Source: Microlunatus antarcticus
Lineage (GTDB): Bacteria > Actinomycetota > Actinomycetes > Propionibacteriales > Propionibacteriaceae
Direction of reading: 5' to 3'
NCBI RefSeq assembly: GCF_014193425.1
Contig: NZ_JACHZG010000001.1
Span: 2,046,001 to 2,110,000 of the forward strand
Length of the DNA stretch: 64,000 nt
The translations under genes and the position numbers were made by a program. Below are positions 1 to 64,000 of the stretch, one piece after another. The notes beneath the pieces are model-generated. The model was given only the letters and a program-made list of their open reading frames with translations. It searched no databases and was not told the DNA's origin. The stretch's first letter is position 1. The number at the start of each line of letters is the position of its first letter.

Positions 1-167
1 CGAAGTCCTGCAGGCGCACGACGCCATCGTCGCAGGGCCGGCCGCCGCATCCGGTCCCGCTCCGACCGGCGACCGGGCGCCCGGCCGCTGCCGCGCAGTG
101 CAAGCCTGGGTCAGGTGTGTCCCGACGACCGGGGCAGCAGGCCCGTGGCGATCGGAGGCCGGCAGCA
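1..167. other. window edge, no supported gene
   Basis: No complete gene can be supported here. One forward frame stays open from the window edge, so the tail of an upstream gene could be present, but I recognise no family. A good ribosome binding site (GGAGG at 154-158) belongs to the next gene. Confidence 0.3.
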
Positions 168-893
168 GTGGCTCTGCACCTCGAAGCGGTGACCTTCGAC
201 GTCGCCGACGTGTCGTCGGCCGCCGTGTTCTGGGCCGGGCTGCTGGAGCGTGAGGTCGTCCCCGAGCCCGGTGCCGCGCTGCTGCCGGGTGACGCGACCC
301 AGGTCGGACTGCGCTTCGTCACCTCCGAGACCGAGCGCGTCGGCAGGCCGCGCCTCCATCTGCACCTGACCAGCAGCACTCCCGAGGACCAGCGACGCAC
401 CATCGAGACGGCGCTGCGGCTGGGTGGCCGCCACCACGACGTGGGTCAGACGGACGACGAACGCTTCGTCGTCCTGGCCGACCCGCAGGGCAACGAGCTC
501 TGCGTGATGGAGCCGGGCAACCGCTACCTCGCCGGCACGGGGCACCTCGGCGAGATCACCTGCGACGGGCCCCGGGCCGTCGGCCTGTTCTGGCGCGACG
601 CGCTGGGCTGGCCGCTGGTGTGGGACGAGGGCGAGCAGACGGCGATCCAGTCGCCGCTCGGCGGCACGAAGATCGCCTGGGACCTCGAGTACCGGTCGCC
701 CGCCGAACCGCGCGTCGGGAAGAACCGGTACCGCTTCGACCTCGTCAGCGCCGAGCCGGCCGGCGAGGTGGAACGCCTGCTCTCGCTCGGAGCCACCCGT
801 CTCGCCCCACGACCGGACGACGTCCGGCTTGCCGATCCCGCCGGGAACGAGCTCAGCCTCCGCCCCGAACGCGACTCGCCCCCACCCCGTTGA
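168..893 (+). CDS. VOC (glyoxalase/bleomycin-resistance) family protein
   Basis: A 241-residue cytoplasmic protein with two consecutive vicinal-oxygen-chelate modules, each of the form TFDVAD..FW..LL followed by DPQGNELCV or DPAGNELSL. Fused-repeat VOC proteins fold one metal- or ligand-binding cup per pair of modules. The substrate cannot be read from sequence: glyoxalase-like, dioxygenase-like and binding roles are all possible. The reading frame is open further upstream, but the GTG at 168 has GGAGG nine bases before it, and the protein then begins directly with the first VOC strand. The rhomboid-like gene follows 64 bases later on the same strand. Confidence 0.85.
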   Translation: MALHLEAVTFDVADVSSAAVFWAGLLEREVVPEPGAALLPGDATQVGLRFVTSETERVGRPRLHLHLTSSTPEDQRRTIETALRLGGRHHDVGQTDDERFVVLADPQGNELCVMEPGNRYLAGTGHLGEITCDGPRAVGLFWRDALGWPLVWDEGEQTAIQSPLGGTKIAWDLEYRSPAEPRVGKNRYRFDLVSAEPAGEVERLLSLGATRLAPRPDDVRLADPAGNELSLRPERDSPPPR

Positions 894-957
894 TCGGGCC
901 GGCCGAGACCCACGGGCGGACTGTTCTTGTCCGACCATCCTGTCCGAGGAGACCCTC

Positions 958-1617
958 ATGAGCACGGCTCAAGGCGGCCTCGCCTCCGTCCTGATCTACG
1001 TCGTCGTCTACGTCGCGACCCTTCGCACGGTGTACGGCCACCTCCGCAGCGGTCGGGCCGCTCGCCGCCCCCACCCGGTCGCCGTCGTGCTGTGGCTCGT
1101 CGTGGCCGTGCCGTCGCTCCTGCAGCTCGTCCGGCCCCAGATCTACGCCGCCCTCGCGCGCGACCCCGTCCTGACCGGCCACGGCGAGTGGTGGCGGCTG
1201 CTGACCTCCGTCCTCGTCCAGGACGGAGGTCTCGTCGGCACGGCGTACAACCTGGTGACGCTCGCGCTGACCGCGCCCGCCGCCACGGCCCTGTGGCGCC
1301 CGCTCCGGGCGGTGGCCGTCTTCGTCGCCGGCGCGCTCGTGTTCAACCTGCCGGCCACGTTCGCGTGGCACGACGGCGGCGGCGGGAACTCCGGGGCCAC
1401 GTTCTTCCTCGCCACCTCCATGCTCGGGGTCCTGGTCGTCGGGAGCCACGCGCGCCAGATCCGTACGGCGGCACTCATCGTGGCCGGGTGCGGGATCGCC
1501 CTGCTCGTCCTGGGCGACGCGCACGGTGAGGCCGTGCTGGCCGGCCTTTTGGTCGGGGCCGCCGTCGCGGCGGCCTCTCGAGCGCGTCGGGTGGCGGGGG
1601 AACGAGCAGTCCGGTGA
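958..1617 (+). CDS. rhomboid-like intramembrane protein
   Basis: A 219-residue polytopic membrane protein with about six hydrophobic segments. The pattern fits rhomboid serine proteases: a GEWWRLLTS element after the first loop (residues 76-84), Asn98 in YNLV, a Gly-Asn-Ser-Gly motif with Ser145 as candidate nucleophile, and His189 in GDAHGE in the last helix as candidate partner. Rhomboids cut transmembrane helices of substrates within the bilayer. ATG at 958 is preceded by GAGGAGA. The family is recognisable but divergent, so protease activity is an inference and a non-catalytic rhomboid-fold protein is the alternative. Confidence 0.72.
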   Translation: MSTAQGGLASVLIYVVVYVATLRTVYGHLRSGRAARRPHPVAVVLWLVVAVPSLLQLVRPQIYAALARDPVLTGHGEWWRLLTSVLVQDGGLVGTAYNLVTLALTAPAATALWRPLRAVAVFVAGALVFNLPATFAWHDGGGGNSGATFFLATSMLGVLVVGSHARQIRTAALIVAGCGIALLVLGDAHGEAVLAGLLVGAAVAAASRARRVAGERAVR

Positions 1618-1700
1618 GCCTGCCGGACGCATCAGCGGGCTTGGACTTGCGGCCAAGACCGTGGCAGGGTCTCGCTCGTCCCCGACCCCAAGAGGTTCCC

Positions 1701-2939
1701 GTGAGAAGTCTCAGAGTCGCTGCTGCGTTCGCGCTGGCCGCTCTCGGCCTGGTCGGCCTGGCGCCGAGCGCGTCTGCCGCCGATGCGGCCACGATCTACC
1801 CGATCACCGAGCCCGCCGGGTTCTACGAAGGGTTCGGTGGCGAGATCACGATCGACTACGCGTGCACGATGCCGACGACCGCGAAGGACGCGCTCGGCGT
1901 ACGCGTCCTGCAGGACGTGACCGGCGCGACGCTCGCGTTCACGGGCAGCTCCGGCGTGACGTGCGACGGGACCCGTCGCACGGTCGTCGTCGACCTGACC
2001 AGCGACGGCAACGACCCCCTCGGGCCCCAGTCGAAGGGCGGCCCGGCCCGGGCCGAGGTCTCGCTGCAGGAGAGCCGGCTCGACCAGGCGATCTCGATCG
2101 TCCGCACGGACGTCGACCCGATGCCGCCCGTCGTGACCCCGTCCATCGTGGTCGACGGTGATGTCGTCTTCACCACGGCCACCCAGGGGAGCGTCACGCT
2201 CGACGTCCAGTGCAACAGCTGGGCCAGCGGGGTGTCCGTCAGCGTGCAGGGGGAGGACGAGGCGACGGGGGACGCGGGGATCGCCTGTGCCCAGGACCGC
2301 ACCGTGACCGTGCCCCTGACCGCGAAGGGCGCAGGCTTCCGCGTCGGGACCCAGACGGTCGAGCTGCGCGCCCAGCTCGCGGACGAGGTCACGCTGGTCA
2401 CCAAGGTCGACCTGCGTCGGGGAACGCCCGTGCCGCCGGCTCCGGTGAAGCGGACGGTGTCCCTCACGGTCGACGCCTCCCCCGAGACGGTCACCCAGGG
2501 CAAGAAGATCACGATCAAGGGCTCGGTCCGGCGCGACGGCGAGAAGGTCAAGCTGAAGACCGCGCTCGAGTTCCGTGCGGACGGCGGTGACTACGCGAAG
2601 GTGAAGACCGTCAAGTCGTCCAGCAAGGGTGTGCTGAAGACGACCGTCAAGGCGAGCCGTTCGGGAACGTTCCGCTACGTCTACGCCGGCAGCTCCACCA
2701 CCGAGGCCGGCGCGTCTCCCGGGGACCACATCGTCGTCACGCCGAAGCCCAAGCCCCTCCCGAAGCCGAAGGCGTACAAGAACTGCACCGCGCTGGTAAA
2801 GGTCTACCCGCACGGCGTGGGCAAGCCGGGGGCCGAGGACAAGGGTGGCGACGTCACCGACTTCACGCGGGACAAGAAGACGTACGCGAAGAACAAGAAG
2901 TCCGACCGCGACAAGGACGGCATCGCCTGCGAGCGGTGA
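1701..2939 (+). CDS. secreted protein with Ig-like domain and C-terminal excalibur domain
   Basis: A 412-residue exported protein. Residues 1-26 form a Sec signal peptide ending ASA. Two beta-rich stretches follow, with paired cysteines such as DYACTMP...VTCDG and VQCNSW...IACAQ. Around residues 250-345 lies an Ig-like Lys-rich module, then a proline/lysine linker and a C-terminal excalibur domain with YKNCTAL and the DRDKDGIACE calcium-binding signature. Excalibur domains are typical of actinobacterial cell-surface proteins. GTG at 1701 is chosen because it follows AAGAGG and puts the signal peptide first. The Ig-like module closely resembles the one in the SGNH hydrolase at 34456. Confidence 0.85.
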   Translation: MRSLRVAAAFALAALGLVGLAPSASAADAATIYPITEPAGFYEGFGGEITIDYACTMPTTAKDALGVRVLQDVTGATLAFTGSSGVTCDGTRRTVVVDLTSDGNDPLGPQSKGGPARAEVSLQESRLDQAISIVRTDVDPMPPVVTPSIVVDGDVVFTTATQGSVTLDVQCNSWASGVSVSVQGEDEATGDAGIACAQDRTVTVPLTAKGAGFRVGTQTVELRAQLADEVTLVTKVDLRRGTPVPPAPVKRTVSLTVDASPETVTQGKKITIKGSVRRDGEKVKLKTALEFRADGGDYAKVKTVKSSSKGVLKTTVKASRSGTFRYVYAGSSTTEAGASPGDHIVVTPKPKPLPKPKAYKNCTALVKVYPHGVGKPGAEDKGGDVTDFTRDKKTYAKNKKSDRDKDGIACER

Positions 2940-3127
2940 GCACGCGTCACCCTCGCCGACGCCGAGCACAGCAAGCCCCGCGTCGTCGCGCAGGGCGACC
3001 TCGAATGCACCTCGACGGCGCAGGACGTGGCCGACCTGCGCCTCCGGGGGCAACCGGTGCAGGTCGACGTCACGGTCGGTCCGAACAGGTCGACAGCTTC
3101 TACGGCGTCGTGCACGCCACGTCCTAG
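2940..3127 (+). pseudogene. possible decayed reading frame
   Basis: Directly after the excalibur gene a stretch reads as protein-like sequence with one Cys (GDLECTSTAQD...VQVDVTVGPN). It then needs a change of frame near 3088 to continue as SFYGVVHATS before a stop at 3125. No start with a ribosome binding site was found. It could be the remains of a small secreted lipoprotein of the DUF4333 type, but the resemblance is weak and it may simply be non-coding. Confidence 0.2.
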
Positions 3128-3137
3128 GGCCGGACGG

Positions 3138-4637
3138 TCACCGACTCCGCTCGACGGCGTTCCCCACCCGGTAGAGCGTCGCTTCGTCGAAGTGGCGCCC
3201 GACGAGCTGCAGCCCGACCGGAAGTCCGTCAACCGTCCCGCACGGCACGCTCAGCGCCGGGTGGTGCGTGATGTTGAACGGGGTGGTGTTGGACGACATC
3301 TCGATTGCGGCCTGGATCACGGCACCCGGGCTCGCGTCGGGAGCGGGTAGCGCCCGTGCGGTCTGCGGGGTCGTCGGGGTCAACAGGACGTCGAAGCGCG
3401 ACAGGGCCTCGTCGTAGGCGGCGCGCAGCGTCCGGGTCCGGTTGACGGCCCTGGCGTAGTTGAGCCGACCGTGCTGAGCGTCGACGTAGCGGCCGACAAG
3501 GGTGAAGAGAAGCACGTTCGCCGGCCGTCCCGCGACCGTTCGGCGTCGGTCGAACAGGTGCTGCATCAGGTCGGTCGGGTAATAGTCGTCACGACCGAAG
3601 GCGAAGCCCTGGTTGCGCAGCACGGTCTCGGCCATGCCCTCGATCGCGATCGCTGTCCACAGCGCCGGACCGAGGTGATGGAGGGGGACCGAGACGTCCT
3701 CGACGACGGCTCCGAGCTCCCGTAGCGACTCCGCCGCCGTGCGCACGTTCTGGTCGACCGCTGCCTCGGCGTTCGGGCCGCCGAAGCCTTCGGCGAGGAC
3801 CCCGACGCGCAGGCCCCGTACGCCGTCGTCGAGCGCGCTGAGGTAGTCGCCGACCCGGATGTCGCGCTGGCGCGGGTCGATGCCGTCGGACCCGGCGAGG
3901 ACGGTGAGGAACCGGGCGTTGTCGGCGACGGTGCGCGTCATCGGTCCGACGTGGTCGAAGAACCCCTCGAGCGGGGCGATGCCCGTATACGGGACGAGGC
4001 CGTAGGTCGGCTTGAGACCGACGACGCCCGACCACGACGCGGGCATCCGGATGGACCCGGCCTGGTCGGCGCCGAGGGTCATGTCCGCGTCTCCGGTGCC
4101 CAGGGCCACCGCGCTCCCGCTGGACGAACCGCCGGCCGAGGTCCCCATCCGGTGCGGGTTGTGCACCGGGCCGCTGTGCGCGGTGTGGCTGCCTCCGGAC
4201 ATGCAGAGGTATTCGTTGGTCGTCTTGCCCACGATCTCGGCGCCGGCGGCGAGGGCCCGGGTGACGACGGTGGCGTCTCCGCTCGGCACGAAGTCGGCCA
4301 GCACGTCGGTCCCGTTGGCCATCGGGAGCCCCGCGACCATGATGCTGTCCTTCACCCCGAGCCGCACGCCGGCGAGCGGGCCGGACGCGGCGCCCGGGAT
4401 GGAGGTCCGGACCTCCCACGCGTGGTGCGGGTCCTCCTCGGACGACGGGACGCGGTAGGCCACCGCCGCGCGGCCAGGGAGGACGTGGGGTTCCGGGACG
4501 CTGTCGACGGCGTCGTAGACCCCGAGCAGTCCCGTGATGATCGCGGTGTACTCGTCCGGCGCGTCGGCGACGGCGGTGTAGCCGAGCTCCGACGCCAGGG
4601 CGGAGATCGCGGCGCTGGTCGGCGTGGGGAGGGACAT
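3138..4637 (-). CDS. amidase signature family protein
   Basis: A 499-residue enzyme with the complete Ser-cisSer-Lys amidase triad: Lys96 in GVKDS, Ser171 in the GGSSSGSA glycine/serine loop, and Ser195 in DQAGSIRMPA. Amidase-signature enzymes hydrolyse C-N bonds of amides, including GatA, aryl-acetamidases and allophanate hydrolase. No gatB/gatC neighbours are present, so this is a stand-alone catabolic amidase of unknown substrate. It is not exported. The ATG at 4637 has AAAGG just upstream. It is divergent from a TetR regulator across a 100-base A/T-rich gap with a palindrome, which suggests the regulator controls it. Confidence 0.92.
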   Translation of the reverse strand: MSLPTPTSAAISALASELGYTAVADAPDEYTAIITGLLGVYDAVDSVPEPHVLPGRAAVAYRVPSSEEDPHHAWEVRTSIPGAASGPLAGVRLGVKDSIMVAGLPMANGTDVLADFVPSGDATVVTRALAAGAEIVGKTTNEYLCMSGGSHTAHSGPVHNPHRMGTSAGGSSSGSAVALGTGDADMTLGADQAGSIRMPASWSGVVGLKPTYGLVPYTGIAPLEGFFDHVGPMTRTVADNARFLTVLAGSDGIDPRQRDIRVGDYLSALDDGVRGLRVGVLAEGFGGPNAEAAVDQNVRTAAESLRELGAVVEDVSVPLHHLGPALWTAIAIEGMAETVLRNQGFAFGRDDYYPTDLMQHLFDRRRTVAGRPANVLLFTLVGRYVDAQHGRLNYARAVNRTRTLRAAYDEALSRFDVLLTPTTPQTARALPAPDASPGAVIQAAIEMSSNTTPFNITHHPALSVPCGTVDGLPVGLQLVGRHFDEATLYRVGNAVERSR

Positions 4638-4701
4638 GTCGAGCCTTTCGACGGTGGTGGAAGTGACCGGCGGCGAGCGCCTGGACTATGTGCACGAAGA
4701 T

Positions 4702-4713
4702 ACACATAAGTGT
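4702..4713. promoter_or_regulatory. palindrome in amidase/TetR promoter region
   Basis: ACAC-ATAA-GTGT, an inverted repeat in the only A/T-rich stretch between the divergent amidase and TetR genes, with a GTATAC hexamer eight bases further on (4720-4725). The position suggests a TetR operator overlapping the promoter. Binding by the neighbouring regulator is inferred. Confidence 0.45.
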
Positions 4714-4740
4714 CTGGACGTATACAAGCCTTATGCTGGC

Positions 4741-5325
4741 GTGGTGAAGACGTCCGGCGCGGAGCAGAGACCTCGCAACGCCGAAGGCACCCGGAACGCG
4801 ATCCTGGCGGTTGCACGCGGTCTGTTCGCCCGACACGGTTACCGACCGACGACGGTCAAGGCCGTGGCCGATGCGGCCGGGGTCTCGCCCAACCTGGTCA
4901 CCCGGTACTTCGGTGGCAAGGACGGGCTCTTCCTCGCCGCGTCGCAGGTCGACATCAACGAGGACGACGTCTACGCGGGCGAGCTGTCCGGGTTCGGCAG
5001 GCGACTGGCCCGTAGCGTCGTGGGGCGGTGGACGAGCCAGGCGGGGGAGGACCCGCTGCTCGTGCTGCACCGTGCGTCCGGCGAGCTCCCCGAGGCCGCC
5101 GAAGGGCTCGCCCGGTTCCTCGACGAGCACTCCACCGGTCCGGTGGAGCGCTACCTCCGGTCCTGCGGACTCTCACCCCTGGCCGCTCGGCACCGAGCCG
5201 AGGCGGTGGACGCCCTGGTGCTCGGCCTCTCCACGCGGCGGCGGGTCCTGAGGTCGGACGTCGGTGACGGGAAGGACATCGAGATCTGGCTGGCCGAGAG
5301 CCTGCAACGGATCGTGTCCGGCTGA
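4741..5325 (+). CDS. TetR family transcriptional regulator
   Basis: About 194 residues. The N-terminal helix-turn-helix is classical: ILAVARGLFARHGY followed by TTVKAVADAAGVSPNLVTRYFGGKDGLF. The C-terminal half is the variable ligand-binding domain. The GTG at 4741 (or 4744) is chosen because it places the DNA-binding domain near the N-terminus; the frame stays open upstream through the promoter region. It is divergent from the amidase, so control of that gene and of itself is likely. The ligand is unknown. Confidence 0.85.
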   Translation: MVKTSGAEQRPRNAEGTRNAILAVARGLFARHGYRPTTVKAVADAAGVSPNLVTRYFGGKDGLFLAASQVDINEDDVYAGELSGFGRRLARSVVGRWTSQAGEDPLLVLHRASGELPEAAEGLARFLDEHSTGPVERYLRSCGLSPLAARHRAEAVDALVLGLSTRRRVLRSDVGDGKDIEIWLAESLQRIVSG

Positions 5326-5453
5326 TCCTCTCGAGGTGAGGCGTGACGGACAGAACTGAGCAGAAGAGGTGTCCCGCGCCACGAGCTCACATCGAGCTCG
5401 TCGACCCGCTCCCACAGGGTGCGCGAGCTCTCGGAGAGCGGCCGGATCCATCC

Positions 5454-6110
5454 TCAGCGCGGCACACCTCGTGGCTCGGGCGAGGCGTGAGGGAGGTGGA
5501 TCGCCCCGAGCCAGTCTCGTGCGACCTCCTCGTCCTCGGCGGTGATCGCGTGGCCGGCCGGCAGGACCCGGTGGGTCACCGCGACTCCGGCAACCGACAA
5601 CCGCTCCGCGAGTCGGCGGCCGTCGCCCGGATCCCGACGTCGGTCCTGCGCTCCGTCGACGATCAGGACAGGGACCGTGCTGCGGCGGTACAGGGCATCG
5701 GCGGTGAACGGGGACAGGGGACGGAACAGGATCGCCCCGACCAGCACCTCGGGACACGCCGCCAGGAGCGCCGCGGCCATGATGGCGCCGTTGGAGAACC
5801 CGACCACGACCGGCGGCTTCGCCAGGAGCCCACGGTCCGTGAGCTCTCGGACGAGATCGGCCAGCACCGGGACGCGGGCTCGGAGGTCCGCCTCGTCCAC
5901 CCGCCGATCGGGGTGTCGACGGAAGAAGGAGTACCCATCGCCCAGGGCGACCGTGCCTCGTACGCCGAGTCGCGAGGCACCGGGCGCCAAGCGGTCGGCC
6001 ATCGGAAGCAGGTCGGCCTCGGTCCCGTAGGAGCCGTGCAGGAGGACGAACGGGGGAGAGGCGGTGTCGCTGCCGGTCTCGAAGACCCAGCGGTGCGGCG
6101 ATGACGACAT
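5454..6110 (-). CDS. alpha/beta hydrolase (carboxylesterase/phospholipase type)
   Basis: A 218-residue cytoplasmic serine hydrolase. FVLLHGSYG forms the oxyanion-hole strand, GFSNGA is the nucleophile elbow (G-x-S-x-G), VDGAQD supplies the acid and LPAGHAI the catalytic His. The size and order match the YpfH/carboxylesterase group acting on small esters. The ATG at 6110 starts just before the first beta strand; the longer frame upstream is Arg/Ser/Pro-rich and unlikely to be coding. The 128 bases on its downstream side (5326-5453) show no feature. Confidence 0.85.
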   Translation of the reverse strand: MSSSPHRWVFETGSDTASPPFVLLHGSYGTEADLLPMADRLAPGASRLGVRGTVALGDGYSFFRRHPDRRVDEADLRARVPVLADLVRELTDRGLLAKPPVVVGFSNGAIMAAALLAACPEVLVGAILFRPLSPFTADALYRRSTVPVLIVDGAQDRRRDPGDGRRLAERLSVAGVAVTHRVLPAGHAITAEDEEVARDWLGAIHLPHASPEPRGVPR

Positions 6111-6199
6111 CGGCGCCAAGGTACGTCGAGACTCGTCGACGCGCGACCGCGTTCCGGACCTCGCTGAGGCGCTACCCGGGCTCGGCCCGCCAACCCACG

Positions 6200-6613
6200 T
6201 CAGGCCTCCGACGCGGGGTGGAGCGGCGTGATGACCCGCAGACCGATGAGCCACCGTCCTTCGTGGTGACGGAAGGTGTCGTCGTACGTCACCGCACGCA
6301 GCTCCCCGTCGTGCATGATCATCAGCCCTCGCGACCGGACGGCGGCCGTGCCCTCGTCGCGCTCGTCGCGCTCGTCGATCACGACGTTGGTCAGGAAGTG
6401 GGCGGTCGGGGCGTGCCCGCTCGCCCGGAGCCCGGCCGCGGCGGCCCGGATGGCGGGCAGCCCCTCGAAGGCCCCCATCCCCACGTGGCTCATGTCGTAC
6501 ACCGCGTCCGGGACGAACAGCTCGTCGAGGCGGTCCAGCTGGTCCTCGTCGGTGACGTACGCGACGAGCGCGAGGGTCTGCGTGATCTGGTGACGGTCGT
6601 CGGCGTTCAGCAT
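6200..6613 (-). CDS. SnoaL/NTF2-like nuclear transport factor 2 family protein
   Basis: A 137-residue single-domain protein with the cone-shaped NTF2 fold pattern: a helical start (DDRHQITQTLALVAYVTDEDQLDRLDELFVPDA), YDMSHVG, then a strand-rich half ending GRWLIGLRVITPL. Members act as small isomerases, dehydratases or ligand-binding partners of oxidoreductases; the substrate is not deducible. GGAGG lies about 12 bases before the ATG. Divergent from a TetR gene across a strong palindromic operator, and that TetR gene is followed by a flavin-dependent oxidoreductase, suggesting one regulated detoxification or catabolic unit. Confidence 0.85.
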   Translation of the reverse strand: MLNADDRHQITQTLALVAYVTDEDQLDRLDELFVPDAVYDMSHVGMGAFEGLPAIRAAAAGLRASGHAPTAHFLTNVVIDERDERDEGTAAVRSRGLMIMHDGELRAVTYDDTFRHHEGRWLIGLRVITPLHPASEA

Positions 6614-6651
6614 CTGGCTCTTCTTCCTCCGGTGCACCTGCGACTGTAGGT

Positions 6652-6681
6652 GGTACTCAGTACCGTAGCAGACTGAGTACC
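6652..6681. promoter_or_regulatory. TetR operator, nested palindromes
   Basis: GGTAC-TCA-GTACC (6652-6664) is a perfect 5-3-5 palindrome. GGTACTCAG (6652-6660) is also repeated inverted as CTGAGTACC at 6673-6681. It sits between the divergent NTF2-like and TetR genes, 38 bases from the TetR start, which is classical placement for an autoregulating TetR repressor. Confidence 0.7.
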
Positions 6682-6718
6682 ATCTGAGACTTAGGTTGAC
6701 CCGGGGTAGGGTTCGACC

Positions 6719-7333
6719 GTGACGCAGCAGCCTCCAGCCCCGACCCCGGTGCCGTCCTCGCTCGTCGAGCGCAAGCGGCTGCTCGTCCGTCAGCGCATCG
6801 TCGAGGCCGCCGACGAGCTGTTCTCCGCCCGCGGGTTCGGCGACGTCTCGGTCACCGACATCGCGGCCCGGGCCGACGTGGGCCGCTCGACGTTCTTCCG
6901 CTACTTCGGGGACAAGACGGAGGTCGTGTTCGCGAAGGAGCAGGCCATGCTCGACGCGATCGCGGAGGCGGAGGGTGACCGCACCGCCGGTGCCGCACGA
7001 ACCGCTGCGGAGGCCGTCGCACAGCTGCGCCCGCTCGTGATCGACCTGTGCGACCGGGCGGCCGGCGACCAGGAAGCCTTCGAGCGCCACTACGAGCTGC
7101 TCGAGCAGCATCTCGAGCTCCGCGCCCGCGACGCGCTCAAGACCCAGCAGATCGCCGGCCGGCTCGGCGACGTCCTGCGCAGCCGCGGGACCGAGGAGAC
7201 CCTGGCCGTGTTCGCCGCCCAGATCGCCCTGGCCTGCTACCAGAGCGCCCGGCAACGGGCGAGCACAGCCGGGAGCCTGACCCGAGCCGCCGAGGACGCG
7301 TTCCAGGAGGCGCTCGGGCTGGGCCGCGGCTGA
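6719..7333 (+). CDS. TetR family transcriptional regulator
   Basis: A 204-residue repressor-type protein. The DNA-binding domain spans residues ~18-65: RIVEAADELFSARGFGDVSVTDIAARADVGRSTFFRYFGDKTEVV. The remainder is alpha-helical and ligand-binding. GTG at 6719 leaves a short proline-rich N-terminal tail. The gene lies 35 bases before a flavin-dependent oxidoreductase on the same strand and is divergent from the NTF2-like protein, so it probably controls both through the palindrome at 6652-6681. Confidence 0.88.
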   Translation: MTQQPPAPTPVPSSLVERKRLLVRQRIVEAADELFSARGFGDVSVTDIAARADVGRSTFFRYFGDKTEVVFAKEQAMLDAIAEAEGDRTAGAARTAAEAVAQLRPLVIDLCDRAAGDQEAFERHYELLEQHLELRARDALKTQQIAGRLGDVLRSRGTEETLAVFAAQIALACYQSARQRASTAGSLTRAAEDAFQEALGLGRG

Positions 7334-7368
7334 CCCGGCCGGTCAAGCTCCGTGAGAAGGTGACGTCC

Positions 7369-8397
7369 ATGCATATCGGCGTGGACAGCTTCGTCTCCGA
7401 GGTGACCGACCCGAAGACCGATCACGTCGTCGGGCCCGCCGAACGGATGGCGCACCTGCTCGAGGAGATCGCGCTGGCCGACCGCGTCGGCCTCTACTCC
7501 TTCGGCATCGGGGAGCACCACCGCTCCGAGTACTACGACTCGGCACCGCCGGTCATCCTCGCTGCCGCGGCCGCCCGTACGGAGCGCATCCGGCTCGGTA
7601 GCGCGGTCAAGGTGCTGAGCGCCGACGACCCGGTCCGCGTCTTCCAGCAGTTCGCGACGCTGGATCTGATCTCGAACGGTCGCATCGACCTCGTCGTCGG
7701 ACGCGGCTCGTTCACGGAGTCGTTCCCGCTGTTCGGCCTCGACCTCGCCGACTACGACGCGCTGTTCGAGGAGAAGCTCGACCTGCTCCTCCAGCTGCGC
7801 GACAACGTGGAGGTGACGTGGTCGGGCCGGTTCCGGCCGCCGCTGGTCAAGCAGGGCGTGTTTCCGCGCCCGGTGCAGGACCCGCTGCCGATCTGGGTCG
7901 GCGTCGGCGGGACGCCGCAGTCCTTCGCCCGCGCCGGGCTGCTCGGGCTGCCGTTGATGATCGCGATCATCGGCGGGGAGCCGCGCCAGTTCGCCCCGCT
8001 GGTCGACCTCTACCGCCGGGCCGGTGCCCACGCGGGCCACGCCCCGGACAAGCTGCAGGTCGGGCTGCACGTCTTCGGCTACGTGGGAGAGAGCACCCAG
8101 GCCGCAGCCGACACGATCTACCCCGGCTGGCACAAGATGTTCACCTCCGTGTCCCGTGAGCGGGGGTTCGCCCCGCCGAACCGACCGCAGTTCGACGCGA
8201 CCGCCGGCCCGAACGGCGCGTTCTTCATGGGCGACCCGCAGACCGTGGCGGACAAGATCCGGCGCGTCGCCGAGCAGCTCGGCGGGGTCGACCGCCTCTC
8301 GCTGCAGATGACGAACCCGCTCCTGGCCCACGACGACCTGCTGCGCGGCATCGAGCTGCTCGGCACCGAGGTCGCACCGCTCGTCGCCGACGTCTGA
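7369..8397 (+). CDS. LLM-class flavin-dependent oxidoreductase
   Basis: A 342-residue bacterial-luciferase-like monooxygenase with a TIM-barrel fold. Landmarks are FGIGEHHRSEY near the N-terminus, RTERIRLGSAVKVLSADDPVRVFQQFATLDLISNGR, which is the signature of the group, and PLPIWVGVGGTPQS later. Such enzymes use reduced FMN from a separate reductase to oxygenate small organics. The substrate is unknown. The gene follows its TetR regulator by 35 bases and probably forms one transcription unit with it. The ATG at 7369 is preceded by GAGAAGG. Confidence 0.92.
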   Translation: MHIGVDSFVSEVTDPKTDHVVGPAERMAHLLEEIALADRVGLYSFGIGEHHRSEYYDSAPPVILAAAAARTERIRLGSAVKVLSADDPVRVFQQFATLDLISNGRIDLVVGRGSFTESFPLFGLDLADYDALFEEKLDLLLQLRDNVEVTWSGRFRPPLVKQGVFPRPVQDPLPIWVGVGGTPQSFARAGLLGLPLMIAIIGGEPRQFAPLVDLYRRAGAHAGHAPDKLQVGLHVFGYVGESTQAAADTIYPGWHKMFTSVSRERGFAPPNRPQFDATAGPNGAFFMGDPQTVADKIRRVAEQLGGVDRLSLQMTNPLLAHDDLLRGIELLGTEVAPLVADV

Positions 8398-8413
8398 CCG
8401 AGCGGTCGGCTGC

Positions 8414-9034
8414 TCAGCCGATTCTGCTGGGAAGGCCCTGCCGGCGCCTGGCCCGGATGGTGATGATCACCACGGCAGCCGCCGTGAGGACCATGATCAC
8501 CAGCAGGGTGACGACGAGCCGCGTCGCGTAGTCGCCGGGCAGGACGGTGGGGTTGGCGGTGCCGAGGTGCTGGGCGTAGATCTCGGGCAGGACGACGAGC
8601 ACCAGGAGTCCGCCGATCACGAAGCCGGCCTTGACGAGGCCGACCGCGACGTCGGGCAGCCGGCCCAGGCTCCGGTGGGTGATCGCCCGGAGGAGGACCA
8701 GCACGGGGGCGAGGACGCCGTCCTGCAGCACCACGGCGGCACCGAGCCACAGAGCGAGCCAGAGGTAGCTGCCGGGCTGGACCGCGTGGAGGACCTTCCA
8801 GGCACCGACGAGCAGCACCACTGCTCCGAGGGCGCCGAGCACGAGCCGGACCCGTCGTACGGCGACGGCGGGGGCTCGCTCGGCGACGGGTGGAGCGACG
8901 TCGGCCGCGGGGAGGGCGGGCGTGGCGGCGGTCTCGAGCCGGTCGACGTAGCGGGTGAGCGCGTGCCTGGTGGTGAGGACCCCGGCCACCGTCACCAGAC
9001 CCCAGGCGAGCCCGATGATGCGCAAGGGCCTCAC
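8414..9034 (-). CDS. membrane protein of the molybdopterin oxidoreductase operon
   Basis: A 206-residue integral membrane protein with about five hydrophobic helices, for example LVLGALGAVVLLVGAWKVLHA, WLALWLGAAVVLQDGVLAPVL and LVVTLLVIMVLTAAAVVII. No family is recognised with certainty. The GTG at 9034 overlaps the stop of the upstream molybdopterin oxidoreductase by four bases (GTGA), so the two are translated together. The second helix pair carries few histidines, so a heme-binding role is not obvious. It may be an accessory or anchoring subunit of the adjoining redox enzyme. Confidence 0.72.
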   Translation of the reverse strand: MRPLRIIGLAWGLVTVAGVLTTRHALTRYVDRLETAATPALPAADVAPPVAERAPAVAVRRVRLVLGALGAVVLLVGAWKVLHAVQPGSYLWLALWLGAAVVLQDGVLAPVLVLLRAITHRSLGRLPDVAVGLVKAGFVIGGLLVLVVLPEIYAQHLGTANPTVLPGDYATRLVVTLLVIMVLTAAAVVIITIRARRRQGLPSRIG

Positions 9035-9648
9035 GCGATCGCCTCGACGCTGCTGAGCCACTTGGTCTGCAGGACCCCGGGCCGGTTGGGCGCGATCAGC
9101 CGGGCCGGGTAGCCGTGGTCGAGGCTGAGGGTCTCGCCGTTGAGCCGGAGCGCGACCAGGGTGGTCTCGTTCGTGACGAACTCGGGGCCCATCTCGGTGA
9201 CCCGGTACACGCCCTGGGGCTCGAGGCTGGTGAAGCGCACCCGCGTCTGGGGTGGTGCGCCGGTCAGGGCCATCAGGTCGCGGACGCGCACTCCGACCCA
9301 GTGGGCGCTGACGCTCCACCCCTCGACGCAGGCGATGGGCAGGGTGACGCTCGTCTGGAGGAGGTCGCCGAGGTCGGCCCGGCTCAGGGCCAGAGTGGTG
9401 GCGCCGGCGGTGACCTGCAGGCGCCAGGCGGGGTCGTTGGCGGCGTCGGCCACGGCGGCGGCCGCGGCGGTCCGGTTGACGGGGACCTGCTGGGGGCTGT
9501 CGCGCTGGGTGCGCGGAGCGAACAGGTTGCTGCCGTGCAGCAGCCCGAAGCTCTGTCCAGCGGTGAGCGCGGTCAGGCCGGCGGTCGCGACGCCGACGGT
9601 GGCGATGAAGCCGCGTCGGCTGGTCGTGATCTTGTTCTGCTTGGTCAC
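9031..9648 (-). CDS. exported molybdopterin-dependent oxidoreductase (sulfite-oxidase fold)
   Basis: A 205-residue protein beginning with a twin-arginine signal (TSRRGFIATVGVATAGLTAL), so it is folded with cofactor inside and exported by Tat. The remainder is the oxidoreductase molybdopterin-binding domain with the Mo-ligating cysteine in IACVEGWS, followed by WVGVRVRDLM and DHGYPARLIAPNRPG. It is shorter than classical sulfite oxidase and lacks the Mo-co dimerisation domain, which resembles the MsrP/YedY arrangement. It overlaps the cytochrome b gene upstream by ATGA and the membrane protein downstream by GTGA. Substrate candidates are methionine sulfoxide or another S/N-oxide; this is inferred. 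Confidence 0.82.
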   Translation of the reverse strand: MTKQNKITTSRRGFIATVGVATAGLTALTAGQSFGLLHGSNLFAPRTQRDSPQQVPVNRTAAAAAVADAANDPAWRLQVTAGATTLALSRADLGDLLQTSVTLPIACVEGWSVSAHWVGVRVRDLMALTGAPPQTRVRFTSLEPQGVYRVTEMGPEFVTNETTLVALRLNGETLSLDHGYPARLIAPNRPGVLQTKWLSSVEAIA

Positions 9649-10277
9649 CGTCGTCCCTCCAGCGGGGCCTCGAGCTCGCCGGGGTGCTCAGCAGCGGCCC
9701 GTGGTCCACCGGTCTCGCGCAGGTCGCTGCCTCGACGCCAGTAGCGCAGGATCTTGGGCAGCTGGACGGCGACGTGCAGCGCGATGGAGCCGACGATGAC
9801 CCAGGCCAGGGCGTAGTGGACGTCGCGGAACGCGAAGTGCTGCCAGGGATACCACTGGTAGGTGTTCAGCAGACCCATCGCGAGCTGCAGCAACGAGCTC
9901 GACACCAGCACCGCGATCGAGAGTCGTTCGGCGAGCTGGAGCAGGCCGCGGAAGGGTGGGAAGGCGAACAGCTTCGGGTACACCGTCCAGAGCTTGGCGA
10001 GCAGCAGCGGGATGCACGCGATTCCGGTGACGACGTGCAGGCCCTGGGTGATCCGGTAGAGGTTCGTCGGCCAGGTGGGGAACCGCATGCCGGGCAGCGG
10101 GTTCTGCAGGAAGTGGCTGTACAGGCCGGTGCCGAAGCAGACGAGGAAGCCGGCGGCGAGCACCCGACCGAGGACCACCGTGACCCGGGTCGTCCGGGCC
10201 GGGGTGGCCAGCCGGGCCTGGAGCCGGCCGGCCTGGCGTTGCCCGATGACGTTGACGACGTCGCTCAGGAGGCTCAT
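9645..10277 (-). CDS. cytochrome b/b561-type membrane subunit
   Basis: A 210-residue membrane protein with about four helices and spaced histidines suited to b-type heme: SHFLQNPLPG, GLHVVTG, FAFRDVHYALAW and SIALHVAVQ. It is the first gene of a three-gene coupled operon with a Tat-exported molybdopterin oxidoreductase. The likely job is passing electrons between quinol and the periplasmic molybdenum enzyme, as MsrQ does for MsrP. The ATG at 10277 is clear. Heme binding is inferred from the histidine pattern. Confidence 0.8.
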   Translation of the reverse strand: MSLLSDVVNVIGQRQAGRLQARLATPARTTRVTVVLGRVLAAGFLVCFGTGLYSHFLQNPLPGMRFPTWPTNLYRITQGLHVVTGIACIPLLLAKLWTVYPKLFAFPPFRGLLQLAERLSIAVLVSSSLLQLAMGLLNTYQWYPWQHFAFRDVHYALAWVIVGSIALHVAVQLPKILRYWRRGSDLRETGGPRAAAEHPGELEAPLEGRR

Positions 10278-10376
10278 GGGTCCATCCGATCGGTGCTGGT
10301 GGCGCTGAGGGTCTTGCTGCCGTTGGTTGCCCGGGGAGCAGGCGTCTTACCGACCACCGTGAGTTTGCGGCTCCCG

Positions 10377-10610
10377 TCAGGTGCGCTGCTCAGAAGCGGT
10401 CCGCATCAGGCTCAGCAGGCCGCGGTAGTCCTCCCCGCAGGGGTCGCAGCTCTCGAGGTGCGCCGTGATGCCGGGCAGCGTGTGATCGGGGTCGTTCCCG
10501 GCCAGGACGAGCTCGGCGTACACGTCGATGAGGTGCCAGGTCTCCTCGCAACCGGCGTCGCGGGGGTCGGTGGTCAGGAGCGCGCGGAGTCCACCCGACC
10601 GGTCTCCCAC
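10377..10610 (-). CDS. small zinc-finger-like protein, possible anti-sigma factor
   Basis: A 77-residue protein with CEETWHLIDVYAE and a downstream HLESCDPCGEDY, the His-x3-Cys-x2-Cys arrangement of zinc-binding anti-sigma domains (zf-HC2/ZAS). It has no membrane helix, so it would act in the cytoplasm. It is placed 165 bases downstream of a sigma-70 family gene on the same strand, as expected for a cognate anti-sigma factor. Start GTG at 10610. The molybdopterin/cytochrome operon continues 99 bases downstream and may belong to the same regulon. Confidence 0.65.
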   Translation of the reverse strand: MGDRSGGLRALLTTDPRDAGCEETWHLIDVYAELVLAGNDPDHTLPGITAHLESCDPCGEDYRGLLSLMRTASEQRT

Positions 10611-10775
10611 ACCCCACCTCCGCCCTGCTGCAGTCGACGACCCTGCCGACCCTAGCGCCCGTCTCCCGCAGCGCGGCCGACTTCACCTCGTTCGCATCCC
10701 CCAGGCCAAACCTTCTTACCTGGCCCGCGTCGTGCGGCGGACGGTCGAGCAGCGCGGGGACCGAACGCGCTCGGG

Positions 10776-11390
10776 TCAGTCGGGTGCGACCTCCAGGAAA
10801 CCCTGCTCGCCCAGGTAGAGGCGGAGCTTTCGCCGGGCGTCGAACATCGCCTTGTAGACCGCGTTGCGGTTGGTGCCGAGCTCGGCGACGAGCGCGTCGA
10901 GGGGCACCCCGTCCACCACCAGGGCGACGAAGATGCGGCGCTGGTGCGGGGTCATGGCCTCGTCGACGCCGCGGCGGACGGCGGCCAGCAGCTCGCGGGC
11001 CTCGGCGGACGTGTCCGGCGCCACCCCCAGGGCGTCGGGCAGCCGTTCCCAGGCCTCGGCGTCGAGGTGGCGGCTCTCCCGTCGCCACGCATGGCGGGCG
11101 AGCTTGGAGGAGACCTCGAGGACGACGAACTTGTACGCCCAGGTGGTGAAGCGGCTCTCGCCGCGGAAGGAGTCGAGGCGACGCAGGATGGACATGACGG
11201 CGTCCGCGGCGGCCTGCTGAGCGATGTCGTCGAGCTCGACGCCGGCCACACCGTTGTAGCCCGAGCGTCGTGCGGCCTCGGCGTGCGCCGCGCGCAGCAG
11301 GAGCGCGTGCAGCTCGCCCGTGGCGTCGTCACGCGTGGGCGAGCTCACGTCGAGGGCCCGCACCCAGCGCTCCGAATCGGCGTCGCTCAC
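10776..11390 (-). CDS. ECF-like sigma-70 family RNA polymerase sigma factor
   Basis: A 204-residue sigma factor. Region 2 is seen as DIAQQAAADAVMSILRRLDSFRGESRFTTWAYKFVVLEVSSKLARHAWRR, and region 4 as MTPHQRRIFVALVVDGVPLDALVAELGTNRNAVYKAMFDARRKLR. The linker between them is short, typical of extracytoplasmic-function sigma factors. A small zinc protein follows downstream as putative anti-sigma factor, and the exported molybdenum enzyme operon is a candidate target. About 200 bases upstream (11391-11591) contain no other visible feature. Confidence 0.85.
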   Translation of the reverse strand: MSDADSERWVRALDVSSPTRDDATGELHALLLRAAHAEAARRSGYNGVAGVELDDIAQQAAADAVMSILRRLDSFRGESRFTTWAYKFVVLEVSSKLARHAWRRESRHLDAEAWERLPDALGVAPDTSAEARELLAAVRRGVDEAMTPHQRRIFVALVVDGVPLDALVAELGTNRNAVYKAMFDARRKLRLYLGEQGFLEVAPD

Positions 11391-11591
11391 CTCGATCCCT
11401 TCCTCGGCACGGCGCCGGTCGTCCCGAACCGATCGGCGGGCACCCGCGGCGCGACGGCATCGTCACGCCTCACCGGGAGGTCCTTCCCGCGATCGTCGTG
11501 AACCTATCCGCCTCTCGAGCGGACCCTGCCCGTGAGCCTCGGCGTCGATGGGACGCCCGCCAGCGCAGTGGGCGGCCGCCGCTGTGGCGGG

Positions 11592-12134
11592 TCAGCGCGT
11601 CGAGGTGATGACGAGCACCGCCGAGCAGGCTTCTCCGTCGAGCGGGCGGTAGCGGTGAGCGCCCGCGCTGGAGAACGACACCGAGTCGCCCGGGTCGAGC
11701 ACCGCCGTGCCCTCCCGGTGGCGCACCTCGAGCCGGCCGGCGGTGACCAGCACGTGCTCGCGCACCCCGGGTCCGTGGGCGGGGGAGCGGCGGTCGGCGT
11801 CCGGCTGGAAGGCGAGCCGGTAGATCTCGACGGTGCTTCCGTCGGCCGTGGTCTCGGTGCTGAGCAGCGTGGCGGTCAGGCCGTCGGCCGACACCTCGGT
11901 GCCGGGTTCGTCCGCCAGCAGGGTGGCGAGCGGGACATCGAGCGGACCCGCGAGGGCGTAAAGGGTGGCGAGCGTCGGGTTCCGCTGCCCCGCCTCGATC
12001 TCCGAGAGCGACCCCTTCCCGATCCCGGCCGCCGCAGCCAGGGCCGAGAGGCTCAGCCCGCGGTCGCCGCGCAGCTCGCGCAGGCGCTCGCCGAGCGCCG
12101 CAAGGTCGGGCGCGCGGCTTCCGGCGGGGCTCAC
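11592..12134 (-). CDS. XRE family regulator with C-terminal cupin
   Basis: A 180-residue regulator. The N-terminal helix-turn-helix is RLRELRGDRGLSLSALAAAAGIGKGSLSEIEAGQRNPTLATLYALA. A cupin barrel occupies the C-terminal ~100 residues (HGPGVREHVLVTAGRLEVRH...LDPGDSVSFSSAGAHRYRPL). Such XRE-cupin proteins sense small metabolites, often amino-acid- or aromatic-derived. It is divergent from a BenE-type transporter, separated by 45 bases that contain a perfect palindrome, so it very likely regulates that transporter and itself. Confidence 0.9.
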   Translation of the reverse strand: MSPAGSRAPDLAALGERLRELRGDRGLSLSALAAAAGIGKGSLSEIEAGQRNPTLATLYALAGPLDVPLATLLADEPGTEVSADGLTATLLSTETTADGSTVEIYRLAFQPDADRRSPAHGPGVREHVLVTAGRLEVRHREGTAVLDPGDSVSFSSAGAHRYRPLDGEACSAVLVITSTR

Positions 12135-12148
12135 GCGCTCAGGGTAGC

Positions 12149-12164
12149 GTTCTGTTTACAGAAC
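12149..12164. promoter_or_regulatory. perfect 16-bp palindromic operator
   Basis: GTTCTGT-TT-ACAGAAC, a fully symmetric 7-2-7 inverted repeat centred between the divergent XRE-cupin and BenE genes, 15 bases from each start codon. Binding by the XRE-cupin protein is inferred from position. Confidence 0.75.
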
Positions 12165-12179
12165 GACGAGGAGGAGCAG

Positions 12180-13436
12180 ATGTCCGATCACCTGCGTCCG
12201 GTGGTGGCCGGGCTGGTGACGGCCCTGGTGGGGTCGACCAGCTCGTTCGCGGTGGTGCTGGCCGGGCTCCGTGCCGTCGGCGCGTCTCCGGCTCAGGCCG
12301 GCTCCGGCCTGCTCGCGCTCTTCGTCACCATGGGTCTGGCGACCGTGGTGGTCTCGGCCCGTACGCGGATGCCCGTCACCTTCGCCTGGTCGACGCCGGG
12401 GGCGGCTCTGCTCGTCGGCACGGGCGGCGTCGTCGGCGGTTGGCCGGCGGCGGTCGGGGCGTTCCTGGTCACCGGCCTGCTGATCACGGCCACGGCGGTC
12501 TGGCCCGGGCTGGGTCGGCTGATCGCGCGCATCCCGGCTCCCGTCGCCCAGGCCATGCTCGCGGGCGTCCTGCTCTCGTTGTGCCTGGCCCCGGCCCGGG
12601 CGGCGGTCTCGACCCCGTGGCTCGTGCTGCCCGTGATCGCGGTCTGGCTGGTCCTGCTGCGGCTGGCGCCACGCTGGGCGGTACCGGCGGCGTTCGTGGT
12701 CGTGGTCGTGATCGTCGTCGCCGTGACCGGCGGCCTGCCCGGAGACCGCAGCCTGCTGCCGACGCCGGTCTGGACGACCCCGACGTGGAGCACCCAGGCA
12801 CTGATCGGGCTCGCCGTGCCGCTCTACGTGGTCACCATGGCCTCGCAGAACGTCCCGGGCGTGGCGGTGCTCGCCTCGTTCGGCTACCGCACGCCGTGGC
12901 GGCCGGCCATGGCCGTGACCGGCGTCGGCACGCTGCTGGGCGCCCCGTTCGGCGGGCACGCCATCAATCTCGCGGCCATCAGCGCCGCCCTCTCGGCGTC
13001 ACCCGACGTGCACCCCGACCCGGAGCGGCGCTGGATCGCCGCGCAGACCGCAGGATGGGCGTACGTCGCGCTCGGTCTGGTCTCGACCGGCCTGGTGGAG
13101 CTGGTCGCGCGGGCGCCGGCGGGACTGGTGGAGACGGCGGCCGGACTCGCCCTGCTCCCGACGTTGGCCGCGTCCCTGGCCGGTGCGCTCGCGGGGCCGG
13201 AGCTCCGGATCCCCGCGGTGGCGACCTTCGTGGTGGCCGCCGGGGGAGCGAGCGTGCTCGGGATCGGACCCGCCTTCTGGGCCCTGGTCGTCGGCCTGGT
13301 GGCCTGCGGGGTGCTCAGACCGTGGCGTGCTCGGGCTCGGACGGTACGGGCTCCTCGGTGGCGTGCGAGTCGGTCAGGGACAGCGAGCCGATCGTCGCGA
13401 TCACCCCGACCAGGACGGCGACGGCCAGGTAGATGA
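12180..13436 (+). CDS. BenE-family benzoate/H+ symporter-like transporter
   Basis: A 418-residue inner-membrane transporter with about twelve helices. Recognisable BenE landmarks are GSTSSFAVVLAGLRAVGASPAQA, MPVTFAWSTPGAALL and TMASQNVPGVAVLASFGYRTPW, with a polar GGHAINLAAISAAL segment. BenE proteins import benzoate or related aromatics by proton symport. ATG at 12180 has GAGGAGGAG upstream. The hydrophobic domain ends near residue 385; the final ~35 residues are Arg/Ser-rich and read antisense to the end of the MFS gene, so the two convergent genes overlap by 122 bases. Confidence 0.85.
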   Translation: MSDHLRPVVAGLVTALVGSTSSFAVVLAGLRAVGASPAQAGSGLLALFVTMGLATVVVSARTRMPVTFAWSTPGAALLVGTGGVVGGWPAAVGAFLVTGLLITATAVWPGLGRLIARIPAPVAQAMLAGVLLSLCLAPARAAVSTPWLVLPVIAVWLVLLRLAPRWAVPAAFVVVVVIVVAVTGGLPGDRSLLPTPVWTTPTWSTQALIGLAVPLYVVTMASQNVPGVAVLASFGYRTPWRPAMAVTGVGTLLGAPFGGHAINLAAISAALSASPDVHPDPERRWIAAQTAGWAYVALGLVSTGLVELVARAPAGLVETAAGLALLPTLAASLAGALAGPELRIPAVATFVVAAGGASVLGIGPAFWALVVGLVACGVLRPWRARARTVRAPRWRASRSGTASRSSRSPRPGRRRPGR

Positions 13437-14799
13437 CGCGTTCGCCGTCGAAGTAGGCGTGCACGAGGTCGGGGCTCCAGACGCCCACCGGCAGCCGCGT
13501 GGTGACGAGGGCCGCGATGAGCGTTCCCACGACGGCCGTGCCGAGGCTGCTGCCGATCTCCTGCGAGGTGTCGTTGAGCGCCGCCCCGATGGAGGTCTGG
13601 TTCTCCGGCATCGCCTTGACGAGAGCGACGGCGCAGATCGTCATGATCGTCCGCAGCCCGGTCGTCAGCACCACCATGCAGACGGCGATGGCGAGGTAGC
13701 CGTGCGAGACGGCCCAGGACATGCCGACCAGCGAGCCGACCAGGAGCGCCGTCCCGGTGAGGCAGGCCAGGCGGTGGCCGAGCCGGGCGGCGAGCTGCTC
13801 GGCGACCGGTGTCGCCGCGATCATCGTGAGGATCAGGGGCAGGTTCGCCAGGCCGGCGCGCATCGGGCTCCAGCCGTACGCGTACTGGAAGTGCAGGATC
13901 AGGCCGAACATGACGCTGGCCATGGTGACCGAGGCCCCGAGCTGGGTGATCGCCGCGCCGCGCGCAGGACCCGTGCGGAAGATCGCGAGGTCGATCATCG
14001 GCGATTCGGCGTGGCGCTCGCGCAGGACGAAGCCGACGACGGCCACGACGGTGCCGACCGCGCAGGCGACGGTGAGCGGGGAGAGCCAGCCGTGCTCGAC
14101 GCCGCTGGTGAGGGTGTAGCAGCCGAGACCGATGGCGGCCACGGTGAGCGCGGTGCCGGGCAGGTCGAGGCGCTCGGACGTCAGGTCGGCACGTCGGTCG
14201 GCCGGGACCCCGGCGCGGACGCCGAGCCAGGCGATCAGGGCGATGGGGGCGTTGATCACGAGCAGCCACTGCCAGCTGAGGTGGGTGAGGACCGTCCCGC
14301 CCAGCAGGGGACCGAGCACGAAGCCCGACATGCCGACGATCATCACCACGGTGATCGAGCGCATCCGCAGCTTTTCGTCGTCGAAGAGCCGGAAGATCAG
14401 CGACATCGTGACCGGCGCCATCGCCGCGGCGGCCAGCCCGAGGGCGGCGCGCAGGGCGATGAGCTGACCGATGCTCGTGACGAGGACGACGGCCAGGCTG
14501 ATGAGGCCGAACGCGGCGAGCCCGGTCAGCAGCACCCGCCGTCGGCCGAACCGGTCCGCAGCGGACCCGGCGGTGAGCAGCAGCCCACCGAAGGTGAGGG
14601 AGTAGGCCCCGGTCACCCACTGCAGCCCGGTCGTCCCGCTCTCGAGCGAGCGTCCGATCGTGGGCAGGGCGATCGAGAGCAGCGTGTTGTCGACCATCTC
14701 GACGAAGAAGGCCAGGCAGAGCGCGGCCAGAGGGATCGCCGCGGCGCGCAGCGAGGTGTACGTGGGAGCTTTCGTGGTGGTGACGATCGTGGTGCTCAT
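13315..14799 (-). CDS. MFS drug efflux transporter (DHA2/EmrB-QacA type)
   Basis: A 494-residue exporter with about 14 predicted helices. DHA2 landmarks are FFVEMVDNTLLSIALPTIGRS, WVTGAYSLTFGGLLLTAGSAADRFGRRR (motif A) and MSGFVLGPLLGGTVLTHLSWQWLLVINAP (motif C). It would expel hydrophobic compounds at the expense of the proton gradient. It is divergent from a TetR regulator with two operator-like repeats between them, which suggests substrate-induced derepression. The 3' end overlaps that of the BenE gene on the opposite strand. ATG at 14799. Confidence 0.92.
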   Translation of the reverse strand: MSTTIVTTTKAPTYTSLRAAAIPLAALCLAFFVEMVDNTLLSIALPTIGRSLESGTTGLQWVTGAYSLTFGGLLLTAGSAADRFGRRRVLLTGLAAFGLISLAVVLVTSIGQLIALRAALGLAAAAMAPVTMSLIFRLFDDEKLRMRSITVVMIVGMSGFVLGPLLGGTVLTHLSWQWLLVINAPIALIAWLGVRAGVPADRRADLTSERLDLPGTALTVAAIGLGCYTLTSGVEHGWLSPLTVACAVGTVVAVVGFVLRERHAESPMIDLAIFRTGPARGAAITQLGASVTMASVMFGLILHFQYAYGWSPMRAGLANLPLILTMIAATPVAEQLAARLGHRLACLTGTALLVGSLVGMSWAVSHGYLAIAVCMVVLTTGLRTIMTICAVALVKAMPENQTSIGAALNDTSQEIGSSLGTAVVGTLIAALVTTRLPVGVWSPDLVHAYFDGERVIYLAVAVLVGVIATIGSLSLTDSHATEEPVPSEPEHATV

Positions 14800-14832
14800 G
14801 GCGGCCTGTCTCTCGAACGCCGTACGACTATC

Positions 14833-14863
14833 GAACGACGTTCTAGACGATAGAACGCTGTTC
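14833..14863. promoter_or_regulatory. paired GAAC-N3-GTTC operators
   Basis: Two 11-bp palindromes, GAACGACGTTC at 14833-14843 and GAACGCTGTTC at 14853-14863, with centres exactly 20 bases (two helical turns) apart. They lie between the MFS gene and its divergent TetR gene. A further arm pair CTATCG/CGATAG overlaps the first. The arrangement suggests cooperative binding of two TetR dimers. Confidence 0.7.
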
Positions 14864-14878
14864 GGTAGGATGCAAGCC

Positions 14879-15619
14879 ATGGCTGCAGATCGATCGACGA
14901 CGACCGGTCCCGACCCCACCGAGGCCCGGGGCCGCGGTCGTCGGCGGGCGTCGCACTCGCTCGACACGGTGCTGGGCGAGGCCATCGCGATCCTCGACGA
15001 GTCGGGCGAGCCGGCCCTGACCTTCCGCGCCCTGGCGGCACGGCTCGGCGGTGGCGTCGCGAGCATCTACTGGTACGTCGCCAGCCGCGACGAGCTGCTC
15101 GAGCGGGCGACGGAGGAGGTGATGGGCCGGGTCGTGGCCGAGACCGAGCCGCTGACGCACGGGCCGGACCCGATCGCCAACGTGCGGGCGATCGCCCTCG
15201 CCCTCTTCGACGAGTTCGTCCGACGGCCGTGGTTCGGCCAGCTCATGCTGCGCAACAACGGGCTCCAGCCGCACTCGATGCTGATGTTCGACCGGCTCGG
15301 CCAGCAGCTCATGAAGCTCGACCTGACCCCCCGGCAGCGGTTCCACGCGGTGTCGTCGATCGTCAGCTACGTCGTCGGGGTCGCGGTCGACCTCGCCGAA
15401 CCGCCGCCGCGCGAGTTCCTCGAGAGCGGCATGGAGCCCAGGGAGTTCCTGGCCATGTACGCCGAACGCTGGCGTGCGCTCGACCCGGAGGGGTACCCCT
15501 TCGCGCATCAGGTCGCGGACGAGTTCGCGACGCACGACGACCTCGAGGTGTTCCGGTCGGGGCTCGACCTGCTGCTGGCCGGGCTACGCCTCCAGGCCGG
15601 CTCCGGATCGACACGATGA
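14879..15619 (+). CDS. TetR/AcrR family regulator (TetR_C type)
   Basis: A 246-residue regulator. The DNA-binding domain is AIAILDESGEPALTFRALAARLGGGVASIYWYVASRDELLERATEEV, where the W-Y-V recognition-helix variant is typical of TetR_C members. The C-terminal domain is long and helical. Two ATG codons are possible, 14870 and 14879; the second is preferred because GGTAGG lies about eight bases before it. Divergent from an MFS efflux gene with two matching operators between them, so it is the likely pump repressor. Confidence 0.88.
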   Translation: MAADRSTTTGPDPTEARGRGRRRASHSLDTVLGEAIAILDESGEPALTFRALAARLGGGVASIYWYVASRDELLERATEEVMGRVVAETEPLTHGPDPIANVRAIALALFDEFVRRPWFGQLMLRNNGLQPHSMLMFDRLGQQLMKLDLTPRQRFHAVSSIVSYVVGVAVDLAEPPPREFLESGMEPREFLAMYAERWRALDPEGYPFAHQVADEFATHDDLEVFRSGLDLLLAGLRLQAGSGSTR

Positions 15620-15691
15620 ACCGCTAGGCGACGACGAGCAGCGCTGGCGTCGCGTACGGGGAGCACGGGGCGGCGCGACGACCGAACGAAG

Positions 15692-17392
15692 TCAGCCAGC
15701 CGTCGCCGGGGCGGCCTGGGTGGACTCGCCCGCCCAACGGTCCAGCGCCGCCGTGAGCCCCGCGGCAGCCTCCGCGGCGTCGGTGCTGTCGGTCGCCCAG
15801 GCGATCACCCCGTCGGGGCGGACGAGGAGTCCGGTCGCCGTCCGATAGGCGTCGGGACAGGCGGTCGATGCCGCACGCTCCGTCACGGTCTCGACGCGGT
15901 CGTTCCAGGCGTCGGAGATCGCGGCGAGGTCGCCGCCGAGGCGGTCGAGCAGGACGAACCGGCCGGTGTGGAAGTGGTCGGCCAGTCGGCCCCCGTCGGC
16001 CAGGGGCGTGTCGCCGACCTGGCGCCCGACCAGCGCGTGCCGGGACGTGTCGTCCTCGTGGTCCGCCGTCGGGTTGAGGTCGTAGCGCTGCGCGACACCC
16101 GAGGTGACCAGGACCAGGTGCGTGGTGGTGGCGGTGTTCGCCAGCAGCTCCTGCGCCACGATCCGGCGTAGCTGGATGGTCTTGTCGTCGCCGCGCATGA
16201 GGGCGACCTGGGCGCGGGTCCAGTCGAGCACCTGGGCGCCGATCGGGTGCCGCTCGGTCGTGTAGGTGTCGAGCAGGCCCTCGGGCGCCCAGCCGTGGAT
16301 GGTCGCGGCGAGCTTCCAGCCGAGGTTGACGGCGTCACCGGCGCCGAGGTTGAGGCCCTGCCCGCTGAAGGGGGAGTGCACGTGGGCGGCGTCGCCGGCC
16401 AGCAGCACCCGGCCGGCGCGGTAGGTGGTGGCCTGGCGGGCGTTGTCGGTCCAGCGGGTCGCCGCGCCGTGGATCGCGCGGACGGTGACCTCCTGCCCGG
16501 TGACCAGGCGGATGCTGGCCTGCAGCTCCGCCGCGGTCACCGGCCGGTCACGGACCGCCCGGTCAGGAGCGCCGGTGAACTGGACGGTCAGGATCCGGCC
16601 GGGGACCGGGCCGAGGCTGTAGACCCCGGTGGGCGTGTGGTGCCAGCCGCGCCCCAACCCGTCGGTGCCGTCCAGGTCCGCGATCGCCTGGTAGCCGGTG
16701 ATCTCCGCGTCCGTGCCGACGAAGTCGATCCCCGCCGTCCGGCGGATGCTGCTGCGTCCGCCGTCGGCGCCGATCACCCAGCCGACCCGGAGCGGACCGC
16801 GGCTCGTCGACAGCCGTCGGCCCACCTCGACCCCCTCCTCGTTCAGGAGCGGGTCCATCGCGGTCACCTCGACGCCGCGCACCACCTCGACCCCGAGCCC
16901 GGCCAGGTGTGCGAGCAGCAGCGCCTCCACCTCGCTCTGCCTCACCAGCGTGGACCCGCCGGACCCGGCGTGGGCCGTGATGTCCGGGTCGGCCTGGTCG
17001 ACGAGGTCCGGACGGAAGAAGAGTCCGGCGAAGTGGCCGGTGCTCGGGAACGGCGGACGACCACCGGCAGGGGGGCGGCCGCCCATCGGCGGCAGCGGCG
17101 TGCCGTTCGCGGCGGCGAAGGCCTTGAGCTCCTCCCCGAACCGCCGCTGCGCCGCCTCAGCCGCGGGGCGGAGCCCGCGCCGGTCCAGGATCTCGGCCGT
17201 GGCGACGTTGATCGAACCCGCCTTGATCGTCGTGTCCGGCGTCTCGTACCGGTCCAGCACGACGACGTCCACCCCGGCCAGGGCGAGCTCGGCCGCGACG
17301 AGCAGCCCGGTCGGACCCGCGCCGACCACGCCGACCTGGTGGTCGAGCTCGGACGGAACCACGGGCGGAGAGGTGGTCGCAGACGCAGTCAT
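15692..17392 (-). CDS. FAD-dependent aromatic monooxygenase (PheA/TfdB, Rox-like)
   Basis: A 566-residue class A flavoprotein hydroxylase. GVVGAGPTGLLVAAELALAG is the Rossmann FAD site, GADGGRSSIRR is the DG motif contacting FAD and NADPH, and VLLAGDAAHVHSPFSGQGLNLG is the GD motif. The final ~150 residues form a thioredoxin-like domain (FVLLDRLGGD...LLVRPDGVIAWA), as in rifampicin monooxygenase and polyketide hydroxylases. The enzyme hydroxylates phenolic rings with NAD(P)H and O2, and antibiotic inactivation is a fair alternative role. Divergent from a TetR regulator. Confidence 0.9.
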   Translation of the reverse strand: MTASATTSPPVVPSELDHQVGVVGAGPTGLLVAAELALAGVDVVVLDRYETPDTTIKAGSINVATAEILDRRGLRPAAEAAQRRFGEELKAFAAANGTPLPPMGGRPPAGGRPPFPSTGHFAGLFFRPDLVDQADPDITAHAGSGGSTLVRQSEVEALLLAHLAGLGVEVVRGVEVTAMDPLLNEEGVEVGRRLSTSRGPLRVGWVIGADGGRSSIRRTAGIDFVGTDAEITGYQAIADLDGTDGLGRGWHHTPTGVYSLGPVPGRILTVQFTGAPDRAVRDRPVTAAELQASIRLVTGQEVTVRAIHGAATRWTDNARQATTYRAGRVLLAGDAAHVHSPFSGQGLNLGAGDAVNLGWKLAATIHGWAPEGLLDTYTTERHPIGAQVLDWTRAQVALMRGDDKTIQLRRIVAQELLANTATTTHLVLVTSGVAQRYDLNPTADHEDDTSRHALVGRQVGDTPLADGGRLADHFHTGRFVLLDRLGGDLAAISDAWNDRVETVTERAASTACPDAYRTATGLLVRPDGVIAWATDSTDAAEAAAGLTAALDRWAGESTQAAPATAG

Positions 17393-17403
17393 GGTCTCTC
17401 GAA

Positions 17404-17450
17404 TCTATCGGTGAACGGGAACTCTGACCACGTTACCGATCGGCGATAGA
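17404..17450. promoter_or_regulatory. inverted repeat in monooxygenase/TetR promoter
   Basis: TCTATCG at 17404-17410 is repeated inverted as CGATAGA at 17444-17450, with an internal CCGATCGG palindrome at 17436-17443. The arms resemble the CTATC/GATAG core of classical tet operators. Likely target of the adjoining TetR protein, by position. Confidence 0.55.
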
Positions 17451-17459
17451 GTTCACAAC

Positions 17460-18023
17460 GTGACGAAGATCAACCGGCAGCAGATCGTCGACGAGGCGCT
17501 CGCCCTGCTCGACGAGGTGGGGCTCGACGGGTTCAGCACGAGACGGCTGGCGCAGCGGCTCGGGGTGGAGCAGCCGACGCTCTACTGGCACTTCAAGCGC
17601 AAGGAGGACCTCCTCACCGCGATGGCCGAGGCAACCCTCGCGCCCCACGGCGCAGCGGCGCTGCCCGAGCCGGGTGACGACTGGCAGGAGTGGTTCCTCG
17701 AGAACTACCGCAGCTTTCGCCGGGTGCTGCTGCAGCACCGGGACGGCGCACGGCTCCACGCCGGGACCTTCCCGAGCGCCGAGGGCCTCGACCGGTTGCT
17801 CCGCAAGTTCGCCTTCCTCGGCGACGCCGGTCTGCCGGAGCAGGACGCGCAGATGGGGATGCTGGCCGCGAGCCGCTTCACCGTCGGCAGCGCGCTCGAG
17901 GAGCAGTCCGAGAACGACAGCCAGCCGTCCGCCGACCTGCCTCCGATCGACCACGACCGGGCGTTCGAGGCGGGACTACGCCTCCTGGTCGGCGGTCTCG
18001 CCCGTACCCGGCCGCCCGGGTGA
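17460..18023 (+). CDS. TetR family regulator (TetR_C type)
   Basis: A 187-residue regulator with an N-terminal helix-turn-helix reading IVDEALALLDEVGLDGFSTRRLAQRLGVEQPTLYWHFKRKEDLL, very close to the tetracycline repressor TetR in its recognition helix. The C-terminal domain fits TetR_C. GTG at 17460. It is divergent from the FAD monooxygenase and probably represses it until substrate appears. Its 3' end overlaps the convergent histidine kinase gene by 48 bases. Confidence 0.9.
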   Translation: MTKINRQQIVDEALALLDEVGLDGFSTRRLAQRLGVEQPTLYWHFKRKEDLLTAMAEATLAPHGAAALPEPGDDWQEWFLENYRSFRRVLLQHRDGARLHAGTFPSAEGLDRLLRKFAFLGDAGLPEQDAQMGMLAASRFTVGSALEEQSENDSQPSADLPPIDHDRAFEAGLRLLVGGLARTRPPG

Positions 18024-19457
18024 CGGCCGGGGCTCGGCCGGCTGTCCGGCCGGGTCGGTCGTGACCCGCAGAGGAAGGGTCAGGCAGAAGTCAGCGCCCC
18101 CACCGGTCGGCTCCACCGGCACGCAGACGAGGTCACCACCGTGAGCCCTGGCGATGCCGCGGGCGATGGCCAGTCCCAGGCCGATGCCGCCCGAGTCGGC
18201 GCTCCTCGCCGGGTCGAGCCGGACGAGCCGGTCGAAGATCCGCTCGCGATCGGCGGCCGGGACGCCGGGGCCGTCGTCGCGTACGTGCACCACGGCGAGG
18301 TCACCGTGGACGGCGGACGTCACCGTGACCGTGCCACGGGGTCCGGCCGCGCGACGGGCGTTGTCCATGAGGTTGCGCAGCGCTCCGCGGAGCGAGGTGA
18401 GGTCGCCGCTCACGACAGGAGCGGCCCCGGCTGCCGTGATGGTGGCGGTGGGGGAGAGGAGGCGGGCCCGGACGACCTCGTCGTCCACCAGCCGGGCGAC
18501 CTCCACGGGGGCCAGGTCCAGCGCGGGGCTGGTGTCGAGACGAGCCAGGGCGACGAGGTCGTCGACCAGCCGGCCTGCTCGCTGGGCCTCGGCGATCAGC
18601 AGCACCTCCAGGTGCTCGCGGTCGCCCACGTCGAGGGTGCCGCCGTGCTCGAGCAGCGTCTCGGCCGCCGCCCGTACGCCCGTCAGCGGCGTACGGAGCT
18701 CGTGCGCCGCGTCGGCCACGAAGGCCCGGACCCGCTCCTCGGCGCGCAGTGCGTCCGTCTCGGCCGTCCGCGACTGCGCTTCCGCGCCCTCCAGCTCGTC
18801 GAGCATCTCGTCGAACGCCTGGGCGGTCCGGCCGATCTCGGTGTGGGTCCTGGTCGGGGAGAGGCGTCGACCGCGGGCCCCTCCGGCGATGCCCTGGGCG
18901 AGCGCGGCCATCGCGTCGAGCGGTCGCAGCGCGAGCCGTACGGCCAGGGCGACGAGCGCCGCGCTCAGCGCGAGCGCCACGAGCCCGCCCACGAGCAGGA
19001 TGCGGCGCAGAGACTGCAGCGCCCCCGTCGCCAGCGACGAGTTGACGCTCAGGGTGAGCTCGGCGCCGTCGACCCGGGTTGGACCGTTGAGCCGCGTGGT
19101 GACCGTCTGCACGCCGCCGCCCACCGGGAGCGGGCTGCCGATGACGGTGCCGTCGCGCAGCTGTAGCGAGGCAAGGACGCCGTCGACGCCGACCCGGTTG
19201 ACGATCTGCTGGGGGCGGACGCCGGACCGGGCGAGCTGGCGGGCCAGCTGGGCGCGCCCGCTGAGCAGGGCGTCGACGTTGCGCTCGGACTGGGTGGCGA
19301 AGACCGACTGCACCGACAGCGACAGCACCAGCAGGACGACGACCAGGACCACCATGACGGCCGCGATGACCCGGGTCCTGATCGACACGGTACCGAGCCG
19401 GGGGCGGGCGGGATCGGTGCCGGCGACCGTCGCGGGCGCCGGGACCGGGCCCCTCAC
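17976..19457 (-). CDS. sensor histidine kinase
   Basis: A 493-residue membrane sensor. A first helix (VIAAVMVVLVVVLLVLSLSV) and a second (ILLVGGLVALALSAALVALAV) flank an extracellular domain of ~110 residues. Then come a HAMP linker, the H-box AAHELRTPLTG with phospho-accepting His, an N-box NLMDNARRAAG, and G boxes DDGPGVP and GGIGLGLAIA. GTG at 19457 overlaps the stop of the response regulator upstream (GTGA), so sensor and regulator are co-translated. The signal is unknown. The secreted protein encoded divergently at 20295 is a natural candidate target. Confidence 0.92.
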   Translation of the reverse strand: MRGPVPAPATVAGTDPARPRLGTVSIRTRVIAAVMVVLVVVLLVLSLSVQSVFATQSERNVDALLSGRAQLARQLARSGVRPQQIVNRVGVDGVLASLQLRDGTVIGSPLPVGGGVQTVTTRLNGPTRVDGAELTLSVNSSLATGALQSLRRILLVGGLVALALSAALVALAVRLALRPLDAMAALAQGIAGGARGRRLSPTRTHTEIGRTAQAFDEMLDELEGAEAQSRTAETDALRAEERVRAFVADAAHELRTPLTGVRAAAETLLEHGGTLDVGDREHLEVLLIAEAQRAGRLVDDLVALARLDTSPALDLAPVEVARLVDDEVVRARLLSPTATITAAGAAPVVSGDLTSLRGALRNLMDNARRAAGPRGTVTVTSAVHGDLAVVHVRDDGPGVPAADRERIFDRLVRLDPARSADSGGIGLGLAIARGIARAHGGDLVCVPVEPTGGGADFCLTLPLRVTTDPAGQPAEPRPSPGRPGTGETADQEA

Positions 19458-20128
19458 TCGGTCTCCGCGAGCCGGTAGCCGCGGTGGCGGACGGTGTGCA
19501 CCAGCCGCGGCTGTCCGCCGGCCTCGAGCTTCCGCCGCAGCGAGGAGACGTGCACCTCGACGAGGTTGGGGTCGAAGCCGTCGTAGCCCCAAACCGAGGT
19601 GAGGAGCTGGGTCTTGGTCACCACCCGCTCCCGGTGGGCGGCGAGGTAGGCGAGCAGGCGCCGTTCGGTGTCGGTGAGGTCCAGGGTCCGGCCGGCCCGG
19701 CGCACCACGGCGGCGTCCTGGGTGAGCGTGAGGTCGCCGACCGCGCTCGCACCGCCTTCCGGCTGCGTCCGTCGGAGCACGGCACCGATGCGGGCGACGA
19801 GCTCGGCCATGGCGAAGGGCTTGACGAGGTAGTCGTCGGCCCCGGCGGCGAGCCCGGTCAGCCGGTCGTCCAGCCCGTCGCGCGCGGTCAGCACCAGGAC
19901 GGCGGCGCGGCTGCTGCGGCGCAGGACCGGGAGGAGGGTGAAGCCGTCTCGGCCCGGAAGCATCAGGTCGAGCACGACGAGATCGGGCCCGAACGCGCCG
20001 AGCCGGTCCTCGAGGTCGTCACCGTCCGCCTGTGACTCGACCACGAAGCCCCGGGACCGCAGGGCGGTCTGCACCGCGACCCGGATGGTCTCGTTGTCCT
20101 CGACCACGAGGATCCGCGACGCGCTCAT
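19454..20128 (-). CDS. OmpR/PhoB-type response regulator
   Basis: A 224-residue two-domain regulator. The receiver has the acidic pocket VVEDNE and phospho-accepting Asp54 in LVVLDLMLPGRDG, plus the conserved KPF of the receiver fold. The C-terminal winged helix (LDLTDTERRLLAYLAAHRERVVTKTQLLTSVWGY...VEVHVSSLRRKLE) binds DNA. It is cotranscribed with the downstream sensor kinase. ATG at 20128. Divergent from a small exported protein 166 bases away. Confidence 0.94.
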   Translation of the reverse strand: MSASRILVVEDNETIRVAVQTALRSRGFVVESQADGDDLEDRLGAFGPDLVVLDLMLPGRDGFTLLPVLRRSSRAAVLVLTARDGLDDRLTGLAAGADDYLVKPFAMAELVARIGAVLRRTQPEGGASAVGDLTLTQDAAVVRRAGRTLDLTDTERRLLAYLAAHRERVVTKTQLLTSVWGYDGFDPNLVEVHVSSLRRKLEAGGQPRLVHTVRHRGYRLAETE

Positions 20129-20294
20129 GCCCTCATGATGCCCAGCGCTCCGACGATCCCGGGCCCTCGAACGGCGCTCACCGGCTGAACGACCGCTGAA
20201 GGTCTTCCGCTCGTGCTGCCGATCGGTCCACGAGCGCTCCGAGACTGGCGTCAGCAGGGGGCCGACGCGGTCCCCACCGAGCGGAAGAAGCCCC

Positions 20295-20777
20295 ATGAAG
20301 AAGCCCCTCGTCCTCCTCGCGACCGCTGCCGCCACCCTCGCTCTCGCGGGTGCCGTCGGTGCCGGCGTCGCCTCCGCCGACCCCACCCCGGCGCCGACCT
20401 CGAGCCCGGCCCCCACCGCCTCGGCCGCTCCCACCCCGGGACCCGGCCGCAGCGCCACCAAGCCCGACCAGGGGGCCAAGAAGAAGCGCGACCTGACCCG
20501 GCGCGCTCTGCACGGAGAGGTCACGGTGGGGGCCAAGAAGCCTCGGGTGGTCGCCTTCCAGCGGGGCGTGGTCTCCGCGGTCAGCGGCAGCTCCGTGTCG
20601 GTGAAGAGCGCCGACGGCTTCGTCGGCACCTACGCGGTCGGACCGCAGACCAAGGTCCGTGAGGCGAAGAAGGAGGCCGGCATCGGCGACGTGTCGACCG
20701 GGGACCACGTCCGGGTCGTCGCAGCCAAGAACGGTCAGACCCTGACCGCGACCCGCATCGTCGACCGCACCGAGTAG
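20295..20777 (+). CDS. small secreted protein, DUF5666-like
   Basis: A 160-residue exported protein. The signal peptide is MKKPLVLLATAAATLALAGA with cleavage near ASADP. A Pro/Thr/Ser/Ala-rich stretch (residues ~30-55) and a lysine-rich segment follow. The C-terminal beta module VVAFQRGVVSAVSGSSVSVKSADGFVGTYAVG...STGDHVRVVAAKNGQTLTATRIV matches DUF5666-type OB-like domains. These are of unknown function and often lie beside OmpR-type two-component systems. Here the gene is divergent from exactly such a system, which suggests control by it. ATG at 20295. Confidence 0.8.
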   Translation: MKKPLVLLATAAATLALAGAVGAGVASADPTPAPTSSPAPTASAAPTPGPGRSATKPDQGAKKKRDLTRRALHGEVTVGAKKPRVVAFQRGVVSAVSGSSVSVKSADGFVGTYAVGPQTKVREAKKEAGIGDVSTGDHVRVVAAKNGQTLTATRIVDRTE

Positions 20778-20788
20778 GACGACCCCGT

Positions 20789-22909
20789 TCAGCGGGAGCC
20801 GACGGCGGAGTCGGACGAGTCGGCCGTGACGCGAAGGACCAGTGCCGCCCGTGGTGGGAGCGAGATGGTGCTGCCGCCGGCGAGGCTGGTCTGGCGGACC
20901 AGGTCGGTGACGTCGGTCGGCGCGACCACGCTGGCGGGTTCGCCCGACCAGTTGGCGACGAAGGCGACCGCTCCAGCCGGGGTGGTGCCGGTCGAGACGG
21001 TCACCGAGCCAGCCGCGCGCCAGGCGGCCGACGTCGGATCGGGCAGCAGCCAGCGCCCGACGCTGCGACCGAGGGCGGGGTTCGGCACGGTCGCCAGGTA
21101 GCTGATGCGACCCCGGCCGAGGGCCTTGGTCGTCAGTGCGGCCCGGGCGCCCAGCTCGTTGTCGTCGAACTCGAGGACCACGTCGGCCGAGTCCACCTTC
21201 AGCACGTCGACCCAGTCGGTCCCGGCCGCACCCGCCGCGAGGTCGAGCCGGGCTCCGGCGGCGGAGACCGGCAGGGGTGCCGAGAGGTTGCTGTACTCGT
21301 CGTAGTGCACGCCCGCGGGCTCGGCCAGACGGTCGGGGGCGACCGCGCGGCGGGCTCGGGCCAGCTCGTCGCCGTAGCCGGTCCGGATCCCGACCAGGAG
21401 GTGGCCGCCTGCTGCCGCGTAGGCCTCCAGGTGGTCCAGGACGGCGTCCTCGGCGACGTAGACGGCGGGGGCGACCAGCACGGGGTGCTGCTCGGCAAGG
21501 GCCGCGGGATCGTGGTCGAGGAACTGGCGTACGTGCTGGACGCGGATCTGGGCGCCGGCGTCGAACAGGCCGCGGTAGAGCGCGTCGAAGATCCTGAGGT
21601 ACGCGTTCGGGTCGGGCGCGCCCGACGGCAGGGCCAGCGGTGGGGAGGACTCGAACGACCACCTGGTGTCGCTGGAGTAGAGCAGCAGCACCTCGCCGTC
21701 GGGGACGTAGTCGTCGAGCGACGTCCCGAGCGCGGCCAGGTCCGCGCCGAGCGCGGCGACCTCGGCGTAGATGCGGCCCGGGACCTGGCTGTGGGGCAGC
21801 ACGCCGCCCCAGTACGTCTCCGCGCCGAAGTGCAGGGTGTGCCAGTGCCAGTACTCCACCATCCGTGACCCCCGCGCCAGCAACGCGAACGCGGCCTGCC
21901 TGATCTGGCCCGGGTAGGGCGGGTGGTTCTGCCAGGACCCGCCGATGGACTGGGCGTTGGTCTCGGTGACGAGGAACGGGGCCTGGGCCGACGACCAGGC
22001 GCGGTCGCCCCAGGCGAACAACGACGGCACGTCCGCGTGCCACCAGGTGTCGGTCTCCACGCTCTCGGCCCCGAGCGTCAGACCGTCCTGCATCTTGTAG
22101 TAGGGGTTGCCGGCCGCGACGTCGAGCGAGCGGACCAGCTCGTCGTCAGAGACCTGCGGGCGCGAGTAGGAGATGCAGGTGGTGACGAACTGGCCCTCGC
22201 GGGCGTAGGTGCGGACGAGGTCGGCCTGCCAGGCGATCAGGTCGGTGGCGAGGGTGGACTGGAAACGGCGCCACTCGAGCTCGTACTGGGGCATGAGGTT
22301 GCCGTCCGGACGCCACAGCTCGGACCAGTCGGAGAGGCGGTGCGACCAGTAGACGAGCCCCCAGGCCTCGTTCAGCGTCTCGACGTCGCCGTAGCGGTCG
22401 CGGAGCCAGGCGACGAACGCGGCGAAGGTGTGGTCGTTGTGCGGGAGCTGCAGGCCCGGCTCGTTGTCGACCTGGTAGCCGATCACGGCCGGGTGGTCCG
22501 CGTAGCGGGCGACGACCTTCCGCACGATCCGCTCGGCGTAGAACCGGTAGGCCGGGTGGCTCTGGTCCATCTCCTGCCGCGCACCCCAGCCGACCCGCTG
22601 CCCGGTCGTCGTCTCGGCGGCGATCTCGGGGTGCAGCCGCTGCAACCAGGGTGGGACGGCGTACGTCGGGGTCCCCAGGATCACGCCGATCCCGCGGGCC
22701 TGGGCCGCGTCGAGCACCGGCTGGAGCCAATCGAGGTCGAACACGCCCTCGCGCGGCTCCCAGGTCGACCACACCGACTCGCCCACCCGGATCACGGAGA
22801 AGCCTGCCGCCTTCATCAGGTCGAGGTCGCGCTCGACCGTCCCGGCGGGCTGGTACTCCGCGTAGTAGGCAGCGCCGAACAGCACGCCGGAGAAGGGGAT
22901 GTGAGCCAC
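20789..22909 (-). CDS. glycoside hydrolase family 42 beta-galactosidase
   Basis: A 706-residue cytoplasmic enzyme with the GH42 three-domain layout: a TIM barrel (residues 1-~390), a trimerisation/glutamine-amidotransferase-like domain and a C-terminal beta domain. The acid/base is Glu150 in YQVDNEPG and the nucleophile Glu316 in VTETNAQ. It cleaves terminal beta-galactosides from plant or host oligosaccharides. GTG at 22909 is preceded by GGGAGG. No transporter accompanies it; a frameshifted HxlR regulator lies divergently and a DUF1349 protein beyond. Confidence 0.93.
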   Translation of the reverse strand: MAHIPFSGVLFGAAYYAEYQPAGTVERDLDLMKAAGFSVIRVGESVWSTWEPREGVFDLDWLQPVLDAAQARGIGVILGTPTYAVPPWLQRLHPEIAAETTTGQRVGWGARQEMDQSHPAYRFYAERIVRKVVARYADHPAVIGYQVDNEPGLQLPHNDHTFAAFVAWLRDRYGDVETLNEAWGLVYWSHRLSDWSELWRPDGNLMPQYELEWRRFQSTLATDLIAWQADLVRTYAREGQFVTTCISYSRPQVSDDELVRSLDVAAGNPYYKMQDGLTLGAESVETDTWWHADVPSLFAWGDRAWSSAQAPFLVTETNAQSIGGSWQNHPPYPGQIRQAAFALLARGSRMVEYWHWHTLHFGAETYWGGVLPHSQVPGRIYAEVAALGADLAALGTSLDDYVPDGEVLLLYSSDTRWSFESSPPLALPSGAPDPNAYLRIFDALYRGLFDAGAQIRVQHVRQFLDHDPAALAEQHPVLVAPAVYVAEDAVLDHLEAYAAAGGHLLVGIRTGYGDELARARRAVAPDRLAEPAGVHYDEYSNLSAPLPVSAAGARLDLAAGAAGTDWVDVLKVDSADVVLEFDDNELGARAALTTKALGRGRISYLATVPNPALGRSVGRWLLPDPTSAAWRAAGSVTVSTGTTPAGAVAFVANWSGEPASVVAPTDVTDLVRQTSLAGGSTISLPPRAALVLRVTADSSDSAVGSR

Positions 22910-22966
22910 CGTCGACCTCCCTGTTGTCGATGACGTGCCGATGCTTCGACAACCTAGCGATGAAGC

Positions 22967-23271
22967 TTGCTGCCCCTCATGATCTTCGGCGACTCCTGGA
23001 ACCTGCTGATCCTGCGCGAGGCGTCTACGGCAGGCGCCGCTTCGACCAGGTGCAGCGCGCCCTCGAGATCGGCCGCAACATCCTCACCGACCGGGTCGGC
23101 ACCCTCGTCGGGGAGGGGCTGCCCGAGCGGGCCCCGTACCAGGAGCGGCCGACCCGGTACGAGTACCGGCTCACCGCGGGAGGTCGCGACACCTTCCCCG
23201 TCCTGCTCGCCATGGCCACCTGGCGGTGTGCGCACACCCTCGGCCCGCACGAGTCCTCCGTGGCTTACTGA
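22967..23271 (+). pseudogene. frameshifted HxlR family regulator
   Basis: The winged-helix signature of HxlR regulators is split over two frames. MIFGDSWNLLILREA is read from 22979. After a single missing base near 23034 the continuation is YGRRRFDQVQRALEIGRNILTDRVGTLVGEGLPERAPYQERPTRYEYRLTAGGRDTFPVLLAMATW, ending at 23271. The usual N-terminal cysteine segment is also absent, with a stop at 22961 in the first frame. Intact relatives are ~110-150 residues. It lies divergently beside the GH42 gene, perhaps its former regulator. A sequencing error is the alternative to real decay. Confidence 0.75.
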
Positions 23272-23337
23272 TGACCGTGGCCGATGTGCTCCGTCGTCCA
23301 GATCAGGCACTGACCGTGAACAGACCGAGAGGCAACC

Positions 23338-23928
23338 GTGACGCACACCATCGCCTGGACCGACGGGACCTGGACCCACCAGCCCGCCCACGTCATCAGC
23401 AAGGAGGATGGCCTCTACGCCACCGCGCGCGAGGGCAGCGACGCCTGGCGCACCACGTCCTACGGCTTCGTCCACGCCTCGGAGCACGCGTTGCTAGCCG
23501 GCCTCGAGCCGGAGTCGGCCGTCGAGGTGCAGTTCCGTCTCGACTTCTCGGGACAGTTCGACCAGGCGGGCATCTACGTCAGGGTCGACGACGAGACCTG
23601 GATCAAGGCCGGCGTGGAACTGAGTGACGGCGAGGAGAGCCTCGGAGCTGTCGTCACGCAGGGCACCTCCGACTGGTCGCTGTCCCCAGTTCCTGGCTGG
23701 GCGGGACGCCTGGTGACGATCCGTGGCAGCCGATCGGGCAACGCATTCACCGTTCGCGCCCGCGTCGACGACGAGCCCTGGCGGCTCGTACGCGTGGCAC
23801 CGCTCGACCCGGAGGCCACGGTCGCAGCGGGACCCTTCTGCTGTGCGCCGACCCGAGCCGACCTCACCGTCCACTTCACGTCCTGGCGCGTCACCGAGCC
23901 CGACGACAGCCTGCACCCAGACGCCTGA
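23338..23928 (+). CDS. DUF1349 domain-containing protein
   Basis: A 196-residue cytoplasmic beta-sandwich protein of the concanavalin-like DUF1349 family (yeast YOR050-type). Family features are EVQFRLDFSGQFDQAGIYVRVDDETWIKAGVELSDGEESLGAVVTQGTSDWS and the PGWAGRLVTIRGSRSG stretch. Biochemical function is unknown; a carbohydrate-binding or regulatory role has been guessed from the fold. GTG at 23338. Closeness to a beta-galactosidase would suit a sugar-related role, but nothing in the sequence proves it. Confidence 0.88.
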   Translation: MTHTIAWTDGTWTHQPAHVISKEDGLYATAREGSDAWRTTSYGFVHASEHALLAGLEPESAVEVQFRLDFSGQFDQAGIYVRVDDETWIKAGVELSDGEESLGAVVTQGTSDWSLSPVPGWAGRLVTIRGSRSGNAFTVRARVDDEPWRLVRVAPLDPEATVAAGPFCCAPTRADLTVHFTSWRVTEPDDSLHPDA

Positions 23929-24025
23929 CCCGGGTTCACGTCGGACCACGCAGCCGAGGGCGACGCGCTCGCCGCGACGAGCTGCGGGCGCCGCCCGGTC
24001 TCCGCGGGTACCTCGAACCGACGCC

Positions 24026-24199
24026 TCACCCTGAGGAGGTGAGGGCGGGAACCTTCCAGGCAGGAGAGAGGTCCCGCTCCTGATCCTCGGGAGCTGAGAC
24101 CCGCTCCGGAACCTCGGGAACCGGGCAGAAGTCGCCCTCGCACGCGGCGGCCGTCGGGTCGCCGACGAGCACGAGAGGACTCACCGGAGCGGTCGTCAC
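24026..24199 (-). CDS. short coupled reading frame after FrnE
   Basis: A 57-residue reading frame whose GTG at 24199 overlaps the stop of the DsbA-like gene upstream (GTGA). Its one notable element is CEGDFCPVPEVPE, a Cys-x4-Cys pair in an otherwise unstructured, proline-rich chain. The coupled start and strong G/C bias at third positions early on argue for translation. The second half is weaker. No family is known to me. It could be a small thiol protein working with FrnE, or simply a readable 3' tail. Confidence 0.45.
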   Translation of the reverse strand: MTTAPVSPLVLVGDPTAAACEGDFCPVPEVPERVSAPEDQERDLSPAWKVPALTSSG

Positions 24200-24867
24200 C
24201 TCGCCACGCCTTCGGCGGAGACCTGGTCGCGCTCGGCTCGCGCCTGCCGCAGGACGTCGGTGAAGGTCGCGGGATCCTGCGCCCCGGAGACGCCGTACCT
24301 GCCGTCGATCACGAAGAACGGCACCCCGCGGATGCCGTACACCTCCGCCTGGGCGACGTCGGCCTTGACGTCGGCGAGGAACGTCTCTGCCTCGAGGGCG
24401 GTGACCACCTCGGCCCGGTCGAGCCCGATCTCGGCGGCGAGGTCCGCGAGGTCGTCGACGCGCCCGACGTGGTGTCCCTCGACGAAGTACGCCTTGAGGA
24501 GGCGCTCCTTCATGTCGAGCTGGCGGCCCTTGCTCTTCGCGAAGTGGACCAGCTCGTGCGCCTTCACCGTGTTGGTCTGGTGGACGTGCTCGTAGTCGAA
24601 GTCGAGCCCGACGCTCGAAGCGATGCCGGTGACCCGTTCCAGCATCTCCGTCACCTGGGCGACGGGCATCCCCTTGCGCTCGCTCAAGTACTCGAGCGCG
24701 GTGCCCTCGTAGTCCACCGGGGTGTCCGGGGCGAGCTCGAACGAGTGGTACTCCACCTCGACGCCGCCGCCGAACTGGGCAGCCCCGTCCTCGAACTTGC
24801 GCTTGCCGATGTAGCACCAGGGGCACTGCACGTCGGACCAGATGTCGACCTTCACGGCTTCGCTCAT
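24196..24867 (-). CDS. DsbA-family oxidoreductase, FrnE type
   Basis: A 223-residue cytoplasmic thioredoxin-fold protein with inserted helical domain. The redox motif is CPWC in IWSDVQCPWCYIGKRKFE near the N-terminus, and the cis-proline segment is GVPFFVIDGRYGVSGAQDP. FrnE proteins form or isomerise disulfides in the cytoplasm and have been linked to oxidative-stress tolerance and polyketide biosynthesis. ATG at 24867 (sequence MSEAVKVDIW). A tiny frame is coupled to its stop codon. Confidence 0.92.
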   Translation of the reverse strand: MSEAVKVDIWSDVQCPWCYIGKRKFEDGAAQFGGGVEVEYHSFELAPDTPVDYEGTALEYLSERKGMPVAQVTEMLERVTGIASSVGLDFDYEHVHQTNTVKAHELVHFAKSKGRQLDMKERLLKAYFVEGHHVGRVDDLADLAAEIGLDRAEVVTALEAETFLADVKADVAQAEVYGIRGVPFFVIDGRYGVSGAQDPATFTDVLRQARAERDQVSAEGVAR

Positions 24868-24956
24868 GCAGCACGCAACCAGGACCGGTGGAACGCGTAT
24901 TCCCACGGCGCGGAGCCCGGTACGCGAGGCCCGCCCGACGGGCGGAGCCACGGCCC

Positions 24957-26801
24957 TCAGCCTCCGCTGGACCTGGGCGTCGGCTTCGCCGCCAGCCGGT
25001 AGCTGCGGGTGTCGCTCTGCGCGCCGGTCACGTAGTTGGTGGCGCTGACGTCCAGGAAGCGGACGGCGGTGTAGTCCTTCGGCGGCGCGAACGTGCAGTC
25101 CGAGACCGTCGCCCCGGCGGCGAGGCGACGACGCTCGCACGACCACCCGCGCGGCGGCGACGCGACCGGTGTGCCGTCGGTCGTGCGCCAGCGGAAGTAC
25201 AGGTTGACCGGGGTCCCCTGCAGGTCGGACGCCCCGAGGACGACGTGGACCTGCTGGCCCACCTCGACGGTGGACGCCGTGCCCGTCGACGGCGTCGCGG
25301 AGCTCCAGCGGGGCTTGTCGTCGACGTCCGGCACGGGAGTCGGGTCGACCAGCAGCAGCCGCTCGACACCCTCGGAGATCGGCTGACGGATCGCCAGGAG
25401 CTCGGAGCCTGCCGGCGCGAAGTCCTCGCCGTGCCCCTTGACCGGGCCGAGCAGGACGTGCCGGCGCAGGTCCGCGATGTACTCGGTCGACGCGCTTCCC
25501 GAGGGGCCCTTGTAGACGACGCCGAAGCGGCCCGACGCCGAGGACGGCAGCGGGTCGGTCTCGAACTTCTCCGGGACGTAGTAGCAGGCCTCGGGGCTGG
25601 GCGGCCCGAACAGGCTCACCGTGTTGGTCGCCGGCGACCACTGCCGCACGGAGGAGCACCCGCCCGGGCCGATGCCGAGGTGGGACGAGCCGTCCTTGGT
25701 CCAGTAGCCGTCGATCCTGCCCGGGTACCGGGTGCCTCGGTAGGTGGCGAGCGCGTCGGCCCCGGTCGCGACGTTGCGGTAGTGGTAGGCGTACGGCGCG
25801 CTGCGGTAGAGCAGGTACTTCCCGTCCGGCGAGGCCCAGACCGCGTCCTGGGTGGGGATCTCGACCGCCTTGCCCGTCTGCCGGTCCCACAGGAAGGCAC
25901 CGGGGTAGGCGTAGTAGCCGACCACCCACCGGGCGCTCCGGCCGACGAAGAAGGTGAAGAAGGGGAAGCCGTACGTCGTCGGGAGCGAGACCACGGAGCC
26001 GTTGCCGAAGTCGTAGACCACGGGCCTGGAGTCCGACCACCGGTTCACGATCACCGCCGTGCCGTCGCCCGACCAGCTGGCGCTGTCGTTGTAGACGCGC
26101 GCCCCGGGCGGGACCTGGCAGGAGGTGCCGGAGCCGAAGCAGCCGTCCTCGGAGTAGTCGGGAGCGCCGCTGTACACCTCGGCGACGAAGCGGTGACCCG
26201 TCGGGCTCCAGGAGTGGAACCGGATCTCCTTCTGGGTCGTGGACAGCGGAACACTCGACCGGGCCGCACGGTCGTAGGTGAAGGGGGCGGACTGGGTGGA
26301 GCTCCCGGGCGGAGCGGGGTGGAGGTCGGAACGGCCGGTGAAGGACAGGTACGCACCGTCGGCGGAGAGACCGGTGACCCCGGTGACGTGGGCGTCGGGC
26401 GCCAGCACGGAGACCTGGCGGCTGGCGGCGTCCCACGCGTAGACCGTGATCTCTCCGGCGCTGACGTTCACCTGCCACTGCAAGGTGTCGGCCTGCGCCG
26501 CCCAGCGGGTAAGCGAGCTGTCGCAGACCACGTGCGCGTGGACCAGCCCGAGATCCCGACGGGCCGCGACGTCGTAGAGGTGCAGGTCGCACTGGTCACC
26601 CGACGGGACGAGGTGGCTGTAGTACGCCCCGCCGTGGCTGAAACCCGGCTTGCCGTGCTGGCTGTCCGGGCCCAGGTCGGCGACGACGGTCCCCACCCCG
26701 GCGTCGCTCGCGGGCGCGGCCGCAGCCGTGGAGATCGGAACCAGCCCGGCACCCGCGCCGCAGAGCAGCAGAGCAACCCACCAACGCCGCCATCTGGTCA
26801 A
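24957..26801 (-). CDS. secreted beta-propeller (WD40-like) protein
   Basis: A 614-residue exported protein. A signal peptide with an RWRRWWVALLLCGAGAGL core ends near AAAAP. The middle 400 residues show repeats of the type SADGAYLSFTG, SWSGDGTAVIVNRW, SPDGKYLLYRS and APAGSELLAIR, typical of PD40/TolB-like propeller blades. A final ~100-residue Ig-like segment with a Cys pair (GWSCERR...VSDCTF) closes the protein. No catalytic motif was seen; it is probably a surface-bound or extracellular binding protein. ATG at 26801. Function unknown. Confidence 0.8.
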   Translation of the reverse strand: MTRWRRWWVALLLCGAGAGLVPISTAAAAPASDAGVGTVVADLGPDSQHGKPGFSHGGAYYSHLVPSGDQCDLHLYDVAARRDLGLVHAHVVCDSSLTRWAAQADTLQWQVNVSAGEITVYAWDAASRQVSVLAPDAHVTGVTGLSADGAYLSFTGRSDLHPAPPGSSTQSAPFTYDRAARSSVPLSTTQKEIRFHSWSPTGHRFVAEVYSGAPDYSEDGCFGSGTSCQVPPGARVYNDSASWSGDGTAVIVNRWSDSRPVVYDFGNGSVVSLPTTYGFPFFTFFVGRSARWVVGYYAYPGAFLWDRQTGKAVEIPTQDAVWASPDGKYLLYRSAPYAYHYRNVATGADALATYRGTRYPGRIDGYWTKDGSSHLGIGPGGCSSVRQWSPATNTVSLFGPPSPEACYYVPEKFETDPLPSSASGRFGVVYKGPSGSASTEYIADLRRHVLLGPVKGHGEDFAPAGSELLAIRQPISEGVERLLLVDPTPVPDVDDKPRWSSATPSTGTASTVEVGQQVHVVLGASDLQGTPVNLYFRWRTTDGTPVASPPRGWSCERRRLAAGATVSDCTFAPPKDYTAVRFLDVSATNYVTGAQSDTRSYRLAAKPTPRSSGG

Positions 26802-27186
26802 GGTCAGCCGCCTCGGGGGAGAACACGGACGCGCACGCGTGCGGTGGCCTCATCCTGCGCCCGGACGCCCACAGCGTCAACGGTCTGGGCACGCACGGCG
26901 CACCAGCGCTCAGCGGGGTGACTTGTGAGCTTGCTCGTCATGCGTCGCGCGGCTGATCTGGGCGTCTGGTCCGGTGCTCATCCTGGGTCACGGTCCTTCA
27001 GATCAGCTCGTCGCCTACGCCTTCGCACGTCTTCCAGAGCTCGGCCAGGGCCGTCGGTACTCTGGAGGCCTTGCCCAACGGCTCCGTGGCCTGCGTACGA
27101 GGACACGTAGAACCTGTCGCGCACCAGGCTCGACACCGGGCACCAGTTGACTCGATCGATCAGATCACCGAGAAGAAGGCTTCACC
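26802..27186. other. 385-base gap before RNase J
   Basis: No gene is supported. A 9-bp inverted repeat, GCTGATCTG (26952-26960) with CAGATCAGC (26999-27007), could form a hairpin with a 38-base loop. The RNase J leader ends with AGAAGG as ribosome binding site. Promoters for both divergent genes must lie here, but none is obvious. Confidence 0.4.
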
Positions 27187-28860
27187 TTGACCCCACCTGC
27201 ACCCAGCACGACCCTGCCCGACCTCGATCGCGCGGGACTCCGCGTCGTCGCCTTCGGCGGTCTGGGGGAGATCGGCCGCAACATGACGGTCCTGGAGTAC
27301 CGGGGCCGGCTGCTGGTCATCGACTGCGGGGTGCTCTTCCCCGAGGAGCACCAGCCCGGGATCGACGTCATCCTGCCCGACTTCACCTGGATCCGGGACC
27401 GTCTCGACCGCGTCGCCGCGATCGTCCTCACGCACGGCCACGAGGACCACATCGGAGGCGTTCCCTACCTGCTCCGCGAACGTCCCAGCATCCCCGTGGT
27501 GGGTTCCCGCCTGACCCTCGCCTTCATCAAGGCGAAGCTCGAGGAGTTCCGCATCCGTCCCAAGACCATCGAGGTCGAGGCCGGGCGCAGGATCGACCTG
27601 GACACGTTCGACTGCGAGTTCGTCGCCGTCAACCACTCGATCCCGGACGGCCTGGCCGTGGCGGTGCGGACCGACGCGGGGATGCTGCTGCACACCGGCG
27701 ACTTCAAGATGGACCAGTTCCCCCTCGACGGCCGCATCACCGACCTGCGGGCCTTCGCCCGCCTGGGCGAGGAGGGGGTCGCCCTCTTCCTCACCGACTC
27801 CACCAACGCCGAGGTGCCGGGCTTCACCACGTCCGAGCGCGAGCTCACACCCGCCATCGAGACGGTCTTCCGGACCGCCCCGAAGCGCATCATCGTGTCC
27901 AGCTTCGCCAGCCACGTGCACCGCATCCAGCAGGTCCTCGACGCCGCGCAGGCCAGCGGCCGCAAGGTGGCCTTCGTCGGGCGCTCCATGGTCCGCAACA
28001 TGGGCATCGCCCGTGACCTCGGCTACCTGACCATCCCCGAGGGCCTCGTCGTCGACCTCAAGCAGCTCGACCGGCTGCCCGACCGGAAGGTGACGTTGAT
28101 CTGCACCGGGTCGCAGGGCGAGCCGATGGCGGCGCTGGCCCGCATGGCCAACCGCGACCACATGGTCCGCGTCGGCCAGGGGGACACCGTGCTCCTGGCG
28201 AGCTCCCTCATCCCGGGCAACGAGTCGGCCATCTACCGCTTGATCAACGGGCTGTCGCGGCTCGGCGCGAACGTCGTCCACACCGGGAACGCCAAGGTCC
28301 ACGTGTCCGGGCACGCCAGCGCCGGCGAGCTCGTCTACTGCTACAACATCGTGAAGCCGGCCAACGTGATGCCCGTGCACGGCGAGTGGCGCCACCTGCA
28401 GGCCAACGCCGCTCTGGCCGAGCGCACCGGGGTCCCGCGCGATCGGATCGTCGTGGGCGAGGACGGCATGGTGGTCGACCTCGTCGCCGGGCGCGCCTCG
28501 GTCGTCGGAACGGTCCCGGCCCAGCACATCTACGTCGACGGTCAGACCGTCGGCGGCGCCACCGAGGCCTCCCTGGCCGACCGCCGGACCCTGTCGCAAG
28601 AGGGAGCCGTGACGGTCGTCGGGATCGTCGAGCTGCGGACCGGCCGGCTCGCCGAGGACCTGGACTTCATCGTGCACGGCTTCACCCAGGACCCGGCCGA
28701 CTTCAACGACGTCACGCCGGCGGTGCGCAGCGCCCTCCGCAAGGCCGGCCCGCTGACCCAGGACGACGCAGAGGCCGTCCTCCGCGACACCGTGTCCCGC
28801 TGGATCAGCAAGCGGTTCCGCCGGACACCCCTGGTGATCCCGGTCGTCGTCGAGGAGTGA
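27187..28860 (+). CDS. rnj: ribonuclease J
   Basis: A 557-residue beta-CASP metallo-beta-lactamase nuclease. HGHEDHIGG (His83, His85, Asp87, His88) is the zinc motif, NHSIPDG and HTGDFKMD supply further ligands, and IIVSSFASHVHRIQQV, GRSM, CTGSQGEP and HVSGHASAGEL are the beta-CASP boxes. RNase J degrades and matures RNA by endo- and 5'-3' exonucleolysis and is a core actinobacterial enzyme. The start is TTG at 27187, with AGAAGG eight bases upstream and no better in-frame codon. A terminator-like hairpin follows immediately. Confidence 0.95.
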   Translation: MTPPAPSTTLPDLDRAGLRVVAFGGLGEIGRNMTVLEYRGRLLVIDCGVLFPEEHQPGIDVILPDFTWIRDRLDRVAAIVLTHGHEDHIGGVPYLLRERPSIPVVGSRLTLAFIKAKLEEFRIRPKTIEVEAGRRIDLDTFDCEFVAVNHSIPDGLAVAVRTDAGMLLHTGDFKMDQFPLDGRITDLRAFARLGEEGVALFLTDSTNAEVPGFTTSERELTPAIETVFRTAPKRIIVSSFASHVHRIQQVLDAAQASGRKVAFVGRSMVRNMGIARDLGYLTIPEGLVVDLKQLDRLPDRKVTLICTGSQGEPMAALARMANRDHMVRVGQGDTVLLASSLIPGNESAIYRLINGLSRLGANVVHTGNAKVHVSGHASAGELVYCYNIVKPANVMPVHGEWRHLQANAALAERTGVPRDRIVVGEDGMVVDLVAGRASVVGTVPAQHIYVDGQTVGGATEASLADRRTLSQEGAVTVVGIVELRTGRLAEDLDFIVHGFTQDPADFNDVTPAVRSALRKAGPLTQDDAEAVLRDTVSRWISKRFRRTPLVIPVVVEE

Positions 28861-28902
28861 GAGCGGCGAGAAGATGCTCGGGGGTTCATTCCCTCGCCGC
28901 TC
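28861..28902 (+). terminator. terminator-like hairpin after rnj
   Basis: GAGCGGCGAG at 28861-28870 pairs perfectly with CTCGCCGCTC at 28893-28902, giving a 10-bp G/C-rich stem with a 22-base loop right after the stop codon. There is no T-run, as is usual for actinobacterial terminators. Confidence 0.7.
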
Positions 28903-29137
28903 ATCACCATCTTCACCTCGACGGCGCACATCGCCCAGCCTGGTGAGCGTTCACTCTCGGACATCGCCGGAACTGGACAGATCTGCGCCGAGGAGTTCGT
29001 GACAGGCCGGCAGGACCACGTCGTCAGCGGTTGTCGAGCCTGCCCCCGGTCGTGAGGCCGAGCGCGTACGGGGGCCGGTGCAGGACTGCTGGCTATAGTC
29101 GAAAAGCCGCTCGAAGCCGTCGTCGGCAGAACGATCG

Positions 29138-30796
29138 GTGAACGATGTCGAGCCCCGCAAACCCGTTCGGCGCGAGGTCCTCCGCCCGCGTCACCGCCGC
29201 GACGTGCGCGTCCGTCACGCGGTGCGCACGATGAAGCAGGCCTGGCTGCCCGGGCGCGACAAGAAGGCCGTCCGTCATCCGGGCGAGCACGGCGCCCTGC
29301 GCCCGTCGCCCGACCAGCCGCAGCGGTCGACCCTCGTCCTCGGCGGGGGCATCGCGGGCATCGCGGCCGCCGTCGGCCTCGCCGAGCGCGGCGTCGAGGT
29401 CACCCTCGTCGAGCGCGAGGCGCAGCTTGGCGGCCGCGTACGCTCCTGGCCGGTCGAGCACGACAGCGCCGCCGGCGCGCCGGTCACCATGAGCCGGGGC
29501 TTCCACGCCTTCTTCCGGCAGTACTACAACCTGCGTGCCCTCCTGCGCCGCGTCGACCCGGCCCTCGAGGGCCTGACCGCCGTCGAGGACTACCCACTGG
29601 TCCTGGCGGGCGGCCACCGCGACTCGTTCGCCGGCGTGCCCCGTACGCCGCCGCTCAACATGGCGGCCTTCGTGGCCCAGAGCCCCAGCTTCACCGCGGG
29701 CGACCTGAAGAACATCGACGAGGTGGCGGTCTGGGAGCTGCTCGACGTCGACTTCCCCGCGACCTTCTCGGCGCACGACGGCGAGAGCGCGGCCGCCTTC
29801 CTCGACCGGCTCGGCTTCCCCGACGCCGCCCGGCACCTGGCGCTCGAGGTCTTCGCCCGCAGCTTCTTCGCCGCGCCCGACGAGTTCTCGGCCGGCGAGC
29901 TGGTCGGGATGTTCCACAGCTACTTCCTCGGCTCGTCCGAGGGCCTGCTCTTCGACGTCCCCGTCGACGACTACGACACCATCTTCTGGGGGCCGCTCCG
30001 TGGCTACCTGGAGCGGCTCGGCGTCGAGGTCCGGGCCGGGGAGACCGTCCAGGACCTCGACCTGGGCGGGGACCAGGTCAGCGTGACGACCGACCGGGGC
30101 ACCCTCACCGCCGACACCGTCGTCCTGGCCACCGACCTCCGGACGACGCGCAGCCTGGTCGAGACCACGCGGGGGAGCCTCGACGACCCGGGGTGGCGGA
30201 GCCGGATCGCGGAGACGCGGGACGCCCCGCCGTTCGCCGTCTGGCGTCTGTGGCTCGACCGCAAGGTCGCTGCGGACCGCCCGGCCTTCCTGGGCACGAG
30301 CGGCTACGGCCCGATGGACAACATCACCGTGCTCGAGCGGTTCGAGGCCGGCGCGCGCCGCTGGTCCGACGCGCACGACGCGTCCGTCGTCGAGGTGCAC
30401 GCGTACGCCCTCCAGCCCGAGGACGGCGACGAGGCGCAGGTCCGGCGCACGCTGCGCGCCGAGCTGGCCCGCGTCTACCCCGAGACCGCGGACGCGGAGG
30501 TCGTCGGGGAGGAGTGGCTGCTGTCGGACGACTGCCCGCTGGTCGGCACCACTCCCTGGGTGCTCCGACCCGAGGTTGCGACCCCCGACCTGCGGCTGGT
30601 CCTCGCCGGCGACGGGATCCGGTGCGACTACCCGGTGGCGCTGATGGAGCGGGCGGCGACCACGGGTTTCCTGGCGGCCAACCGGCTGCTCGCCGGCTGG
30701 GGCCTCGCCGGCCACGACCTGTGGACGGTGCCCATGAGCACCCGCCAGCCCGGACTGCTGAAGGCCAGGACGCTGCTCGACCGCGTCAGCGCCTGA
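29138..30796 (+). CDS. crtU: CrtU-like FAD-dependent carotenoid desaturase/methyltransferase
   Basis: A 552-residue flavoprotein. The FAD site is STLVLGGGIAGIAAAVGLAERG with VERE...LGGRVRSW, and the family tag is TMSRGFHAFFRQYYNLRALLRRVDP, which I associate with actinobacterial CrtU (isorenieratene synthase), an enzyme that aromatises beta-rings of beta-carotene. The C-terminal ADP-binding piece is RLVLAGDGIRCDYPVALMERAA. Start is uncertain: GTG 29138 is supported by a TATAGT -10-like box at 29094, while ATG 29231 would give a 521-residue protein closer to the usual length. No lycopene cyclase is present here, so the true substrate is open. Confidence 0.78.
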   Translation: MNDVEPRKPVRREVLRPRHRRDVRVRHAVRTMKQAWLPGRDKKAVRHPGEHGALRPSPDQPQRSTLVLGGGIAGIAAAVGLAERGVEVTLVEREAQLGGRVRSWPVEHDSAAGAPVTMSRGFHAFFRQYYNLRALLRRVDPALEGLTAVEDYPLVLAGGHRDSFAGVPRTPPLNMAAFVAQSPSFTAGDLKNIDEVAVWELLDVDFPATFSAHDGESAAAFLDRLGFPDAARHLALEVFARSFFAAPDEFSAGELVGMFHSYFLGSSEGLLFDVPVDDYDTIFWGPLRGYLERLGVEVRAGETVQDLDLGGDQVSVTTDRGTLTADTVVLATDLRTTRSLVETTRGSLDDPGWRSRIAETRDAPPFAVWRLWLDRKVAADRPAFLGTSGYGPMDNITVLERFEAGARRWSDAHDASVVEVHAYALQPEDGDEAQVRRTLRAELARVYPETADAEVVGEEWLLSDDCPLVGTTPWVLRPEVATPDLRLVLAGDGIRCDYPVALMERAATTGFLAANRLLAGWGLAGHDLWTVPMSTRQPGLLKARTLLDRVSA

Positions 30797-30835
30797 CCCA
30801 GGCCTTGAGGGGGCCCCGGCCCGGTCGGGCCGGGC

Positions 30836-32329
30836 TCAGACCGGCAGCGGTCCGCTGCTGGTGTCGCCGATGATCCGCTTGTAGGCCAGCTCGGCCGAGA
30901 TCAGGCAGATCGGCATCCCGATGCCGGGGTTGGTGGCGGCGCCGACGTAGTAGAGGTTCGACAGCTTCTTGCTGATGTTGTTGGGCCGGAACGCCGTCTG
31001 CTTCATGGTGTGGGCCAGCCCGAGCGCGGACCCGCCGTACGCGTTGTAGTCGGCGGTGAAGTCGCGCGAGGTGTAGGTCCGCTCGAAGACGATCCTGGAC
31101 TCGAGGTCGGGGACGTCGAAGTCGGTCGCCAGCAGGTCGAGGGCCTTGCGGCGGTAGCGCGCGATGTCGTCGTCGGTCATCGACAGCCCCGGGGCGACGG
31201 GCACGAGGACGAAGAGGTTCTCCTGGCCTTCGGGGGCCGTGGTCGGGTCGGTCCGGCTCGGCGCGCAGACGTAGTACGAGGGGTCGTCGGGCCAGGTCGG
31301 GTCGTCGAAGATCTGCCCGAAGCTGCGCTTCCAGTCCTGTCCGAAGGCCAGGTTGTGGTGGGTCAGGCTCGGCACCCGGCCCTCCAGGCCCAGGTAGAGG
31401 ATGAACGCGCTCGGCGCCAGCGTCTTCTTGGCCCAGTAGCGGTCGGGGTAGGTCCGGGCCGCCTTGGGCAGCAGCGTCGTCTCGGTGTGCGCCATGTCGG
31501 CGTTGGAGACGACGAGGTCGGCGTACAGCTCCTCGCCCGACGCCAGCCGGACCCCGGACGCGCGCCCGCCGTCGGTCAGGATCTGCTCGACCGGCGCCTC
31601 GGTGCGGTAGGTGACCCCGTGCTTGGTGCCGATCGCCTCGAGCGCGCGGATGATCGAGTAGATACCGCCGCGGGGGTAGAAGACGCCCATGTTGAAGTCG
31701 ATGTGGCTCATGATGTTGTAGAGCGCCGGGGTGTTGTACGGCGAGGAGCCGAGGAAGACCAGCTGGTACTCCAGGATCTTCTGCACGGCGTCGGTGGAGA
31801 ACGTCCGGCTGATGTACTTGTGCATGTTCTCGAAGACGTGCAGCTGCCGGCCCTGCTTCGCCGTCTTCCGGTCGATGAAGTCGAAGAAGCTGTCGTGGTT
31901 GCGGTACATGAACTGGTCGATGGCGATCTCGTACTGCTCCGCCGAGCTGTCCAGGTAGGTGCGCAGCGCCTGGCCGCTGCCCGGCTCCAGCCGCTCGAAG
32001 GTCTCCACGTCGCGGTCGAGGTCGGAGTACATGTCGACCTCGAGCTCGGTGCCCCGGAAGACGATCCGGTACGACGGGTCGAGCCGCTGCAGGTCGAGGT
32101 GGTCCTCGACCCGCTCGCCCAGCAGGGCGAAGAAGTGCTCGAAGACGTCCGGCATCAGGTACCACGACGGGCCCATGTCGAAGCGGAACCCGTCGACCTC
32201 GAAGTGGTTCGCCCGCCCGCCCAGCAGCGCGTTCTTCTCCAGCAGCGTCACCTCGTACCCGCGCCGGCCCAGCAGGGCCGCGGTGCCCAGCCCACCGATG
32301 CCGCCACCGATGACCAGTGCAGTGCTCAC
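30836..32329 (-). CDS. crtI: CrtI-family phytoene/carotenoid desaturase
   Basis: A 497-residue flavoprotein of the bacterial CrtI family. ALVIGGGIGGLGTAALL is the FAD Rossmann site at the extreme N-terminus, followed by LLEKNALLGGRANHFEVDGF and DMGPSWYLMPDVFEHFF. The C-terminal signature is YYVGAATNPGIGMPICLISAELA. CrtI introduces double bonds into phytoene to form lycopene. Because it is cotranscribed with CruF and opposite an elongase-type prenyltransferase, a CrtD-like 3,4-desaturase role in bacterioruberin synthesis is an alternative. GTG at 32329 overlaps the stop of cruF (GTGA). Confidence 0.88.
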   Translation of the reverse strand: MSTALVIGGGIGGLGTAALLGRRGYEVTLLEKNALLGGRANHFEVDGFRFDMGPSWYLMPDVFEHFFALLGERVEDHLDLQRLDPSYRIVFRGTELEVDMYSDLDRDVETFERLEPGSGQALRTYLDSSAEQYEIAIDQFMYRNHDSFFDFIDRKTAKQGRQLHVFENMHKYISRTFSTDAVQKILEYQLVFLGSSPYNTPALYNIMSHIDFNMGVFYPRGGIYSIIRALEAIGTKHGVTYRTEAPVEQILTDGGRASGVRLASGEELYADLVVSNADMAHTETTLLPKAARTYPDRYWAKKTLAPSAFILYLGLEGRVPSLTHHNLAFGQDWKRSFGQIFDDPTWPDDPSYYVCAPSRTDPTTAPEGQENLFVLVPVAPGLSMTDDDIARYRRKALDLLATDFDVPDLESRIVFERTYTSRDFTADYNAYGGSALGLAHTMKQTAFRPNNISKKLSNLYYVGAATNPGIGMPICLISAELAYKRIIGDTSSGPLPV

Positions 32330-33033
32330 GGGGCGCGACCATAGCCCCGCGACAAAGCCGCGACGGCGACGACGCCGACCAGCGCCGCGAGCCACTGGCC
32401 GCTCCAGGCGTTGACCGCCGTCCAGAACACCAGCACCAGCCACAGGTTGCGCGCGAAGAGCGCCGGTAGCGGCCGCGGCAGCCGACGCAGCGCGAGCACC
32501 GCGATCCCGCCCGACACCACCCAGCCGAGGAAGTTCACCAGCGGGACGCCGTAGTAGCGGCCCGGGTCGTCCCAGGCCCAGAAGCCGAGGCTCACGGCGG
32601 CCGGGTCCAGCACGAGGTCGCACACGACGACGAGCACGACCGCCTGCCAGGCACGGCGGGTGGACGCGAGGCTGCCGAGCAGCAGCGGCGTCCAGGCCAG
32701 CAGCACCGTCGGCGGCACCAGCCCGAGCATCGGCGGACCCAGCACGCCGCTGTAGGAGAACCTCCCGTACGGCACGCCGGTGGCGACGGCGACCGACTCG
32801 AACACCACGGCGTAGAGCCCCAGCCCGAGCAGCAGCGCGACGCCGCGGCGGACGCCCAGCCACCGCACCGCGCCGACGATCACCGGCGCCGAGAAGAGCA
32901 GGATGGCCAGCGCCGAGGCCCACCACCAGCGCGGCTCGAGCGGCGCTCGGACCAGCCCCGCCGCCGCAGCCACCAGCAGCGCGGCCAGCAGCCAGCGACG
33001 ACCCCGGATGGCTTGGTCCACCCGAACTAGCAT
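32326..33033 (-). CDS. cruF: CruF-type carotenoid 1,2-hydratase membrane protein
   Basis: A 235-residue membrane protein with about seven helices and the polar motifs of the CruF/DUF422 family: VATGVPYGRFSY and DPAAVSLGFWAWDDPGRYYGVPLVNFLGWVVSG. CruF hydrates the terminal double bonds of acyclic carotenoids, giving tertiary hydroxyls, as in bacterioruberin and myxoxanthophyll pathways. Its stop codon overlaps the start of the crtI-like gene. The ATG at 33033 lies only eight bases from the ATG of the divergent prenyltransferase, so promoters must sit inside neighbouring coding sequence. Confidence 0.88.
   Translation of the reverse strand: MLVRVDQAIRGRRWLLAALLVAAAAGLVRAPLEPRWWWASALAILLFSAPVIVGAVRWLGVRRGVALLLGLGLYAVVFESVAVATGVPYGRFSYSGVLGPPMLGLVPPTVLLAWTPLLLGSLASTRRAWQAVVLVVVCDLVLDPAAVSLGFWAWDDPGRYYGVPLVNFLGWVVSGGIAVLALRRLPRPLPALFARNLWLVLVFWTAVNAWSGQWLAALVGVVAVAALSRGYGRAP
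33028..33033 (+). promoter_or_regulatory. possible -10 box for leaderless elongase mRNA
   Basis: TAGCAT fits the actinobacterial TAnnnT -10 pattern and lies 8 bases before the ATG of the prenyltransferase. That would give a leaderless transcript, the only easy way to start transcription in an eight-base divergent gap. Inferred from spacing only. Confidence 0.35.
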
Positions 33034-33041
33034 GACGGCCG

Positions 33042-33884
33042 ATGCGCCACCTGCTCCGGGTGTCTCGGCCCCGCTTCTGGATGTACCTGCTCGGGCCCTA
33101 CATGGTGGCCCTCGCAGCGACGTCGTTGCGCCCGCCCCTGGAGGTCTGGCTGCTGGGGCTGTACCTGACGCTGCCGGCCAACCTGCTGATCTACGGCGTC
33201 AACGACCTGTTCGACGCCGACACCGACCGGCTCAACCCCAAGAAGCGCGACTACGAGCAGCTGCTCCAGCAGAGCCAGCGGCGCAACCTCGTGATCGCGA
33301 TCCTCGTGCTGAACGTGCCGTTCCTCGCCCTCGTGCCCTTCCTGCCGCACGCCTGGCCGTGGCTGCTGCTGTTCCTGGTCACGGGGATCGGCTACTCGGT
33401 GCCGCCGCTGCGGGCCAAGGCCCGCCCCGTCGTCGACGCCGCCTTCAACATCCTCTACGTGGCCCCCGGGCTCGCCGCGTACGCCACCGTGAGCGGCGAG
33501 CAGCCGCCGGTCACCGTGCTGCTCGCGGCCCTGCTGTGGTGCATGGCGATGCACGCGTACTCGGCGGTCCCGGACATCGCCGCGGACCGTGCCGCCGGCC
33601 TGAGCACCGTCGCCACCTACTTCGGCTCGGGGAGGACCCTGCTGCTGTGCGGCCTCGCCTACGCGGTGGCGGCCCTGCTGGCCTTCCCCTCGGTCGGGGC
33701 CTTCGCTCTCGTGGGCGGGTTGGCCTACCTCGTGATGATCGCCCTCTCCCTCCGCAGCCGCGGCGCCGAGCAGCTCTTCGCGCTCTACCGCCGTTTCCCC
33801 GTGCTCAACACCGCCCTGGGCGGGGCGCTGTTCGTGGTGATCGGGCTGAGGCACGCGACCTGGCCCTTCGACTGGCGGGGCTGA
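33042..33884 (+). CDS. UbiA-family prenyltransferase, lycopene elongase type
   Basis: A 280-residue membrane prenyltransferase with about eight helices and two Asp-rich motifs: NDLFDADTDRLNPKKRD (first) and YSAVPDIAADRAAGLSTVA (second), which bind the diphosphate through Mg2+. The KKRDYEQLL and GYSVPPLRAKARPVVD stretches are typical of the CrtEb/LbtBC/LyeJ group that adds C5 units to lycopene ends en route to C45/C50 carotenoids. With CruF next to it, bacterioruberin-like products are the likeliest outcome. ATG at 33042, divergent from cruF with an eight-base spacer. Confidence 0.85.
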   Translation: MRHLLRVSRPRFWMYLLGPYMVALAATSLRPPLEVWLLGLYLTLPANLLIYGVNDLFDADTDRLNPKKRDYEQLLQQSQRRNLVIAILVLNVPFLALVPFLPHAWPWLLLFLVTGIGYSVPPLRAKARPVVDAAFNILYVAPGLAAYATVSGEQPPVTVLLAALLWCMAMHAYSAVPDIAADRAAGLSTVATYFGSGRTLLLCGLAYAVAALLAFPSVGAFALVGGLAYLVMIALSLRSRGAEQLFALYRRFPVLNTALGGALFVVIGLRHATWPFDWRG

Positions 33885-33958
33885 TCGAGCCTCGGCTCGA
33901 CCACCACGTCCTTCTCATGAGCCACCCACGTCGCGACAGCCATCGGGCTAGTGGCCTC

Positions 33959-34132
33959 GACACCTGCCTCCGCTCCGACGCCTGCGTGTCCTGGACGACG
34001 TGGGGTGTGGATGACCGGTTCGACTGGTGGACCGACGATGACGGTGACCTGCGGCAGGGGCACGACCTCCTGTTCGCCGGCGGAGAGCCGACGCCCGCGT
34101 ACGACGCGGTGCAGAGGGTCCTCGCGCACTGA
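33959..34132 (+). pseudogene. C-terminal remnant of a GH10 xylanase
   Basis: An in-frame fragment of ~57 residues ends at a stop at 34130. It contains DACVSWTTWGVDDRFDWW, then GHDLLFAGGEPTPAYDAVQRVL. This is the closing part of family 10 endo-xylanases (the C-x3-T-x-W-G segment and the LLFD...PKPAYDAV tail). No upstream catalytic barrel is present; the sequence runs directly from the prenyltransferase stop. The remainder was evidently deleted, and insertion-element-like sequence lies 165 bases downstream. Confidence 0.65.
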
Positions 34133-34455
34133 CCGTCGAGTACCTGGAGAGCGCTGGGCACAGCCGAGGTGATGTGCCCACTCAGGGGTGGACGTGCCCG
34201 TTCTGATCTCGCACCAGACTTCTGAGAGCGCGACAGACCAGGCGCGTGCTGCGTCGACGCCGTTGTCCGCAGCCGGCTTCGTCCTGGGCACGTGCTCAGC
34301 AATCGGATGATCTTGGGTTCCTCGTACCCGCGGGTCGAGGGCGAGCGGGGGAGTGATGCCAATTCGCTGAAGCCGAGGACGAACCGAGTAACGCCCTGCT
34401 ACCTTCATCGAAATTTCAGGAAGCCGCACCTGCGCGACTCGTAAGGGCCAACACC
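34133..34455. other. 323-base gap with insertion-element scar
   Basis: No gene is supported. The notable content is an insertion-element-end-like motif at 34297-34319 that also occurs near 62.6 kb. Composition is less G/C-skewed at the right end, where the promoter of the SGNH hydrolase is expected. Confidence 0.4.
34297..34319. repeat. isolated copy of insertion-element-end motif
   Basis: A 23-base stretch with core CGGATGATCTTGGGTT, nearly matching the repeat at 62593-62615 (core GCGATGATCTTGGTTT) and, in its GGATGATCTTG part, the one at 62405-62415. It sits just beyond the broken GH10 fragment, consistent with a past insertion and deletion. Confidence 0.5.
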
Positions 34456-35919
34456 GTGTCGGATCATCTTCTCCTGCAGGCGAAGAGCACGAGCAAGAAC
34501 GTCGTGTGCGTTCTCGCGCTGAGTCTGCTCCTGGCCCTTCTCGGTCCTACGCCGGCACGAGCCGCGTCACCCGTTCTCGTCCTACCGGATCACCCGAAGG
34601 TGCTGCTGATCGGCGACTCCTACACGAAGGGGATCGGCGCCACCAGCAAGAAGAAGGCCTACGCCTACAAGGTCGCCGAACCACTCGGCTGGGACCTGAC
34701 GATCGACGGCAAGTCAGGGACCGGTTACATCGACCCGTCCGGCGACGGCGCCGACACCTATCCCGAACGGATGTGGCTGCGCTCGCACAACGCCCCCGAT
34801 GTCGCCTACGACCTCGTGGTGATCCAGGGCAGCTCCAACGACCGGAAGTACACGATGGGTGAGGTGGCCGGAAGGATCAACCTGACCATCCGCACGAGCC
34901 GGAAGCTCTGGCCGCAGGCTCAGATCATCTTGATGGGCCCGACCAATCCCTGGGCCAACGTCGCGGAGTACGCCATGGTCAACGACAAGCTCAGAGCGGC
35001 TGCCGCCGGGAACGGGATCCCCTTCATCGACCCGATCGGGGAGCAGTGGTTCGTCCCGGGGGATGGCGAGCGCTACGCGAACGTGGAGAACGGCCACCCC
35101 AACGATCTCGGATACGAGCTGATGGCCCGTCGGTTCGTCGCGGACGTGAAGAAGTTCTCCGGCATCAGCGGCGAGGACGGACGACCCCACTCCTACTGGT
35201 CGACCACGCACGACTCCGGCGTCGCCGATCCCGACGACGACATCACCTGGACGGTCCTGGACCACAAGATCATCGCCTCGACGCCCGACGAGGTCGTGGT
35301 GCCGTTCGTATACACCTGCGGCACCAAGGCCGACCCGAGGGGCGTGGAGTACGACCCGGCCGCGTTCCAGACCGTCTACGCCGACCGGAGTGCGGCCGCG
35401 TACACGGACCTGGAGGACCCCAGCACGGGGGAGTTTCCGACCTTCACCTGCGACGGCGCGCAGCACGTCACCGAGGTCGTCCTCCAGGAGCAGGAGGGGG
35501 ACGGCTTCGAGACCGGCAACATCGAGGTGGGCCTGATCAAGGCCGACGCCGGCCCGAGCGTGGAGCCGACGTTCGCGCACGCGATCATCGGTCGCGACCA
35601 GCTCCTCGACACGCGGGCGGAGGTCGCGGTCACGGTCAACGCCACGCCGGAGTCGACCAGGCCCGGCTCGAAGATCACCGTCAAGGGCACGGTGAAGCGC
35701 GAGGGCAAGGCCTACAAGGGCAAAGACGCGACCCTGTACTTCCAGACCAGGGCGGGCGACCCGGCCGTCAAGATCGGTAGTGCCACCACCGACAGCAAGG
35801 GCAACCTGTCGACCAAGGTGATCGTGACGGGCCCCGGGACCTACTTCTGGACGACGACCTCGACCAGCAAGACCCAGGCCGGCGTCACCTCGCGCGGCGA
35901 CTACGCGGCCGCAGCCTGA
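34456..35919 (+). CDS. secreted SGNH/GDSL hydrolase with Ig-like domain
   Basis: A 487-residue exported enzyme. A signal sequence (hydrophobic core VVCVLALSLLLALLG, cleavage near ARAAS) precedes an SGNH esterase domain: block I LLIGDSYTKG with Ser55, block II Gly in GKSGTGY, block III Asn in GSSND, and block V HPNDLGYELMA. Such enzymes deacylate sugars or lipids outside the cell. Residues ~240-390 form an undescribed beta-rich linker, and ~395-487 an Ig-like module that closely resembles the one in the excalibur protein at 1701. GTG start at 34456. Confidence 0.87.
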   Translation: MSDHLLLQAKSTSKNVVCVLALSLLLALLGPTPARAASPVLVLPDHPKVLLIGDSYTKGIGATSKKKAYAYKVAEPLGWDLTIDGKSGTGYIDPSGDGADTYPERMWLRSHNAPDVAYDLVVIQGSSNDRKYTMGEVAGRINLTIRTSRKLWPQAQIILMGPTNPWANVAEYAMVNDKLRAAAAGNGIPFIDPIGEQWFVPGDGERYANVENGHPNDLGYELMARRFVADVKKFSGISGEDGRPHSYWSTTHDSGVADPDDDITWTVLDHKIIASTPDEVVVPFVYTCGTKADPRGVEYDPAAFQTVYADRSAAAYTDLEDPSTGEFPTFTCDGAQHVTEVVLQEQEGDGFETGNIEVGLIKADAGPSVEPTFAHAIIGRDQLLDTRAEVAVTVNATPESTRPGSKITVKGTVKREGKAYKGKDATLYFQTRAGDPAVKIGSATTDSKGNLSTKVIVTGPGTYFWTTTSTSKTQAGVTSRGDYAAAA

Positions 35920-36078
35920 CCGCAATCCCAGCCGGCACGACCGATTGGGGTGTGGATCACCTGGACGGGCTCCCGGAGTTCCCGGGGGACCTGGATAGCG
36001 CTCGGCCGCCTGCTGCACAGCAACGGGGTGACCCCCGAGGCCCAGCGATCTAGAGAGTCCGTCGGGCAGGCTGGGGCC

Positions 36079-36768
36079 ATGACCATCGTCTTGATCACCG
36101 GGGCGAGTCGTGGACTCGGGGCACGGACGGCTCAGCGGCTCGCCGGGCAGGGGTGCACCGTGTTCGCGGCCAGCCGCAAGCCCGATCGTTCCGGCCGGCC
36201 GAGCTCGAGCGGGCTCGACATGCGCCCGATCGGCCTCGACGTCGTTGATGACGACTCCGTCGCCGCTGCCGTTCGTGAGGTCGAGGAGGCCGTCGGTTCC
36301 CTCGACGTCCTCGTCAACAATGCCGGTATCCCGGGCACCTGGGCGCCCGCCGAGCAGGTGCAGCCCGCAGATTTCGCCCACGTCCTGGCCACGAACCTGC
36401 TCGGTCCGGTTCGGGTCACCCAGGCGTTCCTGCCGCTGCTGCGGCGTGGTCACCGGCCACGGCTGGTGATGGTGTCGTCCGGGATGGGCTCACTCACGCT
36501 CCAGTCGAGCGACGACACCTACCGCGACATCGCGCACCTTCCCTACCCGGCATCCAAGGCGGCCCTCAACATGCTCGCGGTGCAGTACGCCAAAGCGCTG
36601 CCCGACGTGCTCGTCACTGCCGTCGATCCCGGGCTGACTGCCACGGAGTTCACCGACAACGCCGGCCATTCGGTTGAAGAGGGCTCTGACGTCATCGTCT
36701 CCGCTGCGTTGGACACCGCGGGCCCGACCGGCCGCTTCATGGATCGCCACGGCAGCACACCCTGGTAG
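36079..36768 (+). CDS. short-chain dehydrogenase/reductase
   Basis: A 229-residue classical SDR. TGASRGLG (residues 7-14) binds NAD(P), NNAG is the structural strand motif, Ser in VSSGMGSL and YPASK (Tyr, Lys) give the catalytic set, and DPGLTATEF is the usual post-active-site element. The substrate is unknown; similar enzymes reduce small carbonyls. ATG at 36079 immediately precedes the first beta strand. It lies 160 bases after the SGNH hydrolase on the same strand, in a scarred accessory stretch. Confidence 0.9.
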   Translation: MTIVLITGASRGLGARTAQRLAGQGCTVFAASRKPDRSGRPSSSGLDMRPIGLDVVDDDSVAAAVREVEEAVGSLDVLVNNAGIPGTWAPAEQVQPADFAHVLATNLLGPVRVTQAFLPLLRRGHRPRLVMVSSGMGSLTLQSSDDTYRDIAHLPYPASKAALNMLAVQYAKALPDVLVTAVDPGLTATEFTDNAGHSVEEGSDVIVSAALDTAGPTGRFMDRHGSTPW

Positions 36769-36899
36769 CAGGGTGCGCTGCCCGTAGCGTCCCAACACTG
36801 CCCTCATCTAAAGCAATCGTGTGAGTGACTGCAAGCCCACGCAGACAAATCCAGGTTGTCGTACGGTCGTCCTGCACAGCCGTCGGGGGCCATGCGGTC

Positions 36900-37076
36900 G
36901 TGAGTCAGTTCGCACAATCAGGAGCCCGCACCGTGACCTCCACCTTGCCCGCCCGCCCCGCCCGCCGGTCGTTGCTGGACCAGGGTCGGCTGTTGCTGAC
37001 CGTGGCGTTAACCGGCCTCGCCGGGAACATGATCTTGACGGTGATGACCGTGACCAACCCCCGCGCCCACGGCTGA
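36900..37076 (+). CDS. possible small membrane protein
   Basis: A 58-residue reading frame with one strong hydrophobic helix, LLLTVALTGLAGNMILTVMTV, preceded by a basic stretch (RPARRSL), an inside-positive topology. It starts at GTG 36900 with GGGGG about 12 bases upstream. No family is recognised and nothing couples it to its neighbours. It may be a genuine small membrane protein or a chance frame in the 377-base gap between the SDR and dehalogenase genes. Confidence 0.3.
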   Translation: MSQFAQSGARTVTSTLPARPARRSLLDQGRLLLTVALTGLAGNMILTVMTVTNPRAHG

Positions 37077-37145
37077 GGTCGTCGCCGCACCCGCCCCCCC
37101 GTGTGCTGACGAGCAGGTCGACAACGCAGTCCGCCCGCTGCTTCA

Positions 37146-37694
37146 GATCACCTGCCGTGCAAGGGCTGCCACCGACGACACCTGGAGCTCGGCCGGGGCG
37201 AAGTAGGACGGGTGGCTGCGGTGGTCCCGGTTGATCCAGGCGGTGCGGAGACCGGCGTGGTGGGCACCGTGGCTGTCCCACGGATGTACGGCGACCAGCA
37301 TCGTGTCCGACAGGCCCACGTCGCATCTCTTAGCCGCCCACCAGTACGAGCTTGCGCCGGTCTCCCACGGCGGTGCGTCCTCCACCGACAGCACCTTTTC
37401 GAAGTGCTCGCCGATGCCGACGGCCTCGAACAGCTTGGTGGTGGTCGCCGCGGAGCCGTTGGACAGCGACACGAGGCGGAGACCTGCGGCTGCCAGGTGG
37501 CGGACGCCCGGCGCTATATCGAGGTGCGGCGGGACGCGGGCGAAGCTGTCCTCCTGTCCGTTGCCATCGAGCTTGTCAGCGACCTCCTGCTCACGCTGAC
37601 AAGTTCGGAGGTGGCCTCCGGCTGGTTCCGTGACAGGCAAGTTGTCAGCACACGGAATCTCTGACAGCCAAGTTGTCACTAGCCGGACGACCAT
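37146..37694 (-). pseudogene. N-terminally truncated haloacid dehalogenase
   Basis: The C-terminal ~130 residues match type II haloacid dehalogenases: APGVRHLAAAGLRLVSLSNGSA (Ser of motif II), SVEDAPPWETGASSYWWA and LVAVHPWDSHGAHHAGLRTAWI (motif III region). The N-terminal third with the nucleophilic Asp (DVNET motif) is gone. It is replaced by unrelated sequence that reads through repeats of insertion-element type (37572-37687), so the product cannot be an active dehalogenase. Truncation by an insertion sequence followed by its loss is the simplest account. Confidence 0.75.
37572..37687. repeat. insertion-element-end-like repeat cluster
   Basis: Two near-identical 17-mers, TGACAGGCAAGTTGTCA (37631-37647) and TGACAGCCAAGTTGTCA (37662-37678), sit 31 bases apart. 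A 9-bp inverted repeat, CTTGTCAGC (37572-37580) with GCTGACAAG (37595-37603), precedes them, and CACTAGCCGGAC (37676-37687) follows. Related motifs recur at 62.36-62.61 kb. Multiple spaced copies resemble transposase-binding repeats at IS21-like termini; no transposase is present. The family assignment is inferred. Confidence 0.55.
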
Positions 37695-37970
37695 GGTGTG
37701 GAAGGGTCATCTGGTGATGGCGCACGACCGCCTCAACCGAAACGCTTCGCCGGAGTCTTACGGGACAGTCGGCGACGGCCATACGGACGGTTGCCCGGGC
37801 GTAGCCGGGGGAGTGCCGCTAACCGATTCGCCGGTTGGGAGCAGGTGCGGGATGCACGGTATGAGTTCGCGGTCTCTGGTCGCACGACACCGCCGATCGC
37901 CATCTGCTGCTGTCGTGGGCGTGACGCCCCTTGTGGTGTCGCACCGTCGCGCGATGGGTAGGTGCCAGAT

Positions 37971-38756
37971 ATGGATTCTGTACTAGACAAGGTGATTCCG
38001 GCTCGCCAGCGGGTTCGGGCGGGTGGCTACGGTGCCGGCTTAGCAGCTGGGATCGTGCTCGGACTTGGCGTGGGGGTCGGGCACAAGGTGGTCGGTACCC
38101 TGAAGGTGGGGAAGGGCCACTCGCTGAAGCACCGGGTGCTCGACCTCGCGTGTGCGTTGCTGCAGCACAAGTACCCGTTGGACGCGATGAGCACGTACCT
38201 GAACGGCTTCCACATCTACGCCGACGAGATGGGCCGCCAGGTCGAGGCGACCCACTTCTGCATCCACCTGCGTCATGACCTGCACCAGTGCGTGATCTTC
38301 GACAGCAACGCCGCGGACGCCCGGCTGATCGGGATCGAGTACATCATCAGCGAGGACCGGTTCCGCAGCCTGCCGGACGAGGAGAAGCAGCTGTGGCACA
38401 GCCACAACTACGAGACGAAGTCGGGGATCCTGACCACTCCGGGTGTCCCGGGCTGGGCCGAGCACTGGTACTTCGAGGACCTGGTCACGACGTACGGGAA
38501 GACGTTCCACACCTGGCAGTACGACCGTGACGACTTCCCGTACGGCATCCCGCAGCTGATGATGGCGCTCACCGAGGACGGCCAGGCCGTCGAGGGCCCG
38601 ATCGCGGATCGGGACCGCCGGCTGGGTGTCTCCACCCCGCACACCCGGCAGTCCCGCGCCGACATCCCGACGCCGCAGGTGGTGCCCGGCGCCAACCCTT
38701 GGACGAGCGGGAAGAGCGTGCAGACCAGGCTCGAGCAGGTCGACTTCAAGCGGTAG
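37971..38756 (+). CDS. DUF1264 (oil-body-associated-like) protein
   Basis: A 261-residue protein. A short hydrophobic, glycine-rich N-terminal segment (GAGLAAGIVLGLGVGVGHKVVG) could anchor it in the membrane. The conserved DUF1264 core follows: ATHFCIHLRHDLHQCVIFDSN, LIGIEYIISEDRFRSLPDEEKQLWHSHNYE and YGKTFHTWQYDRDDFPYGIPQLMMAL. Plant relatives associate with oil bodies; bacterial function is unknown. ATG at 37971 with GGTAGG nine bases upstream is preferred over GTG 37962. The 275 bases before it hold no recognisable gene. Confidence 0.85.
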   Translation: MDSVLDKVIPARQRVRAGGYGAGLAAGIVLGLGVGVGHKVVGTLKVGKGHSLKHRVLDLACALLQHKYPLDAMSTYLNGFHIYADEMGRQVEATHFCIHLRHDLHQCVIFDSNAADARLIGIEYIISEDRFRSLPDEEKQLWHSHNYETKSGILTTPGVPGWAEHWYFEDLVTTYGKTFHTWQYDRDDFPYGIPQLMMALTEDGQAVEGPIADRDRRLGVSTPHTRQSRADIPTPQVVPGANPWTSGKSVQTRLEQVDFKR

Positions 38757-38818
38757 GAAGGCACGAGCGGGTCGCCCCCGCCACGGGGAGCCGCTCTTGC
38801 GCAAAGGCAGCGACGGGG

Positions 38819-39700
38819 TCAGCCGGGGGGTGAGAACCCGTGGCGGCGGAGGGCGCGCTGACCGTCGGGTCCGACGAGGTGCTCGACGAGACTGACCGCG
38901 AGGTCGTGGTGAGGGGCGTCGGTCACGACAGCTGCCGCGTAGTGACCGGTCGGGTTGGCCGGTGCGGCCAAGGCGACCTCGGCGAGGGGGCGCCCGAGGT
39001 GGAGGTGGTGCAGCGCCTCCGTCTGCCAGACCACTGCGATGTCGGTGTCGTCGTCGAGCAGCCACCGCGGCCCTTGACGGTGGTGGATGGCGGTGAGCCG
39101 CACGTCGCCGCGTCGGACGGCCTCGTCGAGGACGGCGTCACGCAGGCCGGTGCCGCCGAGCGTCTCCAGCGCGGTGATGGCGAGCTGACCGATCCCTTCG
39201 GTCCTCGGATCGGGGAAGGCGACCCGCACGCCGGGGCGGGCGAGGTCGCGCCAGTCGGTGACGTCCTTGGGGTTGCCCTGCTGCACGAGCAGGGAGAGGC
39301 CGTTGCTGGCGTAGGGGCGGGCGACGTCGGTCAGCCCGTCGCTGTGCAGTTCGGCGAGCACCGCCGGGCTGGCGGCGATCACGTCGGCGGTGAACGGCAG
39401 CAGCAGCGTGCCCATCCGGAGGCTGCCGCGTCGGAGCTGCTGGACGAGGATGCCGGGCGGGAGCGTCTCGTAGAAGACCGTCGGGGTGGGGTCGCGTCCG
39501 GCGATGAAGCCGGCGACGAGGTCGGGCATGGCCATGAACTGGTTGCCGGCGACCAGCAGGCGCAGGTCGGCGTGGAGGGGGTCGCCGACCAGGTCCTCGA
39601 CGTGGTCGTGAGGTTCGACCTGGAACTCGACCGGCTCGGCGGACCGGTGCGTCGAGGCGGGCTCGTGGTCGGGGGCGGGCCGGTGTTCAGGGCCGGACAT
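38819..39700 (-). CDS. ModA-like substrate-binding protein without signal peptide
   Basis: A 293-residue protein of the type II periplasmic-binding fold. Characteristic pieces are LLVAGNQFMAMPDLVAGF, FYETLPPGILVQQLRRGSL, YASNGLSLLVQQGNPKDVTDWRDLARPGVRVAFPDPRTEGIGQLA and HYAAAVVTDAPHHDLAVSLVEHLVG, as in molybdate/tungstate binders. No signal peptide or lipobox is visible and no permease or ATPase lies near, so it probably works in the cytoplasm. It overlaps the DsrE gene by 14 bases and belongs to the same operon, downstream of a TGTACGTACA site. Start ATG 39700 (GTG 39715 possible). Confidence 0.75.
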   Translation of the reverse strand: MSGPEHRPAPDHEPASTHRSAEPVEFQVEPHDHVEDLVGDPLHADLRLLVAGNQFMAMPDLVAGFIAGRDPTPTVFYETLPPGILVQQLRRGSLRMGTLLLPFTADVIAASPAVLAELHSDGLTDVARPYASNGLSLLVQQGNPKDVTDWRDLARPGVRVAFPDPRTEGIGQLAITALETLGGTGLRDAVLDEAVRRGDVRLTAIHHRQGPRWLLDDDTDIAVVWQTEALHHLHLGRPLAEVALAAPANPTGHYAAAVVTDAPHHDLAVSLVEHLVGPDGQRALRRHGFSPPG

Positions 39701-40049
39701 AGGACCAGCCGTCACGCTGGCGGTGGATGAGCTGGACGATGCCGGCGGGCACGATGGTCACCCCGGCGGCGAGCTGGTCCTCGCCGACGTGCTCGCGGCG
39801 CATCGTGTTCGCGCACGCGTCGACCTGGACCCCGCGTTCGATCAGCGTCCGGAGCGCGGTCTCGTGCGGGGCGCCGGCGAGGACGGCCCGCAGGCCAGGT
39901 CCGTGGGTGACGAGCTCCACCACGGTGCCGTCCCCGAGGGCGTCGAGGACGTTCGCGACGTTGCGGAGCACCGACTCGTGCTTGGCGGGGTCACCCTCGT
40001 CGAGGTGGAAGACGACCCCCGGGGTCGCGTGGTGGGGTGCGCTGGTCAC
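39687..40049 (-). CDS. DsrE family sulfur-relay protein
   Basis: A 120-residue DsrE/DsrF-like protein. VVFHLDEGDPAKHESVLRNVANVLDAL matches the first strand and helix, VELVTHGPGLRAVLAG the second, and VDACANTMRREHV places the conserved sulfur-carrying cysteine in its usual C-x-N-T context. Such proteins accept persulfide sulfur from rhodaneses. GTG at 40049 has GAGGGA upstream. It is the first gene of an operon whose promoter region carries a TGTACGTACA site 80 bases upstream, tying it to the sulfur regulon. Confidence 0.86.
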   Translation of the reverse strand: MTSAPHHATPGVVFHLDEGDPAKHESVLRNVANVLDALGDGTVVELVTHGPGLRAVLAGAPHETALRTLIERGVQVDACANTMRREHVGEDQLAAGVTIVPAGIVQLIHRQRDGWSYVRP

Positions 40050-40128
40050 GATGGGTACTCCCTCAGTGGTGCTCGTCGGTCGAGGGCCACGAGTGCCGTC
40101 GAGTACGGTCCCTGCAGCCACGACCTAA

Positions 40129-40140
40129 ATGTACGTACAC
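40129..40140. promoter_or_regulatory. TGTACGTACA regulon site A
   Basis: ATGTACGTACAC, 11 of 12 positions symmetric, 80 bases upstream of the DsrE/ModA-like operon on the minus strand. One of four copies with a perfect 10-bp core. Probable target of the GntR regulator at 53581 (inferred). Confidence 0.75.
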
Positions 40141-40183
40141 CCACTCTGGGGGTTGACGTCGGCCCGGAGGGCGAAGACCGGGC

Positions 40184-40840
40184 TCAGGGGGACTGAGTGA
40201 TGACGCCGTCGGGTCCGACGACCTGGATCCGGCTGATGGACTGGGGGGTCACCGAGGTCGCGCCCGTGACCTGGACGTGCCCGTCGGCGGTCGTTCCCCA
40301 CGACGCGGCGCGTTCGTGACCGCCGGACCGGTCGGTGATCTCGAGGGTGAACGGTCCGGTCGCCGGCAGTCCTGTGGCCGTCAGCGTGACGGACGTCCCC
40401 CAGGGTCGTGGGTCGAGCAGGGCCGTGCCGGTTCCGGCCGCACCGCTGGTCGCGGGGCGTAGCTCGATGACGGCGGCAGTCGCCGTGGTGGCGGGTGGTC
40501 GCAGCAGGGGAGGGGTGACGACCAGTGCGGCGGCGAGGACGGCGGCCGCGACCACGCCGAGCAGGGTCCGGCGTCGCCGCCTCAGCCGTCGTGCCGTCAG
40601 CTGGGCGAGGAGGCGGTGCTGGCGCGCGTCGGCTGCTGCTGCCAGCTCGTCCGGGGGTTGCGGCACGGTCGGGGCGGCGCGCCGCAGCAGGCCGGGCAGC
40701 GAGGCGGACCGGCTGAGCTCGTCGCGGCACGAGGGGCAGTCGGGGAGGTGGGCCTCAAAGACGTCGCGGTCGGCAGGCTCCAGGCCGCCGAGCAGGTAGG
40801 CGCCGAGCAGGTGGCGGATCTCGCGGTGGTCCTGGCTCAT
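40184..40840 (-). CDS. RskA-like anti-sigma factor with zinc-finger domain
   Basis: A 218-residue membrane anti-sigma factor. The N-terminal zf-HC2/ZAS segment reads IRHLLGAYLLGGLEPADRDVFEAHLPDCPSCRDEL (H-x3-C-x2-C). A cluster of arginines precedes a single helix (LLGVVAAAVLAAALVVTPPLL). The outer ~110 residues are a beta-rich RskA-type domain (GTSVTLTATGLPATGPFTLEITDRSG). It would hold the sigma factor encoded just upstream until regulated proteolysis. The two genes overlap by ATGA (40837-40840). Confidence 0.88.
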   Translation of the reverse strand: MSQDHREIRHLLGAYLLGGLEPADRDVFEAHLPDCPSCRDELSRSASLPGLLRRAAPTVPQPPDELAAAADARQHRLLAQLTARRLRRRRRTLLGVVAAAVLAAALVVTPPLLRPPATTATAAVIELRPATSGAAGTGTALLDPRPWGTSVTLTATGLPATGPFTLEITDRSGGHERAASWGTTADGHVQVTGATSVTPQSISRIQVVGPDGVITQSP

Positions 40841-41349
40841 CGGAGCTCTCCCATCTCCTCGAGCGCGGTTCGCAGGGCGCGGACCGCGTAGTAGCTGCGT
40901 GACTTCACCGTCCCCGCCGGCACGCCGAGCCGCAGCGCTGCCTCGTTGACGGTGCAGCCGTCGTAGTACAGGGCCTGCACCACGGCGCGGTGGTCCTTGC
41001 TCAGCCGGGCGAGGGCCTCCGCCACGACCCAGCCTTGCATCGCGGTCGCCAGGTCTTCCGGTGCGGGCTGGTTGGACAGGACGGTCTCGTCGGTCACGAG
41101 GCGAGGTCGCCGGCGGTCCTTGCGCCACTGGTCGGTGATGACGTTGCGGGCGGTCGTCAAGAGGTAGGCCCGCGGGTTGGCGCGGGGGTCGAGCCGGTGG
41201 AGGTGCCGCCAGGCGCGGAGGAACGTCTCCTGCACGACGTCCTCGGCCTGGGCGACGTCGGTGGTGTAGCGGCGGGCGAAGGAGAGCAGCGCGTCGGCGT
41301 GGGCGTCGCACAGGGCGGCCATCAGCTGCTCGTCGACGTGCTCCGTCAC
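40837..41349 (-). CDS. ECF RNA polymerase sigma factor (SigK/SigL-like)
   Basis: A 170-residue sigma factor. Region 2 is DALLSFARRYTTDVAQAEDVVQETFLRAWRHLHRLD followed by the DNA-melting stretch PRAYLLTTARNVITDQWRK, and region 4 is LSKDHRAVVQALYYDGCTVNEAALRLGVPAGTVKSRSYYAVRALR. It is coupled to its membrane anti-sigma factor by a four-base overlap. A secreted EF-hand-like protein lies 26 bases upstream on the same strand and is probably cotranscribed. The inducing signal is unknown. Confidence 0.92.
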   Translation of the reverse strand: MTEHVDEQLMAALCDAHADALLSFARRYTTDVAQAEDVVQETFLRAWRHLHRLDPRANPRAYLLTTARNVITDQWRKDRRRPRLVTDETVLSNQPAPEDLATAMQGWVVAEALARLSKDHRAVVQALYYDGCTVNEAALRLGVPAGTVKSRSYYAVRALRTALEEMGELR

Positions 41350-41375
41350 GGTGTCCTCCGCCGCCCGCCGGCCGG

Positions 41376-42059
41376 TCAGACCGCGGCGCCGTTGATGTGG
41401 AACCGGACGGTCTCGACGTTTGAGGCGACGCCGAGGTCCTTCAGGTCGCGCGAGTCGACCTTGCCGTCGTGGTTGGCGTCGACCACCACGGCCGGGGCGT
41501 CGTCGTAGACCCCGTTGTGGTTCAGGTCGGCGACGACGGCGACAGTGAGGACGGTGTCGACGTCGCGGCCGGCGATCGGCGCGCCGACGACCCAGCTGTC
41601 ACCGATCTGCGCGGACCGACCCGAGCGGTCGGTGACGCCGGTGAGGTTGAACAGGTTGGCCAGGTTCGTGCCCGGCCCCGAGAAGCCGGGCAGCGTGGCG
41701 TTCGTCGTGGAGGTGAGCACGACCAGCCCGGGCAGCCGGTCGTCAGGACCGGTCGAGAACGAGCCCGGGAACGGGGCCGTGTTGTTGTGGGCGGCCGGTC
41801 CGGTCAGCTGAGGTGCGGTGAACCCCGCGCTCTTCAGCGGGTCCTTCCCGCGGTAGTCCAGCTTCAGGTCGACCAGCCACGCCGCCCCGGAGATCCCCGC
41901 GTCGTCGTGACGGCTGGGAGTCGTGATCTCGACCGTGACCGGCCGGTGGCCGTGCGCGTAGGCGGAGCTGACCGCGGGAACGACGCCGGTCAGGCCGAGG
42001 ACCGCGGCCGTACCGCCCGCGAGCGATGCGGCCAGTCGGGTGGAGAGGTGAAGCTTCAT
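41376..42059 (-). CDS. secreted protein with EF-hand-like calcium loops
   Basis: A 227-residue exported protein. The signal peptide core is LAASLAGGTAAVLGLTGVVPAVSSA with cleavage near AYA. The middle is a beta-rich domain (VTVEITTPSRHDDAGISGAAWLVDLKLDYRG). The end contains two Asp/Asn loops, DLNHNGVYDDA and DANHDGKVDSRDL, of the dockerin or EF-hand type, which likely bind calcium. No enzymatic motif was seen. It is probably the first gene of the sigma/anti-sigma operon. A TGTACGTACA site lies 160 bases upstream. Confidence 0.75.
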   Translation of the reverse strand: MKLHLSTRLAASLAGGTAAVLGLTGVVPAVSSAYAHGHRPVTVEITTPSRHDDAGISGAAWLVDLKLDYRGKDPLKSAGFTAPQLTGPAAHNNTAPFPGSFSTGPDDRLPGLVVLTSTTNATLPGFSGPGTNLANLFNLTGVTDRSGRSAQIGDSWVVGAPIAGRDVDTVLTVAVVADLNHNGVYDDAPAVVVDANHDGKVDSRDLKDLGVASNVETVRFHINGAAV

Positions 42060-42218
42060 GCGTGGGCTCCGTCGCGTGGTGGCCCGGGTCGCTGGTGGAT
42101 CCGGTTCCACCCTCGTGTACGTCGCCAGGGGCCCCGCGGTTCGGTCGATGCGCTGCCGGCGATCTCGGTGGCCCGCCTGAGGAACACCGAGGAGAAAGGG
42201 AGGTCACCCCTAAGCCGA

Positions 42219-42230
42219 ATGTACGTACAC
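42219..42230. promoter_or_regulatory. TGTACGTACA regulon site B
   Basis: ATGTACGTACAC with a perfect 10-bp core, in the divergent gap between the secreted EF-hand protein (minus) and the DsbA remnant/CPVC membrane protein (plus). It lies 60 bases before the plus-strand start codon at 42290, closer to that gene than to the minus-strand one. Confidence 0.7.
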
Positions 42231-42289
42231 CTCGTTAGAGTGATGGCACTGAGTGCTGGTCGGTCTGGACCGGCGTCGAGGGAGGTTCC

Positions 42290-42648
42290 ATGGCGGGGCG
42301 ACGGGGATCTGCGCTGATCAGAGCGTGGTGTTCGTGATGGTCGTCCTGGCCCTGGGTCTGACGACCGTGCTGCGACCGAACCCCTCCGCGGCGACCGAGG
42401 GCGCGGAGGCTCCTGCGGCCTCGGTGGGCAGCGAGAGCCCGTACGGCATCGGCGTGGATCCGGCGAGGCGTTGGGAGAACGACCCGATGGCTCTGGAAGC
42501 GGTCCAGGCTCCGGTCGTGCTCGTGGAGCACGCCGACTTCCCCTGCCCCTTCTGCGGGGTCTTGTCGGGGTGTGCTCCGGCCACGTTCGACGAGGCCGAG
42601 GTCGAGTCATCCCGCCGCGAGCTCGTCGACGACGAGCGGGACCGGTGA
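42290..42648 (+). pseudogene. frameshifted, truncated DsbA-like thioredoxin gene
   Basis: A well-placed ATG at 42290 (GGAGG four bases upstream) opens a frame that stops at 42337. The following frame, entered by a one-base shift near 42326, carries the membrane anchor VVLALGLTTVL and then NDPMALEAVQAPVVLVEHADFPCPFCGV. That part closely matches the intact DsbA protein at 56533 (GDPMALGSVNAPVVLVEYADFRCPFCGV). Right after CPFC the similarity ends in an unrelated 28-residue tail with stop at 42646. The substrate-binding half and cis-proline are missing, so no active enzyme is expected. Confidence 0.72.
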
Positions 42649-43211
42649 TCGCCGAGGAGGACGGGTCGCTGACCGCCGTCGAGCTGACCCGTGGGCCGCG
42701 GGACGCAGAGCCACGGCCGGCGACCTCGGGGCGGGTCGAGGCGGCCAGGTCGTCCCTGAGCGCCCTTCGGGGGCGCGGCTGGCTGGTGGTGGCCGCGAGC
42801 AGCGTGCTCATCGCCGTGGTGGTGGGGGTCCCGACGGACCTGATCGACACCCCCTGGTTCAGCCGGGAGATCCCGCCCACGACGTGGTCCTACCCGGTCT
42901 GGGTGGTGACCTCGGCGCTGGGCGGTCTGCTGATCGGGTTGAGCAGCCTCACCGCGCGAGAGGCACCCCGGTCCGAGGGCCAGCGCGGCGGCATGGTCGG
43001 CGGTGTCCTCACCTTCCTGGCGGTCGGCTGCCCCGTGTGCAACAAGGTGGTGCTGATGGTGCTGGGAAGCTCCGGGACCGTCACCTTCTTCGAGCCCCTG
43101 CAGCCGTTCATCGCGGCCGCGTCGGTGCTCCTGCTCGGTTGGGCCCTCGTCCGTCGGCTCAGCGCGGGCCGGTGCGTTCCGTCGAGAGGGAGCGGGGTGT
43201 GCCGGCGGTGA
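42645..43211 (+). CDS. membrane protein with intramembrane CPVC motif
   Basis: A 188-residue protein with about four helices (WLVVAASSVLIAVVVGVPT, PVWVVTSALGGLLIGLSSL, a third with GGVLTFLAVGCPVCNKVVLMVLG, and IAAASVLLLGWALVRRL). The Cys-Pro-Val-Cys inside the third helix suggests a thiol-redox role, by analogy with DsbD/CcdA-type electron carriers. I recognise the CPVCNK element from actinobacterial membrane proteins found beside DsbA-like proteins, without a named function. GTG at 42645 overlaps the stop of the broken DsbA gene (GTGA), implying that they were a working pair. Confidence 0.7.
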   Translation: MIAEEDGSLTAVELTRGPRDAEPRPATSGRVEAARSSLSALRGRGWLVVAASSVLIAVVVGVPTDLIDTPWFSREIPPTTWSYPVWVVTSALGGLLIGLSSLTAREAPRSEGQRGGMVGGVLTFLAVGCPVCNKVVLMVLGSSGTVTFFEPLQPFIAAASVLLLGWALVRRLSAGRCVPSRGSGVCRR

Positions 43212-43330
43212 GAACCGCCGGAACCGGGCGACGGCCTTCGTTCCTGCCCGGTCGCTCGGACTGAGCACGGTTCCGTCATGCTCAGCCGAGGCCCCGTGGT
43301 CGCACCAGCGCACGAGACCGAGAAGTGAAC

Positions 43331-43996
43331 ATGCCCAGCAGCGGGCGGTCAGCCGCACCCGACCTGCGGGGGAACGCCGCGCACCCGGTGTTCGCCCGGC
43401 TCTACGCGCCGGTAAGGCGGATCCTCGACCGTGCCGGCTTCGCCGCGCGGCGCCAGCGCCTGCTCGCGGAGCTGGGTGGAGTGGTGGTGGAGGTCGGGGC
43501 CGGCGACGGCGGCAACTTCGCCCACTACAGGGCAGCGGTCACCCAGGTGGTCGCGGTCGAGCCGGAACCCCGACTCCGGGCAGCGGCCGGATCGGCGGGG
43601 TCTCGTGCGCCGGTCCCCGTCGTCGTGGTGGCGGGCGTCGCCGAGCATCTGCCGATCGTCGACGCCCGCGCCGACGCGGTCGTGTTCACGCTCGTCCTCT
43701 GCTCGGTGAACCAGCTCGACCGCGCCGTCGACGAGGCGTTCCGCGTCCTGCGCCCCGGCGGACGACTGGTCCTCGCCGAGCACGTCCGCGCGCCAGGCCG
43801 GGGATGGGCCCGGGTGCAGGATGTGCTCGACGCCACGATCTGGCCGCGGATCAGCGGTGGATGCCACCTCGGCCGCGATCCCCGTGCCGCCTTGGTCAGA
43901 GGCGGCTTCGAGATCGTCTCCGAAGAGCCCTACCGGCTGCCCCGACGCGCCAGCCCGGTGTCGTTCCACGTCAGTCTGACCGCGAGGAAGCCCTGA
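43331..43996 (+). CDS. class I SAM-dependent methyltransferase
   Basis: A 221-residue methyltransferase. Motif I VVEVGAGDGGNFAHY binds S-adenosylmethionine, motif II/post-I VVAVEPEPRLR follows, then LPIVDARADAVVFTLVLCSV and the RVLRPGGRLVLAEHV strand typical of the Methyltransf_11 family. The substrate is unknown; the family includes ubiquinone/phospholipid-type and small thiol methyltransferases, and the latter could suit a sulfur island, but this is speculative. ATG at 43331 with GAGAAG upstream. No regulon site precedes it. Confidence 0.85.
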   Translation: MPSSGRSAAPDLRGNAAHPVFARLYAPVRRILDRAGFAARRQRLLAELGGVVVEVGAGDGGNFAHYRAAVTQVVAVEPEPRLRAAAGSAGSRAPVPVVVVAGVAEHLPIVDARADAVVFTLVLCSVNQLDRAVDEAFRVLRPGGRLVLAEHVRAPGRGWARVQDVLDATIWPRISGGCHLGRDPRAALVRGGFEIVSEEPYRLPRRASPVSFHVSLTARKP

Positions 43997-44058
43997 CTGC
44001 TCGCTGCTCGTCCATGGGCGCTCGCGCTTGGGCGACGTGGGAGAAAACGATGCCCGGG

Positions 44059-44085
44059 GGTGGCCTCCCCTCACGGAAGGCCACC
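44059..44085. terminator. hairpin between convergent genes
   Basis: GGTGGCCT (44059-44066) and AGGCCACC (44078-44085) form an 8-bp perfect stem with an 11-base loop in the gap between the convergent methyltransferase and rhodanese genes. A bidirectional terminator is likely. Confidence 0.55.
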
Positions 44086-44122
44086 AGGGTGGCCGCTCAG
44101 TCCGTGGCGAGCAGGCTCGGTG

Positions 44123-44716
44123 TCAGGACCTCGTCCCGCTCGAGGTCGGGAGCTGGTCGAGCAGGTGCTCGGGGTTCGTCTGGACGCTGCGGTTGTAGGG
44201 CAGTGCGGACAGCAGCCGGCCCATGGTGCAGGTGTCGGTGAGGGCTGAGACGGTGAGCCCGGCGCCGATGCCACCGGCCAGCAGGACGGCCTTGGGTGCC
44301 CAGCGGCTGGCGAGGACCCCGACGAGGACGAGACCGCCGGCGACCAGGCGGACCTGCCGCTCGAGCGCCCAGCGGCTCTGGCCCTGGACGACCTGGCCGC
44401 CGGCCGCGGCGTAGCCGGGGACACCGGTCGTGAGGACGTGCAGGTCGTCCATGCCGCTGCCGCTGAGGCGCTGGCGGGCCTGCTCCGCCCGTACGCCCGA
44501 CTGGCAGACGAGGACGACCTTGCCCTCGAGCCGCTCGGCGAGGAGCGGCGCGTGCTCGTCGACGAGGTCGAGCGGCACGTTGTACGAGCCGGCGATGTGA
44601 CGGGTCTCGAACTCCGCAGGGCTGCGGACGTCGACGACGCTGACGGACCCGAGGTCACGCATCCAGGCGAGGAGAGTGGTCGCGTCGATCTGGTCGGCAG
44701 TGGGTGTCGTGGGCAT
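44123..44716 (-). CDS. rhodanese with C-terminal membrane (DUF2892-like) domain
   Basis: A 197-residue protein. Residues ~10-100 form a rhodanese domain: VSVVDVRSPAEFETRHIAGSYNVPL and the active loop VLVCQSGVRAEQA, whose cysteine forms the persulfide. The second half contains two helices (LVAGGLVLVGVLASRW and AVLLAGGIGAGLTVSAL) in a DUF2892-like arrangement that anchors it to the membrane. It transfers sulfane sulfur at the membrane face. ATG 44716 is preferred because AAGGAG then has an eight-base spacing. It is probably the last gene of the SQR operon. Confidence 0.88.
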   Translation of the reverse strand: MPTTPTADQIDATTLLAWMRDLGSVSVVDVRSPAEFETRHIAGSYNVPLDLVDEHAPLLAERLEGKVVLVCQSGVRAEQARQRLSGSGMDDLHVLTTGVPGYAAAGGQVVQGQSRWALERQVRLVAGGLVLVGVLASRWAPKAVLLAGGIGAGLTVSALTDTCTMGRLLSALPYNRSVQTNPEHLLDQLPTSSGTRS

Positions 44717-44925
44717 GGTCATGTCTCCTTGGGGTCGGTCTCGCTGCGCGACGGTCTGAGGGTGGGGCGGATTCGGCGCGATGCGGTGCCCCCACGTCGT
44801 GCTGAGCCCAAGAGTGCCCGCAGGTGCTCGGGGTACGCGCAGCCGACGAGTGATGGCGCCGAGCGTTCCTCATCCCCTGCTGACGTCAGCCCTGACGAGC
44901 ACCAGGTCGGCTCACGGACGTCGTC

Positions 44926-45099
44926 CTACCGACGACCGAAGATCCTCCCGAGCAGGCCCGCCCCGCCGCGCCTGGCTCCGCCGTCGGGGTGTCCGCACCA
45001 GTCGGCGGCCGGCACCTTCTGCTCGACCTTGGCGATGTGCTGGCCGCAACCGGCCCAGGTCGTCTTGCCGCACTCTCGGCAGGTCACTGCTCGGCACAT
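44926..45099 (-). CDS. small cysteine-rich zinc-ribbon-like protein
   Basis: A 57-residue protein: MCRAVTCRECGKTTWAGCGQ, then HIAKVEQKVPAADWCGH and a basic glycine-rich tail ending GRIFGRR. Five cysteines in C-x2-C and C-x-x-H-like spacing suggest a zinc site. Similar short CRxCGKxTWAGCGxH proteins are widespread and uncharacterised in actinobacteria. It lies between the persulfide-dioxygenase fusion and the membrane rhodanese on the same strand. Its ATG at 45099 is clear, but translation should be considered likely rather than proven. Confidence 0.72.
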   Translation of the reverse strand: MCRAVTCRECGKTTWAGCGQHIAKVEQKVPAADWCGHPDGGARRGGAGLLGRIFGRR

Positions 45100-45201
45100 C
45101 GTGGTGGCTCGACTTTCGTGGGACGTGAGGTTCTGAGAAGGACGTGCCTCGGCGTGGAGCCGACGTAGGCGGAGGTGTTCGGACTGCCGGGCCGAAGGAC
45201 C

Positions 45202-46578
45202 TCAGGTGGTGGTGAGGTGGCGGTCGACGGCCGCGGAGTAGTTGTCGTTGATGTAGACGACGTCGCGGTCGGCCCGGTCGAGCAGGCTGGCGGCGATGCT
45301 GGCCCGGAACCCGCTGGCGCAGTGGACCCACAGCTGGGCCGCCGGGAGCTCGTCGAGGCGCTCGAGCAGTGCGTGCAACGGGACGTGCACCGACCCCTCG
45401 ATGAAGCCCCCGGCACGCTCGTCGTCACGACGGACGTCGAGGACGACCTGGTCGGTGACCTCGGGGTCGAGCAGCGTGGAGCCCGGCTGGAAGGCGGGGT
45501 CGGCGAAGGTGACCTCGGGGTAGTGGCTGTGCTCGTGGTCGCCGGCGATCTGGTCGAGCGAGCCGGTGGCGGCGCCGGTCAGGTCGTCGATGCCGATGCG
45601 GGAGAGCTGGCGCTGCGCGGCGGTGACGTCCTCGGGGGTGTCGCCGATCAGGGTCAACGAGCTGCCCCACGGCATCAGCCAGCCCAGGTAGGTCGAGAAC
45701 TGGGTGCCGAGGGCGATGCTCACGGTCCCGGCGAGGTGGTCGCTGGCGTACGCGGTGCGGTCGCGCAGGTCGACGACCCACTCACCGGCGTCGAGCTGCT
45801 TGCGCAGCTCGTCCGGGCCGAGGGTGCTGGGCGCGGCCAGGTTCGCCGGCCCGGGACCGGCGAGGTTCGCGGGCCCCATGTGGGCGTAGTAGGCCGGGTA
45901 GGCCGTCAGGTTGGCGATGAGCGTGTCGACGAAGGTCTCCTCGTCCGCGGTGGTCAGCGCGTCGTTGATGCGCTTCTCGTCGCCGATCGTCGAGGCGTCG
46001 CCACCGGTGGCGGAGCCGGCGGAGCAGAAGCTGCCGAAGCCGTGCGTGGGGTAGACGGGCGTCGCGTCGTCGAGCAGGTCGGCGAGCCGGTGCGCTGAGT
46101 GGAACTGGTGGTGGGTGAGCTCGCGGGTCAGGTGGTCGCCGAGCAGGTCGGTCCGACCCACGCTTCCGTAGAGCAGGGACCCGCCGGTGAAGACCGCGGT
46201 GCTGTCGTCGGTCGGGTCGGTGATGACGTAGGCGAGGTGGGACAGGGTGTGTCCTGGGGTCGCGACCGCGGTGATGGTCATCGGCCCGGCGGTGATCGTG
46301 TCGCCGTCGACGACGGCGGTCCGCTCGAAGGTGACCGGGTCGGCGGCGTTGACGACGTAGGCCGCGCCGGTGCGGCGGGCGAGCTCGAAGCCGCCGGTGA
46401 CGTAGTCGTTGTGGATGTGGGTCTCGAGGACCACGACGCAGCGCAGGTTCCGCTCGGCCAGCAGCGTCTCGACCCGGTCGATGTCGCGCTGCGGGTCGAC
46501 CACCACTGCCGTGTCGCCGGCGGCGATGAGGTAGCTGCGGTCACCGAGATCGGCGGTGGAGATGACGTCGACCTTCAC
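45202..46578 (-). CDS. MBL-fold persulfide-dioxygenase-like protein with two rhodanese domains
   Basis: A 458-residue fusion. Residues 1-~245 are a metallo-beta-lactamase domain of the ETHE1/persulfide dioxygenase branch: THIHNDYVTGG (His54, His56), ATPGHTLSH (His110) and YPTHGFGSFC. Residues ~255-340 form a first rhodanese domain lacking its cysteine, and ~370-458 a second with active Cys in VHCASGFRASIA. Persulfide dioxygenases oxidise glutathione- or mycothiol-type persulfide to sulfite. Oddity: the usual metal-binding Asp after the Thr-Gly of VFTGGSLLYG is replaced by Gly133, and DH by DY. It follows the SQR gene by 82 bases. Confidence 0.88.
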   Translation of the reverse strand: MKVDVISTADLGDRSYLIAAGDTAVVVDPQRDIDRVETLLAERNLRCVVVLETHIHNDYVTGGFELARRTGAAYVVNAADPVTFERTAVVDGDTITAGPMTITAVATPGHTLSHLAYVITDPTDDSTAVFTGGSLLYGSVGRTDLLGDHLTRELTHHQFHSAHRLADLLDDATPVYPTHGFGSFCSAGSATGGDASTIGDEKRINDALTTADEETFVDTLIANLTAYPAYYAHMGPANLAGPGPANLAAPSTLGPDELRKQLDAGEWVVDLRDRTAYASDHLAGTVSIALGTQFSTYLGWLMPWGSSLTLIGDTPEDVTAAQRQLSRIGIDDLTGAATGSLDQIAGDHEHSHYPEVTFADPAFQPGSTLLDPEVTDQVVLDVRRDDERAGGFIEGSVHVPLHALLERLDELPAAQLWVHCASGFRASIAASLLDRADRDVVYINDNYSAAVDRHLTTT

Positions 46579-46660
46579 TGAGGGTCCCTTCTTTCAGTCG
46601 TGGTACGGGTTCTGCTCGAGGGCCGTGCCTGTCGGATGATCGTGCAGGCCCGGGCGGGGG

Positions 46661-47866
46661 TTAGGCGAGGCCTTTGAGGATGAAGTTCCAGTACAGGAAC
46701 GGCAGCCCGCGGCGCTTGAGGAACCACATGTCCTTGCGCTCGCGGGTGGTGTCGATGATGGGGAACGACGGCGCCGGCTGCATCGAGTAGTCGAACTCGG
46801 CGAGCAGCATCTTGTCCCGCGCCGTGGTCAGGGGGCAGGAGGCGTAGCCCTGGTAGCTGCCCGGCATGTCCTTGCCCTTCATCACCGCGTCGAGGTTCGC
46901 CACGACGACGGGCGCCTGCTTGCGGATGGCCGCGCCGGTCTTGGAGTTCGGCGTCGACCCGGCGTCGCCGAGGGCGAAGACGTTGGGGTAGCGGGTGTGC
47001 TGCATCGTGTTCTTGTCGACCTGGACGTAGCCGGCGGGGTTCTCGGGGTCGGCCAGCGAGGTCTGCTTCAGCCAGTCCGGCGCCGACATCGGCGGGACGG
47101 TGTGGAGCAGGTCGTAGTCCAGCGACTCCTTCGTCTGGTTGGCGTTGTCGGCGATGATCGCGCGACGGGAGTCGGGGTCGACCTCGACCATCTCGCTGCT
47201 CTTGCGGACGTTGATGCCGTAGTGCGCGACGACGCGCTCGAGCTCGTCGGAGAAGACCTTGACCCCGAACATGCCGGGGGTCGGCAGCACGAGGGTGATC
47301 TCGATGTCCTTGAGGACGCCCTGCTGGCGCCAGTAGTCGGCGGCGAGGTAGGCGATCTTCTGCGGTGCCCCCGCGCACTTGATGGGTCCGGACGGCTGGG
47401 TGAACAGCGCACGGCCGGACTTGAGGGCCTTGATGTTCTCCCACGTCTTCGGCGCGAGGTCGTACGTGTAGTTGCTGGACGCAGCCGGGCTAGTCATCGC
47501 GTCGGCCATGCCGGGCACGACGCCCCAGTCCAGCTGGGTGCCGGGGCACACGACGAGGTAGTCGTAGCCGACCCGGGCGCCGGACGCGGTGGTGACCTGC
47601 TGCTGGTCGGGGTCGATGTCGACCGCGCGGTCCTTCACCCAGCCGACGCCGCGCGGCATCACCGAGGCCTGCGTACGCCGTGATTCCGAGTCCGGGGCGC
47701 ACCCGCCGCCGACCAGCGTCCACAGCGGCTGGTAGTAGTGCGAGTCGCTCGGCTCGATGATCCCGATGTCGGTGACGCCCTCGCGCTGCAGACGTGCCGC
47801 GACCGAGATCCCGGCGTTCCCGCCCCCGACGATCAGAACCTCGTGGTGCATCGGTGCCTGGCTCAT
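46661..47866 (-). CDS. sqr: sulfide:quinone oxidoreductase
   Basis: A 401-residue flavoprotein of the SQR family. VLIVGGGNAGISVAARL binds FAD; conserved cysteines occur in the GGGC segment near residue 54, in GPIKCAGAPQKIAYLAADYW and in YASCPLTTARDKMLLAEFDY, matching the active-site set of type II SQR. The C-terminus (RERKDMWFLKRRGLPFLYWNFILKG) is amphipathic for membrane docking. SQR oxidises H2S to sulfane sulfur and passes electrons to quinone. ATG 47866. Two tandem regulon sites lie 91 and 113 bases upstream. It heads an operon with the persulfide-dioxygenase fusion. Confidence 0.93.
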   Translation of the reverse strand: MSQAPMHHEVLIVGGGNAGISVAARLQREGVTDIGIIEPSDSHYYQPLWTLVGGGCAPDSESRRTQASVMPRGVGWVKDRAVDIDPDQQQVTTASGARVGYDYLVVCPGTQLDWGVVPGMADAMTSPAASSNYTYDLAPKTWENIKALKSGRALFTQPSGPIKCAGAPQKIAYLAADYWRQQGVLKDIEITLVLPTPGMFGVKVFSDELERVVAHYGINVRKSSEMVEVDPDSRRAIIADNANQTKESLDYDLLHTVPPMSAPDWLKQTSLADPENPAGYVQVDKNTMQHTRYPNVFALGDAGSTPNSKTGAAIRKQAPVVVANLDAVMKGKDMPGSYQGYASCPLTTARDKMLLAEFDYSMQPAPSFPIIDTTRERKDMWFLKRRGLPFLYWNFILKGLA

Positions 47867-47956
47867 GCTGCTCACGTCCTCGTGCTCGATGGCTTGTCGA
47901 CCTGCGCGTCCTGCTGGTGAGCCCGCTCCGCGGGCGACGCGACGCACACAGTTGAA

Positions 47957-47968
47957 ATGTCCGTACAT
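47957..47968. promoter_or_regulatory. TGTACGTACA regulon site C1
   Basis: ATGTCCGTACAT, one mismatch from the 10-bp core. It is the nearer of two tandem sites upstream of the SQR operon, 91 bases from its start codon. Confidence 0.65.
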
Positions 47969-47978
47969 CTAACTCTAA

Positions 47979-47990
47979 ATGTACGCACAC
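47979..47990. promoter_or_regulatory. TGTACGTACA regulon site C2
   Basis: ATGTACGCACAC, one mismatch in the core, 22 bases (about two helical turns) from site C1 and in the same orientation. Paired sites may allow cooperative binding and tighter control of SQR. Confidence 0.62.
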
Positions 47991-48166
47991 GTCGGCGTTG
48001 GGGCAAGAGGAGCGCTGGGACCAGCTGGGGCAAGGCATCGACAGGCGGGCAATGCGGTGGATCGAGAACCACGTGAGCCGCAGGCGGCAGGACAGCCACC
48101 GGCCTGGATCGCCGTCGGGGCCGCCCTGGTCAGAACTTCCCGCTTCGATCTCGGGCTGCGGAAGTG

Positions 48167-48562
48167 TCAGTGGGCGTGGTCTCCCCGGTAGAACTCGAAG
48201 ATCAACCCGCTGAGCGTGACGGCCCCGAACCCGAACCCAAGGATCATCAACCACCAGCCGAACACCGGGCCGAGGATCACCAGGGTGAAGGTCAGGGCCA
48301 CGAACAGCGGCCACTTGCTCTGCGGGGGGAAGAAGCCGAGCTCGCCGGCGCCTTCGGCGATCTCGCCGGACTTCTTGTCCTCCGGGCGGGGGTCGATGCG
48401 GCGCGAGATCAGGCTCAGGTAGAGCGCGATCATCAACGACAGGAAGAAGGTCAGGGTCAGGGCCGCGGTGCCGGCGGGGTCGCTGCTCATGAGCCAGTAG
48501 ATCGGGGTGATGGCGGCGTAGAAGACGGTCAGGGCCACGAAGACCCAGCTCTCGGCTCTCAT
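48167..48562 (-). CDS. ctaF: actinobacterial cytochrome c oxidase subunit 4 (CtaF)
   Basis: A 131-residue membrane protein with four helices and the actinobacterial CtaF pattern: [58 protein letters not shown], then [33 protein letters not shown]. It is a structural subunit of the aa3 oxidase of the actinobacterial bcc-aa3 supercomplex. Its start overlaps the ctaD stop by four bases. No ctaC or ctaE gene is near, so it must either pair with subunits encoded elsewhere or form a reduced complex. Confidence 0.9.
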
Positions 48563-50388
48563 CCGCGCCCGGCCTCGTCGTCGTTGATGTCGGACGAGGG
48601 CGGTGACTGGTTCGGGTGCTCGTCGTCGTACGCCTCGACCGGATCATCCGACTGGCCGCTGACGCGCTCCTCGAGCAGCGCCCGTCGCCCGGTGTCGTCG
48701 GCGGAGTCGACCAGGGTGTCGCGCAGCTCGCCCTCCATGTCGTTGTACTCGGACAAGGAGACCTCGGGGTGGTGGAGGTCGAACGCGGGGGACTCCGATC
48801 GGATACGCGGGATCGAGGTGAAGTTGTGCCGCGGCGGCGGGCACGACGTCGCCCACTCCAGCGAACGGCCCCAGCCCCACGGGTCGTCGACGCCCACCAT
48901 CGGGCTGCGCAGGCTCTTCCACACGTTCCAGATGAACGGCAGCATCGAGGCACCGAGCAGGAACGCGCCGGCCGAGGAGACCTGGTTGAGGACGGTGAAG
49001 CCCTCGTTCGGTAGGTAGTCGGCGTAGCGGCGGGGCATGCCCTCGACGCCGAGCCAGTGCTGGACCATGAACGTGGTTTGGAAGCCGATGAACAGCAGCC
49101 AGAAGTGGATCTTGCCGAGCCGCTCGTCCAGCATCCTGCCGGTGAACTTGGGCCACCAGAAGTAGTAGCCGGCGAACATCGCGAACACCACCGTCCCGAA
49201 GACGGTGTAGTGGAAGTGGGCGACCACGAAGTAGGAGTCGGACAGCGCGAAGTCCAGCGGCGGCGAGGCCAGGACCACCCCGGTCAGACCCCCGAACAAG
49301 AACGTGATCAAGAACCCGATGGCCCACAGCATCGGTGTTCTCATGGCGATGTTGCCGCCCCACATTGTGCCGATCCAGTTGAAGAACTTCACCCCCGTCG
49401 GCACCGCGATCAGGAACGACATGAACGAGAAGAACGGCAGGTTCACCGCACCGGTCACGTACATGTGGTGCGCCCACACCGCCACGCTCAGAGCAGCGAT
49501 GGACAGCGTCGCCCCGACCAGACCGACGTAGCCGAACACCGGCTTGCGGCTGAACACGGGCAGGATCTCGGTGATGATGCCGAAGAACGGCAGCGCGATG
49601 ATGTAAACCTCGGGGTGGCCGAAGAACCAGAACAGGTGCTGCCACAAGATCGGGCCGCCGTTCGCGGCGTCGAACACGTGCGCGCCGAGCTTGCGGTCGG
49701 CCTCCAGGACCAGCAGGGCGGCGCCGAAGATCGGGAACGCGACCAGCACCAGCACCGAGGTGACCAGCACGTTCCAGGTGAAGATCGGCATCCGGAACAT
49801 CGTCAGCCCGGGCGCGCGCATCGTGACGATCGTGGTGATGAAGTTGACCGAGCCCAAAATCGTGCCGATCCCCGACATGTACAGGCCCATGACCCACAGG
49901 TCCCCGCCGACACCAGGGGAGTTGACCGCGTCGCTGAGCGGCGCGTAGGCGAACCAGCCGAAGCTGGCCGCGCCCGACGGCGAGAGGAAACCTGAGACCA
50001 CAACCAGCGCACCGAACAGGTAGAACCAGTACGACAACATGTTCAGCCGCGGGAAGGCGACGTCGGGAGCGCCGATCTGCAGCGGCATGATCGCGTTCGC
50101 GAAGCCGGCGAAGAGCGGGGTCGCGAACAGCAGCAGCATGATCGTGCCGTGGATCGTGAAGAACTGGTTGTAGGTCTCGTACGACATGAACTGCATGCCC
50201 GGGTAGGCCAGCTCGGCGCGGATCCCCAGCGCCAGCAGACCGCCCAGCAGGAAGAACGCGAACGTGGTGACGAAGTAGAGGTTCCCGATCACCTTGTGGT
50301 CGGTGGTGACCATCCACTTCCACGACACCGTGCCCAGCTGGCGTCGGGGGATGGCGACCTCGGTCGCGGTGCGCTGCAACGTGGTCAT
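48559..50388 (-). CDS. ctaD: cytochrome c oxidase subunit I
   Basis: A 609-residue heme-copper oxidase catalytic subunit with twelve helices. [12 protein letters not shown] holds a heme-a His, [13 protein letters not shown] the CuB His-Tyr pair, and HHMYVTG and HFHYTVFG the remaining CuB and heme ligands. The C-terminal ~65 residues after the last helix are an acidic hydrophilic tail ([17 protein letters not shown]...DDEAGRG). The enzyme reduces O2 to water and pumps protons. It is coupled to ctaF downstream and ctaG upstream. Its presence in a sulfur regulon suggests a dedicated terminal oxidase for electrons from SQR. Confidence 0.95.
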
Positions 50389-51311
50389 CTGCTGATCTCC
50401 TGCCGGCCGGGCGCGGCCTCGGGGAAGACCCTCGAGGTGGTGACGATGTCGTTCGAGCGAGGCCATGGGGCCGAGGTGTTCACGCGTCGGTGGGCAGCGA
50501 GGAGGTCCGTCGCAGCAGGTGCCGGCGTCGGGTCGGCGCGGTGTGCCCGGGGCCGGGTCGAGCGGTACCAGCGTGCGCACAGCAGCACGATCAGGGCCAG
50601 GTCGACGGCGTCCCCGCCGTAGTACATGAGCATCGCGCCGGTCCGCCCCGCAGCTGGCGCCACGCCCTCGGGCGGGCCGGCGTACAGCAGCTTGGCCAAG
50701 ATGTCGTGCGCGGCGAGCGCGAGCACGAGAACCAGGGCACGGTGCGGGTAGCCGCGCCTGTGCGGCATCGGGTCGACGCTGACGATCGCGGCGCTGAACA
50801 GGTACCCGGCCGACAACATGTGCACGTGCACGACCACGTGCAGCCAGGCGTGGCGGTGCATCGCTGGGTAGAGCCCGGTGGTGTAGAGCAGCCACAGCGC
50901 GCCCACGTCGAGCACCGCGGCCACGCCCGGCTCGGTCAGCACCCTCACCGGCCGGCTGGACAGGACGGCGCTGACCCGTCGGGCAGCGGGCACCGGGAGA
51001 GCACGCAGCAGCAGCGTCACCGGCGCCCCGAGGACCAGCAGCACAGGTGCGGCCATGCCGAGAAGCAGGTGCGCCGCCATGTGCGCCACGTAACTGGTCT
51101 GCGCCGCAGCAGCCAGCGGGCCGGTGACGGCCGCCAGACCGAGCAGCGTGCCGCCCAGCCAGGACACCGTCCGCCCGGCCGGCCAACCCCGTTCACGGCT
51201 CGCCGTCACCAGCCACAGATAACCGACCGTCCCGACGACGGCCGCGGCCAGGCCAAGGACCTCCAGGACAGCAGCCCCGGAAGCCATGGAGTGCATCGCG
51301 TGCTGATCCAT
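50385..51311 (-). CDS. ctaG: CtaG-type (caa3_CtaG) oxidase assembly protein
   Basis: A 308-residue membrane protein with about seven helices and conserved histidines for copper handling: [46 protein letters not shown] and [27 protein letters not shown]. CtaG helps insert CuB into subunit I. It overlaps the start of ctaD by ATGA (50385-50388), so the pair is co-translated. The N-terminus is His/Met-rich ([11 protein letters not shown]), another copper-handling hint. Confidence 0.88.
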
Positions 51312-51389
51312 GGCCCTCTGCCTACTGCGCCACGAGGAGCGTGCGGAGCACCGAGACGGTCCTCCGGCTCGGCACCCGGCCTGCTGGGC

Positions 51390-51884
51390 TCACCGCTGGC
51401 GGCTGTCGCCGGCCCGAGTGCGTACGGTCAGCACCGTCCCGATCGCGACCATCACCGCTGCGGTGAGCGACCAGGTCAGGTCGTAAGGCAACAGATCGAC
51501 GTCGTAGCGGATCTGGTGCAGCTTCATCAACTTGTGCTGCACGAGGCCGTCGTAGAGCTGGAAGCCGCCGGTGCCGATCAGCACTCCTCCGACCCAGCGG
51601 GTCCACCACAGGCCTTGACGACGACGCAGGTCGGCGAGCAGGAACAGCCCCGCGACCACGGCGAAGAACCCCAGGGCGTGGAACAGCCCGTCGGAGACCA
51701 GCCCGACCTCGAGGGTGGACTTATCGTAGAAGTGGTGCCAGTGCAGCAGCTGGTGGAACACCGTCTCGTCGATGAAGGCAGCCAGCCCGATCCCGGCCAG
51801 GGTGCCGGAGGCCGTGTTGCGCGCCTTGTGCGACAGCGAGCTGGCTGCACTCGTCTGCCGCCGCAGCAAAGAAGCTGAGGTCAC
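51390..51884 (-). CDS. DUF2243 membrane protein
   Basis: A 164-residue membrane protein with four helices and the family's histidine-rich segment FIDETVFHQLLHWHHFYD, then VSDGLFHALGFFAVVAGLFLLADLRRR and GTGGFQLYDGLVQHKLMKLHQIRY. DUF2243 proteins often accompany CtaG-type assembly proteins and may help in copper or heme delivery; function is unproven. GTG at 51884 has CCAGGAGGG six bases upstream. It is likely the first gene of the ctaG-ctaD-ctaF operon. A regulon site lies 160 bases upstream. Confidence 0.87.
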   Translation of the reverse strand: MTSASLLRRQTSAASSLSHKARNTASGTLAGIGLAAFIDETVFHQLLHWHHFYDKSTLEVGLVSDGLFHALGFFAVVAGLFLLADLRRRQGLWWTRWVGGVLIGTGGFQLYDGLVQHKLMKLHQIRYDVDLLPYDLTWSLTAAVMVAIGTVLTVRTRAGDSRQR

Positions 51885-52043
51885 AGCAAACCCTCCTGGG
51901 GGGACGAAGCGGTCGGACGGGCAGAAGAGCTGGCCGGAAGAACCAACTTGCTCTCACCATAACGTTTGCTATCGAGCGAGCAAGAGGCCATCGTAGGCAC
52001 CAAGCAGGTTGCGGCGCGGGAGCGCGCCCCGGCGAGATGCGTG

Positions 52044-52055
52044 GTGTACGTACAT
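52044..52055. promoter_or_regulatory. TGTACGTACA regulon site D
   Basis: GTGTACGTACAT with a perfect 10-bp core, in the divergent gap between the DUF2243/oxidase operon (minus) and the uncharacterised/sulfurtransferase pair (plus, start 64 bases away). It could control both. Confidence 0.75.
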
Positions 52056-52119
52056 TTGATCCCAGCGATCGCCGAAGAGTCAAGAGAGCACGGATTGCGG
52101 ACGCCGGTAGCGTTCGCTG

Positions 52120-52581
52120 ATGGCAAAGCAGAGGTTGCCCGCGTCGTCCGCTCGAAGTGCCGTCCCCACGCCCGGCGCGGTTCTGCGGCTCGAGCTCAGC
52201 GAAGCGCACCGGATCCTGGACCGGGCCGAGGCGGCCTTGACGGCGATGGAAGCAGCCAAGCGTGAGCCCGGCAGCATCACGTCCGTCCGCCGGCCGGAGC
52301 GCTACTACCAGCTCCTCGTCGACGTCTACGAGCGCGGCCGGCACGGCGTCCCTGCCGAGGTGTTCGCCGCTCTGGGTCGTGAGCGCGGCTACGACGCCCG
52401 GGGTCTCGGCGGGTTCTTCGTCGGCGGACGAGCGCCCTTACGCCGACCTCCCACCAGAGCCACCGCCCTCACCGCCGGATCAGCCTCTGCGGAGCCCGCG
52501 GACGCCCACGTCGCCGCCGGCGTGCAGCTCAGCGCCGAAGGCCACCGGCTGCTGGACCGCTACCTCAACGACGCCTCGTGA
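52120..52581 (+). CDS. uncharacterised protein coupled to sulfurtransferase
   Basis: A 153-residue protein with no membrane segment. After a helical N-terminal half (LELSEAHRILDRAEAALTAMEAA) comes RYYQLLVDVYERGRHGVPAEVFAALGRERGYDARGLGGFF, which has the look of a small winged-helix-like domain. The end is LSAEGHRLLDRYL. I do not recognise a named family, and no cysteine is present, so it is not itself a sulfur carrier. Its stop overlaps the sulfurtransferase start (GTGA at 52578), implying a shared role. It may be a helper or a local regulator. Confidence 0.7.
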   Translation: MAKQRLPASSARSAVPTPGAVLRLELSEAHRILDRAEAALTAMEAAKREPGSITSVRRPERYYQLLVDVYERGRHGVPAEVFAALGRERGYDARGLGGFFVGGRAPLRRPPTRATALTAGSASAEPADAHVAAGVQLSAEGHRLLDRYLNDAS

Positions 52582-53477
52582 CCGCCGGCTCGACGCAAGT
52601 CGACAGGTCGCGGGTGCTGGTCGACGCCGCCTGGATGGTGGACCACCTCGACGACCCGTCCGTGGTGCTGCTCGAGGTCGACGACCGGCCGGCGCTGAAC
52701 CACCGCGGCCACCTGCCCGGGGCGCAACTCCTGGACTGGGCCCGCGACCTCCAGGACCCTGTTCGTCGAGACCTGCCTACCCCGGAGGCGATCGCCTCCC
52801 TCTGGCGTCGGGTCGGTGTCCGCGCCACCTCGACCGTCGTCTTCTACGGCGACCTGCACAACTGGCTCGCCGCCTACGGCTGCTGGCTCTTCCGCGCCTA
52901 CGGTCTCGCCGACGTCCGTCTCCTCGACGGCGGACGGGGCAGCTGGATCGCGCAGGCGCTGCCGCTCACGACCCGGCCGCCCGACCCCGCGGACGAGGGC
53001 CCCGTACCCGTCCCACGACTGGACCCGACGGTGCGCGCCACCCGCGCCCAGGTCGTCGACGCCGCCCGCCACGGCGCCCTGCTCGACGTCCGCACGCCGC
53101 AGGAGTACGTCGGGGAGTGGCTGACCGAGCCCGAGTACCCAGGGGAGGCCGCCCACCGACCTGGGCACATCCCCGCGGCCCGCAACCTGCCCTGGGACGC
53201 CATGATCACTCCCGACGGCCTGGTCCGTCCCGAGGACGAGCTGGAGTCGCTGTTCGCCGGCGCCGGCGTCACCCGCGACCGGCCGCTGGTGCTCTACTGC
53301 CGCGTCGGTGAACGCAGCGCCCACACCTGGCTGTTGCTGCACGACCTGCTCGGCTACCGCAACGCCACCAACTACGAAGGGTCGTGGACCGAGAGGGGAA
53401 GCATGACCGGGATGCCCATCCAGCTCGGCCCCGACCCGGGACACCTTCCCGACCTCGCCGGCCCGACCCCCTGGTAG
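52578..53477 (+). CDS. sseA: thiosulfate/3-mercaptopyruvate sulfurtransferase
   Basis: A 299-residue tandem rhodanese. The N-terminal domain (VVLLEVDDRPALNHRGHLPGAQLLDWARDL) lacks a cysteine, with GDLHNW in the equivalent loop. The C-terminal domain contains GALLDVRTPQEYVGEW and the active loop YCRVGERSAHTW with the persulfide cysteine. This is the usual arrangement of CysA/SseA-type enzymes that move sulfane sulfur between thiosulfate, persulfides and cyanide. GTG at 52578 is coupled to the preceding gene. Regulon site D lies upstream of the pair. Confidence 0.92.
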   Translation: MTAGSTQVDRSRVLVDAAWMVDHLDDPSVVLLEVDDRPALNHRGHLPGAQLLDWARDLQDPVRRDLPTPEAIASLWRRVGVRATSTVVFYGDLHNWLAAYGCWLFRAYGLADVRLLDGGRGSWIAQALPLTTRPPDPADEGPVPVPRLDPTVRATRAQVVDAARHGALLDVRTPQEYVGEWLTEPEYPGEAAHRPGHIPAARNLPWDAMITPDGLVRPEDELESLFAGAGVTRDRPLVLYCRVGERSAHTWLLLHDLLGYRNATNYEGSWTERGSMTGMPIQLGPDPGHLPDLAGPTPW

Positions 53478-53559
53478 ACGGTCGGCTGAGCGGGTCTGCA
53501 TCAGGGCCGCGCAGGACTCCTTCTCCGGCTCGAGGCTCGGGCTCCTTGCACGAGAGGAA

Positions 53560-53571
53560 ATGTACGTACAT
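53560..53571. promoter_or_regulatory. TGTACGTACA regulon site E (perfect palindrome)
   Basis: ATGTACGTACAT, symmetric at all 12 positions, immediately before the GntR gene (10 to 40 bases from its possible start codons). Its overlap with the likely transcription start fits negative autoregulation by the encoded GntR protein. Confidence 0.8.
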
Positions 53572-53580
53572 CATGGAGGT

Positions 53581-54453
53581 GTGCCAGCAGACAGTGCAGT
53601 GACCACGTCGGAGCCCGGTGCCGCTCAGCCTCCTCGGTTGGAGCGGACGTCGAGCCGGCCGCTGTGGGCGCAGCTCCAGGACGACATCAGCGCCCGCATC
53701 GACGCCCACGAGTACGACGACGCGTTCCCCGGCGAGCATGCGCTGGCCGAGGAGTACCAGGTCAGCCGCCAGACCGTGCGTCTGGCGTTGCGCAGCCTGC
53801 GCGAGGCCGGAGTGCTGAGCGCGGAGAAGGGCAAGCCGCCGCAGGTGGTGCACACCATCTCCCAGCCGATGGGCACCCTGTACAGCCTGTTCGCGTCGGT
53901 CGAGGCCTCGGGACGGACCCAGCGCAGCGTGGTCCTTGCCCTGGACGAACGCACCGACGCGGTCGCGGCCACCCACCTCGGGCTCCCGGCGACGGAGCCT
54001 CTCGTCTTTCTGGAGCGGCTGCGCCTGGCCGACGACGAACCCCTGGCCGTCGACCAGGTCTGGCTGCCGGCCCGACTGGCCCGCCCGCTGCTCGACGTGG
54101 ACTTCACCCACACCGCCCTCTACGCCGAGATGTTCCGACGACTCGGCCTACACCTGGGCGGGGGGCAGGAGGAGATCGTCGCCGTCACCCTGAACCGCAC
54201 CGAGGCCGCACGGCTGGACACACGGATCGGCGCAGCCGCGTTCGCCCTGTCCCGGCTCGGCTGCCACCGCGGCGCCCCGCTCGAGTGGCGTCACACCGTG
54301 ATCCGCGGGGACCGCTTCCGTCTCCTCAGCCGCTTCAGTCCCGGGTCGGGCTACACCTTGCACCTCGGCACCCAGCCGAGCTCCTCGGCTGCCGGCGCCG
54401 ACGCCCCTGGCCAGCCCGGCACCAACCAGTTCTGTGGATCGGAGAACCCATGA
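53581..54453 (+). CDS. GntR family regulator with UTRA effector domain, candidate sulfur-island repressor
   Basis: About 290 residues. The N-terminal winged helix has RPLWAQLQDDISARIDAHEYDDAFPGEHALAEEYQVSRQTVRLALRSLREAGVLSAEKGKPPQVV, the HutC/UTRA subfamily pattern. A UTRA ligand domain follows (LVFLERLRLADDEPLAVDQVWLPARL...HTALYAEMFRRLGLHLGGGQEEI). Only two cysteines occur, in SRLGCHRG and near the end in NQFCGSE. The start is uncertain: GTG 53581, GTG 53599 or a leaderless ATG 53560 inside the operator. It forms an operon with a rhodanese and a TauE exporter through ATGA and GTGA overlaps. It is the only regulator gene inside the island besides the ECF system. Confidence 0.88.
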   Translation: MPADSAVTTSEPGAAQPPRLERTSSRPLWAQLQDDISARIDAHEYDDAFPGEHALAEEYQVSRQTVRLALRSLREAGVLSAEKGKPPQVVHTISQPMGTLYSLFASVEASGRTQRSVVLALDERTDAVAATHLGLPATEPLVFLERLRLADDEPLAVDQVWLPARLARPLLDVDFTHTALYAEMFRRLGLHLGGGQEEIVAVTLNRTEAARLDTRIGAAAFALSRLGCHRGAPLEWRHTVIRGDRFRLLSRFSPGSGYTLHLGTQPSSSAAGADAPGQPGTNQFCGSENP

Positions 54454-54782
54454 GTCGCGAGGCCGACCTCGACCCGCAGGACGCGTTCGACCTGCTGCGC
54501 CGCGGCGAGATCCGCATGCTCGACGTCCGCGAGCCCCACGAGTGGGCCAACGGACACCCCGAGGGGGCCGACCACCTCCCGCTCGGCGACGTCACGGCCG
54601 ATGCTGTACCGGACGACCGGCCCGTGCTCACCGTGTGCCGCTCGGGGAGGCGCTCCGGCCAGGCCGCCGACCGCCTGAGCAGCACCCACGAGGTACGCAA
54701 CGTCGCCGGCGGGCTGACCGCGTGGGCCGAGCAGGGTCTGCCCCTGGTCGACGACGCGGGACAGCCCGGGACCCTCGGGTGA
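54450..54782 (+). CDS. single-domain rhodanese
   Basis: A 110-residue cytoplasmic rhodanese. RMLDVREPHEWANGHPEGADHLPLGD forms the front half and VLTVCRSGRRSGQAADRL contains the persulfide cysteine loop C-R-S-G-R-R. NVAGGLTAWAEQGLPL is the usual ending. It would shuttle sulfane sulfur to DsrE or other acceptors. ATG at 54450 overlaps the GntR stop (ATGA); its stop overlaps the TauE start (GTGA). Confidence 0.92.
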   Translation: MSREADLDPQDAFDLLRRGEIRMLDVREPHEWANGHPEGADHLPLGDVTADAVPDDRPVLTVCRSGRRSGQAADRLSSTHEVRNVAGGLTAWAEQGLPLVDDAGQPGTLG

Positions 54783-55669
54783 GCCTCGCCCTCGGGCTGC
54801 TCATCGGGCTGGTGATCGGACTGACCCTGGGCGCGCTCGGCGGCGGCGGGTCGATCCTGACCGTGCCGGCCCTGGTCTACGTGCTCGGGGAGTCGGGCCA
54901 GGACGCGACCACCGCCAGCCTCGTCATCGTCGGAATCAGCTCCGCGATCAGCGTGGCGTCCTACTCCCGCGACCGCCACGTGCGCTGGCGCACCGGGCTG
55001 CTCTTCGGCGTCACCGGTGCCGGCGCCTCCTATGCGGGGTCCTTGCTGAACCGCAGCGTCCCGGAGAACCTCCTGCTCCTCGCCTTCGCCGGGCTGATGC
55101 TGCTCGCCGGCGCCGCGATGCTGGTCAAGAGCCTGCGGCGCCCGGCCACCCGGCGTCCCGTCCTGGCCCGCGACCTCGTCACCGCCGGACGGGCCGGTTC
55201 GGCCGCGACCTCGGGATCCACGCTCCCCGTGCTGGAGACCCGGTCTGCCGTTGGAGCCCCCGACAGCGCGGAGGCGAGGGCGGACAACGCGCGCCGGGCC
55301 CGTAGGCTGAGCGCGGTGCAGCTCGTCGTGGCCGGCGTCGTCGTCGGCTTCCTCACCGGCTTCCTCGGCGTCGGTGGCGGGTTCTTGATCGTGCCCGCCC
55401 TGACGATGCTGCTCGGCTACCGGATGTGCGTCGCCGTCGGCACCTCGCTGCTGATCATCGTGTTCAACTCGGCGGTGTCCTTGATGTCGCGGGTCGGGCA
55501 CCAGCACTTCGACTGGTCGGTGATCGTGCCGGTCAGCCTGGCGGCCGTCCTCGGCTCACTCGCCGGCAAACGGGTCGCTGACCGTCTTCCGCAACGCGTC
55601 CTGAGTCGCGCCTTCGCGATGCTCGTCCTGCTCGTCGCCCTCTACATGGGGGTCCGCGGGCTCATCTGA
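54779..55669 (+). CDS. TauE/SafE-type sulfite/sulfonate exporter
   Basis: A 296-residue membrane protein with eight to nine helices in two halves. Family motifs are LTLGALGGGGSILTVPALVYVLG at the start of the first half and VVGFLTGFLGVGGGFLIVPALTMLLGYRMCVAVGTSLLIIVFNSAVSL at the start of the second. TauE/SafE proteins export sulfite, sulfoacetate or related anions. Position in a rhodanese operon supports sulfite or thiosulfate as cargo. GTG at 54779 is coupled to the rhodanese stop. The 3' end overlaps the convergent ccdA gene by 114 bases. Confidence 0.9.
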   Translation: MSLALGLLIGLVIGLTLGALGGGGSILTVPALVYVLGESGQDATTASLVIVGISSAISVASYSRDRHVRWRTGLLFGVTGAGASYAGSLLNRSVPENLLLLAFAGLMLLAGAAMLVKSLRRPATRRPVLARDLVTAGRAGSAATSGSTLPVLETRSAVGAPDSAEARADNARRARRLSAVQLVVAGVVVGFLTGFLGVGGGFLIVPALTMLLGYRMCVAVGTSLLIIVFNSAVSLMSRVGHQHFDWSVIVPVSLAAVLGSLAGKRVADRLPQRVLSRAFAMLVLLVALYMGVRGLI

Positions 55670-56536
55670 CCCGCTCGATCGGCGCTTGGACCAGTGGCGC
55701 CCGGCCAAGACGACCAACACCAGCAGCACCCCTCCCGCCACGACCAGCACGTCGGGCACCCGGGCGGTCCACCCCAGCAACGCCGACTCCAACCGGAACT
55801 GCGCGTCGACACCGAGCAGGCCGCCCAGGTCCGCGGTCCCGCCGGTCGCCAGCAGCAGCACACCGATCGCGACGAACAGGGCTCCTGAGACCAGGCTGAC
55901 GACCGTGGTGGTCTGGCCCAGCACCCGCACCGTGCGCGGACGGAGCCAACGCCACCGTCGCGCCGACGTCCAGCGCGGCCACACGAGCGCCAGGCAGAAG
56001 ACCGGCACGACCATGCCGACCGAGTAGACGGCCAGGACCGCAGCCCCGTAGGCCGGGTCGCCCCCGACGGCGGCGACGGCCAGCACCGATCCCAGCACCG
56101 GGCCCGAGCACACGCCCGCCACCCCGTACGTCGCGCCCAGCACGAACACCGCCACCACCCCCCGCGGGTCACGACGTCGCTCTTGGTCCGGTACGGGTGG
56201 CGAGTACCGCCGGCCCCGGATCGCTGCCCAGCGTGGCAGGCGCGGGCGTCGGACCTGGAACGCCTGCAGCACGCCGAGCACGATCACGACGCACGACAGC
56301 ACCGTCACCACGACCGTGCGCCGCGGACCTCCCACCATCCCGAACGCCCCCGCCGCCAGCCCCAGCGGCACCATCGTGACGAGCAGCCCCGCGAAGAACA
56401 CGGCCGTCCGGCCCAGCAGCTGCGTCTTGGCCGTGAACGCGTAGGCGAAGAAGCTCGGCACGAGCAGGGCCGCACACGGGCTGAGCACGGTCAACAACCC
56501 GCCCAGCAGAGCCCCGGCGTACCCGATCGTGGTCAC
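55556..56536 (-). CDS. ccdA: CcdA-type cytochrome c biogenesis/thiol-disulfide membrane protein
   Basis: A 326-residue membrane protein with about six helices. The CcdA redox cysteines are in LLTVLSPCAALLVPSFFAYAF and in YGVAGVCSGPVLGSVL, each at the start of a three-helix half. CcdA carries electrons from cytoplasmic thioredoxin across the membrane to extracytoplasmic thiol proteins. GTG at 56536 overlaps the stop of the DsbA-like gene (GTGA), so CcdA plausibly reduces that protein. The last ~38 residues (SGSDEPADPHVEGDE...) are hydrophilic and antisense to the TauE gene end. Confidence 0.88.
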   Translation of the reverse strand: MTTIGYAGALLGGLLTVLSPCAALLVPSFFAYAFTAKTQLLGRTAVFFAGLLVTMVPLGLAAGAFGMVGGPRRTVVVTVLSCVVIVLGVLQAFQVRRPRLPRWAAIRGRRYSPPVPDQERRRDPRGVVAVFVLGATYGVAGVCSGPVLGSVLAVAAVGGDPAYGAAVLAVYSVGMVVPVFCLALVWPRWTSARRWRWLRPRTVRVLGQTTTVVSLVSGALFVAIGVLLLATGGTADLGGLLGVDAQFRLESALLGWTARVPDVLVVAGGVLLVLVVLAGRHWSKRRSSGSDEPADPHVEGDEQDEHREGATQDALRKTVSDPFAGE

Positions 56537-57369
56537 GAACGCGCCAGTCGGTCGATCTTCTCGGTGAACACCGCCGTCGGCTGCGCACCCAGCACCGTCT
56601 CGGTGTTCACGAAGAACGCCGGCGTGCTCGGCACCCCCAGCTGCCCCGCCTCGTCCTCGTCGGCCTGCACCCCCGCCATCCCGGTCTGGCCGTCCAGGTC
56701 GGACTCGAACCGAGCCAGGTCCGGCACCCCCGCCGTGCGGGCCAGGTCCACCAGCTTCGCCCGGGTCAGCGACGCGTGCCCCCGCGCCGGGGCGGCTGCG
56801 TAGACGGCGTCGTAGAACGGCCAGAACCGGCCCTGGTCCGCCGCCGCCCGACCCGCCAGCGCCGCCTGCGCCGACTCCTCGCCGAAGATCGGCATGTCAC
56901 GGAACTCGATGCGCAACGTGCCCGCCTCGACGTAGTGCATCAGCGCCGGCTTCGTCTCCCGCGCGAACACCCCGCAGAAGGGGCACCGGAAGTCGGCGTA
57001 CTCCACCAGGACCACTGGCGCGTTCACGCTGCCCAGCGCCATCGGGTCCCCCTCGACACGACGCGACAGGTCCTGGTCCTCCCCGGGACGCGCCGATGAG
57101 CCGGCCTCCGTCGACCCCTCGTCCGACGTGCTCGACCCGTCCGGCGCCACCTCGTCTGTCGGTGCCTGCGAGGGGGCCGGCGACGGGCTGCTCGCCTGGC
57201 TCGTTCCCGTCGCAGGGCTGTCTGCCCCGGGAGAGGGTGACGGACGCAGCAGGCTCACCACCACCAGCAGCGCCGCCACCACGGCGATCGCAGCGATGAC
57301 CCAGTACCGCCGCGTCGTTCGGCCACCGGTCCGGACGCCCGGGCCCCCCGTGTCGCTCTGCTCAACCAT
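56533..57369 (-). CDS. membrane-anchored DsbA-like thioredoxin
   Basis: A 278-residue protein. A cytoplasmic head precedes one anchor helix (VIAAIAVVAALLVVVSLL), then a Pro/Ser/Thr-rich linker (residues ~50-100) and an outer DsbA-type thioredoxin domain. It shows APVVLVEYADFRCPFCGVFARET (CPFC), RDMPIFGEESAQAALAGRAAADQG, and the cis-proline stretch QLGVPSTPAFFVN. It would oxidise or isomerise disulfides, or carry sulfane sulfur outside the membrane. Start ATG 57369 lies 13 bases from regulon site F. A broken paralogue lies at 42290. Confidence 0.9.
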   Translation of the reverse strand: MVEQSDTGGPGVRTGGRTTRRYWVIAAIAVVAALLVVVSLLRPSPSPGADSPATGTSQASSPSPAPSQAPTDEVAPDGSSTSDEGSTEAGSSARPGEDQDLSRRVEGDPMALGSVNAPVVLVEYADFRCPFCGVFARETKPALMHYVEAGTLRIEFRDMPIFGEESAQAALAGRAAADQGRFWPFYDAVYAAAPARGHASLTRAKLVDLARTAGVPDLARFESDLDGQTGMAGVQADEDEAGQLGVPSTPAFFVNTETVLGAQPTAVFTEKIDRLARS

Positions 57370-57382
57370 CACGCCACCATAG

Positions 57383-57394
57383 GTGTACGGACAT
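57383..57394. promoter_or_regulatory. TGTACGTACA regulon site F
   Basis: GTGTACGGACAT, one mismatch from the 10-bp core, 13 bases before the DsbA-like gene (minus) and 124 bases before the DUF202/sulfite oxidase pair (plus). At this distance it would overlap the DsbA-ccdA ribosome binding region or transcription start. Confidence 0.65.
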
Positions 57395-57518
57395 TCCAGC
57401 TCCCAGTCGCTGACGCGCGCCACGGATAAGAACAGGCGGTGCGACAGTGAGACCGAAGGACCGGCGAAGGAGGCCGATGAACGGACCGGCGAGGTCACGA
57501 CCAGGCAGGAGCCGCATT

Positions 57519-57860
57519 GTGAGTGAGAGCGAGCACCTGGGCACCCTGACCCGTGACCTGCTGGCGAACGAGCGGACCTACCTCGCGTGGCTGCGCACCG
57601 CCGTCAGCCTGATGGTCGTCGGTCTCGCCGTGGCCCGGCTGCTCGACCCCGGTCACATCGGGCCGTTGGTCGCGGGAATCCTGCTCACCGCCGTTGGCGC
57701 GGTCGGCGTCGCCTACGCCACCCGAAGGTCCCGCGTGGCCGCGGCCCTCATCGAGCGCGGTGACATCGCCGGCCGCGACAGCGGCCGGGCCATGACCGTC
57801 GTCTCCACCGTGCTCGTCCTCACCGTGGCCGCAGCGCTGGTGCTGCTGCTCCTGCTGTGA
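57519..57860 (+). CDS. DUF202 membrane protein
   Basis: A 113-residue membrane protein with three helices. The DUF202 tag is DLLANERTYLAWLRTAVSLMVVGLAVARL, followed by VAGILLTAVGAVGVAYATRRSR and VVSTVLVLTVAAALVLLLLL. Function is unknown; the domain occurs in YidH proteins and eukaryotic vacuolar chaperones. GTG 57519 is chosen for its AGGAG at seven-base spacing; ATG 57477 with AAGGAGG is an alternative that adds 14 basic residues. It is followed by the sulfite oxidase gene after 49 bases. Confidence 0.85.
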   Translation: MSESEHLGTLTRDLLANERTYLAWLRTAVSLMVVGLAVARLLDPGHIGPLVAGILLTAVGAVGVAYATRRSRVAAALIERGDIAGRDSGRAMTVVSTVLVLTVAAALVLLLLL

Positions 57861-57909
57861 AGCGGGCGCGGGTCGACAACATCAGCACGACGGAAGGAGC
57901 AGGACGGCA

Positions 57910-59004
57910 ATGAGCTGGGGCAAGCGGGCGGAGATGATCGTCCACGAGCAGGACCCGTACAACGCCGAGCCGCCGCCCGGCTTGCTCGCCGACGCCTTCA
58001 TCACCCCGACCGACGTCTTCTACAGCCGCAACCACGGACCAATCCCCGACCTCGACCCCGAGACCTGGTCGCTGCGCGTCGACGGCCAGGTGTCGCGGCC
58101 GCTCACCTTGACCCTCGACCAGCTGCAGGCCTTCGAGCACGTGACCCTGAGCGCGACCCTGCAGTGCGCCGGCAACCGACGCGCCGACCTCATCCGCGTC
58201 CGCGACATCCCCGGCGAGCACCCCTGGGGACGCGCCGCGACCTCGACCGCGACGTGGACCGGCGTGCGGCTGCGTGACGTCCTCGACGCCGCCGGGCTCG
58301 ACCCGACCCTGACCGACGGGCACGTGGCGTTCGACGCACCCGACGTCTCTCCGATCGCCGACCCGCCCCAGCCGTACGGCGGCTCGGTGCCGCTGACGAA
58401 GGCACGAGGTCCTGAGGTGCTGCTGGCCTGGGCGATGAACGGCGAACCCCTCACCCAGGTCCACGGCGCCCCGGTGCGTGTCGTGGTGCCCGGCTACATC
58501 GGCGCGCGCAGCGTCAAGTGGGTCCAGCACGTCACCGTCCAGCCCGGACCGTCCGACAACTACTTCCAAGCCACCGCGTACCGGATCGTGCCGCCCGACG
58601 CCGACCCCAAGCACGCCGGCCCCGCCGACGGCATCTCGCTCGGCCCCGTCCCCGTGAACGCCGCGATCCTCACACCCGCCGACAGCAGCCACCCACCTGC
58701 CGGTCGCACCCACATCAGCGGATACGCCTACGCCGGCGGCGACCGCACCGTCGCCCGGGTCGACGTCTCCGCCGACGACGGCGCCACCTGGACCCAGGCC
58801 GAGCTCACCCACTCCGACGACCGCTGGACCTGGACCACGTGGACCCTCGACCTCGACCTCGACCTCGAGCCGGGCCGACACGTCCTCGCCGTGCGGGCCT
58901 GGGACAACACCGGCGCCCAACAGCCGCAGTCACCCGAAGCGGTGTGGAACCCGAAGGGTTACGCGAACACCTCGTGGGACCGCCTGCAGCTCGACGTCGT
59001 CTGA
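57910..59004 (+). CDS. sulfite oxidase (molybdopterin enzyme)
   Basis: A 364-residue protein with both sulfite oxidase domains. The molybdopterin domain includes FYSRNHGPIPDLDPETW, LTLDQLQAF and Cys86 in LQCAGNRR, the molybdenum ligand, then GYIGARSVKWVQHV. The Mo-co dimerisation domain starts near residue 240 (GPVPVNAAILTPAD...VDVSADDGATW). No signal peptide, so it acts in the cytoplasm, turning sulfite into sulfate. ATG at 57910 with GGAAGGAGC upstream. Inside it a six-base repeat (CTCGAC, 58846-58869) encodes a Leu/Asp run. Confidence 0.92.
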   Translation: MSWGKRAEMIVHEQDPYNAEPPPGLLADAFITPTDVFYSRNHGPIPDLDPETWSLRVDGQVSRPLTLTLDQLQAFEHVTLSATLQCAGNRRADLIRVRDIPGEHPWGRAATSTATWTGVRLRDVLDAAGLDPTLTDGHVAFDAPDVSPIADPPQPYGGSVPLTKARGPEVLLAWAMNGEPLTQVHGAPVRVVVPGYIGARSVKWVQHVTVQPGPSDNYFQATAYRIVPPDADPKHAGPADGISLGPVPVNAAILTPADSSHPPAGRTHISGYAYAGGDRTVARVDVSADDGATWTQAELTHSDDRWTWTTWTLDLDLDLEPGRHVLAVRAWDNTGAQQPQSPEAVWNPKGYANTSWDRLQLDVV

Positions 59005-59041
59005 CGCATGGCCGCTTGGCCAGGTTCTCGCGACGTCATGG

Positions 59042-60553
59042 TCAGCTCGTCGAGCAGTCCGTGGCTCCTCTGCAGGTCTGCAGGTCGTGCAGGGCGGCTT
59101 TCAGCTCGGCTCGTCGCGCCGCGGAGAGGTCCTGCCAGCGGTTGAGCAGCTGTTGCGGGTCGCGGGCGTTGTCGTAGTACTCGCGCTCTCCGTCGGTGTA
59201 CTCGACGTAGGTCAGCCGGTTGTTGGTGATCGCCTCGTACGACGGGGGGTTGGCCCCGTTCTTGCCGGCGTAGTCGGGGTCGGAGGGGTCGAGGTTCGGT
59301 CCGTGGTGCTCGACGAGCCCGTAGGCGCGCCAGTCGGTCGGACGCTGACCCTTTAGCAGCGGGAGCAGCGAGCGCCCGTCCGCTTCGGGCAGTGCCGACG
59401 CGCCGGCGAGGTCGACGAAGGTGGGGGCGAGGTCGATGTTCTGCGCCGGCCGGCTGATCGTGGCGTGCTTGACCCCCGGCCCGGTCACCACCAGCGGCAC
59501 GACGATGTCGGTCTTGTACGCCGTCTGCTTGCCCGCAGGGAGCCGGTGCTCACCGAGGTGGTAGCCGTTGTCGGAGCTGAAGACGACGTAGGTGTTGTCG
59601 AGCTGCCCGGTCGCGCGCAGCGTCGAGCGGAGCCGGGACAGCATCAGGTCGACCGAGCGCACCGACTGTGCTCGCTTGCGGTAGACCGTGTCGAGGTTCT
59701 TCACCTGAGCCTTGGTCAGCTTGGGCCGGTCCTTCATCCAGGCCGGCTTGTCGGTCATCGACGCCTCGTTGAACGCCTTGCTGCGCGGCGCCTTCAATCC
59801 CTTGTACTTCTTCGCGTCCCGCGGCGCCGGGGTGTAGGGCGCGTGCGGGGCGAAGGTCGCGATCTCCAGCGCGAACGGCTTCCCGGCAGCGCTGGCGTTG
59901 AGGATGAAGTTCTGGCCCTTCGTCGACACCACGTCGGTGAGGTAGGCCTGGGGTCGTTTGCCGTACTTCACCTCACGCCCGTTCTCATTCATCGTGTAGT
60001 TGAACTCGGGGTAGCCGTTCCCGGCGACGTCCCACTCGTCCCAGCCCTGGGGGACGTTCGACCCGGGTGTGCCGTCGCCGGCCTTGGGGTCGTAGCCGTT
60101 GAGGTACTTCCCCATGAACCCGGTGCTGTAGCCGGCCTTCTGCAGCGCGACCGCGTACGTCTGGTCGGCCAGGCCGTTCTTGTCGAACGCGCCGAGCCCG
60201 CCGTCGTCGCCGCTGTTGGTGAACACGCCGGAGGTGTGCGGGTACTGCCCGGTAAAGATCGACGTCCGCGACGGGCAGCACAGCGAGTCCGAGACGACGT
60301 AGTCGGAGAAGCTGGCACCGCTCTTCTGCATCGCGCGGACGGTCGGCATGTACTTCAGCAAGCTCGGCTCGAGGTCGTCGGTCAGGACGAAGACCACGTT
60401 CGGCGCCTGCCGCGCCACTGGGCTCGCAGCCGGGGACGGGCTCGACGCCGGCGCCGGGCTCGTCGACGGTGCGGCCTGGGCCGTCACCGCGAGGGCGGCA
60501 CCGACGAGGGACAGGCCGACGAGGGCGGCGGCGAGCGGACGGGGTCCGGGCAT
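59042..60553 (-). CDS. secreted sulfatase (S1 family)
   Basis: A 503-residue exported enzyme of the alkaline phosphatase-like sulfatases. A signal peptide (LAAALVGLSLVGAALAVTAQA) precedes a Pro/Ser linker, then VVFVLTDDLEP (metal site) and SLCCPSRTSIFTG, where Cys92 of C-x-P-S-R is the residue converted to formylglycine. VFSSDNGYHLGEHRLPAGK supplies further metal and substrate ligands. It removes sulfate from extracellular sulfated sugars or polymers. No matching sulfatase-modifying enzyme is seen here. ATG at 60553. It lies at the edge of the sulfur island without a regulon site. Confidence 0.9.
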   Translation of the reverse strand: MPGPRPLAAALVGLSLVGAALAVTAQAAPSTSPAPASSPSPAASPVARQAPNVVFVLTDDLEPSLLKYMPTVRAMQKSGASFSDYVVSDSLCCPSRTSIFTGQYPHTSGVFTNSGDDGGLGAFDKNGLADQTYAVALQKAGYSTGFMGKYLNGYDPKAGDGTPGSNVPQGWDEWDVAGNGYPEFNYTMNENGREVKYGKRPQAYLTDVVSTKGQNFILNASAAGKPFALEIATFAPHAPYTPAPRDAKKYKGLKAPRSKAFNEASMTDKPAWMKDRPKLTKAQVKNLDTVYRKRAQSVRSVDLMLSRLRSTLRATGQLDNTYVVFSSDNGYHLGEHRLPAGKQTAYKTDIVVPLVVTGPGVKHATISRPAQNIDLAPTFVDLAGASALPEADGRSLLPLLKGQRPTDWRAYGLVEHHGPNLDPSDPDYAGKNGANPPSYEAITNNRLTYVEYTDGEREYYDNARDPQQLLNRWQDLSAARRAELKAALHDLQTCRGATDCSTS

Positions 60554-60750
60554 GACGAACCTTTCGGTGGGACGAACAGTCGCAGCGGACTCTAAGGAGC
60601 GCGCGACAGGCGAGGGTGCCTGCGATCGCGGATCTTCAGCAGATCGACAGGCAGACCGGGGCAGCAGGGGTCAGCCGGAACCCGCTTCTCCAGGTGGGTG
60701 TCACGCCTCTGTCGCGAAGGATCTCTGGCGACTCCCGAGGACCGTTTCTA

Positions 60751-60768
60751 CTTATCTAATCTGATAAG
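60751..60768. promoter_or_regulatory. palindrome and -10 box before HTH/nucleotidyltransferase pair
   Basis: CTTATC-TAATCT-GATAAG, a perfect six-base inverted repeat whose spacer TAATCT is itself a TAnnnT -10 box at 60757-60762. Transcription would begin within a few bases of the start codon. A repressor bound here would block the promoter, consistent with autoregulation by the HTH protein. Confidence 0.6.
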
Positions 60769-60773
60769 GTTCG

Positions 60774-61388
60774 GTGATGCCGTCGAAGTATTCACACGCC
60801 GCCCGGGATACGGCTCTGGTCGTCCAGGGGCTTCAGGCTGCCTTGCACGACAGCGGACTGTCGCAGGCTGGCTTCGCGCGGGCGCTCGAGACGTCAGCCA
60901 GTCGGTTCTCGACGTACCTGTCGGGATCGACATCACCGTCGGCCGCGTTCTTCGTCCGTGCTCAGCGCTTGGCCAACGGGCTGAAGGTCAGCGGTCAGCT
61001 CGGACGGACGACGCCCAGCAGCATCGGCATCGTCGTGCGGGAGGCGCTGGAGGAGGGTGACGAGGTCTGGGCGTTCAAGATGCTCCTGCGAGGCCGCGAT
61101 GACCTGCGCGCCATGCTGAACGACGAGACAGCGGGCGCAGACGCGTGGGAGTGCGACCCGGGTCCTCTTGATGCGCCGGCGTGGGACGCCTTGCTCTGCG
61201 CGGTGATCGCCCACGAGTTCGACGAGGCCGACCGGGTCGCGCCGCGCTGGACTCGACGTGGGGTCGATACCGGCCCGTGGACGTTCGCCAACCCCTACTT
61301 CGATGCAGACGAGGTCCGCCGGCGCACACCACCGTGGCTCGCCGAGCGCGGCGTCCTCGTGGCCGGTCGCGACCTGGTGACGGCATGA
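60774..61388 (+). CDS. HTH-domain protein, candidate antitoxin
   Basis: A 204-residue protein. The N-terminal XRE-like helix-turn-helix reads LQAALHDSGLSQAGFARALETSASRFSTYLSGSTSPSAAFFVRAQRLA. The C-terminal ~110 residues are acidic and contain WECDPGPLDAPAWDALLCAVIAHEFDEADRVAPRWTR, unlike any domain I can name. GTG 60774 or ATG 60777 may be the start of a nearly leaderless message. It is coupled by ATGA to a nucleotidyltransferase-like gene, in the gene order of AbiE/MNT-type toxin-antitoxin pairs. Confidence 0.75.
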   Translation: MMPSKYSHAARDTALVVQGLQAALHDSGLSQAGFARALETSASRFSTYLSGSTSPSAAFFVRAQRLANGLKVSGQLGRTTPSSIGIVVREALEEGDEVWAFKMLLRGRDDLRAMLNDETAGADAWECDPGPLDAPAWDALLCAVIAHEFDEADRVAPRWTRRGVDTGPWTFANPYFDADEVRRRTPPWLAERGVLVAGRDLVTA

Positions 61389-62032
61389 GCGCACGGTCCG
61401 AGCCTGGCCGGCCGTCGGGCGGGTCCTCCGGCCGGGGACGGCGTACGGCAGGAACAGATGCAGCCGCGGGCCTCGAGCTGGACGCTGACCGCATCGAGGC
61501 GTTGCTCGAACAGCTCGATGCCCGGCTCCGGGCTCGCGGCGCTGCTGCCTCGCTCTATGTCGTCGGCGGTGCGGCCGTGTTGGCCGTGACCGGGCTACGG
61601 CGAGTCACGCGCGACGTCGACGTCACCCACCTCGACCCGGCCGTGCTCGACGAGGCTCGCCTGCTCGGCGAAGAACAGGGCCTGCCCGCGGACTGGTTGA
61701 ACTCCGCCGCCGGCGCGTGGGCACCACCCGGGCACCGCCGCGAGCCGCCTGCAGCCGGGCCGGGCCTGACGGTGCGCTACGCCACGGGGGATGAGCTGTT
61801 GGCGATGAAGATGATCGCGCTGCGTACCCAGGACGCGCCCGACATCGTCGCCCTCGCCGCCAAGCTCGGCCTGCACGGCGAACCGGCGGAACGGTACGCC
61901 ACAGTGCTCCGGCGTATCTACCCCGACGACAACGCCCTCGCGCTGCTCCTGGGCGTGCCCGACGACGACCTGGACGCCGAGATCCAAGCCATCACCGCGG
62001 CCGTCGCCCGGCTCACGTCGCCGCCCGGCTGA
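61385..62032 (+). CDS. nucleotidyltransferase-like protein (DUF6036/AbiEii-like), candidate toxin
   Basis: A 215-residue protein. LDADRIEALLEQLDARLRARG is followed by YVVGGAAVLAVTGLRRVTRDVDVTHL, the Gly-Gly and Asp-x-Asp pattern of minimal nucleotidyltransferases such as AbiEii. TGDELLAMKMIALRTQDAPDIVALAAKLGL fits the DUF6036-type C-terminal segment. Such enzymes can nucleotidylate tRNA or proteins and stop growth. ATG 61385 overlaps the stop of the HTH gene (ATGA). The ~40 residues before the conserved part are a basic, low-complexity leader. Confidence 0.78.
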   Translation: MSARSEPGRPSGGSSGRGRRTAGTDAAAGLELDADRIEALLEQLDARLRARGAAASLYVVGGAAVLAVTGLRRVTRDVDVTHLDPAVLDEARLLGEEQGLPADWLNSAAGAWAPPGHRREPPAAGPGLTVRYATGDELLAMKMIALRTQDAPDIVALAAKLGLHGEPAERYATVLRRIYPDDNALALLLGVPDDDLDAEIQAITAAVARLTSPPG

Positions 62033-62218
62033 ACCACGCGCGGGGTATCGGCGAATGCCCTCGACATCGCGGCGGTCCACCCGGCACATCACGGTCTGTT
62101 TCAACGGGCGATGGGGCTGCTGCTGCACCATGGCCGTCGCCCACCAGAAAGGCGGGCAGGAGGTAGCAACGCACGGACAGCTGCGGCGGTCGTCGTCGCC
62201 CCGCCGCCGCCACACCAA

Positions 62219-62262
62219 CGCCGGCCGGCGCGCGCGCCGCCGCCGCCGCCGCGCGCGCGCCG
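62219..62262. repeat. 44-base G/C-only tract
   Basis: A run of 44 bases without A or T, dominated by alternating CG and CCG units, in the gap after the nucleotidyltransferase gene. It could adopt Z-form or slip during replication. Not part of any supported gene. Confidence 0.75.
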
Positions 62263-62353
62263 ACTGCCGCCGCCTGTCCGGTCTCACTGATGGTGTCAGC
62301 GGTTCCACGCTCCGCTGACAGCTTCTGTGCGACGAACCACGCCTGATCCGTCT

Positions 62354-62610
62354 CAGTGATCTTGACAGTAGCCGGATCCTGTCTCACTCAAGTTGTCAGT
62401 AGCCGGATGATCTTGAACTTCGGCACGACGCGGCCGGGACATGTTCTCGGCCTGGCACAGCAAGCGCGCTGTCCTGGCTTCTCGTCGGCTGGATCACGAT
62501 GGCGAGCGCAGCCTCCCGTGCCTCTCTGCTCAGCTCAAAACTGCTCTGTCAGTCGAGCTGTCAGTAGCCGGATTCTGTGTCATGGAAGCTGTCAGCAGGC
62601 GATGATCTTG
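62354..62610. repeat. insertion-element-end-like repeat cluster
   Basis: CAGTAGCCGGAT occurs at 62366-62377, 62397-62408 and 62562-62573, with a degenerate copy (CAGCAGGCGATGATCTTG) at 62593-62610. Each is preceded by TGACA- or TGTCA-type steps. They fall into two pairs 31 bases apart. The same spacing and a related motif occur at 37.63-37.69 kb. This resembles multiple transposase-binding sites at both ends of an IS21-like element, with only ~150 bases left between the pairs and no transposase. Confidence 0.6.
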
Positions 62611-62636
62611 GTTTAATAGCGCCGTTCGGGACCGGG

Positions 62637-63176
62637 TCAGGCGATGTCGAGCTCGACGCCGACGAGGGCGACCAGGATGCCCATCAGGGTCATGGAGACG
62701 ACCCAGCGCAGGGTGTGGCCGTGCACTGCTCGCGCCAGGCCCGCTCCGAGGCCGCCGAGTCCGGCGACGGAGACGACGAGAGCGGACCACCCGTACGGCC
62801 GGGTCAGTGCTCCGACAGCGAGCGGGGTGAATGCTCCGATGAAGCTGACTAGGCATCCGACGGCGGCGGCGACCAGGGCCTCTCGCCGGACCTGACGCCC
62901 GAGGTTCCCGGCTGCGAGCCGCCCGGACCGGGTGAGGCTCAGCTCCTTCTCGGCGCGGGTCAGGTCGGCTCGGAGTGCGGCGTATTCGGCTACGAAGATC
63001 GTGAATACTGCCGTGACGAGTGCGACGGCTCCGACCTTCAGGGCGAGGGCGGCGTCGAGCCCGCGTCCGTGCAGGACGGTGGCGGAGGCCAGGGTGAGGG
63101 CGTTGACGATGCCGTCGGCCAGCCCGAGGGTGAGGGGCAGCAGGTTGCGCCGCCAGAGCGCTGCGAGCGAGGTCAC
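62637..63176 (-). CDS. VIT/CCC1-like membrane transporter
   Basis: A 179-residue membrane protein with about five helices. RNLLPLTLGLADGIVNALTLASATVLHG is the VIT1/CCC1-type first helix, FTIFVAEYAALRADLTRAEKELSLTRSGR the amphipathic linker, and VGCLVSFIGAFTPLAVGAL and VSMTLMGILVALVGVELDIA the final helices. VIT proteins move iron or manganese. The metal-binding helices are shorter than in classical VIT1, so transport is an inference. GTG 63176 overlaps the DUF211 stop (GTGA). Confidence 0.75.
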   Translation of the reverse strand: MTSLAALWRRNLLPLTLGLADGIVNALTLASATVLHGRGLDAALALKVGAVALVTAVFTIFVAEYAALRADLTRAEKELSLTRSGRLAAGNLGRQVRREALVAAAVGCLVSFIGAFTPLAVGALTRPYGWSALVVSVAGLGGLGAGLARAVHGHTLRWVVSMTLMGILVALVGVELDIA

Positions 63177-63472
63177 GTGCCGGAGGAGCGGCGTACCCGG
63201 GGGACGCGGTCGAGCAGGTGCTGGCCGACGACGATCTCGTCGATGCTGTGCAGCACGGCGCCGACCTCCTCGATGGCGGCGAAGAGTGCGTCGGTGTCGA
63301 TGCCGTCGCCTTCGATCGTGACCTCGGTCCCGACCGTCTCGACGTCGATGTCGGTGACGGTGATGTTGACCGCCTCGACGCCGCGCACCGCTTCCATCGC
63401 CGCTGCCAGTTCGAGCAGCTCGGGCCGGTGCACCGCCTTGTCGACGTCGAGCTGCAGCCTGCGTACGTTCAT
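63173..63472 (-). CDS. DUF211 domain protein
   Basis: A 99-residue ferredoxin-like-fold protein: RRLQLDVDKAVHRPELLELAAAMEAVRGVEAVNITVTDIDVETVGTEVTIEGDGIDTDALFAAIEEVGAVLHSIDEIVVG, the full length of the DUF211 family. Archaeal relatives form small multimeric shells of unknown function. ATG 63472 has GGAGGAGA upstream. It overlaps the VIT-like gene by four bases and shares its transcript, suggesting a regulatory partner for that membrane protein. Confidence 0.88.
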   Translation of the reverse strand: MNVRRLQLDVDKAVHRPELLELAAAMEAVRGVEAVNITVTDIDVETVGTEVTIEGDGIDTDALFAAIEEVGAVLHSIDEIVVGQHLLDRVPRVRRSSGT

Positions 63473-63647
63473 CCGTGTCTCCTCCGAGGACGGTCGCCTC
63501 GATGACGCCATCCTGCTACCCCGGCACACCGTTGCGGCGCGCTCGTGGGGCGTTACGCTCGTTCTACGGCGGTGGGGCTCGCCGGAACCGAACCGCGACG
63601 CCCGTCGCCAACAGTCCCTACCTCGACGCGAGAGCTGAGGTAGGCGC

Positions 63648-64000
63648 ATGCCCCACGACCCCACCGACGACACCGGCTCCGTCAGCGAGGGGGCCGCTCA
63701 GGAAGCCGGTAGTGGAGCGCGGCGGCCGTCCGTCGGGGTGCTCGGGGTCGGTGCGGCGTCGTTGTTCAGCGACACCAGCCACGAGCTCGTGACCTCGCTG
63801 CTCCCCACCTTCCTGGGCAGCACGCTGCACGCCGGGCCCGGCCTCCTCGGGCTCGTCGAGGGGTCGGCCGACGCGCTGACCGGGCTGTCCAAGCTGGCCG
63901 GCGGACCCCTGGCCGCGGACCCCCAACGACGGGTCCGGCTCGCGTCTTCGGGCTACGTCGGGACGGCGCTTGCGACCGCGGCGATCGGGCTGACGACGGC
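63648..64000 (+). CDS. MFS transporter, start only (cut by window end)
   Basis: The first 117 residues of a major facilitator transporter. A hydrophilic head of ~30 residues leads into VGVLGVGAASLFSDTSHELVTSLLPTFLGS, then LLGLVEGSADALTGLSKLAGGPLAA, the motif A region of the branch of MFS proteins with SDTSxE at the first helix. Cargo is unknown. ATG 63648 with GAGG upstream. The gene continues beyond the window. Confidence 0.82.
   Translation, partial: MPHDPTDDTGSVSEGAAQEAGSGARRPSVGVLGVGAASLFSDTSHELVTSLLPTFLGSTLHAGPGLLGLVEGSADALTGLSKLAGGPLAADPQRRVRLASSGYVGTALATAAIGLTT

Follow-up and report, generated by a model that had tools for sequence, protein, structure and literature searches.

A cytoplasmic solute-binding protein gene overlapping a DsrE-family gene in a sulfur island of Microlunatus antarcticus

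The window, a stretch of 64,000 nucleotides from the genome of Microlunatus antarcticus, carries on its minus strand a gene for a DsrE/DsrF-family protein (GTG 40049 to 39687) followed by a gene for a solute-binding protein (SBP; ATG 39700 to 38819), downstream of which lies a convergent DUF1264 gene (Table 1). By profile the SBP is of the ModA/sulfate type and lies above the gathering cut-off of Pfam SBP_bac_11 (E=5e-36, 125 bits; cut-off 25), and the DsrE protein is likewise above that of Pfam DsrE (PF02635; 3.6e-7, 30.8 bits; cut-off 22.7). Its Cys79 is kept in all eight rows of the DsrE alignment, and its sequence relatives with a solved structure include MTH1491 (1l1s) and ST0148 (2pd2). 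The start given to the SBP in the open reading frame list, GTG 39715, results in an overlap of 29 bases with the DsrE gene; with ATG 39700 as the start, the bases shared with the DsrE stop are ATGTCCGGCCCTGA, exactly the 14 that the first-pass annotation had reported. A GAGGGAG motif is located upstream of the DsrE GTG, and the two genes are probably co-translated from one operon of the sulfide-oxidation regulon. The distant actinobacterium G239 has an identical 14-base DsrE/SBP overlap in the same place, ATGTCCGCCCCTAG, a coincidence that is partly accounted for by the conserved W-x-Y-V-R-P at the C-terminus of DsrE.

Table 1. Features of the DsrE-SBP locus and the surrounding sulfur island (window coordinates)
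Feature	Position	Strand	Remarks
Cytoplasmic SBP	38819..39700	-	293 aa from ATG 39700; alternative start GTG 39715
DsrE/DsrF-family protein	39687..40049	-	120 aa, GTG start, single conserved Cys79, no export signal
Palindrome ATGTACGTACAC	40128..40139	.	promoter region of the DsrE-SBP operon
Rhodanese with YgaP-like membrane segment	44123..44722	-	island context
Metallo-beta-lactamase/rhodanese fusion, persulfide-dioxygenase type	45202..46578	-	island context
Sulfide:quinone reductase-like flavoprotein	46661..47968	-	island context
GntR-UTRA regulator	53560..54453	+	likely reader of the palindrome
Molybdopterin sulfite-oxidase-type enzyme	57910..59004	+	no N-terminal export signal by eye

SBPs of this kind are normally exported and capture nutrients. 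The open SBP frame of the window spans 312 codons as against 298 from the GTG, and the 14 codons upstream of the GTG contain, by reading frame and hydropathy, no hydrophobic stretch and nothing signal-like; since the frame reaches just 14 codons beyond the GTG, a hidden signal peptide is excluded. No ABC ATPase was found when the 64-kb window was searched in six frames for Walker-A/LSGGQ motifs, and no permease was seen in the open reading frames that flank the SBP. Separate ModA and sulfate SBPs are encoded beside permeases elsewhere in the genome, the ModA with a lipobox and an adjoining permease. The first-pass annotation had described a cytoplasmic binding protein with neither signal peptide nor ABC partners, paired with a DsrE-type sulfur carrier, which an upstream start supplying a signal peptide would have contradicted; no such start exists, and at the sequence level the gene order, the overlap, the lack of export signals on both proteins and the lack of ABC partners are established.

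The palindrome in front of the operon corresponds to the regulon site that had been placed above the gene pair and is restricted to the island. Its 10-base core recurs at 42218, 52043 and 53559, and AWGTACGTACWY occurs at four places in the whole 4.37-Mb genome, all within the sulfur island of the window, as against none for a control pattern; the 12-base form likewise has only four genomic places, all in the island. The copies of ATGTACGTACAY at 40128, 42218, 52043 and 53559 are probable operators of the GntR-UTRA regulator, which is a likely candidate for their reader because one copy overlaps the start of its own gene and because GntR homologues are found in other DsrE loci (G044, G239 with two, and Arthrobacter D5-1). 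The palindrome is absent from the four stretches of other loci that were scanned for it (L127, L080, L019 and L018). Besides the enzymes in Table 1 the island contains rhodaneses, oxidase genes, CcdA/DsbA and DUF202, and the sulfite-oxidase-type molybdoenzyme is probably cytosolic as it starts without a Tat or Sec signal. Genes for an ECF sigma factor and a zf-HC2 anti-sigma factor (40184-41349) are situated directly upstream of the DsrE-SBP operon. DsrE islands that have no SBP occur in G044, where the gene order is the same, and on plasmids of Arthrobacter D5-1 and Rhodococcus antarcticus.

The SBP family is thinly and unevenly spread. It is found in 3/396 genomes of an Actinomycetota sample that includes M. 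antarcticus, one of the three being represented by contig-end fragments, in 1/66 of the class of G239, in 29/198 Nitrospirota (the phylum of L004) and in 20/247 of the phylum of L006, a Desulfobacterales MAG. Among plasmids 50 records matched, of which 22 cover at least 80% of the query; carriers include Hymenobacter, Burkholderia, Paraburkholderia, Bosea, Methylobacterium, Komagataeibacter, Acetobacter, Bradyrhizobium and Gluconobacter. The annotated genes around the SBP at the ten plasmid loci opened vary and include those for DoxD, Blh, YeiH-type exporters, cbb3-type oxidases, c-type cytochromes, a molybdopterin oxidoreductase or FAD/NAD(P)-binding oxidoreductases, L010 being unannotated. 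The viral contigs scanned for additional family sequences yielded none. The Anaerolineae hit L005, which by eye is a typical sulfate-type SBP with permease genes and an ATPase gene next to it, serves as outgroup only. A combination of such a protein with DsrE had been called unusual, which is true for the genus (0/56 other relatives of the window genome have the SBP) and does not hold in general, since the pair is conserved, mostly in an exported form, and a search in other genomes brings the number of paired loci to 23 including the window.

Judged by open frames and hydropathy rather than SignalP, the 63 family loci divide into 29 exported and 34 signal-less SBPs, the latter including one ambiguous case (L090) which has a hydrophobic stretch ahead of the core and is counted as cytoplasmic. 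A DsrE-fold gene lies near 20/29 exported SBPs, directly upstream in 18 and one gene away in two, where the partners are weak (27-32 bits); none was found nearby for the other nine, and some loci are at contig ends. For the signal-less SBPs a DsrE gene is directly upstream in three of the 34, namely in the window, in G239 and, with a short gap, in G571. No DsrE was found near the remaining 31, which implies that the partnership with DsrE is not obligatory and is the strongest counter-evidence to such an obligation. Where a partner exists its export state is that of the SBP in 23/23 pairs, which are phylogenetically non-independent and include one, L015, whose partner was identified by Pfam; partners of exported SBPs carry Tat or Sec signals and those of cytoplasmic SBPs none. 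The L015 gene at 6877-7647, tried as a DsrE, is a second SBP and was excluded from the DsrE alignment. ABC ATPase motifs are present in only 2/48 other loci scanned.

A tree of 59 of the 63 loci, which leaves out L011 (split frame), L050 and L082 (contig ends) and L116 (weak, 134 bits) and does not itself give a root position, sets the exported rows apart by a single branch (support 92/95; recovered in 95% of the bootstrap trees), and the cytoplasmic rows, which extend over several phyla, occupy the rest, the cytoplasmic label changing 2 times as against a mean of 20.9 after shuffling. The Nitrospirota rows include near-copies, and L036 and L060 are the same sequence from two places in G518. 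The window row groups with G239 (83/97) on a long branch (2.04) in what is a rough tree, with an unsettled bootstrap and long-branch warnings on this very row. A large clade of cytosolic orphans (L051-L059 and L063-L078) from Nitrospirota and the phylum of L006 has the same pocket; no DsrE was found beside its members, conserved sulfur neighbours are absent and the genes are set among housekeeping genes. The orphan cytoplasmic proteins mostly begin with a sequence like IPxNRxDDLHN.

The members share a pocket signature, GN58, ETxPPG83-88, E173, T208-HHR211-213, W230 and E233 in the numbering of the 298-aa open reading frame. Twenty residues, D41, G57, N58, P86, P87, G88, Q93, D111, N138, N148, P168, E173, G188, T208, H211, H212, R213, W230, E233 and G293, are invariant in 59/59 sequences from both compartments, which suggests that exported and cytoplasmic SBPs probably bind the same ligand. 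In a profile alignment several of them fall in the anion-holding loops of 1sbp and ModA, using what we take to be the ligand residues of these two proteins; W230 aligns with a Trp of 1sbp, and E173 and HHR stand in place of 1sbp residues, so that the ligand is probably neither molybdate nor sulfate. The window SBP shares a superfamily with ModA by sequence profile and, by profile, has sulfate/thiosulfate SBPs (the SubI, Sbp and CysP kind; 6ddn, 1sbp) among its best solved relatives. Unlike ModA it scores 23.7 bits against a TIGR01256 cut-off of 62.5, has other ligand loops and lacks both a signal and ModBC, and unlike the sulfate/thiosulfate SBPs (CysP, Sbp; 35.0-39.7 bits against NCBIfam cut-offs of 155.5-308) it has HHR and Glu173 in the pocket and no signal or ABC partner. 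An AlphaFold2 model from an alignment of the window, L004 and L006 SBPs reached a pLDDT of 36 and is unusable.

The exported form of the pair is already present in the literature. In Acidithiobacillus ferrooxidans AFE_0042 (Tat), AFE_0043 (SBP) and AFE_0044 (doxDA) are up on sulfur (PMC2754497), a second copy of the cluster exists and Gluconobacter oxydans has a similar arrangement (PMC2621215, PMC2754497), as does Sulfobacillus (PMC5114278). PMC6335251 reports that the thiosulfate dehydrogenase which Kikumoto et al. 2013 identified is AFE_0042. The accounts of the clusters label the neighbouring SBP as such or as a 'sulfate/molybdate binding protein' and, in their passages on it, give no function (PMC2621215, PMC2754497, PMC5114278, PMC6335251). 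The plasmid locus of G. oxydans, L017, encodes the Tat protein, the SBP and DoxD.

At ten loci (L013, L016, L017 and L032-L038) the Tat-exported protein upstream of the exported SBP, of thiosulfate-dehydrogenase type by synteny, is remotely homologous to DsrE and contains an insertion. It has no Pfam DsrE match; hhalign against the small DsrE proteins gives 92.8%, and a second profile comparison (14 and 10 sequences) gives 93.6% with a score of 49 over 60 aligned columns, the conserved Cys among them, whereas none of 30 column-shuffled controls scored above 19.9. By these comparisons the small DsrE proteins and the Tat-exported partner are homologues. A DsrE fold is thereby suggested for the thiosulfate dehydrogenase of the A. 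ferrooxidans type, AFE_0042 being equated with the Tat family by synteny and by the parallel published for G. oxydans rather than by sequence; the enzyme would then gain a fold and a candidate catalytic cysteine.

The window pair is real, conserved and uncharacterised, and represents a cytoplasmic version of two genes whose periplasmic form has been published. Like the tsd-sbp-doxDA cluster of A. ferrooxidans (AFE_0042-0050), G. oxydans and Sulfobacillus acidophilus it consists of a DsrE-fold gene and, immediately downstream, an SBP gene with the pocket signature, in a sulfur-oxidation context, and the passages that describe these clusters name no ABC genes. Unlike in the cluster, where both proteins are exported and accompanied by doxDA, neither protein of the window carries a Tat or Sec signal, the DsrE is of the short form and DoxD (PF04173) has no match in the M. 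antarcticus genome, which is 95% complete. No description of a cytosolic DsrE-SBP pair was found in the literature on signal-less SBPs in sulfur metabolism, subscription journals being mostly outside the search. Three points are new: the pair has a cytosolic form in which the localisation of the two proteins matches, one pocket signature is common to the family, and the partner of thiosulfate-dehydrogenase type is homologous to DsrE; the pocket signature shared with exported homologues and the agreement in export state between SBP and partner are both read directly from the genes.

The explanation that we tentatively favour, and would not yet call probable, is that the pair forms a cytosolic two-protein module, the inside-the-cell form of the TSD-SBP thiosulfate module. 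The SBP would bind a small compound of sulfur, with thiosulfate the likeliest (tetrathionate or sulfite being alternatives), and hold or present it to the conserved DsrE cysteine, which may carry it as Cys-bound sulfur or as a thiosulfonate group; sulfite released in the cytosol could in turn supply the island's own signal-less sulfite oxidase. The pair looks like an intracellular version since the exported one occurs in sulfur oxidisers and a relative of the partner is reported to oxidise thiosulfate, and a cytosolic module fits an island whose sulfur enzymes, sulfite oxidase included, have no export signal by eye. Of the ligands suggested in the first-pass annotation, sulfite or thiosulfate fits better than the others, given that the exported pair belongs to clusters for thiosulfate oxidation, and thiosulfate itself is put forward from this context. 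A precedent is the DsrE3A-TusA relay of Metallosphaera cuprina, in which a cytosolic DsrE-family protein handles a thiosulfate group on Cys; DsrE3A forms a Cys-S-thiosulfonate with tetrathionate and hands the group on (PMC4175335), although its partner is TusA and that of the window DsrE is an SBP. Several points speak against the cytosolic module: most cytosolic SBPs are orphans with no DsrE found nearby, DoxD is lacking, some actinobacterial DsrE islands have no SBP, DsrE3A did not react with thiosulfate itself (PMC4175335), and the pocket has conserved Glu and His next to Arg, which is unusual for an oxyanion site. A direct role in sulfur transfer becomes testable with two small soluble proteins.

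A bolder version of the cytosolic module, which is doubtful, holds that the SBP left transport and became a subunit of a DsrE-type thiosulfate-handling enzyme, in which the SBP would clamp thiosulfate or tetrathionate and the DsrE cysteine take over. The same two-part enzyme would exist in two compartments, its parts having moved together, and a third cytosolic branch in Nitrospirota and the phylum of L006 would use the same ligand without DsrE.

The SBP might instead sense or buffer a ligand in the cytosol, be it sulfite, thiosulfate or a different metabolite of the island, and take no part in the chemistry, with DsrE merely co-regulated. The lack of a nearby ABC transporter, the generic ligand-binding nature of the fold, the orphan clade and the DsrE islands without an SBP in G044, Arthrobacter D5-1 and Rhodococcus antarcticus are all in its favour, yet the matched export states in 23/23 pairs and the overlap of the frames in both the window and the distant G239 argue for a shared SBP-DsrE complex and leave it rather unlikely. 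Still less likely is an SBP-fold enzyme, possibly metal-dependent and with or without DsrE, in which HHR, Glu and Trp would constitute the active site. The unusually strict conservation of two His, Arg, Glu residues and Trp across both compartments is consistent with this, and precedents exist in cyclohexadienyl dehydratase, represented among the solved profile relatives by 5jos, and in MqnA/MqnD; however, no activity is known, the window protein has no Cys and the model is too poor to show whether the residues come together. The earlier proposal of a molybdate binder serving the cytosolic sulfite oxidase draws on the inclusion of ModA in the SBP_bac_11 superfamily and on the molybdopterin enzyme in the island, and was rejected as very improbable on the low ModA score and the separate lipobox ModA beside a permease, the pocket being unlike that of ModA and the family clustering with thiosulfate genes. 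Least credible is the remnant of an ABC importer that recently lost its signal peptide, for which the long window branch could be cited and which was rejected on the tree, with its split between exported and cytoplasmic rows and few label changes, and on the intact pocket and the rarity of ABC ATPase motifs; an importer role is very unlikely for a cytosolic SBP that keeps its DsrE-fold partner and an identical pocket.

Two further observations concern individual loci. On Spirosoma linguale pSLIN02 (L011, 5932-6857) the SBP frame is broken into two overlapping frames and is unannotated. Near the G239 pair lie a gene that by eye is SulP-like and one of the sodium:sulfate symporter family (L080, 2793-4436 and 16162-17481), and a gene of the latter family is found beside the cytosolic SBP of G486 (L093, 9415-10965).
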